Below are positions 1-30,583 of a stretch of 30,583 bases of DNA, one piece after another. How positions within the stretch are numbered: the stretch's first letter is position 1; each line of letters starts with the position of its first letter. Source of the stretch: a virus. The stretch lies in IMG/VR virus record IMGVR_UViG_3300020140_000005, positions 1 to 30,583 of that record, one strand, 5' to 3'. Position numbers and translations under genes: made by a program. The notes under the pieces were generated by a model that was not told the origin of the DNA, made no database searches, and saw only the letters and a list, made by a program, of their open reading frames with translations.

Positions 1-1291
1 TAGATGTTGAAAGTGTACCTGACGTTGGAAAAGTAACATTGGTTGCACCAGTGAAAGTAAATGTAGTATTGAATGCACCAGAGGTTGTTAAGTTTCCGCC
101 TAATGTTATCGTTTTTCCTGAGTTACTAACGCCGGTACCTCCTAGTGCACCACTTAATGTAGCTGCCCATGTGGGTACACTTGAAACTGTCGTCAATACA
201 CCTGATGAAGTTGTCGCTAATCCGGCTATCACATTATTTGCTGAGGAATATAAAAGCTGATTAATTGTAGTCGACGTGGGAAATGATGCCTGGCTTACAA
301 ATAAATTAGCTGTGGCCGCACCAGGATCAGGATAAGTGATGACAGTTGTTTGTCCAAAAGACGAATTTTGAAATAATATCTCAAAATCTCCGGCATTCGC
401 ATTTGCTTGCCATTGTGTAAATCCTTTACCTGATGAAGTAGGAAAAAGCTGAATTGATCCATTAACAGCACTTCCTACTCCAGAGGGAGAACCTATTTCA
501 ATTCGTCCTGATAAAATACTTAGAGAGCCTGAGTTAATTATTTGGTTACCAGGATAATCAGCAAGAATAAAATTAGTCGCTGATACACCTGGATCTGGAA
601 CAGTGATAATAGTGGTTTGTGCAAAAGACGCATTCGTAAATCCGACTTCGAAATTACCTGCATTATCTGTTGCAGCCCATTGTAAAAATCCTTTAGCAGC
701 AGTGACAGGAAAAAGTTGAACTTTTCCGCTAAAACCACCTAATGTATTGCCGCTTTCTAAAGCAGCACCCGCGATTACCGCACCAGACGAAGTGACTGCT
801 CCGGCATTCCACACACCAACTGTAATCGTACCTAGTTCAGTGATATTTGTTTGTACTGTAATAGGTAAAGTAGAAGTCCCTGAGAGCGTGGTTCCATCCG
901 CAGCATAGTAAGCAATTTGATTAGTAAGTCCTGGATTGATAACACCAGACGCGCCCGAGGTGGTTGCTAATGTACCAGAAGTAGGAAAGGTGACATTAGT
1001 GGCACCCGTCATTGTAAAGGTAGAAGCAAAAGCACCCGATGTTGTTAAGTTTCCGCCTAGCGTTATTGTTTTTCCTGAGTTACTAACACCGGTACCTCCT
1101 AGTGCACCGCTCAATATGGCCGCCCATGTAGGTACACCTGAAACTGTCGTCAATACACCTGATGAAGTTGTCGCTAATCCGGCTATCACATTATTTGCTG
1201 AGGAATATAAAAGCTGATTAATTGTAGTCGATGTGGGAAATGATGCCTGGCTCGCAAATAAATTAGCTGTGGCTGCACCAGGATCAGGAAT
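1..1291 (-). repeat. Long in-frame direct repeat within the tail fibre gene
   Basis: Positions 1-333 and about 958-1291 are direct copies offset by 957 bp (319 codons), diverged at scattered sites but without indels. Between and beside them, shorter related blocks end in the P-D-P-G motif near 319-365, 585-640 and 1276-1320. The spacing keeps the reading frame, so this is a duplicated shaft module and not an intergenic repeat. Because position 1 lies inside a copy, the left window edge may reflect an assembly stop in a repeat. Confidence 0.85.
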
Positions 1292-2578
1292 AGTTAAAAC
1301 TGTACTTTGAGAAAAAGACGCATTAGTAATCTCAATGCTAAAATTACCGACATTATTTGCAGCTGTTAACGCAAGATTACCTAATGCTGCACCAGGAGAA
1401 AAGGCTTCAAATATTCCGGCTGTACCACCAGCGAATGAACCACTGATAATACCTCCTCCTGAAACTTGAAGATTTTGACTTATGATTACACCAAGGTGAT
1501 TAATATTCAATTGAACGGCAGATGGAAGTGTTGAACTAATGCTAGGCACACCTCCACCAGACGTTACCAATATTCCATTATTTGCGGTAGGTAATCCTGA
1601 AATGGTACTCCCATTAGATGCATAATAACCTAATTGATTTGCTAATCCAGGCAGAACAATACCATCTGTATTATCACTGATTTGAGACCATGTGCCGCTG
1701 CTATAAAATTCGAGACTATCCAAATCACTATTATAACGAAATGACACATTAGTAATTGGAACAACACGTTGTGCAGTTGTGCCAGAAGGAATACCCATTC
1801 CGGCCGTTCCTGGCATAATCGGATTATTCGGAATAGAAATTCCGACAGTACCTACACCATTGCCATTAACAACAGAAATTTGATTTGAAGTTCCAGCAAT
1901 CGTTGTTGTTAATAATGTATGACCAACAAGTTGATTAACGACAAATCCAGTCGCTAATGTACTTAATGGAAAACTATTTGGGAGGGTCGATGTTTCATCA
2001 GTTAAAGTAATATAAGTCGCATCAGTAGGTGCGACACCTCCTGATGGTAAAGTATAAGTAATAATTTCCGTTACGTTAGGATTCATTACCCAAGTTTGAT
2101 TAGCACCTAAGAGCGGCAAAATAATATTTGCTTTAGGAAAAGACAAATTGGGAGCGATCACAGCAGAATAATTATAACGAGGCCCAATTAACTGATTAAC
2201 AAGTTGGGCTTGTTGGTCAACCAATGTGAGAATACCAAAATCTTGATTTAGCATGGTTGGCGTAAAATTTGTATTCGTATACAAATTCAATCGATCAGCA
2301 GGTGTTTGACGTGTGATTGTTACAATATCACCATTATTAACCGCAGGCGTAACAAGCGTCACCTGGACTTGTTGTAATGCACCAATAAATGCAACCGAAT
2401 AAGTTGAAGGATAAGCTAATATTTGAGTCGCATCATTAGGTGGAGTGCCGACAGGTGTGTAATAAACAACAACATCACTGGCTGCATCGGCTGTCCAATT
2501 AGTTCCAAAAACAGTTTGACCAGCGGTGGCTATTATCTGTGTATAAGGAAGAATATCGCCAATGACTACATCACTCAT
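1..2578 (-). CDS. Tail fibre protein, C-terminus beyond window edge
   Basis: Open minus-strand frame of about 859 codons from ATG at 2578, with no stop before position 1, so it is truncated by the window. The N-terminal ~140 residues resemble the virion-attachment domain of T7 gp17-like fibres: a beta-rich stretch with the dipeptides VTITRQTPADRLN, then a helix-forming LNQDFGILTLVDQQ segment. The rest is Gly/Thr/Ser/Asn-rich, beta-structured repeat sequence typical of fibre shafts. It includes three copies of an F-x-Q-[ST]-T-x-x-T-x-P-D-P-G motif and a long in-frame duplication. It is the last gene of the virion module and starts 2 bases after the gp16-like gene stops, as expected for a T7-like order. 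The receptor-binding tip is not in the window. Fibre assignment is confident; receptor specificity is unknown. Confidence 0.85.
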   Translation of the reverse strand, partial: MSDVVIGDILPYTQIIATAGQTVFGTNWTADAASDVVVYYTPVGTPPNDATQILAYPSTYSVAFIGALQQVQVTLVTPAVNNGDIVTITRQTPADRLNLYTNTNFTPTMLNQDFGILTLVDQQAQLVNQLIGPRYNYSAVIAPNLSFPKANIILPLLGANQTWVMNPNVTEIITYTLPSGGVAPTDATYITLTDETSTLPNSFPLSTLATGFVVNQLVGHTLLTTTIAGTSNQISVVNGNGVGTVGISIPNNPIMPGTAGMGIPSGTTAQRVVPITNVSFRYNSDLDSLEFYSSGTWSQISDNTDGIVLPGLANQLGYYASNGSTISGLPTANNGILVTSGGGVPSISSTLPSAVQLNINHLGVIISQNLQVSGGGIISGSFAGGTAGIFEAFSPGAALGNLALTAANNVGNFSIEITNASFSQSTVLTIPDPGAATANLFASQASFPTSTTINQLLYSSANNVIAGLATTSSGVLTTVSGVPTWAAILSGALGGTGVSNSGKTITLGGNLTTSGAFASTFTMTGATNVTFPTSGTLATTSGASGVINPGLTNQIAYYAADGTTLSGTSTLPITVQTNITELGTITVGVWNAGAVTSSGAVIAGAALESGNTLGGFSGKVQLFPVTAAKGFLQWAATDNAGNFEVGFTNASFAQTTIITVPDPGVSATNFILADYPGNQIINSGSLSILSGRIEIGSPSGVGSAVNGSIQLFPTSSGKGFTQWQANANAGDFEILFQNSSFGQTTVITYPDPGAATANLFVSQASFPTSTTINQLLYSSANNVIAGLATTSSGVLTTVSSVPTWAATLSGALGGTGVSNSGKTITLGGNLTTSGAFNTTFTFTGATNVTFPTSGTLSTS

Positions 2579-2580
2579 GA

Positions 2581-5500
2581 TCAACTATCCTTTTGTCTAT
2601 GCGCAATTGAGCGCGTCTTAGGTAATCCAAAATTCTCTATAATTTGTTTACTCATCCAATATGTCCATGGTGCATTCGCAAATGGAACCATACGAGCCAT
2701 TTTTAAAGCATCTACTTCATTCATTTCATTACTTGCTAAGGCAGTAAAAAAATCTGCCATGCTATTCGCGTCACCAATAGCAGGGCCTAATAAACCGGCT
2801 CGTGATCTATTTCTATATTTATCATTCTTTAGATCACCTAATAATCCATCTTTTGTTAGTACATTAGCATCATTCAATATTGTCATAAAGTAACTAAAGA
2901 AACCGGAATCAGAAATAACTTCGTAAGCCCATTGTTCATCAGTTTGATCAGGCGGATAAGCCTCTTCTCCACGTGCAATTCGTCGCATAGGACTAACTAA
3001 AGCGCCGGTCGCTAAAAGACTCAATACACCCATAAATTGAAGTGCATCAGGTTTTTGCATAAAAGGAATAACATAACGATTTAAAGAACCAAAAGCCCAT
3101 CCATTAAATCCTTTGAATATCGGGCCCATAATTCCCATCGGGCCGTTAGAATCCATCCAAAAAGGCGTATCCAATGTATTAGCGCTAATCACCGTATCAT
3201 GCGTTGCTCGAAATACAGCATCACTGAAAGTATTAGAAGTTTCCCAATCTAGCCATTGCCAATAATTACTTTGATAACCTCCCAGAGAAGTTTTTCCACC
3301 TCCATGAGACTTGAATTGAGAAATCATTTTTTCTGACCATTCTTTTGGATCTAGGCCATATCGTAATAACCAACGTTTATCTCTAACTGATAAAGTTCCT
3401 TTTTGATGAGCTACCATCATTCTCATGATTTCAGATTGAGCAACAGCCGACGTAATACGTTGTAATGTATTATCAAAAAAATTAGTCAAATTAAAATTAG
3501 CGGATAGATGAGCAGTTTTGTCTAAAGCTGATGGAATCTTACCCATATTTAGATAGGGATTAGTTTGTAGCCCAATGTTCTTTTCTGATGTTGCACCGCC
3601 GATATGTTGTAAAGCTAAATTAGCTGCTGCTGCCGCATTTCTTAATGCTTCGCTGTCTTTTGTTTTTAACATACCACCCAAGCTTTGCACCATTGGATAA
3701 ATACCATCTCTTAAGAAAGGCAATACACCATGTTTTAATCCATTTGCGGATAAGTCAGTTATCATTGTTAAAGGTAAAAAGCCTAAATTAGCTAATACAG
3801 TAAAAGAGCGCACACTTGATTGAAAAGCTTTTTGATTTTTACTTAATTTAGATATGCCAGCCATTTTTTCATAAGTGAAGTTCAATGCTGTTTTTGCTTT
3901 TTCAAAACGTTTTTTTTCTTTATTCAATTCAATATCTGATTTGGTTAATTTCTTATTTAATTCTTTTTTAGTTTTAACTGATAGATTTTCAGTTAATAAT
4001 TGATTTTCTATTTTTTCTTTAGCACCATTCAATAATGCACGATTAAAATCATATTCTTCTTTGAGTCCAGCAATAATAGGTTCAAAGCCACCTTCTAATG
4101 TTAAATTATTATAGACATTTTTAAGATGAGTTCTGCGCGCTAACCAAGACTGATAATTAGCTGTTTTAGCCAATAAATCTTTTGTCATGAATTTATGTTT
4201 ATAAAGGACTTCATCCGGAATCATTAAAGTCCTTGACATCAAATGATTCTCTGCGCCATTACCAGTAAATTTACCCATGACTTGATTAATCGTATCTTCA
4301 GCGGTTTGATTCATGATGGTATCGTAATAGGCTTTAGCATGTTGCTCTCTAAATAGATGAGCATCTTCCTCACTGGCTAAATATCCTTTTTGTTCATGAT
4401 AAGTTTTTCTTAATTTAAGTCTTTGACTAGGATCTTTAAACACATAAGAAAAACTTCCTTGTGGTTTAGAAAAAAATCGGCGATTAATCTGGCCACTTTC
4501 TGCCATTTCTTGGAGACGAATAGTTTCTTCTTTTAAATCTTTCTCTAGTTCGGCTAATTTAATTTCTTCTCGTTCAGCAACTAATTCACCAATTGCTGCT
4601 TTTTGTTTTCCGCTTTTTGCTGTTTTAACTGTTTTAGATTTTTGAGTTGCTTTGTTTCTTTTAGATGCTTCAGTCTTAATATTTCTAATTAATTGTTTTT
4701 GTTCATCTACAAATTTTTGCGCCACATCTCGACGTTTAGTTAATTGAATAAGTTCTTTGGCTTCTTCAGCTGATAAATCATTCCATTCTTCAGCTAAAAG
4801 ATGCAATTCGGGATTTGTTCTAATTGAATTTTGAAGAGTTTCTTCTAAAACTTTTTTCTTGATTTTTAATGTTTGCAGCTTTTCTGCTGAATTTTTTACT
4901 TGATTATCAGTAATATTAGGTCTAGAAATTAACGCATCATGTTCTAGAATATGATTTTCTATCTGACGTGTAATATCATTAATAGGTTTTGTATGTTTAA
5001 TAATTGTTTCATCAGATTGCTTAAGATAATCAGATATAACTTGAACCCATTTCCCTTCGTTATTGTTTAAGAAATTAGTATCATACACTCGCATCAAATA
5101 ACCACGAGCAGTTCTAGGTGGCATCCAATCTTCAGGCAAATTATATGCGGTTCGCCATTGTTTATATGAATCATCCATCACTTCACGAAGTAAAGCGGCG
5201 GCTTCATTCACAGATCCGTGGGGACTTGTTGATTCATTGATTAATACATCTTCAATTTCAGAAAAAAATTCTTCACGATTGACGTAAGGCTTATTTCCTA
5301 GATTTTTACCTAAAAATTCTAATGCTTTTTCTTTTGTATATAGAGCTGCTTTTGTCGCGCCCTGAGCTACGTAATTATCTAGATCAAAGCCATTACGTTC
5401 TAAATGAAGTCCATTAATTTGTGCTTCTTGGGCTCTAATAGATGCATGTGTTTGTTTCATTAACGTAAAGAATTTTTTAGGGCTAGCAATTCCTTTTTCT

Positions 5501-6597
5501 ATCCCTTCAGTAATAATGCCATGATCTACAGAAAGATCAGCCACGGCACGCACCGTTTCATAAGGTGAATTTAACATGCTAACAATTGATGAACCAAAAT
5601 AACGATTACCTAGAAAACGTGTTGCTGCTTCCCCAACATAAGGTATTTTAAATATTCCTGCTTTTAAAAATGTAGAATCAGCTTTATCTTGGGCTAATTT
5701 AACTCGCGCAGCCCCAACAGAATCGCCAGTCATATCATAAGCTTCAAATCCAACAACTTTATTATTTTTATCAACTTTTAACTTATAATCTATGCCTTTC
5801 ATATAATCACTAGCAAAATCTTTTAATTTCCATAAAGCTGATTTATCAGCAGCTAAACTAACAACTCCGAATCCACCAAAGAGTGTTGTTACAAATGCAG
5901 TGCGTGTCATGCTATCAATTAACCAATCTTGAGCATTTCCACTAATTTTATCGAGTTGTTCACCTAGACTAGATACCACACCATAAGTTGCTGCACCTGG
6001 TAAAGCACGCGCCATGCTTGTTAAAAAAGTTTTTCCATATTTTGCATATTTCATCTGTCCAACAATAGGAATCAAATTCGTTAAGTCTGTGGCAATCCCA
6101 ACAGCTCCTCCCGTCAAATAAGCCATCCATGAACCATTTTTGATATTTTCTTTATTTTTTTGTTCACTTGTTATTCTGTTTAACCTGAAATTCATGTCAG
6201 CTTCATTTTGAGAATCTAAAAGATATTTATAATATTCAGGTTCAATATTTATAAACTTATCTTGGAATGCCATTGGATTAAAATTTGGATCAATAGGATC
6301 ATTCCATGGTTTTTGAAGCTGAGTAAATCCCGCATGTAAATAGTGCCAGGTATCATTAATATGTTTGGCTTGTGATACTGCTGTATCTAAAAAACTGGGT
6401 TCTTCTTTGGGAGGCGCAGAGAAATCAGGTTCTTCATATAATCCTGTAGACGTCACCGGAACTTTTGCGGTGAAATGATTATAAGGAGTAAAATTAATAT
6501 CAAGTGGAATAGTTGTCGAAGAATTATAAGGCTTCTTCACAATTTCTTTGGTGAATTCAGGCGCATCTGGGTTAACTTGTTCGAATTCATTATCCAT
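2581..6597 (-). CDS. Internal virion protein, T7 gp16-like (very large)
   Basis: A protein of about 1338 residues directly upstream of the fibre gene and downstream of a gp15-like gene: the T7 gp16 position and size class (T7 gp16 is about 1318 aa). Such proteins are ejected with the DNA and help form a conduit across the cell envelope. Visible features are Gly/Ala-rich hydrophobic segments around residues 155-250, a Lys/Glu-rich coiled-coil-like stretch around 530-720, and another hydrophobic region near 930-980. I do not see the N-terminal lytic transglycosylase motif present in T7 gp16; a separate muramidase-like gene lies at 18221. ATG 6597 is preferred because GGGA lies 6-7 bases upstream; an in-frame ATG at 6609 lacks a ribosome site. 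The start overlaps the upstream stop by 8 bases. The assignment rests on order, size and composition. Confidence 0.7.
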   Translation of the reverse strand: MDNEFEQVNPDAPEFTKEIVKKPYNSSTTIPLDINFTPYNHFTAKVPVTSTGLYEEPDFSAPPKEEPSFLDTAVSQAKHINDTWHYLHAGFTQLQKPWNDPIDPNFNPMAFQDKFINIEPEYYKYLLDSQNEADMNFRLNRITSEQKNKENIKNGSWMAYLTGGAVGIATDLTNLIPIVGQMKYAKYGKTFLTSMARALPGAATYGVVSSLGEQLDKISGNAQDWLIDSMTRTAFVTTLFGGFGVVSLAADKSALWKLKDFASDYMKGIDYKLKVDKNNKVVGFEAYDMTGDSVGAARVKLAQDKADSTFLKAGIFKIPYVGEAATRFLGNRYFGSSIVSMLNSPYETVRAVADLSVDHGIITEGIEKGIASPKKFFTLMKQTHASIRAQEAQINGLHLERNGFDLDNYVAQGATKAALYTKEKALEFLGKNLGNKPYVNREEFFSEIEDVLINESTSPHGSVNEAAALLREVMDDSYKQWRTAYNLPEDWMPPRTARGYLMRVYDTNFLNNNEGKWVQVISDYLKQSDETIIKHTKPINDITRQIENHILEHDALISRPNITDNQVKNSAEKLQTLKIKKKVLEETLQNSIRTNPELHLLAEEWNDLSAEEAKELIQLTKRRDVAQKFVDEQKQLIRNIKTEASKRNKATQKSKTVKTAKSGKQKAAIGELVAEREEIKLAELEKDLKEETIRLQEMAESGQINRRFFSKPQGSFSYVFKDPSQRLKLRKTYHEQKGYLASEEDAHLFREQHAKAYYDTIMNQTAEDTINQVMGKFTGNGAENHLMSRTLMIPDEVLYKHKFMTKDLLAKTANYQSWLARRTHLKNVYNNLTLEGGFEPIIAGLKEEYDFNRALLNGAKEKIENQLLTENLSVKTKKELNKKLTKSDIELNKEKKRFEKAKTALNFTYEKMAGISKLSKNQKAFQSSVRSFTVLANLGFLPLTMITDLSANGLKHGVLPFLRDGIYPMVQSLGGMLKTKDSEALRNAAAAANLALQHIGGATSEKNIGLQTNPYLNMGKIPSALDKTAHLSANFNLTNFFDNTLQRITSAVAQSEIMRMMVAHQKGTLSVRDKRWLLRYGLDPKEWSEKMISQFKSHGGGKTSLGGYQSNYWQWLDWETSNTFSDAVFRATHDTVISANTLDTPFWMDSNGPMGIMGPIFKGFNGWAFGSLNRYVIPFMQKPDALQFMGVLSLLATGALVSPMRRIARGEEAYPPDQTDEQWAYEVISDSGFFSYFMTILNDANVLTKDGLLGDLKNDKYRNRSRAGLLGPAIGDANSMADFFTALASNEMNEVDALKMARMVPFANAPWTYWMSKQIIENFGLPKTRSIAHRQKDS

Positions 6598-8806
6598 TCG
6601 GTTTCCCATTATAAGTATTTATAATCCATTGCCTATCGGGCGTATATGACATTACACCGAGCATTGGAGATTCTAAAAATAGATTTCTAGGGCCGTATTC
6701 TGTTTGAATATTGACATCCCATTGGTCAAAATTATTTCCTATCAAAACTGCATCATAAGTTTTTGTTTTAGTACCTAACTGCGCACGTTCATGCTTAGTT
6801 AATCTAAATGCTTTTCCTTTAGCACCAGACTCAATTGTCCAATATTCATCAGATGCTTTGTTATCATATGCTTCTTTTAATTTTGCTAAAGGCGTTGCAA
6901 ATTGTCTTGCCATGTCTTGATGAATAACAGGAATACCATCATTACCTTTAAAACCAATAGTTTTTTCAATTGGGTGTAATGTCCATTGTTTAGAACCATT
7001 TATTTCAGTTTGACCATAGTTACTATCTACATATTCTTGGGTCATTTTAGTAGCAAGTGTTTCATTTCCCCGTGTGCTTTCAAAAAAGGATTTATACTTA
7101 TTTAAAACATCGGCTGCGTAAACAGTACTCATAAATGGACTATCAAAAGTTTTTCGGAAAGGATGAAATACGGAATATTGATCTTCCGTATAAAAACCAA
7201 ATTTATTTAAAATCCAATCATCAACATCAACTTTTGCAAATCGTGTATTAGTATCTATTAAATTAGACCATTTGGTTTGTACTACTTTTAAAACAGCGGG
7301 ATCAAAATTTTGTGAATTTTCTATAGCAAGCTTTGCTCCAATGGTTGGATCAGCTGGATTTCTAAGTGCTTCGTATTGACTAAATAAACCTAGATCTTGA
7401 TCATTCAATCCAACTAAAGCATGTCCAGAATGTAAATTTTTTAATTCCTGTATTTGCATTACAGCTGAATCCATTTGAGCAGGATCGCCTGACCATAGTT
7501 TATTTTTTAATGTTTGAGTAAAAACAGGAACTGTAGCACCAGCTGACATGGCCACCTGGACTTCAGCTTGATCTTGAGTCAAATTAGGATTTCTTTTAAG
7601 AGTAGTAGCTACATTCTGATAAAAAGCAGCATTTTGTATTTTAGGTGTTGCATTGGCCTGCGCTTCAGGATTGTTATAATTTTGAATTAAAGAAGTAACA
7701 CCTATATTTTCTTGGTTCTTAGATTTCAATGCTTGAATCAAATGAAACTTCATTTGTTCGTTTCTAATGGGCGAAACTTTGCCTGCATACTCATTCCAAT
7801 CTTGTTCTGTAATACTCATAGGATTAGTTGCAATCCTATTTTGCATTATTTGAGATTGATAATTTTCATCTTGAGAACGTAAAGTTTGTTGTTCTTGAAT
7901 AGTTGAAAGAACATTATTATAAACTGCCTGATGGTCTTGGTCTCGAATATCACTTGGTGGTTTGTCAGCAAGCGATCGCATGAATGCAGGGAGAGTTTTA
8001 TTTTTCTCTGCTTCGATTGCTAGACGAGAATATTTCCCTGAAAGATAACTTTGACGAGTGGCATCTTTATAAGTTAATGCCTCATCCCTAGAAATATCAT
8101 GAGTTGCTGCGGAAGAATCAATTGCATCATGAGTCAATTTTAAAATATGAAGTGCTGCAATAGAATCTCCATTTTTATCAAGATCATGTCCAGCCATTGC
8201 AAGAGAGTGGATATTTTGATTATTCAATTTGTTTGAAACAGCCAATGTATCAAGTCGATCTTGTTTCTGTTCCGTTAGCATTCGGTTAGCGAGTTGAGCA
8301 GATTGATTAATCATTACTGAACCATAATGATTTTCTAAACCAAGTCTTATTGATTCAGGCGCTAAGGAAAATATTTTATTTAAACCTAAACTAATTTGCT
8401 TTTCAGATTTCGCAATCATTGCTTCACTAATACGGGGTGCCGCAGCAAGTTCCAAATTGGATTGAGTTATTAATTTTTGCGCTTGTAATCCAAGAGTTGA
8501 TTGAGATTGCATTTCATAACTTTTAGTCATGACAGCATCAAATTCAGTTAATGGAATTCCAATGTTACCTTGAGGCTTTTGACCTAATTCATTTCCTAAA
8601 CGACTAGCAATTGCATTTGATGCTTGCGTAGCGACATGTGAGCCTAGGCTGGACATCCAATTAGCTGAATTTGCATATTGGCTAACGGCACCTTGAATAT
8701 TAGGAATAGCAGATGTTTCTGCTCCTACACGGCGTTGAATAGGATTTGGCAAAGATTCACCAGCAGGTATTTGTTGAACTTGATGTGTAAAATCTAAATC
8801 AGACAT
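6590..8806 (-). CDS. Internal virion protein, T7 gp15-like
   Basis: A 738-residue protein rich in Gln, Asn and Ala and predicted mostly helical, lying between the gp14-like and gp16-like genes. T7 gp15 (about 747 aa) has the same size and place; it forms part of the ejected core with gp14 and gp16. No catalytic motif is visible. The start follows the gp14-like stop by 3 bases, and the 3' end overlaps the next gene, suggesting translational coupling. Assignment is by synteny, length and composition, since this family diverges quickly. Confidence 0.7.
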   Translation of the reverse strand: MSDLDFTHQVQQIPAGESLPNPIQRRVGAETSAIPNIQGAVSQYANSANWMSSLGSHVATQASNAIASRLGNELGQKPQGNIGIPLTEFDAVMTKSYEMQSQSTLGLQAQKLITQSNLELAAAPRISEAMIAKSEKQISLGLNKIFSLAPESIRLGLENHYGSVMINQSAQLANRMLTEQKQDRLDTLAVSNKLNNQNIHSLAMAGHDLDKNGDSIAALHILKLTHDAIDSSAATHDISRDEALTYKDATRQSYLSGKYSRLAIEAEKNKTLPAFMRSLADKPPSDIRDQDHQAVYNNVLSTIQEQQTLRSQDENYQSQIMQNRIATNPMSITEQDWNEYAGKVSPIRNEQMKFHLIQALKSKNQENIGVTSLIQNYNNPEAQANATPKIQNAAFYQNVATTLKRNPNLTQDQAEVQVAMSAGATVPVFTQTLKNKLWSGDPAQMDSAVMQIQELKNLHSGHALVGLNDQDLGLFSQYEALRNPADPTIGAKLAIENSQNFDPAVLKVVQTKWSNLIDTNTRFAKVDVDDWILNKFGFYTEDQYSVFHPFRKTFDSPFMSTVYAADVLNKYKSFFESTRGNETLATKMTQEYVDSNYGQTEINGSKQWTLHPIEKTIGFKGNDGIPVIHQDMARQFATPLAKLKEAYDNKASDEYWTIESGAKGKAFRLTKHERAQLGTKTKTYDAVLIGNNFDQWDVNIQTEYGPRNLFLESPMLGVMSYTPDRQWIINTYNGKPNG

Positions 8807-8809
8807 TAA

Positions 8810-9316
8810 TTAAGTTCCTGCGCTCGTCAAACCAAAACCTTCTTTAAAATCAGTCATACCTTGTTTCCAACCTGCTGCACTCGAAGGAAAACGACTCATT
8901 GAACGTTGTCCGAAACTTCTCCATAGACTCGTATTTTCACTCATATTTTGTAATCGAGATAATGCTGAACCACTTCGTAATTGGTTTTCTTTACCCATTA
9001 AATTTAAACGACGCATCCGTTCATCTGCATTGAAAGTATTAGATGATTCATTAAAAGAAATAAATGCACTTCCTGCACCAATTTTATTTCCTCTAGCTGC
9101 TTGAATTGCAATTTGAGAACCTAGATTTTGTCTTAAATTTCTCATTGCTTCTAATGAAGCATCTTCCGTTTCTAATCGAGTTTGAGCAATATTAGCTTCA
9201 ATGCCTGCTTGCTGAATTCGTTCACCATAATCAGCTAATCTTTGCTGATTTTTAGTACCAATATAATCGGTAACCATACCGGCGGCCTGCATTGCAAGTA
9301 ATAGAGCAAATGGCAT
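8810..9316 (-). CDS. Internal virion protein, T7 gp14-like
   Basis: A 168-residue protein starting with a hydrophobic Ala/Leu/Met segment (residues 1-16), followed by an amphipathic helical body rich in Gln, Arg and Ala. The pattern A-L-L-L-A-M-Q-A-A-G, then helices with R-x-x-x-Q-A-G-I-E-A-N, is typical of podovirus gp14-like core proteins, which enter the outer membrane during DNA ejection. It lies between tail tubular B and the gp15-like gene, exactly as in T7. The function is inferred from family resemblance and order. Confidence 0.7.
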   Translation of the reverse strand: MPFALLLAMQAAGMVTDYIGTKNQQRLADYGERIQQAGIEANIAQTRLETEDASLEAMRNLRQNLGSQIAIQAARGNKIGAGSAFISFNESSNTFNADERMRRLNLMGKENQLRSGSALSRLQNMSENTSLWRSFGQRSMSRFPSSAAGWKQGMTDFKEGFGLTSAGT

Positions 9317-9328
9317 TAACTTATTCTC

Positions 9329-11896
9329 CTAAGAAGTTTCTACAGCATAGAATACACCTAATAATATTATATTAAATGGATCATTATGAGTAAGAGTAAA
9401 AACCGGATTATTAAAATCATCCCATGCACTATAAGTGCTTATTTCAAATATTCCACTTGCAGGTTGTGGAGGTTCTCCAATATGGGCCATATCAAAAGGA
9501 GCTAATGCAATAGGAACACCATTAATCTGACCACCTATGGTTTGACTAAACATGAAATTCACAAAACGCGTATGAATTGGTCTTGTAAGAGAAGAACTTT
9601 TAACTGAATTTCCTAATGATATAGAAAGTGGCATTGGCTCTATAATTAGATTAATTGGAAATCCGATAAAAGCTTCTATAACTGGTACAGGGGTGCCATG
9701 TGCTTTAAATATTACTTCATTGTTTACGTTGACTTCGCCGGCTGAATCAAATCCAAATCCGTCTCCAACCATCTTGATATCTTGAGCATTAAATAAAGGA
9801 CCTGTCGTAATTGTACTTTCAGGTGAACCCGAATAATAAACTGCACAATCTAAATAAGTGTCGTATGTCAATTCCTCCATCGTAAAGATAGTAGTTAGAG
9901 GATTAGGCACCACACTTGAAGAACTACCTGTAGTTGTAAAAGAAATTGCATTAATGCCTGCTAAAGCATCTTGTTGTGCAACATAAACTTTAAAATGATC
10001 AGCATCAATTCCGATTACCCAAAAGAATTTATTAGTAGTAATTTGAGGAATACTCGTTGGCAACGATCCACTTGTCGTGAATTCTACTGCTGTTGGTAAA
10101 AGTAAATCAAAATTACTTGCTGTTGCTGCTACTGTTGTTGTGGGTAATCCAGTTAAAGAAATAGGAATAGCAGATAATGGATTTGCAATTTGTCTTTCTA
10201 TGATGAACCAGCATCTTCCATCAATACTGCTTGCAACTTGTCGGAATGATGCATTTCCATAAGATTGCTCCATAATGTGAGGAGTAAAACCAGCGACATT
10301 TTGAGAGATTAAAGTTTGAAAAATTGCCATTGATCCATTGGCATTTACAATAAAAACGAATCGACTACCAGCCCTTGATAAATCAATAAATGCAGTTTCA
10401 TCAATTGGATTTCGAATAGTTTGTTCATTGATCGCTGAAACAATATTTGAAGTATAGGCATTATTTATACCATCCCAAATCATCTGATGTGCATCATTTC
10501 CGGACAGAACTAATATTTGATTATCAACTGCTTGGGGTTGTAGAACAGTAGCTGGCGTTGAATCTTGAAGTAATAAAGCAAAATTGCTTGGTGTAATTGC
10601 TGAAATATCAGATAAAGGACTGGAATAAATACCTGTATTTGTATGTACTGTTACACTTCGATAAGGAACAATAAATTTAATATAATTCATGTTATCTGAA
10701 GTAGGATATCGAGAAATAGCATCATCATCATCTTTTGATAAATCACTAAAATCAGAATAATCATTAGTTACGCTTGCCCAGAATCCATTCGGCAAACTTT
10801 TTGAATTTGCAAATAATGCCCGACTTTGATAACTAGAACAAACTTGAGGATATCCACGCGTAGTACTCCAAGCAGGTTCGGCTAATAATGCTAAACTACC
10901 TTGAATTGCAACACTTGCGGTTGTAAAAGGAATCTGAGTTGCGACGCGAAATTGGGTTGTACTATTTACTACAGTGATTCTAGCCGTTCCACCACCCCCA
11001 ATAAATACACCTCCAACATAAGAAGAATTTAAAGGTGCATAAGCAGGGCTTACAGTAATTACAACATCCGCTCCAGAAGTCGCATTTGGAGTAAAAGTAC
11101 ATCCATCATATGAAGTTGTAGATCCATTGAAATCATAGAACGGAACGTTCTTAAAAAATACATTTGAAAGTGACCATGTATTTTGAACAATTGAAGTTGT
11201 TGTTCCTGTCCCTAATCCTGAAATTGTAATCACGGGAGTATCGGTGGCTCGATTTTGTAAAAAGCGTTTAGCATCCCGTGAATTAGAAAATAAGGTACCC
11301 GTAGTAGTGCTAGTTGCAGCAACAAAATAAGTTACATTAGGACTAATCTGAGGAACTGTTTGCATAATTGTTCCTCCCGATACAGTAAATTGTACGGGAT
11401 AAACAGTATTAGCAACGAAACCAGCTGATGAAGTAGTATAAGATGTTGTAGTAAAACCATTAATAGTAATACCGGAATTAGCGACTCTTTTTAAATCTTG
11501 CGGTTGGATGTCTGAAGTACTTATCCTAAAAAATTGATTTAGTACAGTCGTGCTTAAATTAGCAATTTGGTTTATCGTGTAATTATTTGAAACTGTTGCA
11601 ACTAAAATTCCTTCTAAATAAATGTAAATATTTCCAATCGTAATAACAAGTTGATAAACACATTCATTTAGATATTGAAATGTCTGAAAATTAATTTCAC
11701 TACCCGACGTAACTCCAGGAATTGTTGCATTATATAAAGTGCCAAATCGTTTACCCGCAGCGCCAGTGGGATAAGTTAAAACATTTTGAGCAGTTTTTAA
11801 TCCATTCTGATATTCATTTACCGTACATCTTGCATACATAAATGGTGATAATTCACCTTTCGTGAAAATATCTTGAGACCATAAAGTATATGCCAT
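9329..11896 (-). CDS. Tail tubular protein B-like (T7 gp12-like nozzle protein)
   Basis: An 855-residue protein. Its N-terminus (about residues 8-50) contains the classic podovirus signature of this family: a short F-x-x-G-E-L-S-P motif, then an R-C-T-V-x-x-Y-Q-N-G-L-K-T-A-Q-N block and a P-x-G-x-x-x-K-R-F-G-T motif. The remainder is beta-rich with many Thr/Ser/Asn residues. These proteins form the tail nozzle below the gatekeeper. The gene follows tail tubular A by 13 bases, the T7 arrangement. Family assignment is strong at the N-terminus; the C-terminal half is too divergent to interpret. Confidence 0.82.
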   Translation of the reverse strand: MAYTLWSQDIFTKGELSPFMYARCTVNEYQNGLKTAQNVLTYPTGAAGKRFGTLYNATIPGVTSGSEINFQTFQYLNECVYQLVITIGNIYIYLEGILVATVSNNYTINQIANLSTTVLNQFFRISTSDIQPQDLKRVANSGITINGFTTTSYTTSSAGFVANTVYPVQFTVSGGTIMQTVPQISPNVTYFVAATSTTTGTLFSNSRDAKRFLQNRATDTPVITISGLGTGTTTSIVQNTWSLSNVFFKNVPFYDFNGSTTSYDGCTFTPNATSGADVVITVSPAYAPLNSSYVGGVFIGGGGTARITVVNSTTQFRVATQIPFTTASVAIQGSLALLAEPAWSTTRGYPQVCSSYQSRALFANSKSLPNGFWASVTNDYSDFSDLSKDDDDAISRYPTSDNMNYIKFIVPYRSVTVHTNTGIYSSPLSDISAITPSNFALLLQDSTPATVLQPQAVDNQILVLSGNDAHQMIWDGINNAYTSNIVSAINEQTIRNPIDETAFIDLSRAGSRFVFIVNANGSMAIFQTLISQNVAGFTPHIMEQSYGNASFRQVASSIDGRCWFIIERQIANPLSAIPISLTGLPTTTVAATASNFDLLLPTAVEFTTSGSLPTSIPQITTNKFFWVIGIDADHFKVYVAQQDALAGINAISFTTTGSSSSVVPNPLTTIFTMEELTYDTYLDCAVYYSGSPESTITTGPLFNAQDIKMVGDGFGFDSAGEVNVNNEVIFKAHGTPVPVIEAFIGFPINLIIEPMPLSISLGNSVKSSSLTRPIHTRFVNFMFSQTIGGQINGVPIALAPFDMAHIGEPPQPASGIFEISTYSAWDDFNNPVFTLTHNDPFNIILLGVFYAVETS

Positions 11897-11909
11897 GTTT
11901 CATCTCACA

Positions 11910-12515
11910 TTAACCTATTTGCGGCCCAATAATGCCAGTTATATTCCGTTTAGTAAGCATCGGAATTTCCCACTGATTAAATTGAGGTCTATTTTGAGAA
12001 TCAGTTGCAGATGCAATTGCCCATTTTAGATTTTTCTTTTGTTCTAATGCTGTCATATATTCAGGCTTTTGAGCTGATGCTAAGGCAGAAAATGTTGCAA
12101 TCTCATAAATGAAATAATCAACGAAATAAGCAGGTAATTGCGCTATTTCAGGTTGAAAAGCAAATTCCATATAGACAGGACCATCAACACCCCAATTACA
12201 CCAAATCTGGTTATTTGAATAAATTTCATAAACATAATTTTGAGGAATGATACGAATATTTTTTAAATATCCGGCAGGTAATAAATAAATTTGATTAAAG
12301 TTAGTTTGTGGAGGTGGAACTTCCGTTGATAAAACTAACTGCTGAATTTGCATTGAAAATCGCCAATTACCTGTGCTTATTACGCTTGGCAATAAGATAT
12401 CAAATGCTTGTTCAGCAGCGATTACCATATCATCAGCGTTAGATAAAGAAACGATAGGCTTATGCCCAAGTAACATTACTGCTAATGAAACGATGCTAGT
12501 CTTGGTATAAGCCAT
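11910..12515 (-). CDS. Tail tubular protein A-like (T7 gp11-like gatekeeper)
   Basis: A 201-residue protein of the usual length for this family. The N-terminus has the pattern A-V-M-L-L-G-x-x-P-I-V-S-L-S-x-A-D-x-x-x-x-A-A-E-x-x-F-D, which is characteristic of gp11-like proteins: a loop with Ser/Asp, then a helix carrying conserved A-E. A Trp in G-N-W-R-F-S follows at about residues 49-54, as in relatives. The protein forms the ring between portal and nozzle. It sits between the putative head-decoration gene and tail tubular B, in the expected order. Confidence 0.82.
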   Translation of the reverse strand: MAYTKTSIVSLAVMLLGHKPIVSLSNADDMVIAAEQAFDILLPSVISTGNWRFSMQIQQLVLSTEVPPPQTNFNQIYLLPAGYLKNIRIIPQNYVYEIYSNNQIWCNWGVDGPVYMEFAFQPEIAQLPAYFVDYFIYEIATFSALASAQKPEYMTALEQKKNLKWAIASATDSQNRPQFNQWEIPMLTKRNITGIIGPQIG

Positions 12516-12532
12516 TCAAGATACCTATAGAA

Positions 12533-13420
12533 TTATGAGTTAGTAGGGATTACTTCGTACCATACCCACAATTTAAAGGTTGAATCACCTGTAGTAAATG
12601 CACCTGTCGCATTAGAAATATAGACAGCAGTATTTGCAGCAGCTGATACTAAAGCACCTGTAGATAATCCAGCCCCAAATCGGAATAACGTGCTAGCAGC
12701 AGCGGCAGTAAAGTCGCTCGCTGCTTCAGTTGCAGAAGCCGGAGCACCCGCTAAATGAGCTGTATTACCGTATTGCAGACCGACTACGCCGCCAGCAGCA
12801 TACTGCGCTGACACGAATGTCATATTCAAAACAGCATGGTTTACAAGAATTGCTTTATTTGCTCCAGGTGCTGCAATCACTTGAACAGGCGTTGCATACA
12901 TACCATTAAATTGAGCTGCTGTTAAACTGACTTCTACTACATTCAAATAAGTCGGTTTTAATTCTAAAGCTGTGCTTGCAAAATCTATACCATTTCCTAA
13001 TGTAACTTCTGAATAATTAGCGGCACCACCTGTTGGATTACCCAATAGAACAGAACCTGCTGATGCTTCTTGTATCTTTGCATATGTAACAGCATTATTG
13101 ATAATATTTGCTGTTCCTACAGTGCCAGATGCTGCAAAACTGCCAGTTGTTACACCTGTGGAAGAAGATGTTAGTACAACTAAAATTTCACTCGCATCTG
13201 TTCCATTTACTAAAATCCAATCACCTACGCTTAAATCTGCATACATAGATAAAAAGTAGTTAGCTCCAGAAATGGTTGCCGTTGTGTCAGTTGGACTACC
13301 ATAAGCAAAAACATTTTGTGCATTTAAAACAGTCGGTGAACCACCATAAGGCGTTACTGTTTCTTGGCCTTGGTTCAAGGATGAAGATATACACGCCCAA
13401 TTCGCAATAGTAAAAGTCAT
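12533..13420 (-). CDS. Putative head decoration or head-fibre structural protein
   Basis: A 295-residue Ala/Gly/Thr/Ser-rich, beta-type protein immediately downstream of the major capsid gene. ATG 13420 is chosen because GGAGAG lies 8 bases upstream; the longer frame would need a TTG inside that ribosome site. Residues about 1-95 form one domain with S-V-G-D-W-I-L-V-N-G-T-D-A-S. Residues 165-290 form a second domain like those of phage surface proteins, with G-G-V-V-G-L-Q-Y-G-N-T-A. A linker with an A-x-A-G-S-V-L-L-G-N-P repeat-like motif joins them. Position and composition suggest a capsid-surface or head-fibre role. I cannot match it to a named family with certainty. Confidence 0.6.
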   Translation of the reverse strand: MTFTIANWACISSSLNQGQETVTPYGGSPTVLNAQNVFAYGSPTDTTATISGANYFLSMYADLSVGDWILVNGTDASEILVVLTSSSTGVTTGSFAASGTVGTANIINNAVTYAKIQEASAGSVLLGNPTGGAANYSEVTLGNGIDFASTALELKPTYLNVVEVSLTAAQFNGMYATPVQVIAAPGANKAILVNHAVLNMTFVSAQYAAGGVVGLQYGNTAHLAGAPASATEAASDFTAAAASTLFRFGAGLSTGALVSAAANTAVYISNATGAFTTGDSTFKLWVWYEVIPTNS

Positions 13421-13449
13421 GTTAGAACTCTCCAATTAATTCGATAATA

Positions 13450-14280
13450 TTAAGCTTCGTCACAGTTGATTTCGATGATACCTAAGTTATCAATCGTGAT
13501 TGCACCTGCTGAGAAAATTCCATTAATTAACCATGATGTTTCACGCGGTAAATAGTTAATTTCGGTTCTAAAATCATGACCAATGCCCATACCGGTTGAT
13601 TGTTTATGCCAGAAAAATGTTTTACGAATATTAGCAGATGCAAATGGTAATCCACCTTCAACCATGGCAGGAATTACAATTAGATTTATACCGAGATAAT
13701 CACGAACAAATCCTTTATCTAATACACGATTTAGTGTATAGAAAGTTGAAGTAAATTCTTGAGCTTGTAATAAACTTTGAAAATTACTTGCAGACATAGC
13801 TGCAAAACGTTCTGGTAATGGAACTGCATTATTATCGAAGAACTGAATGGCTTGTGTGTATTTCACATAAGTCATATTAGTTCCGCCGTCAGTCACTGTT
13901 TGGCCTGGGCTAACAGCTAATGAATTAATGATAATTTGATCAGAACGACGGCCTAATGCGTTTGCTACTAACATCGCATTTTCCATTTTAGCGTCAAAAT
14001 TAACTGTTAATTCTTGAACGGAATCAACTGCGGTTGGTGCTGTATATTTCTGTAAAATAGCTGAAGTTTGGCTATAAGTAGGATCTTGAATAACAACAGA
14101 TTGTAAATAACCAGTTGGTACTGCTTGGATCTGATTTACTTTACGAAAAGAGACCGTTGCGCCGATTACATCTCGTCTTACGCGGACTGTGTCACGTAAT
14201 AAAAAACCGAGAGATTGATATTGTGCTTTGACGAGCGCATCAAATTCGACCTGTTGGACCGCAGTTAATGAAGTTGACAT
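13450..14280 (-). CDS. Major capsid protein
   Basis: A 276-residue protein with features of a small podovirus HK97-fold capsid protein: an N-terminal helix with F-D-A-L-V-K-A-Q-Y-Q, then a strand-rich region with R-D-T-V-R-V-R-R-D-V-x-G-A-T-V-S-F. Mid-protein there is an A-L-G-R-R-S-D-Q-I-I-I-N-S-L helix, and near the C-terminus H-D-F-R-T-E-I-N-Y-L-P. It lies between the scaffold gene and the decoration-like gene, the conserved position. A 134-base untranslated stretch (14281-14414) precedes it, the longest gap in the virion module, which could hold a promoter or processing site for high expression. I see no strong sigma70 match there. Confidence 0.82.
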   Translation of the reverse strand: MSTSLTAVQQVEFDALVKAQYQSLGFLLRDTVRVRRDVIGATVSFRKVNQIQAVPTGYLQSVVIQDPTYSQTSAILQKYTAPTAVDSVQELTVNFDAKMENAMLVANALGRRSDQIIINSLAVSPGQTVTDGGTNMTYVKYTQAIQFFDNNAVPLPERFAAMSASNFQSLLQAQEFTSTFYTLNRVLDKGFVRDYLGINLIVIPAMVEGGLPFASANIRKTFFWHKQSTGMGIGHDFRTEINYLPRETSWLINGIFSAGAITIDNLGIIEINCDEA

Positions 14281-14414
14281 AATATAAAGCTCCGAAATAA
14301 TTAATGAAATAAAATTTCACATCGTATTCCAGGGCTTTATGCTTAATAGATTATCTCTTGCGAGGTCAATTCACAAAGTTGTCCTGTGTAGACATTGACT
14401 AGAATTATAACAGA

Positions 14415-15098
14415 TTAGCCGCCGACTTTGTCAATATAGTTTGGATCATTTTTAACAGCCACTTCTAAACGTCTAGATAAGTCTTTTCGATAAGCATCAT
14501 CTGTTTTATATTTTTCAAGATTTTGAGCAAGTTCTAATTTAAGATCTTCAACAGATGCTGATGTAGTAACGGTTCCTGAATTTCCAGGTACTTGAGCAGT
14601 ATTCGACATGACTTTTCCTCTAAGTTCTTCAAGTGCTTTAAATGATTCTGCATTATTTAAGTTAGACCTTAATGCTTCATAAGCTTCTTTTGATAGATTA
14701 GCTTTTGCCCAATTATCAACAGTAGATATGCGATCATGTGCATTCTCGCCTATCTTTTTGATTTCTTCATTAATATCAACACTAAATTCATCCATATATT
14801 TATCAAAAGATTCGAACATTTTATCGAATACATCTTGAGGTACACGTTTGTCTTTAGCGAATTTTTTTAAATCTTGAAAGGGTTCGTAGTCAGGATCAAG
14901 ATAGCGAGACTTACTAAAATCATACTCATCTGGCACTACTCCAAAACGTTTCTCAAGTTCATTTAAACTTTTTGCAACATCTGCTGCACTTTTAAATTTA
15001 TCAGGCAACCAAGTTGGTCTTTGCCCTACACCTGGAATTCCTTCATCGATAAACCAAGTAGGTTCTTGTGTTTTTTGTTCCATTGAATTATCAGACAT
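14415..15098 (-). CDS. Capsid assembly scaffolding protein
   Basis: A 227-residue, highly charged, predominantly helical protein upstream of the major capsid gene. The segment W-L-P-D-K-F-K-S-A-A-D-V-A-K-S-L-N-E-L-E at about residues 29-48, followed by V-P-D-E-Y-D-F-S, is a hallmark of T7-like scaffold proteins. The C-terminal third is Lys/Glu/Leu-rich. It guides prohead formation and leaves before DNA packaging. The start overlaps the upstream stop at 15098. Confidence 0.8.
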   Translation of the reverse strand: MSDNSMEQKTQEPTWFIDEGIPGVGQRPTWLPDKFKSAADVAKSLNELEKRFGVVPDEYDFSKSRYLDPDYEPFQDLKKFAKDKRVPQDVFDKMFESFDKYMDEFSVDINEEIKKIGENAHDRISTVDNWAKANLSKEAYEALRSNLNNAESFKALEELRGKVMSNTAQVPGNSGTVTTSASVEDLKLELAQNLEKYKTDDAYRKDLSRRLEVAVKNDPNYIDKVGG

Positions 15099-15418
15099 TA
15101 CTTACCTGCTAAGATTCGTTGTTGATGAGAATGCAATGCATTAATAAAAATTCTAAATGCATCTTTAAAACCTTCAGCCCAAAGGACATCAATTTGATAA
15201 GTTGGTGTTCCACGAGCGGCCATAGCAGGAATTAAATAACGTTCAGTTGCTAGTTCTAAAAGCCGTTTACCCGGTTCATGTTTTTCAAAAACTTCATAAC
15301 AAAGTTTATCAAATTCGATAACACGCGGATCTTTTTTATGTTTATCGATACTTTCTTGATATTCTTTAAAATAGTTTTCAGGTTCTAAGATAGGATTTAC
15401 ATTTTCATTTTCACTCAT
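15098..15418 (-). CDS. Small virion-module protein between portal and scaffold (possibly Bbp19-like)
   Basis: A 106-residue, mostly helical protein. The central block F-D-K-L-C-Y-E-V-F-E-K-H-E-P-G-K-R-L-L-E and the later W-A-E-G-F-K-D-A-F-R-I-F segment recall the Bbp19 family of small podovirus structural proteins found at the same portal-scaffold position. That resemblance is remembered and not computed. It shares base 15098 with the scaffold start and follows the portal stop by 7 bases, so it is cotranslated with the head genes. Confidence 0.55.
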   Translation of the reverse strand: MSENENVNPILEPENYFKEYQESIDKHKKDPRVIEFDKLCYEVFEKHEPGKRLLELATERYLIPAMAARGTPTYQIDVLWAEGFKDAFRIFINALHSHQQRILAGK

Positions 15419-15425
15419 TCATGCC

Positions 15426-17084
15426 TCATTGAATTGCTGGGGTAATTGGTTGTTGACTCGGGTTAGAAGGTTGCTCTGGCATCATGCCAGCTGGATTAGC
15501 CAATTCCATCATGCTTTGTTTATCTTGTAACATTTGCATGACTTTCTTGACTTGTTCAGGTCTATTTAAAAAGTCATCGTCAACTTGTAGCATTTTTGCT
15601 AATTTGTAAGGCGTTGTTTCTGGATTAATGTATAACTGCGTCGCTTCAGGTCCCATTACACCTTGCATGATTTGTACGTATTGAATAAATCTTTCCGCAT
15701 CTGCACGACCCTTTGTTAAGGCAAGAGGAGATTTATATTGGAACTTAATTGGCACTTTGCCTACATTAGGATAAGGCAAAATCCCCATGTTATTTAAGAT
15801 ATAAGCGAATCTTTTGATAATTGGCCAACCCATTTCTTGTTCCATTCGCGAAAAGATAGGACCAATTTTTTCGGCCAAAGTTGATTGCTTCATCGCTAAT
15901 TCATAAGCAGTTTGTGGCTGGACACTGCGAGAATCTTGGGGCTGCTCTGCAAATAACAATTGTTTAATTTGCATCCTTAAATCTGCCATTGTCATTTGTG
16001 CAAATTCAGGAGACGCACTATTAGGTAAAGGGATAAGAGGAACTTGACCATTTGAACCAATAGGCGAAATTGGGATAATGGTGAATGGTTCCAGTTTAAA
16101 TGTATGAGGATTAAATACAGCGTCACTAAACCCCATATAAGGTCTAAAAGTGTTAAGATTAGCTGAAGCAAGCTCTACCCTCGCCATTTCATTTAAACTG
16201 ATAATGGAAGGTAATGCTTCCATAACAGGGCCTCGACCCCATGTTTCGTTATTGCATTTTTTCCACCGCCACACAATACCAGGAGAGCTTTCTAACCATT
16301 GGGCATATAACAAATCATTATCAGCCCATACAGCATAACAGTATTTTTTTGTCAGTTGATTAGAAAAATAAGCAACTCCCTCATAAATATTTCGAACAAC
16401 TGCATCAGAATCACTAGCCATTAATTGTTGTAAATTAGGTGTAATTACGATATTTGGCCATCTGGTATGAAGATCAGCAATTTTTAAATTTTGCCATGTT
16501 CTAAACCATGTTTCGATATTTCCATTGACTGCTTCTTCGATAGCTAACTTATCTGCTGGAATACTTGTACAAAGAAAAGGAGTTTCATCATTTACTTGAT
16601 TGATAACTAAGGCCGCTGTACCAACAGCCAGATCATAATAACATTCATTAATCGTTACATCGAAATTCGAAGCATGAATGTAAGTAAATAATCTTTTCAT
16701 ATAAGCATCGAGGATTAGCTGAGCTTCTTGCAAAATAGGTAAATTATCTTGATTGTCTGGATCATCCACCATGCTTTTGTCCACTTCCAAAAATCCCCAT
16801 TGAGTTTTTGGGGGTGTCATTGTGTCATGAACTTTGGAAACGAAGTTACTGACTGATTCAACGGCTGTCGTATCATAAACACGCGTATTTTGAATAGTAC
16901 CTTGAAATTCTTTACCAGGAAGATAATAACGATTGCGAAAAGGAATAGCATAAAAATAAGATGCTTGTTGAATGGGAATCCAAAGATCTGCTACGTACTT
17001 AGCTGCATTATATCTTTTTCTGAGAACTTCTAATAATGAAGTTCCAGGCATTGGAACGGGCGGCATTCCTTGGGTTGTATCCAT
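15426..17084 (-). CDS. Portal protein (head-tail connector)
   Basis: A 552-residue protein of the usual T7 gp8-like size. Motifs typical of podovirus portals include an N-terminal R-K-R-Y-N-A-A-K helix, a W-x-P-I-Q-Q-A-S-Y-F-Y-A-I-P segment, D-T-T-A-V-E-S-V-S-N-F-V-S (about residues 72-84), T-P-P-K-T-Q-W-G-F-L, G-R-G-P-V-M-E-A-L-P, and a Gln/Pro/Met-rich C-terminal tail. Portals form the dodecameric DNA channel at one capsid vertex and dock the terminase. It precedes the scaffold and capsid genes in the expected order. Confidence 0.87.
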   Translation of the reverse strand: MDTTQGMPPVPMPGTSLLEVLRKRYNAAKYVADLWIPIQQASYFYAIPFRNRYYLPGKEFQGTIQNTRVYDTTAVESVSNFVSKVHDTMTPPKTQWGFLEVDKSMVDDPDNQDNLPILQEAQLILDAYMKRLFTYIHASNFDVTINECYYDLAVGTAALVINQVNDETPFLCTSIPADKLAIEEAVNGNIETWFRTWQNLKIADLHTRWPNIVITPNLQQLMASDSDAVVRNIYEGVAYFSNQLTKKYCYAVWADNDLLYAQWLESSPGIVWRWKKCNNETWGRGPVMEALPSIISLNEMARVELASANLNTFRPYMGFSDAVFNPHTFKLEPFTIIPISPIGSNGQVPLIPLPNSASPEFAQMTMADLRMQIKQLLFAEQPQDSRSVQPQTAYELAMKQSTLAEKIGPIFSRMEQEMGWPIIKRFAYILNNMGILPYPNVGKVPIKFQYKSPLALTKGRADAERFIQYVQIMQGVMGPEATQLYINPETTPYKLAKMLQVDDDFLNRPEQVKKVMQMLQDKQSMMELANPAGMMPEQPSNPSQQPITPAIQ

Positions 17085-17087
17085 TCA

Positions 17088-17429
17088 TTATCCACCTAAT
17101 TTAGTCGACATATCATTTTGGGATGAAGAAGCAGCTGTTAAGATTCCAGCTGGTCGATAATTACGACGCAATGCACGAATTTGTTTTTCTTGAATTCGTC
17201 GTTGCTCTGTACTTTGTGCGTCTTTAGCTTTATTAAGTTCTTGTCGACTTAATTCAGTTTGATCTCGATATGCTTTGATTTGATCATTCATCGCTGCTTG
17301 TTGACGACGTTTTTCATCAGCATCAGGTATGCCTAATATTTTCCCACCAATATCTCTTACTTTATCAGTTACTGGTTTTAAAATTCCGCCGCCCATTACA
17401 ATATCGCCTACCGTATCCCAAATACTCAT
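17088..17429 (-). CDS. Small virion-module protein upstream of portal, unknown role
   Basis: A 113-residue protein with a hydrophobic, Gly-rich N-terminus (residues 6-35) followed by a long Arg/Gln/Lys-rich helix, then the motif R-R-N-Y-R-P-A-G-I-L and a Ser-rich tail ending T-K-L-G-G. The terminal R-R-N-Y-R-P-A-G plus Ser-rich tail occurs in small podovirus proteins encoded next to the portal, but their role is not established. It ends 3 bases before the portal gene begins. A virion or assembly role is inferred from location only. Confidence 0.6.
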   Translation of the reverse strand: MSIWDTVGDIVMGGGILKPVTDKVRDIGGKILGIPDADEKRRQQAAMNDQIKAYRDQTELSRQELNKAKDAQSTEQRRIQEKQIRALRRNYRPAGILTAASSSQNDMSTKLGG

Positions 17430-17441
17430 GTTCTCTTTCTC

Positions 17442-17576
17442 CTATATCCAGATGTGCACATAGATCGTTTTCACTTCAAATTCCTCTGGCTTAATTTCTT
17501 TATCAACATAAACTATGCGCCAAGGAATTTTAATCTTTTTACGTAGTTCCTTTATTTGTGAAAGGATTTTGGACAT
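17442..17576 (-). CDS. Small hypothetical protein overlapping the terminase-like gene
   Basis: A 44-residue frame starting at ATG 17576 inside the end of the upstream gene (38-base overlap) and filling the otherwise empty space before 17429. It has a Lys-rich N-terminal helix and aromatic/Val-rich strands ending V-H-I-W-I. No clear Shine-Dalgarno is present, so translation would depend on coupling. It may be spurious. Confidence 0.4.
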   Translation of the reverse strand: MSKILSQIKELRKKIKIPWRIVYVDKEIKPEEFEVKTIYVHIWI

Positions 17577-18168
17577 TTTGGTTTGCACTCATGCTAGCTA
17601 AATCAGCGCGTAATTCATTAATTTGTTTCTGTAATTCTAACTTTTCGTGTGTATTTAATCCAACATTAACTGCTTCCATTAATTGTTTAATTTCTGAAGC
17701 AGTAAAATCACCTTCGCTTGCTTGAAGAATAACTTGTTGATAATGCTCTAATGGTGTTCCATTGGGATTAAGATTTAATTTAATTCTAGAATTTTTACCA
17801 ACCCCAAAACGAGACCAACCAATCATCTTCCAATGTTCAAATGCATAATTGATAACACCCATTGGAAAGTCTTGGCCTCTTAATTGTCTACCTTCTTCTT
17901 CCCAAACTTGTCTTGCAATTAGTTTTCCGTACAAATATAAATCTTTAAATAAAGGATATCGATTGACCCATTCATAAAAAGTAAATTCACTTATTTTCGC
18001 CTCAACACAAAAAGCGCCTACGGTTCCTCTTTCTGAATTCATCATGGTGCTAACAATCAATTTGCAATGCTTCTCTTCATCATAATGTTTGCCAGTTCCT
18101 TTTTTAAAATGTTGAAATATTTCTTCGATTAATTCTAATTCCACTTTCTTTCTTATTTGTTCTTGCAT
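17539..18168 (-). CDS. Putative terminase small subunit / DNA-binding protein
   Basis: A 209-residue protein at the head of the virion operon. Residues about 50-75 (G-T-V-G-A-F-C-V-E-A-K-I-S-E-F-T-F-Y-E-W) look like a helix-turn-helix, with the shallow pattern of small-terminase DNA-binding domains. Residues 85-130 are helical with W-E-E-E-G-R, and the C-terminus is a Leu/Glu/Lys/Gln coiled coil (about 170-195). Small terminases recognise packaging sites and oligomerise through such helices. The weak points are that T7 places this gene after the fibre and that no large subunit lies in the window. A ribosome site AAGGA lies about 11 bases upstream. Confidence 0.6.
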   Translation of the reverse strand: MQEQIRKKVELELIEEIFQHFKKGTGKHYDEEKHCKLIVSTMMNSERGTVGAFCVEAKISEFTFYEWVNRYPLFKDLYLYGKLIARQVWEEEGRQLRGQDFPMGVINYAFEHWKMIGWSRFGVGKNSRIKLNLNPNGTPLEHYQQVILQASEGDFTASEIKQLMEAVNVGLNTHEKLELQKQINELRADLASMSANQNVQNPFTNKGTT

Positions 18169-18220
18169 ATCGAGCGATATCCTTTTTAAAATGATTTTAA
18201 ATATTTTATAGGGATTTTAA

Positions 18221-18691
18221 ATGTTAAATATAGCACAATTTAGGGAATTCATCATTCAGCCTTCATTACATGATTTAATTTTAAATTCTCCAGATGCAGA
18301 GGAATTGCTTGTTTTTACGTGCGCGAATGAATCGCTAGGAGGGACTTATATCAAACAAGTTAAAGGACCAGCATTAGGTATCTATCAAATGGAGCCAGAA
18401 ACGTATAATGATATTTGGCAGAATTATATAAAAAATAAACCTTCTCTTTTTTTAACTATAGGCTCTAACTTTAATGCTCATTTCCAGCCGGATGAGCAGA
18501 GATTAATGTATGATTTTAGATTTGCAACTGCGATGGCCAGAATTCATTATGCTCGTGTTAGTGAACCTCTACCTTCCTCTAAAGACATAAACGCAATCTG
18601 GCATTATTATAAAGAATATTATAATACGCCGAATGGATCAGCTCAAAAAGAATTAGCTATTTCTAATTACCGCCGGTTTCTGGGACACTAA
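18221..18691 (+). CDS. Lysozyme/transglycosylase-like protein (lysis or virion muramidase)
   Basis: A 156-residue protein on the strand opposite its neighbours. The core F-T-C-A-N-E-S-L-G-G at residues 32-41, followed by G-P-A-L-G-I-Y-Q-M-E-P at 49-59, matches the lysozyme-fold pattern of transglycosylases. In that pattern a catalytic Glu in an E-S motif (E37) is followed about 15 residues later by a G-x-x-Q strand (G53-I-Y-Q56). No signal peptide or membrane anchor is seen, so as an endolysin it would need a holin, which I did not identify. Alternatively it could be a virion muramidase, since the gp16-like protein lacks one. AGGGA precedes the ATG by about 7 bases. Its last 29 bases overlap the convergent gene. 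Confidence 0.68.
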   Translation: MLNIAQFREFIIQPSLHDLILNSPDAEELLVFTCANESLGGTYIKQVKGPALGIYQMEPETYNDIWQNYIKNKPSLFLTIGSNFNAHFQPDEQRLMYDFRFATAMARIHYARVSEPLPSSKDINAIWHYYKEYYNTPNGSAQKELAISNYRRFLGH

Positions 18692-18905
18692 CATCAGGAT
18701 AATTTTGCAATAAAGTTTTAATGGTTACATTAGCAAAACAAATTTTGCATATCAAACGAGTGACTCGTTTGATTTCCACATCACCTTTAATTGTTCGCCA
18801 TTCAATTGGCATATAATGATGAGGGCCTCTATTTTTTCCGCATAGTTCAATCGCTTCACGCTTACGTTGGATTTCGATATTGTCTTGGGCTGGAGTTAAA
18901 CTCAA
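18663..18905 (-). CDS. Small putative zinc-binding protein
   Basis: An 80-residue protein with a Cys at position 22, a His-His pair at 29-30 and a C-K-I-C knuckle at about 53-56, suggesting a small zinc-binding site. The C-terminus is T-L-L-Q-N-Y-P-D-V-S-V-P-E-T-G-G-N. It starts with a 4-base ATGA overlap with the upstream gene and ends inside the convergent muramidase gene. The zinc inference rests only on residue spacing. Confidence 0.6.
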   Translation of the reverse strand: MSLTPAQDNIEIQRKREAIELCGKNRGPHHYMPIEWRTIKGDVEIKRVTRLICKICFANVTIKTLLQNYPDVSVPETGGN

Positions 18906-19120
18906 ATTGGATTACCACCATTATGTTCATCTTGCATAACAATTGCTTTGGTAGCCCACATAGATGCTTGTTCTAAATTTGTTAGAGCTAATGACATTTC
19001 TCGACTTTTTACTTTTAATAAAATTGATTCAACAATCTCGAAAGATTCTTTTATTTTGACGATTAATGCTGAATTTTCTGGGTGCAATTGTTTATAAACT
19101 TTTTTGAAAGTATCTGACAT
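18902..19120 (-). CDS. Acb2/Tad1-like small protein (candidate cyclic-nucleotide sponge)
   Basis: A 72-residue protein. Residues 39-60 contain S-R-E-M-S-L-A-L-T-N-L-E-Q-A-S-M-W-A-T-K-A-I, which fits the helical hairpin signature remembered for the Acb2/Tad1 domain: R-x-x-(S)-L-A-x-T-x-L-E-x-A-x-M-W-A-x-x-A-I. Members are 60-100 residues and phage-encoded, and some bind cyclic oligonucleotides or gcADPR signals and so blunt CBASS or Thoeris immunity. Others in the family are untested, so the function is inference. It is the first gene of a two-gene minus unit, starting 20 bases downstream of a terminator hairpin and presumably having its own promoter or readthrough. Confidence 0.68.
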   Translation of the reverse strand: MSDTFKKVYKQLHPENSALIVKIKESFEIVESILLKVKSREMSLALTNLEQASMWATKAIVMQDEHNGGNPI

Positions 19121-19133
19121 TTTGTTTCCATTA

Positions 19134-19160
19134 AAAAAATGGCCTCATAAATAGAGGCCA
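19134..19160 (-). terminator. Rho-independent terminator, minus strand
   Basis: TGGCCTC (19140-19146) pairs perfectly with GAGGCCA (19154-19160) across a 7-base AT loop. On the minus strand the hairpin is followed at once by a run of T (the A-run at 19133-19139). It would stop transcription entering from the right, before the 19120 gene, so something in 19161-19720 is presumably transcribed leftward. Tightly spaced termination and initiation around 19120-19160 is also possible. Confidence 0.7.
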
Positions 19161-19646
19161 ATAGTAGTAATAACTAATCAAGGACATAGCCATTCTAAGG
19201 TATTTGGCGGTGCAGTACAAGCGCCTCTACGACATCCCGCAGCCTCCTTCAACTTACTCTTACTCAGGGTAGCACTTATCAGGAATTACCGCATAACTCA
19301 AATACCAATTACCTACCAATTAATACCAAATTGGTATTTACAGGAACGCGAATAAGACGAGGAAGGGGCGCTATCTACGCCTTGCAGACAAGCGGCTTTG
19401 CAAAAAGCGTATGGCGCGCTCTATGACAACGACTGGTGGGTCTGTTGGCAGAGTTGCAGGGTACCGGAATCAATAACGACCCCCCGCCCCGGTTTGTCAC
19501 CCCCCTCAGTTTCGGCGAAATTCCCGTGAAAATCAGGGTTTTTAAAAGAAGTTTGGCAACGGGAGTGACGATTTGCCTGCTTTACTAGACTTAAAGCTTA
19601 GAACTGAGGTGTTGGTTTGAGGGGTAAAAATATTTATTGATTGTTG
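19161..19646. other. GC-rich gene-free region, possible ncRNA or regulatory island
   Basis: No convincing gene is present. By hand count, 19381-19440 is 55% G+C and 19441-19500 is 58%, against about 28% in the next gene (19741-19800). Short hairpins are visible: GGCG/CGCC with a 7-base loop at 19367-19381, TTGCA/TGCAA around 19382-19402, and GGCAA/TTGCC around 19555-19577. A C-rich tract lies at 19480-19506. A leftward transcript ending at the 19140 terminator would cover the region. The composition suggests either structured RNA or recently acquired DNA. I could not recognise a known RNA family. Confidence 0.45.
19301..19338. promoter_or_regulatory. Helically phased TACCAAWT repeats plus palindrome (operator-like)
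   Basis: TACCAATT occurs at 19303 and 19314, and TACCAAAT at 19324, spaced 11 and 10 bp, which is one helical turn. The last copy is half of a 17-bp palindrome AATACCAAATTGGTATT at 19322-19338. Phased half-sites followed by a full dyad are typical of cooperative repressor or initiator binding. The binding protein is unknown. Confidence 0.55.
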
Positions 19647-19675
19647 TTGACAAATGCTTGGTTGGCGTGTATTGT
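19647..19675 (+). promoter_or_regulatory. Sigma70-type promoter for the small-gene operon
   Basis: A perfect TTGACA (-35, 19647-19652), a 17-base spacer and TATTGT (-10, 19670-19675; 4 of 6 consensus bases) sit about 50 bases upstream of the 19727 start. It points to host RNA polymerase and early expression of 19727-20968 and probably of the structured RNA beyond. Confidence 0.8.
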
Positions 19676-19726
19676 GATGTTGTGTTTACGTGTAATATTA
19701 ATAACTAAAGAAGAGAGGACAAGAAA

Positions 19727-19951
19727 ATGGGCTTACAAGCAATTTTAACAAAACAAGCATTTGAAATGCTGCCAAGAGTTTTAATAGAAATAGAATCAGC
19801 AAATGATTTTGAAAGCAATCAAATGACTTGTTATGCGGAAAGAAAACTTAACAATAGCAGAGTTGCGTTAGTTGATATGACAGAACAACAGATTAATGAA
19901 TTCGAAAATGATCTTATTGAAACATTTAAATTTAATAACTGGATATTATAA
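19727..19951 (+). CDS. Small hypothetical early protein
   Basis: A 74-residue acidic protein, first gene after the promoter, with a strong GAGAGGAC ribosome site about 9 bases upstream. It is predicted helix-strand-helix with no recognised motif; a single Cys lies mid-protein and the C-terminus is F-K-F-N-N-W-I-L. The last 38 bases lie in the 113-bp inverted repeat and recur as the truncated end of a second copy at the right window edge, so the gene appears to be duplicated. Function unknown. Confidence 0.7.
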   Translation: MGLQAILTKQAFEMLPRVLIEIESANDFESNQMTCYAERKLNNSRVALVDMTEQQINEFENDLIETFKFNNWIL

Positions 19952-20026
19952 ATAAGAGAGGACGATATGAAACGAGTACTGTTGAGTCTTTTGCTGGCCG
20001 CTTCGCTGCCCCTGCCCGCAATAGCA
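19914..20026 (+). repeat. 113-bp perfect inverted repeat, left copy
   Basis: Identical, in inverted orientation, to 30471-30583. It spans the 3' end of one small gene, the intergenic ribosome site (AGAGAGGACGAT) and the complete signal-peptide coding segment of the next gene. It stops exactly where the mature peptides begin to differ. The signal-peptide part is clearly GC-richer than its surroundings. Confidence 0.95.
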
Positions 20027-20173
20027 TATGAAAATAAAGAATATGATGAATTTATGGAACAACAAAAACAACAACAAATGGAAGAAAGAATAAAGAAAAT
20101 AGAAAATGAACAAGATCAACAGAAATGGAAAGAAAGTGAAAGGATATATTTAGAAGCGATTGAATATCATTAA
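19967..20173 (+). CDS. Small exported protein with Gln/Glu/Lys-rich mature helix
   Basis: A 68-residue precursor. The leader MKRVLLSLLLAASLPLPAIA is a textbook signal peptide, with cleavage expected after A-I-A, giving a mature peptide beginning Y-E-N-K. The mature part (about 48 residues) is extremely charged and Gln-rich (Q-K-Q-Q-Q-M-E-E-R-I-K-K) and probably one long helix. The leader DNA is identical to that of the gene at 30324-30530, whose mature part is unrelated. The leader is GC-rich while the mature part is AT-rich. It would act in the periplasm or outside; function unknown. Confidence 0.75.
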   Translation: MKRVLLSLLLAASLPLPAIAYENKEYDEFMEQQKQQQMEERIKKIENEQDQQKWKESERIYLEAIEYH

Positions 20174-20210
20174 TGTTAAAATTTATTAAACAAACAAAAA
20201 GGAAATAAAA

Positions 20211-20321
20211 ATGAGTAAAGGATGTGAATATACAATGTGTGGGTTATTAGTGGTCATCTCAGTTTCTTTGTTTATCATTAGCTTACAAATGATCGAGATG
20301 ACTGCATTATTAATGCGATAA
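20211..20321 (+). CDS. Tiny single-pass membrane protein
   Basis: A 36-residue frame with AAGGAAATAAAA just before the ATG. Residues about 10-27 (C-G-L-L-V-V-I-S-V-S-L-F-I-I-S-L-Q-M) form one transmembrane helix flanked by short polar ends. It lies in the promoter-proximal operon next to an exported protein. A holin-like or superinfection-type membrane role is possible but not supported by any motif. Confidence 0.6.
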   Translation: MSKGCEYTMCGLLVVISVSLFIISLQMIEMTALLMR

Positions 20322-20336
20322 AAAGGAAAATTGTTT

Positions 20337-20564
20337 ATGGAAAATCAAGCTGAGGGAAAAAGTATTTCTCTTGTTTCTGTTCCTCCCATTTTATCTATTA
20401 TTAACGCGGTGATTAAAACTATGAATAATCCAAATGCTGAAAATATTATTAATGATTTAGATTTAGCTCTGACTTTAATAAAGAAATTTAAAGATGAACT
20501 TTCTAGCGCTCATCCGAATGTAATTGATATTTTAAAAGTGCTTTTTCATGGGACGAATAATTAA
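20337..20564 (+). CDS. Small hypothetical protein
   Basis: About 75 residues from ATG 20337; a TTG at 20331 gives two more residues and sits closer to the AAAGGAAAA ribosome site, so the start is uncertain. The protein is mainly helical, with V-S-V-P-P-I-L-S-I-I-N-A-V-I near the N-terminus and an Asp/Leu/Lys-rich middle, moderately hydrophobic but without a clear transmembrane segment. No family recognised. Confidence 0.6.
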   Translation: MENQAEGKSISLVSVPPILSIINAVIKTMNNPNAENIINDLDLALTLIKKFKDELSSAHPNVIDILKVLFHGTNN

Positions 20565-20608
20565 ACAAAATTATTCGCACGGAAGATAACATAATTAAGG
20601 ATTTAAGA

Positions 20609-20731
20609 ATGAAAAATATATTTTATTTCTATCGATTTTTTAGAGCTTACAAACATGGACGTTTAAAAAGCTTATATAAAGCATTAAAATTACATTTAGG
20701 ACAGCGTGTTTTATTGATGAGAGGATGGTAA
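20609..20731 (+). CDS. Tiny basic hypothetical protein
   Basis: A 40-residue frame rich in Lys, Arg and aromatics (F-Y-F-Y-R-F-F-R-A-Y-K-H-G-R). TTAAGGATTTAAG precedes the ATG, giving AAGG at usable spacing. It ends at 20731, one base before the next ATG, consistent with a coupled operon. The charge suggests nucleic-acid or membrane binding, but nothing specific can be claimed. Confidence 0.55.
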   Translation: MKNIFYFYRFFRAYKHGRLKSLYKALKLHLGQRVLLMRGW

Positions 20732-20968
20732 ATGAGAACTAGATTATCTTGGGAATGGGAACAGTTAGATCCTAATACGAGAAGAGCGAAAGTATTTGGT
20801 GGATGGATACTTCATGCTTATACATGTGCTCCTAATACTAGTGATTCTAATCGAGTTAAATGCATTAGTGAAACAATGACTTTCGTGCCTGACAACAATC
20901 ATCAATGGCATATTTTACAGCCTTTAAAAGAAGAAGAAAAAAAACCATCGATCGCGCAGGATTTTTGA
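20732..20968 (+). CDS. Small hypothetical protein
   Basis: A 78-residue protein beginning directly after the previous stop, with GAGAGGATGG as ribosome site inside the upstream gene. It is beta-rich and has six Trp or Tyr residues (W-E-W-E-Q-L, F-G-G-W-I-L-H-A-Y) and two Cys. The resemblance is to small phage proteins of unknown function. It is the last protein gene before the structured-RNA locus. Confidence 0.6.
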   Translation: MRTRLSWEWEQLDPNTRRAKVFGGWILHAYTCAPNTSDSNRVKCISETMTFVPDNNHQWHILQPLKEEEKKPSIAQDF

Positions 20969-20996
20969 ATGATAACCGAGTTTATGGCCAACGATA

Positions 20997-21107
20997 TTTG
21001 CATTTCACGAGTGGACAAAGTGTGAGCCAATGGACAAACTAATTCGATTCTACAGTCGATTAGCCATTATAGAGCGAGATATCATAGGTTCGAATCCTAT
21101 ATGCAAA
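20997..21107 (+). ncRNA. Domain A: tRNA-like cloverleaf with canonical T-arm
   Basis: TTTGCAT (20997-21003) pairs with ATGCAAA (21101-21107) as a 7-bp acceptor. A canonical T-arm, ATAGG-TTCGAAT-CCTAT (21084-21100), abuts the 3' acceptor strand exactly as in tRNA. A weak D-like arm CAC/GTG encloses AGTGGACAAA. The middle arm is over-long: AATGG/CCATT, then CTAA/TTAG and TCGA/TCGA, with 5-base and 1-base bulges and an 8-base loop (21048-21055, TTCTACAG). At 111 bases it exceeds any ordinary tRNA, and no CCA is encoded. It is therefore a tRNA mimic, a degenerate tRNA or a domain of a larger RNA. Confidence 0.6.
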
Positions 21108-21128
21108 GAAAATAGGCCGCCAGTTTAT

Positions 21129-21245
21129 GACAGACTCGGCATTGACAGTGAAATGCTGAATTATCTCAAGGTGAATGCGTAGAGCATCCTAGGCTATGGC
21201 TAGTGCGAAAATTTCACCAAACCGGTGCAATTCCGGTAGTCTGTC
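21129..21245 (+). ncRNA. Domain B: second cloverleaf-like fold
   Basis: GACAGACT (21129-21136) pairs with AGTCTGTC (21238-21245), 8 of 8. Next to the 3' strand lies a T-arm-like hairpin ACCGG-TGCAATT-CCGGT (21221-21237) with a 7-base loop. GCATT/AATGC (21139-21156) occupies the D-arm place. GGTGAA/TTCACC (21170-21218) closes a central arm ending in GCA-CTAG/CTAG-TGC with a 7-base loop GCTATGG. The topology repeats that of domain A although the sequences differ. Confidence 0.6.
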
Positions 21246-21253
21246 AAAGTTTA

Positions 21254-21369
21254 TGGCCTATAATATCGACAAATCATTCAGAACTCAGCGGATGAGATGT
21301 AAAGCGGGATGTAGGAAATGCTGAGCTAATGCCTACATGTGGTGAAGAAGTCTAGGATAAAATAGGCCA
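21254..21369 (+). ncRNA. Domain C: closed domain containing an H-type pseudoknot
   Basis: TGGCCTAT (21254-21261) and ATAGGCCA (21362-21369) close the domain with 8 perfect pairs. Inside, CTCAGC (21284-21289) pairs with GCTGAG (21320-21325), and ATGTAGG (21309-21315) pairs with CCTACAT (21332-21338). The strands interleave, giving a classical H-type pseudoknot with connecting loops of 19, 4 and 6 bases, which is sterically feasible. Confidence 0.6.
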
Positions 21370-21378
21370 CCAGTTTAT

Positions 21379-21442
21379 GCGACAGCTTGAAGAAAAGATA
21401 AACTGCGGGAACTTTCTTCGTATAGCTGTCGCTCCATTTTTT
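21379..21442 (+). terminator. Domain D: long hairpin terminator of the plus-strand transcript
   Basis: GCGACAGCT (21379-21387) pairs 9/9 with AGCTGTCGC (21424-21432). An inner stem GAAGAAA/TTTCTTC (21389-21395 with 21413-21419) extends it above a small internal loop. Four bases later comes T6 (21437-21442). This ends the rightward transcript, and the T-run abuts the stop codon of the convergent gene. Confidence 0.7.
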
Positions 21443-21738
21443 CAACGAGAATATGTACCATCAGGATTCGGTGTTCCCATACTCATCGATTTTTTATCCA
21501 TCCGGTTCATTTGCATTTCATTCTCACGGCCATTATTAGCAGGTTGAGAAGAAGTCGCATTATGATTATAACCGGACATATCGTGATTAGTTACAACACG
21601 ATCTATCGCAATTTTAGCATCATATCTGCGTGGATCTTCACCGCCACCTCGACGAATTGAATCAGCTGAGTCATGCATTGTTGAGGTGTCGGAACGTAAT
21701 TCTTTCATGGGACGGTTTTCATTTACTTTGTTATCCAT
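21442..21738 (-). CDS. Hydrophilic hypothetical protein, probably disordered
   Basis: A 98-residue protein dominated by Asp, Arg, Asn, Ser and Met, with an R-R-G-G-G-E-D-P-R-R-Y-D-A-K segment mid-protein and a Met/Gly/Asn tail. No hydrophobic core is evident, so it is probably disordered or a partner-binding protein. It is the last gene of the minus-strand early operon and ends against the plus-strand terminator. Confidence 0.55.
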   Translation of the reverse strand: MDNKVNENRPMKELRSDTSTMHDSADSIRRGGGEDPRRYDAKIAIDRVVTNHDMSGYNHNATSSQPANNGRENEMQMNRMDKKSMSMGTPNPDGTYSR

Positions 21739-21745
21739 ATGCCAC

Positions 21746-21874
21746 CTATTCGTTGTTGATTTGATTACAAGAATCCGATTCAGACTTTTTCAATCCATCT
21801 GCACAAACACCAAATGTTTTTGCTTCAGATTCACGTTTTGCTTCTTCCATTTGCCTTTTTTGCTCTGGGCTCAT
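21746..21874 (-). CDS. Tiny hypothetical protein
   Basis: A 42-residue frame whose ATG shares a base with the stop of the preceding gene (TGATG at 21872-21876). N-terminal M-S-P-E-Q-K-R-Q-M-E-E-A-K-R is a charged helix; two Cys occur (V-C-A-D-G and D-S-C-N). The start M-S-P-E-Q-x-R-x-x resembles that of the 22238 protein (M-T-L-S-P-E-Q-M-R-K-K), hinting at a shared short motif. Function unknown. Confidence 0.55.
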   Translation of the reverse strand: MSPEQKRQMEEAKRESEAKTFGVCADGLKKSESDSCNQINNE

Positions 21875-22032
21875 CATTGTAATTCTGCTCCATGTGAATT
21901 TGGATCAATTCCTTGCATCCCACCGAACATATCTTTTGTATAACGATCATCTGCATCTCTGCCAGTATGTTCATAACCACGCATTCTTGCGTCTTTATCT
22001 TGGCGATATTTTTCTAGTTCTTTCATGTCCAT
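21874..22032 (-). CDS. Small hypothetical protein
   Basis: A 52-residue highly charged protein from ATG 22032 (ATG 22026 also possible), starting 2 bases after the upstream stop and overlapping the next start by one base. It contains Y-R-Q-D-K-D-A-R-M-R-G-Y-E-H-T-G-R-D-A-D-D-R-Y and a C-terminal Gly/Met-rich segment. No family recognised. Confidence 0.55.
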   Translation of the reverse strand: MDMKELEKYRQDKDARMRGYEHTGRDADDRYTKDMFGGMQGIDPNSHGAELQ

Positions 22033-22034
22033 TT

Positions 22035-22238
22035 TTAATCTCCACGACCTGCAATAGAAGCTTCTTCTTTTGCTGTGGCAGCATTTACTCTAGCTACTTC
22101 TGCGTGAATAGCTGTGCTATTGACCGGTTCTGTGTTCATTTTTTTCATGCTTCCATCTGCTTGAGCATAACGAGCATGGCGTAAAGCTTCTGCTTCAGCT
22201 AATGATTTCTTGCGCATTTGTTCCGGAGAAAGTGTCAT
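22035..22238 (-). CDS. Small Ala/Glu-rich helical protein
   Basis: A 67-residue protein starting at ATG 22238 with GGAG 7 bases upstream; it overlaps the end of the RusA gene by 44 bases. The first half is S-P-E-Q-M-R-K-K-S-L-A-E-A-E-A-L and the second an Ala/Val/Asn-rich helix. Probably a short coiled coil; function unknown. Confidence 0.55.
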   Translation of the reverse strand: MTLSPEQMRKKSLAEAEALRHARYAQADGSMKKMNTEPVNSTAIHAEVARVNAATAKEEASIAGRGD

Positions 22239-22647
22239 TTTCGGGCTCCAAAATTCTAATACTTACTATTGTTTTGCCATGTTCAATCATAGGCTTTTTT
22301 TGTACGATAAGTCTACGAATTTGTGAATCATCTTTAATGATCTTGGCTCTCGTTAAGCTATCTAATAAAACTTTCAAACGATTATCCACGTCATAACGCT
22401 TTTGATGAGGGGGGTGAAGGTCTATGGATACCTCAAGCTCGATCTGGTCGCTAATCGCAAATTTTGAGCCTTCTGTGGGCATTATTTTCTTAGATATCAT
22501 GTAGACTTCAAAATAAAACATCTTGGTTTCGTTATTGTTAATTCTTTGCTGATAAAGCTTGCCTGATTGAGTTTTTACAATTTTACCGATTTTTTTATAA
22601 TTGTTAACAGAAGGTGGCCACGGTAATTCAAAAGTTATTAAATTCAT
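22195..22647 (-). CDS. rusA: RusA-family Holliday junction resolvase
   Basis: A 150-residue protein. The opening F-E-L-P-W-P-P-S-V-N-N is the RusA family N-terminal signature. The catalytic block is visible: I-D-L-H-P-P (75-80), R-Y-D-V-D-N-R-L-K (84-92, D86 and D88), L-L-D-S-L (D96) and K-D-D-S-Q-I (D106, D107). RusA dimers cut four-way junctions and resolve recombination intermediates before packaging, fitting the RecE/RecT genes upstream in the same operon. ATG 22647 is chosen for its ATGA overlap with the upstream stop (22644); an in-frame ATG at 22659 would add four residues. Confidence 0.93.
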   Translation of the reverse strand: MNLITFELPWPPSVNNYKKIGKIVKTQSGKLYQQRINNNETKMFYFEVYMISKKIMPTEGSKFAISDQIELEVSIDLHPPHQKRYDVDNRLKVLLDSLTRAKIIKDDSQIRRLIVQKKPMIEHGKTIVSIRILEPENDTFSGTNAQEIIS

Positions 22648-22811
22648 CCTATTTTCCATCCAAGTTGGTCAATAGCCCGATAAAAATCCGCAATAGTTGG
22701 CCATTCTTCCTTGGTTTTTGAAAATCCATAATATTTTTTTAACTCAGATGGGTTTTCTTCAAGCCATTTTTTGGCAGCTAATAATTTTTTTAATGTAAGT
22801 GTTTCAATCAT
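22644..22811 (-). CDS. Small hypothetical protein
   Basis: A 55-residue protein from ATG 22811, which overlaps the upstream stop by ATGA and is therefore preferred over a longer frame. Charged helix at the start (L-K-K-L-L-A-A-K-K-W-L-E-E), then W-P-T-I-A-D-F-Y-R-A-I-D-Q-L-G-W, which resembles a short helical domain. Function unknown; sandwiched between replication and resolvase genes. Confidence 0.65.
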   Translation of the reverse strand: MIETLTLKKLLAAKKWLEENPSELKKYYGFSKTKEEWPTIADFYRAIDQLGWKIG

Positions 22812-23002
22812 TTTGTTGTTTTCCGAGTTAAAATTCCTTTTGGTTCTCTCCATGGCTTCGAAATATCGCGTTTAACTAAATTTGAAGGGGGTACATTCGA
22901 TTTTAATTGGTTAGGTGGGTCATCACTAGGGTCATCTGTATAAACCGTCCTAAGCGCTTTAAATCCATTTTCTTTGTCTGTTAAGTCAATCCACTTGGTC
23001 AT
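22808..23002 (-). CDS. Small hypothetical protein
   Basis: A 64-residue protein from ATG 23002, again with an ATGA overlap to the initiator-like gene. The composition is Pro/Asp/Lys-rich with little hydrophobic content (D-P-S-D-D-P-P-N, P-P-S-N-L-V-K-R-D), ending G-I-L-T-R-K-T-T-K. Possibly a flexible adaptor, but no family is recognised. Its position right after an O-like initiator would suit a helicase-loading partner; this is speculation, as no loader motif (Walker A) is present. Confidence 0.6.
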   Translation of the reverse strand: MTKWIDLTDKENGFKALRTVYTDDPSDDPPNQLKSNVPPSNLVKRDISKPWREPKGILTRKTTK

Positions 23003-23511
23003 TGCTTTATTCCCATCGTTTTTAATTTGCATAATTTTCTAATTTCAGCAACGGCTTGACTAGCTTTTTCTTTTCTTTTTTCTTGGGATTTTTGTGTAAA
23101 AGGCTTCTTTTCTTTTCTTTTAATTTTATTTAATTGTTCTTTAGGGTAGTCCTGGGCTACTAGTCTAGTAGTCCTAGTGTACCAGTCTAGTAGTCCTAGG
23201 CTACTACACTGGTAGTCCTGGGCTACTAGCAATTCGAAGTTGATTAAATAGCGATTTGATTTGTATCCATGCGAAGGAGGAAGCTTAATAAGCACATTTA
23301 CTGCGATTAATTTTTTTAAATTATCAGCAACAGCAGTGCGAGACATGCCAGATTCAATCATCAGAGTTGATAAAGAGGGATGGCAAAAATTATGAGTTCC
23401 GAGATGAGTAGCTAAAAGCAGTAGTAAATGTTTTTGAGCAGGGGTAAATCCAGTGATTTTTCTGATTATTTCTATCTTGTCGAATGGCTTTAATTTTGCT
23501 ACATTAGGCAT
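22999..23511 (-). CDS. Winged-helix replication initiator-like protein (lambda O-like)
   Basis: A 170-residue protein. Residues about 22-92 form a winged helix-turn-helix: F-T-P-A-Q-K-H-L-L-L-L-L-A, then P-S-L-S-T-L-M-I-E-S-G-M-S-R-T-A-V-A-D-N-L-K-K-L (recognition helix) and a Y-K-S-N-R-Y-L-I wing strand. This is the arrangement of phage replication O-type proteins. The C-terminal 50 residues are Lys/Arg/Gln-rich and probably flexible. Residues 95-125 contain a repeat (L-V-A-Q-D-Y twice, 22 residues apart) caused by four 22-bp DNA iterons. The protein is shorter than lambda O (about 299 aa). It could instead be a transcriptional regulator; the internal iterons favour replication initiation. 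Confidence 0.7.
   Translation of the reverse strand: MPNVAKLKPFDKIEIIRKITGFTPAQKHLLLLLATHLGTHNFCHPSLSTLMIESGMSRTAVADNLKKLIAVNVLIKLPPSHGYKSNRYLINFELLVAQDYQCSSLGLLDWYTRTTRLVAQDYPKEQLNKIKRKEKKPFTQKSQEKRKEKASQAVAEIRKLCKLKTMGIKQ
23108..23230 (-). repeat. Four 22-bp iterons plus AT-rich tract inside the initiator gene (candidate ori)
   Basis: Units start with GTAGTCCT at 23146, 23168, 23190 and 23212 (last one partial, to 23230), exactly 22 bp apart. Each is an imperfect dyad around GTAGTCC and GGCTACTA. Because 22 is not a multiple of 3 the protein repeats only every 66 bp, so selection seems to act on DNA. Directly downstream in the coding direction (23108-23145) lies an almost pure A/T tract, suited to unwinding. 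This layout matches the lambda origin inside gene O. Confidence 0.72.
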
Positions 23512-23520
23512 ATATTCCTA

Positions 23521-23568
23521 TCCTTGGGTGTATAATAATACCTTGCAGTTTTATCTTACGCCCAAGGA
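23521..23568. promoter_or_regulatory. Inverted repeat TCCTTGGG / CCCAAGGA flanking the initiator promoter
   Basis: TCCTTGGG (23521-23528) and CCCAAGGA (23561-23568) are perfect 8-bp arms 32 bases apart, bracketing AT-rich -10-like sequence 10-57 bases before the initiator start. Paired operators of this kind suggest looping or autoregulation by a dimeric protein. Confidence 0.5.
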
Positions 23569-23590
23569 TGAATGTATTCAATTACATTCA
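23569..23590. promoter_or_regulatory. 22-bp dyad TGAATGTA-N6-TACATTCA
   Basis: Perfect 8-bp arms separated by 6 bases, directly abutting the CCCAAGGA arm. Size and spacing fit an HTH-dimer operator. No regulator gene of this type other than the HTH protein at 24582 is seen nearby. Confidence 0.5.
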
Positions 23591-23621
23591 AATACTTAGA
23601 TAAAATAAATCAGCTTTCAAC

Positions 23622-23641
23622 TTGTTCCACGCGTGGAACAA
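23622..23641. promoter_or_regulatory. Perfect 20-bp palindrome, parS-like
   Basis: TTGTTCCACGCGTGGAACAA is fully self-complementary. Its arms equal those of ParB-binding parS sites of the GTTCCAC-GTGGAAC type, but the centre is two bases longer (CGCG in place of CG), so it is not a standard parS. It lies 13 bp from the DnaA boxes. It may be an operator or a partition-like or decoy site. Confidence 0.6.
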
Positions 23642-23653
23642 ATTCACAATTTC

Positions 23654-23685
23654 TGTGTATAACTAGACTAATAAGCTGTGAATAA
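23654..23685 (-). promoter_or_regulatory. Two DnaA boxes
   Basis: On the minus strand TTATACACA (23654-23662) and TTATTCACA (23677-23685) both match the E. coli consensus TTATNCACA, in the same orientation with starts 23 bp apart. A third, degenerate box occurs at 23640-23648 on the plus strand. Paired boxes beside an initiator gene argue for host DnaA-assisted replication or DnaA control of the promoter. Confidence 0.65.
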
Positions 23686-23840
23686 ATTGCTTTTAAGTAA
23701 GCCTCGCAGTATACTTTTTGTTTGAACATTAATTATTCGGAAGTCTCTCATGAAGAAGAAAGGGAAAGACCAAGGCAAGAAGAAAAAATGAGTTTAAAAT
23801 AGATTAAGCGGCGGATTTCTTCCTTGGCTGTCGCTTAGTT

Positions 23841-24035
23841 TTATGTTTTTTTTAGATATTCCACAATCAAATCAAATTGTTTTTGTGCTTCTTCAGGTAA
23901 TTTATAAACATCTTTAAAAATTCCATTCTTATTTGGAATAAGGGTATGATATGTAATTACATTATCAGTAAGATCAATCGCAACTACATGTTTTATAATT
24001 AAAACAAAATTATTATTATGAATTAAGAGTTTCAT
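23841..24035 (-). CDS. Small hypothetical protein with possible frameshifted basic tail
   Basis: A 64-residue protein from ATG 24035, which has GAGG 8-9 bases upstream and overlaps the previous gene by 20 bases. It is beta-rich: I-H-N-N-N-F-V-L-I-I-K-H-V-V-A-I-D-L, then Y-H-T-L-I-P-N-K-N-G. It stops just after an eight-A run (T8 at 23846-23853). Losing one A, or a +1 shift there, would replace the final Thr-stop by HKTKRQPRKKSAA and end at 23804. This basic tail looks coding. Function unknown. Confidence 0.65.
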   Translation of the reverse strand: MKLLIHNNNFVLIIKHVVAIDLTDNVITYHTLIPNKNGIFKDVYKLPEEAQKQFDLIVEYLKKT

Positions 24036-24306
24036 TTTTTTCAGCCTCTTTTTTAGCTTGATGAATTCGATAAAGCAAATCATGTTGAGTACATTCGTTT
24101 TTCCAAATGTTAAGAATTATTACGCTATTCTTTAAATCAGCGGATTTTAATAAGATCCCTAATCGATAAGCAAACGAATCGCCAAATTTCATAAGCCCTT
24201 TCATTGCAAAATCTTTATGACGTTCAAAATGATTAATGTCCATTCCAAGCACATCTTTAATAAGACGAATATCTTTTAAACTTTCTTCTATTTGTTCTTC
24301 ATCCAT
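24016..24306 (-). CDS. Small helical hypothetical protein
   Basis: A 96-residue acidic helical protein (I-E-E-S-L-K-D-I-R-L-I-K-D-V-L-G near the N-terminus; K-K-E-A-E-K-N-E at the C-terminus). A central stretch F-G-D-S-F-A-Y-R-L-G-I-L-L-K-S-A-D is the most conserved-looking part. The start shares a base with the preceding stop (TAATG). No family recognised. Confidence 0.65.
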   Translation of the reverse strand: MDEEQIEESLKDIRLIKDVLGMDINHFERHKDFAMKGLMKFGDSFAYRLGILLKSADLKNSVIILNIWKNECTQHDLLYRIHQAKKEAEKNETLNS

Positions 24307-24419
24307 TATGATTTCTTCCTTTGAGTAGCATTACAATGTTCGCATTTTTTTGAATTCCTGCTAAAAGCTCGACAGGCTGCGCAGCGAAAATATCCATTTA
24401 TTGCTAAAAATATTTTCAT
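24306..24419 (-). CDS. Tiny zinc-ribbon-like protein
   Basis: A 37-residue protein with two Cys pairs, C-A-A-C (13-16) and C-E-H-C (27-30), separated by ten residues that include Arg/Lys: the pattern of a minimal zinc ribbon. AAGGA lies 6 bases before ATG 24419; ATG 24422 would add one Met. The stop overlaps the next start by one base. Such mini-ribbons bind nucleic acids or proteins; the partner is unknown. Confidence 0.65.
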   Translation of the reverse strand: MKIFLAINGYFRCAACRAFSRNSKKCEHCNATQRKKS

Positions 24420-24442
24420 CATATTTCCTTAATTCGATAGTT

Positions 24443-24598
24443 CTATGTAGAACATGCTAATTTATCGACCGCTTCATCTAACAATTTGATAGATTCATGT
24501 ATTGCTGAAATATTATATAAACGATCATTTTCAAAAAGATATTGTAAGTTTTCTTTAACTTGAGCAATTAATTTTAGAGCTTCATTCGTTGATTCCAT
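24443..24598 (-). CDS. Small helical hypothetical protein
   Basis: A 51-residue protein, two likely amphipathic helices (N-E-A-L-K-L-I-A-Q-V-K-E-N-L and I-H-E-S-I-K-L-L-D-E-A-V-D-K-L). The ATG lies within the final 17 bases of the HTH gene, and GGAATTA precedes it. No family recognised. Confidence 0.6.
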   Translation of the reverse strand: MESTNEALKLIAQVKENLQYLFENDRLYNISAIHESIKLLDEAVDKLACST

Positions 24599-24794
24599 GA
24601 GAGATAATTCCTTTTTTTGGCAAACGTGTTCTCTTAAATTTATCTAAATCAGATTTTTTTATAAGCCAATTGTTACCAACTTTTTCAGCTTTAATTTTAT
24701 TTTGTAAAATTAATCGCCGCATATGATCCGGTGAAAAATTTAAAATCGAAGCAGCTTCTTTAGTAGTAAAATAAAAACCGTTATTTTTTATCAT
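24582..24794 (-). CDS. Helix-turn-helix protein, excisionase/MerR-like
   Basis: About 70 residues from ATG 24794, inside the last bases of recT (14-base overlap). F-T-T-K-E-A-A-S-I-L-N-F-S-P-D-H-M-R-R-L-I is a classic helix-turn-helix, followed by the wing K-I-K-A-E-K-V-G-N-N-W-L-I and K-S-D-L-D-K-F. This is the HTH_17/excisionase-type pattern. With no integrase in the window, a regulatory role is more likely than excision. It is a candidate ligand for one of the dyads at 23521-23641. AGGAG lies about 11 bases upstream. Confidence 0.82.
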   Translation of the reverse strand: MIKNNGFYFTTKEAASILNFSPDHMRRLILQNKIKAEKVGNNWLIKKSDLDKFKRTRLPKKGIISHGINE

Positions 24795-25572
24795 TCGGCG
24801 TGATTTCTCCTGTTTCAAGATTAATTATTTCATTTTTTAATAATTTTTCATGTTTAATTTTATATAATTCTCTCATTTTTACTTTTTGATCTTCAGAAAG
24901 TATTTTTGAAGCTTCAGTCCCAACAGAAATTAATTCTTTAATGCTTTGGGAATGCTCAATTTGGAAAGCAAAATCTGAAAAAATTGAGTTCTTATTCTCA
25001 ATTAAGGAAGAAATTTTTTCAGAAGCATCAAGCTTATTTTGAGAGTTTTTATTAATATCTACTACTTGATAATCCATTACTTCTTCACGCATCGCAATGC
25101 CTTTTAAAACATCTGAAAATTTGTCTCGTAAAGCAAATCCACGTGCCCTCATTTGAAGCATACGATCCGGATATTGAGACCACACACCTGCTTTATTTAA
25201 TAGTCCAGCCTGCTTAGCATCTTCTTTCGAAAATTCGTATGTATATTCATCTTCCCCGCGCCTTTTTACAGTGCAATAAGCCGTCCCATCCTTAATATAT
25301 TCTTTTATGTATTCGCATAAAGGATGATTTTGCACTAAAGCAATCATAGCATCTCCCCAAATGGCCGGACGTCCATTGATAACAGAAATATTCTGAATTG
25401 CTTGCATAGGCTTTAAGCCAATTTCTACTCCATACTGAATTGCAATTAACACATTTCCTGGCTTTCCTTTAAAATCTTTTGGAGCTAAATCACTTTCAGA
25501 AATTAATTTTGCATATTCCATTGCATCTTTCATTGAATTAATTTGGAAATTGAAAGTAGATAAATCATTCAT
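24781..25572 (-). CDS. recT: RecT-family single-strand annealing protein
   Basis: A 263-residue protein of typical RecT length. Family motifs are visible: A-M-E-Y-A-K-L-I-S-E-S-D-L-A-P, G-N-V-L-I-A-I-Q-Y-G-V-E-I-G-L-K-P-M-Q-A-I-Q, then N-G-R-P-A-I-W-G-D-A-M-I-A-L, and W-S-Q-Y-P-D-R-M-L-Q-M-R-A-R-G-F-A-L-R-D with F-S-D-V-L-K-G-I. RecT coats ssDNA and anneals it to complementary strands, working with the RecE-like nuclease at 26326. The C-terminal ~80 residues are variable and charged. AAGGAC lies 9 bases upstream. Two X-Ser repeat genes separate it from the 25920 gene. Confidence 0.93.
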   Translation of the reverse strand: MNDLSTFNFQINSMKDAMEYAKLISESDLAPKDFKGKPGNVLIAIQYGVEIGLKPMQAIQNISVINGRPAIWGDAMIALVQNHPLCEYIKEYIKDGTAYCTVKRRGEDEYTYEFSKEDAKQAGLLNKAGVWSQYPDRMLQMRARGFALRDKFSDVLKGIAMREEVMDYQVVDINKNSQNKLDASEKISSLIENKNSIFSDFAFQIEHSQSIKELISVGTEASKILSEDQKVKMRELYKIKHEKLLKNEIINLETGEITPNDKK

Positions 25573-25596
25573 TATTATTTGTCCTTATTGTTGAAA

Positions 25597-25758
25597 TTAA
25601 TCAGACCTAAACCTAGACCCAGACCAAGACCTAGACACAAACCCAGACCAAGACTTATACATCAATCCAGACCTAGACCTAGAGCAAGACCTAGACCTGG
25701 GCCCACACCTAGACCTAGAGTTAGCCCACATGTTCGACTTCAAAATTGCGTAATTCAT
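25597..25758 (-). CDS. Ser-dipeptide-repeat small protein, paralogue 2
   Basis: A 53-residue frame read through an array of degenerate GGTCTN hexamers. N-terminus MNYAILKSNMWANS is shared with the upstream paralogue at 25777 (MNYALLKSNEWADS). The rest alternates Ser (nearly always TCT) with Arg, Trp, Gly or other residues (R-S-R-S-C-S-R-S-R-S, W-S-G-S). AGG lies 6 bases before the ATG and the stop is 24 bases before the recT ATG. The conserved head, in-operon position and absence of stops support a real gene, but no function can be named. The plus strand would give Pro-Arg repeats without a proper start. Confidence 0.6.
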   Translation of the reverse strand: MNYAILKSNMWANSRSRCGPRSRSCSRSRSGLMYKSWSGFVSRSWSGSRFRSD

Positions 25759-25776
25759 AAATACCTATATTTCATA

Positions 25777-25923
25777 TCAAGATCTGGAGCCAAATCCACA
25801 CCTAGAATAAGACCAAGATCCAGAACTAGACCAAGACCAAGACCAAGACCAAGACCCAGAGCTAGACCCAGACCAAGACTTAGAGTCAGCCCACTCGTTC
25901 GACTTCAAAAGTGCGTAGTTCAT
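25777..25923 (-). CDS. Ser-dipeptide-repeat small protein, paralogue 1 (Trp-Ser rich)
   Basis: A 48-residue frame whose ATG overlaps the upstream stop as ATGA (25920-25923), the same coupling used elsewhere in this operon. After MNYALLKSNEWADS the protein runs as alternating X-Ser: K-S-W-S-G-S-S-S-G-S, then four consecutive W-S pairs, later W-S-Y-S. Ser is encoded almost only by TCT while X varies through TGG, GGG, GGA, AGT and AGC. This suggests hexamer expansion under coding constraint. The periodic Trp/Ser could make a two-faced strand or amyloid-like sheet; that is inference. Confidence 0.62.
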   Translation of the reverse strand: MNYALLKSNEWADSKSWSGSSSGSWSWSWSWSSSGSWSYSRCGFGSRS

Positions 25924-26249
25924 TTTTGAACATCTGGTAATTTATGATTCCATTCTGAAGCATCAACAATGCAGTCTCGATTTAAAATTACATCATTAAT
26001 GAACGGCTCTACTTCATTTAATTCCCCTGTTTTTAAAGCATCATGGAATCTGCCAGAATCGGCTATCCAAGATGCTTTTTCTAAAAGAATTTCTTTTTGA
26101 TTTATTGATTTTATTTTACCGATCAAATGCATTGTTACTGTTCGAATAAAATAAGATTTTCCTACTTCATAAAAAGTAGATGTAAGCTCATTTTTATTAA
26201 ATAATTGAGCTATTTTTAATAATTCACCTACTTTCATTTCTTCTAACAT
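25920..26249 (-). CDS. Conserved phage protein of unknown function (DUF6948-like)
   Basis: A 109-residue protein. The pattern Y-F-I-R-T-V-T-M-H-L-I-G-K-I, then L-E-K-A-S-W-I-A-D-S-G-R-F-H-D-A-L-K-T-G-E-L-N-E-V-E-P-F and W-N-H-K-L-P-D-V-Q-K is one I recall from small phage proteins near recombination genes (possibly DUF6948). No catalytic function is established. It is the first gene behind the 26280-26308 promoter, with AAGGAAAT upstream of its ATG. Confidence 0.75.
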   Translation of the reverse strand: MLEEMKVGELLKIAQLFNKNELTSTFYEVGKSYFIRTVTMHLIGKIKSINQKEILLEKASWIADSGRFHDALKTGELNEVEPFINDVILNRDCIVDASEWNHKLPDVQK

Positions 26250-26279
26250 TTTTCATTTCCTTAGTTTATTTAAAATATA

Positions 26280-26308
26280 ATTATACACGCTAATACGACT
26301 TATGACAA
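26280..26308 (-). promoter_or_regulatory. Sigma70 promoter, minus strand
   Basis: On the minus strand TTGTCA (26303-26308), a 17-base spacer and TATAAT (26280-26285), 30 bases before the 26249 start. The perfect -10 and near-perfect -35 suggest strong early transcription of the X-Ser genes, recT and the genes downstream. Confidence 0.82.
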
Positions 26309-26325
26309 TTCTTTTTGAGTAATTC

Positions 26326-27147
26326 CTATTTTATCCATGTGGGTAATCCGATAGTTTGTATGTCATATGCTTGCCATTCATTTTTTTCTAAACATTTTTT
26401 TAATTCAAATGCTAAATTTTTATAATGATTCTCTGCATGATTAAGTGCAATTTGATCAATAATATAAATGGCGACAGTGAAAGGATATTTTGTTTCAACA
26501 CAGATGTTGATTACATTATTCATTTCTCGGTTTTCTAAAACACGTATAGCATCTCGCACCATTGCACCCTGAATGTGATAACCATAATCAATCATCTCTC
26601 GTTGATAGGCGCGCGGTGAGGCATCTGAACAAGTTTTTAAATCTATATACATTTCAGAATGCATTAGATCAGGACGACTTTTTAAAATAAGCCCACTATC
26701 AAGATCTTTCCAAAAATAGGATTGTTCGATAATGCCGCCAGTTAATAATTCCTTAGCTTTTTCATTAATAAATAAATTATCTTTCATCGCATTTAATGTT
26801 TTCATTTCTTCAGCAGTTAAAATTGTTTTATTTGTGTTATTTAATAATTCGCATTGTGATTTATATAATTCATAAGCATCTCGGCCTACATCTTTTAATA
26901 AAACTTTTTGAGGTTCTATTGCATATTCATCGGCAAATAAATGAGGTTCTAAGATAAAAGTATGAAAGGCTGAACCTAATATTATTGAAGATGTTGCATC
27001 TTTTTTTGGTCTATCAGAGTTAAGATGTTTTGCCCAATAATGAAAAGGAGATCTGTTGAAATCCATTAAAGCGGATCGTGAAATTGATTCTTTGTGAGAA
27101 TGATATTCTTCGCTACTTAAATTTTTATGTATTCCTTCCGTAACCAT
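26326..27147 (-). CDS. RecE-like PD-(D/E)XK exonuclease
   Basis: A 273-residue protein with the full motif set of the RecE/DUF3799-type nuclease fold: S-I-S-R-S-A-L-M-D-F at the N-terminus, L-G-S-A-F-H (58-62 with H62), K-S-R-P-D (D160), Y-I-D-L-K-T (D169-x-K171) and Y-G-Y-H-I-Q-G-A-M (Q193). These residues bind metal and cleave. The enzyme would resect 5' ends of linear dsDNA to give ssDNA for RecT, encoded 750 bp downstream. Length matches the compact phage form and not the 866-aa Rac RecE. AAGGAAGT precedes the ATG. Confidence 0.9.
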   Translation of the reverse strand: MVTEGIHKNLSSEEYHSHKESISRSALMDFNRSPFHYWAKHLNSDRPKKDATSSIILGSAFHTFILEPHLFADEYAIEPQKVLLKDVGRDAYELYKSQCELLNNTNKTILTAEEMKTLNAMKDNLFINEKAKELLTGGIIEQSYFWKDLDSGLILKSRPDLMHSEMYIDLKTCSDASPRAYQREMIDYGYHIQGAMVRDAIRVLENREMNNVINICVETKYPFTVAIYIIDQIALNHAENHYKNLAFELKKCLEKNEWQAYDIQTIGLPTWIK

Positions 27148-27205
27148 GTTACTTCCTTAATTAATTTATATTTTTGATAGTAAATTTTACATCATTAATT
27201 TTTAC

Positions 27206-27442
27206 TCATTGGGTTCTACTTGTTTGATGATATGATTGTTCATCCAACCATTTTGCTATCATAAGTTGGGCTTGATGTTTATTTTCAGCCTTGAAAGGAT
27301 CAAAAATCCCTTTGCAAAAAGGAAGTTGTTCAGTTCTCACAATGATTGCATCATCCGTGTATTTTTTAACATGAATTACACCGCTATCATCAAGATAAGC
27401 CCACCACCATTTGCCATTAGCTAATGCTTTGTTGATTGGCAT
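27206..27442 (-). CDS. Small hypothetical protein
   Basis: A 78-residue protein with aromatic N-terminus (N-G-K-W-W-W-A-Y-L-D-D-S-G-V-I-H-V-K-K-Y), suggesting a small beta-sheet, and a helical C-terminus (A-Q-L-M-I-A-K-W-L-D-E-Q). AAGGAAAAA lies upstream. No family recognised. It precedes the RecE-like gene in the same operon. Confidence 0.65.
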   Translation of the reverse strand: MPINKALANGKWWWAYLDDSGVIHVKKYTDDAIIVRTEQLPFCKGIFDPFKAENKHQAQLMIAKWLDEQSYHQTSRTQ

Positions 27443-27464
27443 AATTAGTTTTTCCTTATCGTTA

Positions 27465-27608
27465 TTAAAAAATATGAGATTTTATTTCTTCCCATCTTTG
27501 TTCATCCTTAATTGTTTTTATGTCTTTTTCTAAATTTTTTATTCTTTGAGTATTTACATAACAATTTAAAAATAAAAAAATCATTGTAGTAATAATTGCT
27601 GATTTCAT
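27465..27608 (-). CDS. Tiny membrane-anchored coiled-coil protein
   Basis: A 47-residue frame: an N-terminal hydrophobic segment (A-I-I-T-T-M-I-F-L-F-L-N-C-Y-V) followed by a charged helix (I-K-N-L-E-K-D-I-K-T-I-K-D-E-Q-R-W-E-E). This is an inner-membrane anchor with a cytoplasmic or periplasmic coiled coil. The Cys at 15 is not in a proper lipobox. The size is too small for a spanin. It lies about 85 bases downstream of a promoter. Confidence 0.6.
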   Translation of the reverse strand: MKSAIITTMIFLFLNCYVNTQRIKNLEKDIKTIKDEQRWEEIKSHIF

Positions 27609-27691
27609 TATAAATTAATCCATTCTGGTTTTTGTCGGCGTGTCCATTCTATAAAAAATAGAATCTTATTATGGTCTATTACACAGATCGA

Positions 27692-27719
27692 TGTATAATC
27701 TGCGGTTGTATCTAGTCAA
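27692..27719 (-). promoter_or_regulatory. Sigma70-like promoter, minus strand
   Basis: On the minus strand TTGACT (27714-27719), a 16-base spacer and TATACA (27692-27697). Between it and the 27608 start lies a 7-bp AT hairpin ATTCTAT/ATAGAAT (27646-27664). It would drive 27608, 27442 and the RecE-like gene. The flanking non-coding stretch is 152 bases. Confidence 0.6.
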
Positions 27720-27760
27720 ATCACCTAGCAATTTAGGATATTCGTGAATCAGTAAGATTA

Positions 27761-27925
27761 TCATTCTATATTCACAAAAATAATTAATGCTGCCATCAAC
27801 ATCGTTCCTGCAAATCCAAAACATATTTCTGCAGCAGCGGAATTTGGTAATGAAAAACCTTTGCTGCCGATGTAAAAAGAACATATGAGTAATAGAATAG
27901 AAAGTAAAAATTTTATTAATTTCAT
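27761..27925 (-). CDS. Small two-helix membrane protein
   Basis: A 54-residue frame whose ATG overlaps the upstream YopX stop as ATGA. Two hydrophobic segments, residues about 5-19 (K-F-L-L-S-I-L-L-L-I-C-S-F-Y-I) and 34-51 (I-C-F-G-F-A-G-T-M-L-M-A-A-L-I-I-F-V), are joined by a short loop, giving a hairpin in the inner membrane. Size and topology allow a class II holin, but it sits in the early region and carries no diagnostic motif. Confidence 0.62.
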   Translation of the reverse strand: MKLIKFLLSILLLICSFYIGSKGFSLPNSAAAEICFGFAGTMLMAALIIFVNIE

Positions 27926-28302
27926 TTCAAATCCTCTATCAGCTCAGGATTTTCGTGAATGTTTCCGATTATTTCAATGTTTTCAGGATTTATTGTAAGA
28001 GAAATAACTTCAGCTGTTTCTTTATTATAAGAAAAATTATAAGAAAAACCTGGTACATCAATATAAAATCCAGCATATTTATCTTTCCATTGACAAATCA
28101 CATTTTTATCTAGCCAACCTGACTTAAGAATATCCCCTTCATAAATCTCTTTGCCGTTTTTATCGTAAAGGCCGGTGAATTGCATAATCGTATATTCATC
28201 AGGACGATTGACAAAAAGACCCCAGGAATCATGAATGGCACTTTGTAAATAAATCATTTCTTTATCGAAACTATTCCAAGCTCTGAATCTAATTTCTCTC
28301 AT
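27922..28302 (-). CDS. YopX-family protein
   Basis: A 126-residue protein with the YopX signature: M-R-E-I-R-F-R-A-W at the start, M-Q-F-T-G-L-Y-D-K-N-G-K-E-I-Y-E-G-D-I-L (about 40-59) and I-E-I-I-G-N-I-H-E-N-P-E-L at the end. YopX proteins are common in phages and form a beta-barrel-like decamer in known structures, but their biological role is not established. The start lies inside the last 14 bases of the upstream gene. Confidence 0.9.
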   Translation of the reverse strand: MREIRFRAWNSFDKEMIYLQSAIHDSWGLFVNRPDEYTIMQFTGLYDKNGKEIYEGDILKSGWLDKNVICQWKDKYAGFYIDVPGFSYNFSYNKETAEVISLTINPENIEIIGNIHENPELIEDLK

Positions 28303-28726
28303 TAATAAATCTCTCTTTATAATATTTAATCATTTTTTTCCATAATCCTTTTGAGCCCTTTTCAACTAATTCTTCATAATATGCATCTGCATCCAATGAT
28401 GATCCGTCTGAATAACAAGGAACTCCGATATATTGACATATTTCTTCTCTTGGTTTTTGACCTTCATACATTGGATATGGAGAATGATATCCAATGTCCG
28501 CAGGAATGGGAGTGCATCCTGTATGATCTAATTGATATTTAAATTCTTTTGCTACATGAGGAAGATACCAATTTGTGTAAAGTAAAAATGTAATTGCACC
28601 TTTTTCTCCAATCAGTATAAAATGTATATTACACCCATGAATTCCATAATCTTTTGATGGATCTTTATGTCTTCTATCAAATGCAGCAGATATTTGTATT
28701 TTCTTTTTGAATTTAATTTTTCTCAT
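28289..28726 (-). CDS. Conserved phage hypothetical protein
   Basis: A 145-residue protein from ATG 28726, with an ATGA overlap to the HNH gene stop. Central motifs are H-G-C-N-I-H-F-I-L-I-G-E-K-G-A-I-T-F-L-L-Y-T-N-W, P-A-D-I-G-Y-H-S-P-Y-P-M-Y, and C-x-Y-I-G-V-P-C-Y-S-D-G-S-S-L. This set recurs in uncharacterised phage proteins. The two Cys and several His could bind metal, but nothing more can be said. Confidence 0.72.
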   Translation of the reverse strand: MRKIKFKKKIQISAAFDRRHKDPSKDYGIHGCNIHFILIGEKGAITFLLYTNWYLPHVAKEFKYQLDHTGCTPIPADIGYHSPYPMYEGQKPREEICQYIGVPCYSDGSSLDADAYYEELVEKGSKGLWKKMIKYYKERFINERN

Positions 28727-29226
28727 TTCGGCGGCTCCGGTAACCACGTTTTATAATTAACAATATCTGAAATATTTCTTCTCGTTGTCATCCCAATATA
28801 GTCTTTTGCTATCGATGATATTCTTTCACCTTTTGAATAACGTAATCTAATATCATTAACTATTTTCCATTTTAATTTTACTGATGGATGATTTTCATTT
28901 TTTACATTTGGAAGTTTATTTCTCATTTTATTTTCTCTATCGTCAACATTATCTTGTCTATCACCTAAAAATAGATGTTTCGGATTAAGGCATTTTCTGT
29001 TATCGCAAGTATGCAAAACCCATTTATTTTTTGGTATTTCACTAACAAATAAGCTATATGAGTAACGGTGAACACTTATGATTTTTCTGGTGTTATCAAC
29101 TCTTGAGCCTGTCATTATTCGACCATAGCCACCAGAATTTAATGATTTTTGCCATTCCCAACAACCATTAACTTTTTTAATTGAATTTATCAATCTTCTC
29201 TTATCATCTATTTTTTTAAATTTCAT
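28723..29226 (-). CDS. HNH endonuclease, free-standing (homing-type)
   Basis: A 167-residue protein. N-terminal G-C-W-E-W-Q and G-G-Y-G-R, then V-H-R-Y-S-Y (52-57) and L-H-T-C-D-N-R-K-C-L-N-P-K-H-L (71-85) form the HNH core (H53, H72, N81, H84) with zinc-binding Cys74 and Cys79. F-L-G-D-R-Q-D-N-V-D-D follows. The C-terminal ~50 residues (K-I-V-N-D-I-R-L-R-Y-S-K-G-E-R-I-S-S-I-A-K-D-Y) are a DNA-binding HTH module as in homing endonucleases. It begins immediately after the DUF551 stop, consistent with a mobile gene inserted between operon genes. Confidence 0.92.
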   Translation of the reverse strand: MKFKKIDDKRRLINSIKKVNGCWEWQKSLNSGGYGRIMTGSRVDNTRKIISVHRYSYSLFVSEIPKNKWVLHTCDNRKCLNPKHLFLGDRQDNVDDRENKMRNKLPNVKNENHPSVKLKWKIVNDIRLRYSKGERISSIAKDYIGMTTRRNISDIVNYKTWLPEPPK

Positions 29227-29454
29227 TTACATCTCTTCACGAGTCGGACAAGGAGGCAACGGCATCCAGTGAGTCATATCAACTATGATTGGCGAATCAT
29301 CGTTAGAGGGATTTCCGTTTATAACTGGAGTAAATTGCATTAATCCGTTCATTATATGGTGCCCCATTAAAACTCTTTCCATATCTTTGCATACAAATAA
29401 AATTCTCAAACCTGATTTAGGAAGTTGATCCTTAACGCTAATCCATTCGCTCAT
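29227..29454 (-). CDS. DUF551-family protein
   Basis: A 75-residue protein with the family frame W-I-S-V-K-D-Q-L-P at the N-terminus and T-H-W-M-P-L-P at the C-terminus. DUF551 proteins are frequent in phages and prophages; their role is unknown. The ATG overlaps the upstream gene's stop (29451-29454, ATGA). Confidence 0.9.
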   Translation of the reverse strand: MSEWISVKDQLPKSGLRILFVCKDMERVLMGHHIMNGLMQFTPVINGNPSNDDSPIIVDMTHWMPLPPCPTREEM

Positions 29455-29834
29455 ATCGGCAATTCCATCAGTTTATTTTCGAGGAGGTAAATAAGCATTC
29501 GGGCGCGGGCGTCAGCTTCCGTAGAGGATATTTCGGTATGAATCCAGCCTTCATGATTTCCTCCATAATTTACAGACCACATATGTTTTTTCTCGAAATT
29601 TAAAATTGTTTCATCCAAAGATGGAGGTAATATCTCACCAAGTTCTGCGACGGTGAAGGCTCGATGTTGTTCATGCCAACCTATAAGTTCTCTACTGAAA
29701 GGAGACATGAGCCATAAATAAAAATCCTCTTCTTTGCTTCTTCTAACCCAATCAAAGAGAGAATATTTTTTAACACCCAGTTCTTCTAATCGTTTGGATA
29801 ATTCGAGTGAACAAACTTGTGATTCAAAATTCAT
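29451..29834 (-). CDS. Conserved phage hypothetical protein
   Basis: A 127-residue protein. F-E-S-Q-V-C-S-L-E-L-S-K-R-L-E-E-L-G-V opens a helix. F-T-V-A-E-L-G-E-I-L-P at about 60-70 and A-D-A-R-A-R-M-L-I-Y-L-L-E-N-K at the C-terminus are the recurring motifs of an uncharacterised phage family. I recall these motifs but cannot attach a function. The start overlaps the upstream gene by 11 bases. Confidence 0.75.
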   Translation of the reverse strand: MNFESQVCSLELSKRLEELGVKKYSLFDWVRRSKEEDFYLWLMSPFSRELIGWHEQHRAFTVAELGEILPPSLDETILNFEKKHMWSVNYGGNHEGWIHTEISSTEADARARMLIYLLENKLMELPI

Positions 29835-30015
29835 TTTTCACCTGTAAATAATTTTCAATTGAACAAATTGATTCTTTTAATGTGATTACTTCAGATTCTA
29901 ATCGTTTAAAATGTGAGTGTGTCCATTCGGATGATTCAATCTTTTCTTGTAATTGACGTTTTAATTCGATTAAAAGTAATTGATAGTTTGAGTTATGAGA
30001 TTTGTTGCTCTGCAT
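29824..30015 (-). CDS. Small coiled-coil protein
   Basis: A 63-residue protein. ATG 30015 is preferred over 30024 because AAGGA lies 8 bases upstream. It is strongly helical, with heptad-like Leu/Ile (Q-L-L-L-I-E-L-K-R-Q-L-Q-E-K-I-E; L-E-S-E-V-I-T-L-K-E-S-I). No family recognised. Confidence 0.6.
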   Translation of the reverse strand: MQSNKSHNSNYQLLLIELKRQLQEKIESSEWTHSHFKRLESEVITLKESICSIENYLQVKNEF

Positions 30016-30130
30016 GATATTCATCCTTGTCGTAATATTCCTGATTATGATAATGATCTAAACAATTTTCGCATTTTCCATACTGTCTTAAGTCATGTTG
30101 ATCAATGCAATTAGGACAGTATGGATTCAT
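29993..30130 (-). CDS. Tiny zinc-ribbon-like protein
   Basis: A 45-residue frame with two Cys pairs, C-P-N-C (5-8) and C-E-N-C (20-23), spaced like a rubredoxin-type zinc ribbon, followed by a Tyr/His/Asp/Glu-rich tail. AAAAGGAAATAAAA precedes the ATG. It overlaps the next gene's start by 23 bases. It parallels the other mini-ribbon at 24306, so the phage encodes at least two. Confidence 0.65.
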   Translation of the reverse strand: MNPYCPNCIDQHDLRQYGKCENCLDHYHNQEYYDKDEYHAEQQIS

Positions 30131-30132
30131 TT

Positions 30133-30312
30133 TTATTTCCTTTTATTAAATATATTTTCACAGTTCCCACTGGCACTCCGGGTAAACGATTTGGCACTTT
30201 CTATTTCTTCTATTGTATATTCCAGAATTTCTTTAATTTCTTTTGAATTTATATTCTCATTAATTTTATTTGCTAATAAGTGTAAATGAGGCGGCAATAT
30301 TATTTTATTCAT
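30133..30312 (-). CDS. Small hypothetical protein
   Basis: A 59-residue frame with GGAC before ATG 30312. L-P-P-H-L-H-L-L-A-N-K-I-N-E-N-I, then helix K-E-I-K-E-I-L-E-Y-T-I-E-E-I-E-S-A-K. It ends 2 bases before the next start and sits in the leftward operon. No family recognised. Confidence 0.6.
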   Translation of the reverse strand: MNKIILPPHLHLLANKINENINSKEIKEILEYTIEEIESAKSFTRSASGNCENIFNKRK

Positions 30313-30323
30313 TTTCTTGTCCT

Positions 30324-30530
30324 TTATTTAAAAGTTCTTTCATCAAAAGTTTTTAATTTATGTTCGCGAGGAGGAGAATTAATTTTATTACAATTACTTC
30401 CGTCCATATCGCAAATTTCATCAGATTGTTTGCAATTAGATCCATCCATATCGCATGTTTCATAGGCACTTGCTATTGCGGGCAGGGGCAGCGAAGCGGC
30501 CAGCAAAAGACTCAACAGTACTCGTTTCAT
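30324..30530 (-). CDS. Small exported Cys-rich repeat peptide
   Basis: A 68-residue precursor with the same 20-residue leader as the gene at 19967 (identical DNA), cleavage expected near A-S-A so that the mature peptide begins Y-E-T. The mature part has two CDMDGSNC units (C26-C33 and C40-C47, 14 residues apart), then a basic Pro-containing tail. The repeats differ at synonymous sites (GAT/GAC, TCT/AGT, TGC/TGT), so the peptide itself seems selected. D-x-D-G-S could coordinate Ca2+, and the Cys could form disulphides in the periplasm. Secreted function unknown. Confidence 0.75.
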   Translation of the reverse strand: MKRVLLSLLLAASLPLPAIASAYETCDMDGSNCKQSDEICDMDGSNCNKINSPPREHKLKTFDERTFK

Positions 30531-30583
30531 ATCGTCCTCTCTTATTTATAATATCCAGTTATTAAATTTAAATGTTTCAATAA
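30471..30583 (-). repeat. 113-bp perfect inverted repeat, right copy
   Basis: The reverse complement of 19914-20026 with no mismatch. It ends exactly at the last base of the window, so the true repeat may continue. It encodes the signal peptide of the 30324 gene, the ribosome site and the end of a further small gene. Confidence 0.95.
30546..30583 (-). CDS. Truncated 3' end of a second copy of the 19727-type gene
   Basis: The last 12 codons plus stop, reading ...I-E-T-F-K-F-N-N-W-I-L, identical to the end of the gene at 19727-19951. Its start lies beyond the window. It shows that the pair (this gene plus an exported peptide gene) exists twice, in opposite orientation. Confidence 0.6.
   Translation of the reverse strand, partial: IETFKFNNWIL

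Follow-up and report, generated by a model that had tools for sequence, protein, structure and literature searches.

Two widespread families of phage RNA modules with conserved frames and variable interiors, found in an array of an uncultured phage

Three of the four modules in a short RNA array of an uncultured phage belong to two unrecorded, widespread phage RNA families, here called T1 and T2. The frames of modules A, B and C are conserved and covary within their families, the spacer between modules recurs, and the interiors vary strongly. Considering the array, the frames and the predicted processing jointly, we regard the locus as probably a phage array of non-decoding tRNA-like RNAs, a reading held with moderate confidence.

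The window, meaning the whole stretch of DNA analysed, is a 30,583-base uncultured phage record whose genes include a head-tail adaptor/portal-type protein, tail proteins, RecT, exonuclease VIII, RusA and O-like genes. Within it, the array (20979-21442) lies downstream of a run of small + strand ORFs and faces a - strand ORF. An earlier note on this DNA had described a structured RNA of the phage at this site, where no genes lie, and the present analysis supports that description.

Layout of the array

The four modules occupy positions 20980-21442 of the + strand, and each is preceded by a GTTTAT spacer (20980-20985, 21123-21128, 21249-21254 and 21373-21378). The four AGTTTATG boxes described earlier are confirmed at 20979, 21122, 21248 and 21372 (spacing 143, 126 and 124) and are the only ones on the + strand of the window; parsed via relatives, each box starts with the A that ends ..CCA (or ..AAA), runs through the spacer and closes on the opening G of the following module. 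Among 200 dinucleotide shuffles the best had two boxes within 400 nt, and modules combining a box, a perfect 7-bp stem and CCA/box numbered zero in the shuffles versus two in the window (C and D). The matched flanking block was likewise recovered, as a 21-nt AAAATAGGCC(G/A)CCAGTTTATG recurring at 20 of 21 positions.

Module A (20986-21118) has a T1 frame; its rim score is 39.0 of 45 in a matrix from which the window was left out, where 100 shuffles reached 22.0 at most. It comprises the helix P1 (20986-20989/21115-21118), an internal loop (20990-20996/21108-21114), the helix P2 (20997-21003/21101-21107), a nested T-arm, ATAGG-TTCGAAT-CCTAT (21084-21100), and a G-CCA tail (21119-21122). Module B (21129-21245) has a T2 frame and an AAA tail, with an acceptor (21129-21136/21238-21245), a D-arm (21139-21156) and a T-arm with the loop TGCAATT (21221-21237); a T2 model built without the window retrieves it with 61.5 bits and E=4.5e-16, the model being home-made and its E-values rough. 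Module C (21255-21368) is a T1 variant whose loop has TAT (GGCCTAT..ATAGGCC), with a rim score of 24.4 against the same best shuffle of 22.0, and an A-CCA tail (21369-21372). Module D (21379-21432) is a long hairpin assigned to neither T1 nor T2. It is followed by a T-CCA tail and TTTTTT (21433-21442), together with which it may form a terminator; a simple terminator scan gave no call there. Its segment ATAAACTG (21398-21405) is perfectly complementary to the preceding box CAGTTTAT (21371-21378) and could hide or pair with the spacer.

A perfect closing stem of 7-9 bp had been described for every domain, and this is true of three: GACAGACT/AGTCTGTC in B (8 bp, or 9 with a flanking U-A), GGCCTAT/ATAGGCC in C (7 bp) and GCGACAGCT/AGCTGTCGC in D (9 bp). 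Module A is instead closed by 4 bp of GGCC/GGCC, the 7x7 internal loop and then 7 bp of TTTGCAT/ATGCAAA. The proposed A-B / C-D duplication stands in so far as A and C are of one class (T1), and fails for B and D, which are not of one class. Fold z-scores are -1.4 for A, -3.6 for B, -2.9 for C and -4.2 for D.

A promoter scan gave chance level only, and the flanking genes (20732-20968 and 21442-21738) matched no PHROGs or Pfam family, a result that would also fit an unknown toxin. Just three distant relatives of the upstream 78-aa gene were found, and the T1 and T2 models had no match in their loci. Most of the 36 relatives of the portal gene are without arrays in the DNA examined and only some carry modules (L023, L037 and L045), so the arrays look accessory. 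No conserved neighbour gene was found beside arrays.

The T1 family

We found 58 T1 modules on uncultured phage contigs. Their frame reads GGCC-GACGATA..GAAAATA-GGCC followed by N-CCA, and is built from P1 (GGCC/GGCC), a 7x7 loop (GACGATA/GAAAATA), P2 and a variable interior of 25-111 nt inside the rims; a T-loop is not part of it. TTTAT precedes most of the modules, and N-CCA follows 45 of the 58 at the place of the G-CCA of module A, or 28 of the 42 in which the 3' end was unused in fetching.

Across the 58 distinct sequences, 9 of 10 pairs are doubly changed, and the covariation score is 0.436, compared with 0.174 when shuffled and at most 0.157 when slid. P2, which played no part in the selection, is paired at its first two positions in 58/58 modules in the right register, adjacent registers being at chance. 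Since U-G pairs in P2 exceed A-C mismatches 57 to 11, the strand of T1 is fixed as well. In three variants with TAT for GAC in the loop, module C of the window included, the facing base has also switched to T, and this TAT/T switch is common to module C and two L080 modules. The T1 covariance model did not recover modules A and C, since their interiors exceed those of its training set in length and it does not span them; both were therefore assigned by the rim weight matrix, and C is the weaker assignment of the two.

The T2 family

About 93 T2 modules were found, also on uncultured phage contigs. T2 is a tRNA-like frame with an 8-bp acceptor, two linker bases (mostly CG), a D-arm with a 5-bp stem and the loop GACAGTGA, a variable domain of about 27-190 nt replacing the anticodon arm, and a T-arm with a 5-bp stem and the loop TGCAATT. 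The 8-bp acceptor stem and a T-arm with a 7-nt loop are present in module B and in all T2 modules. Among the 55 T2 modules listed, 41 distinct acceptors occur and five modules have an encoded CCA, module B being among those without.

Searching with nothing but an 18-nt D-arm pattern brought in 71 new loci, and in nearly all of these the model R2, built earlier from other sequences, found T2 matches that were mostly full-length. In an alignment of 74 sequences fitted to the model, pairing amounts to 97.9%, 18/18 pairs are doubly changed and the covariation score is 0.618 versus 0.154 shuffled. An unfitted set of 23, for which the acceptor and T-stem were selection criteria and the D-stem was not, gave 0.462 versus 0.173. 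Covariation among homologues, the lack of which the earlier note had named as one refutation of its reading, is strong in T1 and T2.

Spread and database searches

The contigs bearing T1 and T2 range from about 30 to over 200 kb, and the array-bearing phages found are all uncultured. Modules were located by patterns, so that the counts are lower bounds biased to canonical frames; short frame patterns match many other viral contigs. In the window Rfam gave no match, in agreement with the earlier failure to recognise a tmRNA, intron or riboswitch; GOLLD and ROOL were unmatched at gathering score and up to E=10, and no group I intron, riboswitch or ribozyme model was matched. Four cultured phage records (169-297 kb), a useful negative control, yielded no modules.

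BLAST of the locus, the T1 and T2 frames, the third module class described below and 14 T2 modules against cultured phages gave no credible match; a 23-nt match in Salmonella phage 7t3 was rejected (within a coding gene, E=0.7). The seven matches of GAAAATAGGCCNCCANTTTA in bacterial and archaeal genomes are about the chance number in 257 Gb, an expectation from hand arithmetic, so GAAAATAGGCCNCCANTTTA by itself does not point to a home in cells or prophages. Matches to CCAGTTTATGNCAGNCTNG stand without an array and seem to be fortuitous ones within genes. A literature search found no paper describing the T1 and T2 families.

Interiors and a third module class

The interiors are far less uniform than the frames. 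For 77/93 T2 interiors the set holds no relative, and the other 16 are shared between loci otherwise little alike, sometimes behind unrelated acceptors (L166, L191 and L174; L085 and L204), and payload and frame look as if they were recombining. Loci with common array DNA are mostly alike in nothing else (205 of 243 pairs). On average the interiors fold just slightly better than shuffles. In one cluster of shared interiors a helix is kept via compensatory changes at 4/6 pairs. A third class, with modules about 88 nt long (GGGGAGAGAAGGG..GGCCTCTTCCC), occurs at L009, L073:3626-3713, L079:259-346 and L123, with ~84-92% identity between contigs without other similarity. Given the compensated helix, the sharing between unlike loci and this third class, some interiors, at least, seem to be functional RNAs.

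Link to tRNA genes and predicted processing

ARAGORN and RF00005 called no tRNA gene in the window. Of 92 T2 modules, 12 have a tRNA gene on their own strand at a distance of 150 nt or less (expected 1.15; opposite strand 0). Eight of the modules lie 3-9 nt from the tRNA gene, which is the spacing of tRNA operons. At L122 the order is T2, tRNA-Gln, T2 with a GTTTAT spacer, and at L136 a T2 module stands between tRNA-Asn and tRNA-Gln. The interior of the T2 module at L136:3056-3249 itself matches the tRNA model (RF00005, L136:3104-3222, 36 bits).

Maturation of tRNAs uses a G at +1, a preceding U, a purine discriminator and CCA. Frame and spacer together provide the G at +1 and the preceding U, and T1 also the purine discriminator and CCA. 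E. coli pre-tRNAs are cut apart by RNase E (PMC9841416), and with these features in frame and spacer we consider processing of the array by host tRNA-maturation enzymes likely. From its anatomy, the array would share a transcript with the small-gene operon upstream; RNase P would cut at the G after TTTAT, another endonuclease, RNase E for example, would cut in the A/U spacer, and 3' trimming to CCA would then free separate stable RNAs. Recognition of T1 by RNase P is doubtful, since its frame is without a T-loop. The rarity of an encoded CCA in T2, the missing tRNA gene in the window and the weak average folding of the interiors also speak against the overall reading.

Possible function and alternative explanations

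With low confidence, T1 and T2 may be seen as a general-purpose phage RNA chassis, in which a tRNA-mimicking frame would serve processing and stability and a fast-evolving payload would be swapped between phages. The frame would mimic the ends and elbow of a tRNA, and the variable interior may be a payload acting in trans on host factors, most plausibly as a decoy or inhibitor of a host RNA-targeting defence or of a host regulator. Fast variation inside a fixed chassis fits arms-race targets such as host RNA-targeting defences or regulators. A decoy or counter-defence role is our leading guess and a speculative one: no defence or toxin gene was found linked to arrays, so it is the variability of the interiors that points to it. 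If the chassis proposal is true, phages would possess a modular RNA effector system, with decoy, inhibitor or guide payloads on host targets, beside their protein anti-defence genes.

A rather unlikely alternative is that the frames punctuate polycistronic transcripts, marking cut sites as tRNAs do in animal mitochondria, with the separated mRNAs being what matters and the interiors filler. This would account for arrays lying on the same strand as the surrounding small genes, for single modules often standing directly before a start codon, and for the many weakly folding T2 interiors without relatives. It does not explain tandem modules without an intervening gene (the window; L085), interiors common to otherwise unlike loci, one of them with a compensating helix, or the ~84-92% identity of the third module class between unrelated contigs. 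That the interiors are antisense or guide sequences, with the frame as a carrier for small regulatory RNAs, agrees with highly variable interiors in a conserved tRNA-like chassis, but in at least one shared interior it is a helix, kept up by compensation, and not a linear sequence that is conserved, and we judge this reading unlikely.

The earlier note had read the site as a large structured-RNA locus built from a duplicated two-part module, and one large, unprocessed ornate RNA of the GOLLD or ROOL sort, with the modules as its domains, now seems quite improbable. The phage location, the length of several hundred nt and a whole-array fold z of -2.1 speak for it, as does the frequent occurrence of GOLLD and ROOL near tRNA islands (PMC12286853). 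Against it, there is no Rfam match, every module closes on itself, the modules of the window stand apart from each other, spaced like tRNAs and falling into two or three classes, and other phages have single modules or combine them in a different order or mixture; for these last reasons the one-large-RNA reading is very probably not right. Decaying tRNA genes, which T-arms, acceptor-like stems and odd tRNAs in some arrays might recall, can be dismissed, as decay would break stems, whereas dozens of phages keep the frames intact through compensatory changes.

Comparison with known systems

The closest precedent for a phage array of non-decoding tRNA-like RNAs is the species 1 and 2 RNAs of T4 (rnaC and rnaD), which have been detected as late RNAs with their function described as unknown (PMC9697503). 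They are stable non-decoding phage RNAs (119-139 nt, within a tRNA cluster), as the array modules would be, and in species 1 a long folded interior (z -4.6) precedes the T-arm at its end, CCGGG-TTCGAAT-CCCGG. However, the T1 and T2 models (R1 and R2) had no match on the T4 genome, and T4 has one each of the two species and no family of frames with a GTTTAT spacer. A setting near tRNA genes is seen for 12 of 92 T2 modules and not for the window. T1 and T2 add two families of this general sort; some 150 examples, structures backed by covariation and a clear grammar make their processing and role directly testable. Neither family has a match in Rfam or, as far as BLAST shows, among the cultured phages.

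With canonical phage tRNAs the modules have in common the acceptor stem, T-arm and D-arm in T2, the encoded N-CCA of most T1, the short spacers and, in places, a joint array. Unlike them, T2 is without an anticodon arm, stacks 8+5 bp of acceptor and T-stem and has the T-loop TGCAATT, and neither ARAGORN nor the Rfam tRNA model at its cut-off calls the modules. A tmRNA also has a tRNA-like end with a long insert between its D-like and T regions, but the modules have no Rfam or ARAGORN match to it and their interiors vary and have neither a tag nor a pseudoknot in common. GOLLD and ROOL are phage-encoded and structured, with function described as unknown (PMC12286853), and have the setting alone in common with the array, whose modules are far smaller, have tRNA-like ends and match nothing in Rfam. 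Theta ribozymes of gut phages are structured RNA elements tied to phage tRNA maturation (PMC10879173); they are HDV-like and self-cleaving, whereas no ribozyme family scores above gathering here. Type III toxin-antitoxin RNAs (ToxI-like) and their phage mimics are tandem near-identical repeats, and the array modules are not near-identical.

Related elements in other phages

The tRNA genes of cultured jumbo phages are interspersed with unannotated stretches that are tRNA-like and end in CCA, so the phenomenon seems to reach beyond the T1 and T2 frames. The two families themselves point to further RNAs in the gaps around phage tRNA genes. In Klebsiella jumbo phages (Siatvirus), an unannotated stretch of ~1.07 kb directly after the tRNA cluster (L144:1937-3010; NC_061418.1 182742-183815) ends in a hairpin and a T-rich tail, includes a tRNA-like fold with a 36-nt insertion (L144:2191-2293, RF00005 34.4 bits) and has a 48-nt piece similar to the L085 array; 23S-like strings suspected in this RNA had no rRNA match. 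Erwinia phage pEa_SNUABM_10 has an unannotated tRNA-like element between tRNA genes (L146:1235-1313) with a 7-bp acceptor, the T-loop TGCTATA and an encoded ACCA, and other gaps in that cluster look structured too.

Beside T1 modules, a homologous module occurs on the - strand of L068 and L110 (just before T1) and of L090 (just after T1). Its CTGATGAGAG..CTCGAAA stretch resembles a hammerhead ribozyme core, with no Rfam call in L068 or L090. Near the arrays of L132, L085 and L109, a tRNA-Gln-like pseudo-tRNA (AGAGC..TTTGA/TTTAAA..GCAGGTGNAANNCCTGC) recurs and is a candidate module class.

Follow-up and report, generated by a model that had tools for sequence, protein, structure and literature searches.

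The oversized tRNA-like cloverleaf at positions 20997-21107 (+) of a podovirus-like phage is the head of a larger RNA unit, the first of four arranged in tandem, and we regard it as virtually certain that this unit is a real structured RNA belonging to a recurrent family. The phage, a bacterial virus represented by environmental DNA only, is a 30.6-kb virus record with genes for a T7-type portal, tail and internal virion proteins, RecT, RusA and an O-like protein; the window, as used here, is the whole stretch of 30,583 nucleotides that was analysed. The four units occupy 20986-21436 (+). Units 1 and 3 carry the frame of a stalk family, F1, and unit 2 belongs to a second family, F2. Whatever their function, the covarying F1 and F2 are at least two conserved RNA families newly mapped in environmental phages. 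An earlier sequence-only reading placed the cloverleaf at exactly these coordinates, which the centroid fold and a Markov-controlled scan bear out, and took it for the whole element; what it saw is only the head, which sits on a stalk ending in CCA, in one of four units. Taken as a whole, we lean toward an account in which the cloverleaf is the tRNA-like head of a phage non-coding RNA that would be matured in the manner of a tRNA and would act by mimicry in trans, with decoying as the likeliest use.

The cloverleaf was delineated from the sequence, from a scan for T-arms with acceptors and from pair probabilities. Its 7-bp acceptor pairs TTTGCAT (20997-21003) with ATGCAAA (21101-21107) on the + strand. 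The canonical T-arm (21084-21100, +) is formed by the 5-bp stem ATAGG (21084-21088)/CCTAT (21096-21100) and the loop TTCGAAT (21089-21095), which has the TTCRANN form, and it abuts the acceptor directly, just as in tRNA and as had been claimed. We scanned both strands for a 5-bp T-stem with a T[TG]C[AG]ANN loop, directly adjoined by an acceptor of 7 bp or more. Markov sequence yielded ~3.3 matches per 789 kb, or ~0.13 expected in the window, vs. 2 observed, which are neighbours on one strand. T21004 takes the U8 position, and the D-arm (21005-21025, +), supported by the sequence and by pair probabilities, has a 4-bp stem (TCAC/GTGA) and a loop, GAGTGGACAAAGT, in which A14-, G15-, G18G19-, and A21-type residues are present. 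With the U8 residue, the D-stem and these D-loop residues, the tRNA elbow of the cloverleaf is complete on paper. The variable region measures 15 nt. Folded within its stalk, the cloverleaf is the centroid structure, with pair probabilities of 0.97 for the acceptor, 0.94 for the middle arm, 0.82 for the T-arm and 0.81 for the D-arm; the single MFE fold differs from it, and the cloverleaf by itself is no more stable than usual (z -0.31).

Where a tRNA has a 5-bp anticodon stem and a 7-nt loop, folding places a long bulged middle arm (21029-21068, +), namely AATGG-(ACAAA)-CTAAT-(T)-CGA / TCG-ATTAG-CCATT, with ~13 bp and two bulges. The 8-nt loop, TTCTACAG (21048-21055), is present as originally read, although two further pairs are possible that would close it to a CTAC tetraloop. 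The acceptor of the cloverleaf runs into GAAAATA; the earlier statement that no CCA is encoded is correct for this acceptor and incorrect for the enclosing stalk, which ends in GCCA. Neither ARAGORN nor Rfam (RF00005; Rfam also at E<=5) called a tRNA or tmRNA here. The units could be unusual functional tRNAs, e.g., suppressors or frameshifters that use TTCTACAG as the anticodon CUA or the four-base CUAC, and the canonical elbow, the CCA of the stalk and the true tRNAs in sister arrays would suit such a role. However, the anticodon stem of five bp is absent, pairing within the loop may reduce it to a tetraloop, the acceptor is lengthened by an internal loop and the GGCC helix, and unit 2 and most of its relatives have no anticodon-like loop, so that we consider functional tRNAs extremely unlikely. 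There is good support for the proposal that the element mimics tRNA and does not serve as a functional adaptor, given canonical elbow residues, an abnormal anticodon arm, two programs that made no tRNA call, and an array of covarying tRNA-like families that are elsewhere interspersed with true tRNAs. In its tRNA-like ends, lack of a normal anticodon arm and long insert, the element is also reminiscent of tmRNA, from which the silence of both programs sets it apart.

Unit 1 as a whole (20986-21122, +) is an F1 RNA carrying the cloverleaf, as indicated by the frame count, covariation of the closing helix, the Markov control and the centroid fold. In its stalk, GGCC-AACGATA (20986-20996) faces GAAAATA-GGCC (21108-21118), and an encoded discriminator plus CCA (GCCA, 21119-21122, +) follows. 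We defined F1 by a GC-rich 4-bp closing helix, A-U/A.A/U-A in a 7x7 internal loop, and NCC after the helix. The units beginning at 20986 and 21255 of the window are members, and the frame has 37 instances in phage contigs, a count that, like the others given here, includes related sequences and draws on virus-fragment collections in which abundant phages are overrepresented. In unit 3 (21255-21372, +; fold z -2.7) the frame reads GGCCTAT-AA-TATC / GATA-AA-ATAGGCC, then ACCA. The window thus holds two copies of the stalk motif, whereas 60 Markov windows yielded none. Its closing helix covaries among GGCC/GGCC, GCCC/GGGC, and GGGC/GCCC, and an inner C-G pair switches in step to U-A. A-U, A.A, and U-A occupy fixed positions of the internal loop in 37/37 units, and three other loop positions become Watson-Crick together in 3 members (two in L008 and unit 3 of the window). 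The ends are conserved: the base at -1 is T in 34/37 and C in 3/37, +1 is G in 37/37, the discriminator is a purine in 35/37, NCC follows in 36/37 and CCA in 32/37. Between these constant ends lies a variable interior of 20 to >100 nt, which in unit 1 is the cloverleaf and in the F1 unit of L079 is a smaller cloverleaf with the T-loop TGCGAAT. No conserved reading frame was apparent by eye in the highly variable inserts. A hammerhead-type ribozyme was considered for the F1 loop (GACGA...GAAA) and rejected, since the core G is not conserved and the third helix is absent.

Among known RNAs, the nearest in layout is YrlA (RF02553), a bacterial Y RNA and natural tRNA mimic (PMC8394870; PMC7790460) that consists of a basal stem plus a tRNA-like domain and measures 90-150 nt in all (PMC8394870). 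Unit 1 shows the same layout: its two ends form a long basal stem, and D, T, and acceptor arms make up a tRNA-like domain. On this likeness it could be a YrlA relative whose stalk binds a Ro60/Rsr ring and whose head binds PNPase or another effector. We find a Y-RNA-like particle improbable, as RF02553 had no match in the window (its weak, sub-threshold matches outside the window were found likewise in 13/14 control genomes) and a TROVE/Ro60 gene was carried by 0/33 array records, all of these being phage records. Moreover, the symmetric 7x7 internal loop of the stalk is unlike vertebrate Ro60 sites, which combine a helix bearing a bulged C with a three-nt bulge (PMC4726728). The stalk motif also differs from that of YrlA and has no Rfam match, and, unlike YrlA, units of the window type are located within tRNA arrays, those with a stalk terminating in CCA.

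Unit 2 (21129-21245, +; fold z -3.4), which is separated from unit 1 by the linker GTTTAT (21123-21128, +), is a tRNA-like RNA assigned to F2 by a covariance model and covariation. It has an acceptor of 8 bp (GACAGACT/AGTCTGTC), a 5-bp D-hairpin with the loop GACAGTGA, a variable middle, and the T-arm ACCGG TGCAATT CCGGT, with a 5-bp stem. In an alignment of the conserved ends of 24 members, with the middles removed, 99.1% of cells in the helices were paired and 15/18 pairs showed both-sided changes; cells with such changes numbered 40 vs. 7.8 in shuffles, and the signal collapsed when the register was slid. A covariance model built from 12 training members, with the window left out, recovered unit 2 at 63.5 bits (E=1.7e-13), the next match in the window scoring 10.7 bits. 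Across 46 array loci the model identified 34 members, counting the 12 on which it was trained and which it is bound to find; in 31 control loci, among them one from a jumbo phage with 19 tRNAs, no match rose above noise. With 30+ instances, the family contains a conserved subtype, F2b, which occurs in 4 phages with 91% mean column identity and a hairpin stem that changes in step. The covariation evidence covers the F1 stalk and the F2 helices, in both of which compensatory changes are present; the head of unit 1 has no close homologue, the homology search having returned only a match in GC-rich DNA of L086 that we rejected as chance.

These data bear on the notion that the array represents decayed tRNA genes or functionless sequence noise. 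Although the head lacks a close homologue and has an ordinary folding energy, F1 and F2 covary, unit 2 is detected by a model from which the window had been withheld, and the families recur in dozens of records, which refutes the notion for the array and renders it quite improbable overall. A chance origin was ruled out by the Markov controls and covariation, and short matches in the jumbo phages L003 and L004 and in the Salmonella phages 7t3 and SE_PL were set aside as chance. In L070 (4364-4465, -), an F2 member has CACGGTGA and TTCGACT in place of GACAGTGA and TGCAATT, a paired change of D-loop and T-loop hinting that the two may be in tRNA-type contact. In L081, an F2 unit (3056-3249) lies between tRNA-Asn and tRNA-Gln, and its variable middle holds a whole tRNA-like element (RF00005, 36 bits); this cloverleaf within a cloverleaf parallels unit 1 of the window.

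The array ends with unit 4 (21379-21436, +), a hairpin (GCGACAGC/GCTGTCGC) that precedes TCCA and a run of T residues and may double as a terminator; a simple terminator scan made no call there. The units are linked by GTTTAT(G) or AAAGTTTAT(G), and GTTTAT elsewhere also connects modules to canonical tRNAs. Directly 5′ of the array is a 78-aa gene (20732-20968, +) whose family is found at the same place in related phages, and directly 3′ is a 98-aa convergent gene (21442-21738, -); the array lies past the final + strand gene. In 5 relatives the site between homologues of these two genes is empty of the array that occupies 20969-21441 of the window; the unit-free spacing is a few nt in L071, L029, and L041 and some 45-66 nt in L066 and L027. 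The adjacency of the flanking genes in relatives indicates that the array was gained or lost at that junction. The four units, located at the 3′ end of the + strand gene row, probably share a transcript. An attachment site derived from a tRNA 3′ end was considered and dismissed, as entire units stand in tandem and nothing was recognised as a fragment of a tRNA, and an antisense role on the phage's own genes was rejected since interior complementarity was not above that of shuffled controls.

In other phages, units inside operons are often 2-9 nt past a stop codon and ~20-30 nt ahead of the next start, distances that come from simple gene calling and are rough because spurious frames overlap the arrays. 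Mitochondrial tRNAs act as processing punctuation in polycistronic transcripts, and the units might similarly be cis-acting cut sites for RNase P and 3′ nucleases in polycistronic mRNA, the released RNA being waste. The tight fit of several units between genes and the combination of conserved ends with variable interiors are what such punctuation would predict. On the other hand, four or more consecutive units with no intervening gene would be needless for cutting, head subtypes are conserved and have compensatory stems, and the window array stands past the last + strand gene, facing a convergent one. We therefore regard pure punctuation as unlikely.

Together, F1 and F2 are found in several dozen records of uncultured phages, most of whose portal proteins are unrelated. 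Among 29 array records, many of which are fragments, 5 have a homologue of the window's portal, two of these only ~27% identical, and the remaining 24/29 have none detectable, which suggests that the RNA families cross phage lineages. Loci with modules also contain canonical tRNAs (Gln, Asn, Met, Thr, His, Phe, and Pro). Of the tRNAs, 16 share a locus with a module; all 16 run in the same direction as the nearest module, 8 of them at a distance of 3-11 nt, and tRNAs and modules share the linker RCCA-GTTTATG, e.g., in L072. An encoded CCA is mostly absent from F2 units and also from several of the true tRNAs adjoining them; both would thus require the host's CCA-adding enzyme. No match to F1 or F2 was found in Rfam or in the GenBank phage and plasmid collections searched, and the exact F1 pattern was absent from ~85,000 GTDB bacterial and archaeal species genomes, a search that divergent copies would escape. 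We found no published description of either family in the open literature. When aligned to the ~85,000 species genomes as a search for the host, the portal of the window gave nothing.

How might such units work? In build each resembles a tRNA precursor: its two ends close into a helix, the first base of which is usually a G preceded by U (U-1|G+1), and most stalk units end in purine-CCA. RNase P and 3′ processing would release the units, as for the true tRNAs that adjoin the same families. Reading the -1 and +1 bases and the purine-CC as contacts for RNase P and CCA makes an RNase P contact with the stalk units plausible, and on these sequence features we judge maturation through the tRNA pathway to be probable. 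EF-Tu and a tRNA-targeting defence enzyme, the other partners named in the earlier reading, would be candidates. Once freed, the constant ends and the D-loop/T-loop elbow could be read by tRNA-binding enzymes, while the head would vary by phage. The heads form subtypes that are conserved across phages and whose stems change in step, which points to a product that itself has a function. Conserved head subtypes, such as F2b and F4 (described below), and tandem units would be needless in a pure processing site, and we infer from them, with somewhat less assurance than for maturation, that the units act in trans as tRNA mimics. The product might then tie up or divert an enzyme that acts on tRNA, most likely a defence nuclease that targets tRNA. 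A decoy against defence is put forward tentatively and by analogy, as phage tRNAs counter tRNA-cutting defences (PMC13096335) and the tRNA-like head of YrlA is a proposed competitive inhibitor of an anticodon nuclease (PMC7790460). Our searches identified no defence target in phage or host and no co-conserved protein partner of the arrays; PADLOC returned two marginal matches only, which were disregarded.

Two other phage systems are comparable. Phage tRNA arrays of the T5/T6 type, which supply supplements against tRNA-cutting defences such as Septu, likewise consist of tandem one-strand RNA genes including true tRNAs and share a possible anti-defence role (PMC13096335). In contrast, the present units are not canonical tRNAs and would not be simple substitutes for a cut tRNA. 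Theta ribozymes of gut phages are also structured RNAs other than tRNAs that lie beside phage tRNAs, in whose maturation they are thought to be involved (PMC10879173). Unlike these HDV-like ribozymes, F1 and F2 are units closed by a terminal helix and have no Rfam ribozyme match.

As a main battlefield between phages and bacteria, tRNA is cut by several defences, to which phages reply with spare tRNAs. The presence of the same RNA families in dozens of unrelated phages, often beside tRNA genes, suggests an overlooked phage route to the tRNA machinery. It is conceivable, though we would not press the point, that several unrelated uncultured lineages draw on a modular set of tRNA mimics whose tRNA-like ends are constant and whose heads can be swapped; these would be kept in tRNA arrays, processed by tRNA enzymes of the host and deployed in trans as decoys against tRNA-acting enzymes of defence or host. 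If true, a shared pool of RNAs that keeps the ends and elbow of tRNA and not its decoding part would be a different answer to tRNA-cutting defence. Such RNAs escape both tRNA and Rfam annotation, and the idea of mimicry can be tested directly with the covariance model, the consensus motifs and the exact ends reported here.

Several further modules were observed in other records. The F4 family (~110 nt; L010 7335-7446, L072 12104-12213 (-), and L055 9220-9327) has a core, TGTGCGCGTC...AACGCGCCCAATATGGTAGT...GAGCCAAATAGACYRACAGT, that is conserved in 3 phages and is helix-closed and followed by RCCA, with terminal helices that differ. The F5 family (~88 nt), with GGGGWGAGAAGGG...AAAGTAAGCGTACGATGAAATGC...CTCWTCCC, is unannotated and occurs in two phages, at L002 13819 (reverse-strand position) and L059 3626 (+). 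A recurrent, unannotated module of ~120 nt in L013, L014, and L053 is closed by GGGATG/CATCCC and contains AGGTGC...CACCTACTTGGC. Modules with a hammerhead-like core (CTGATGA ... GAAA ... GTC or TA), with no Rfam call at gathering score, are present in the arrays of L057/L068, L062, and L076. Finally, L008 2822-2903 (reverse-strand position) contains a full tRNA-like cloverleaf in which a long stem with the tetraloop TATA stands in place of the anticodon loop, and which looks incapable of decoding.
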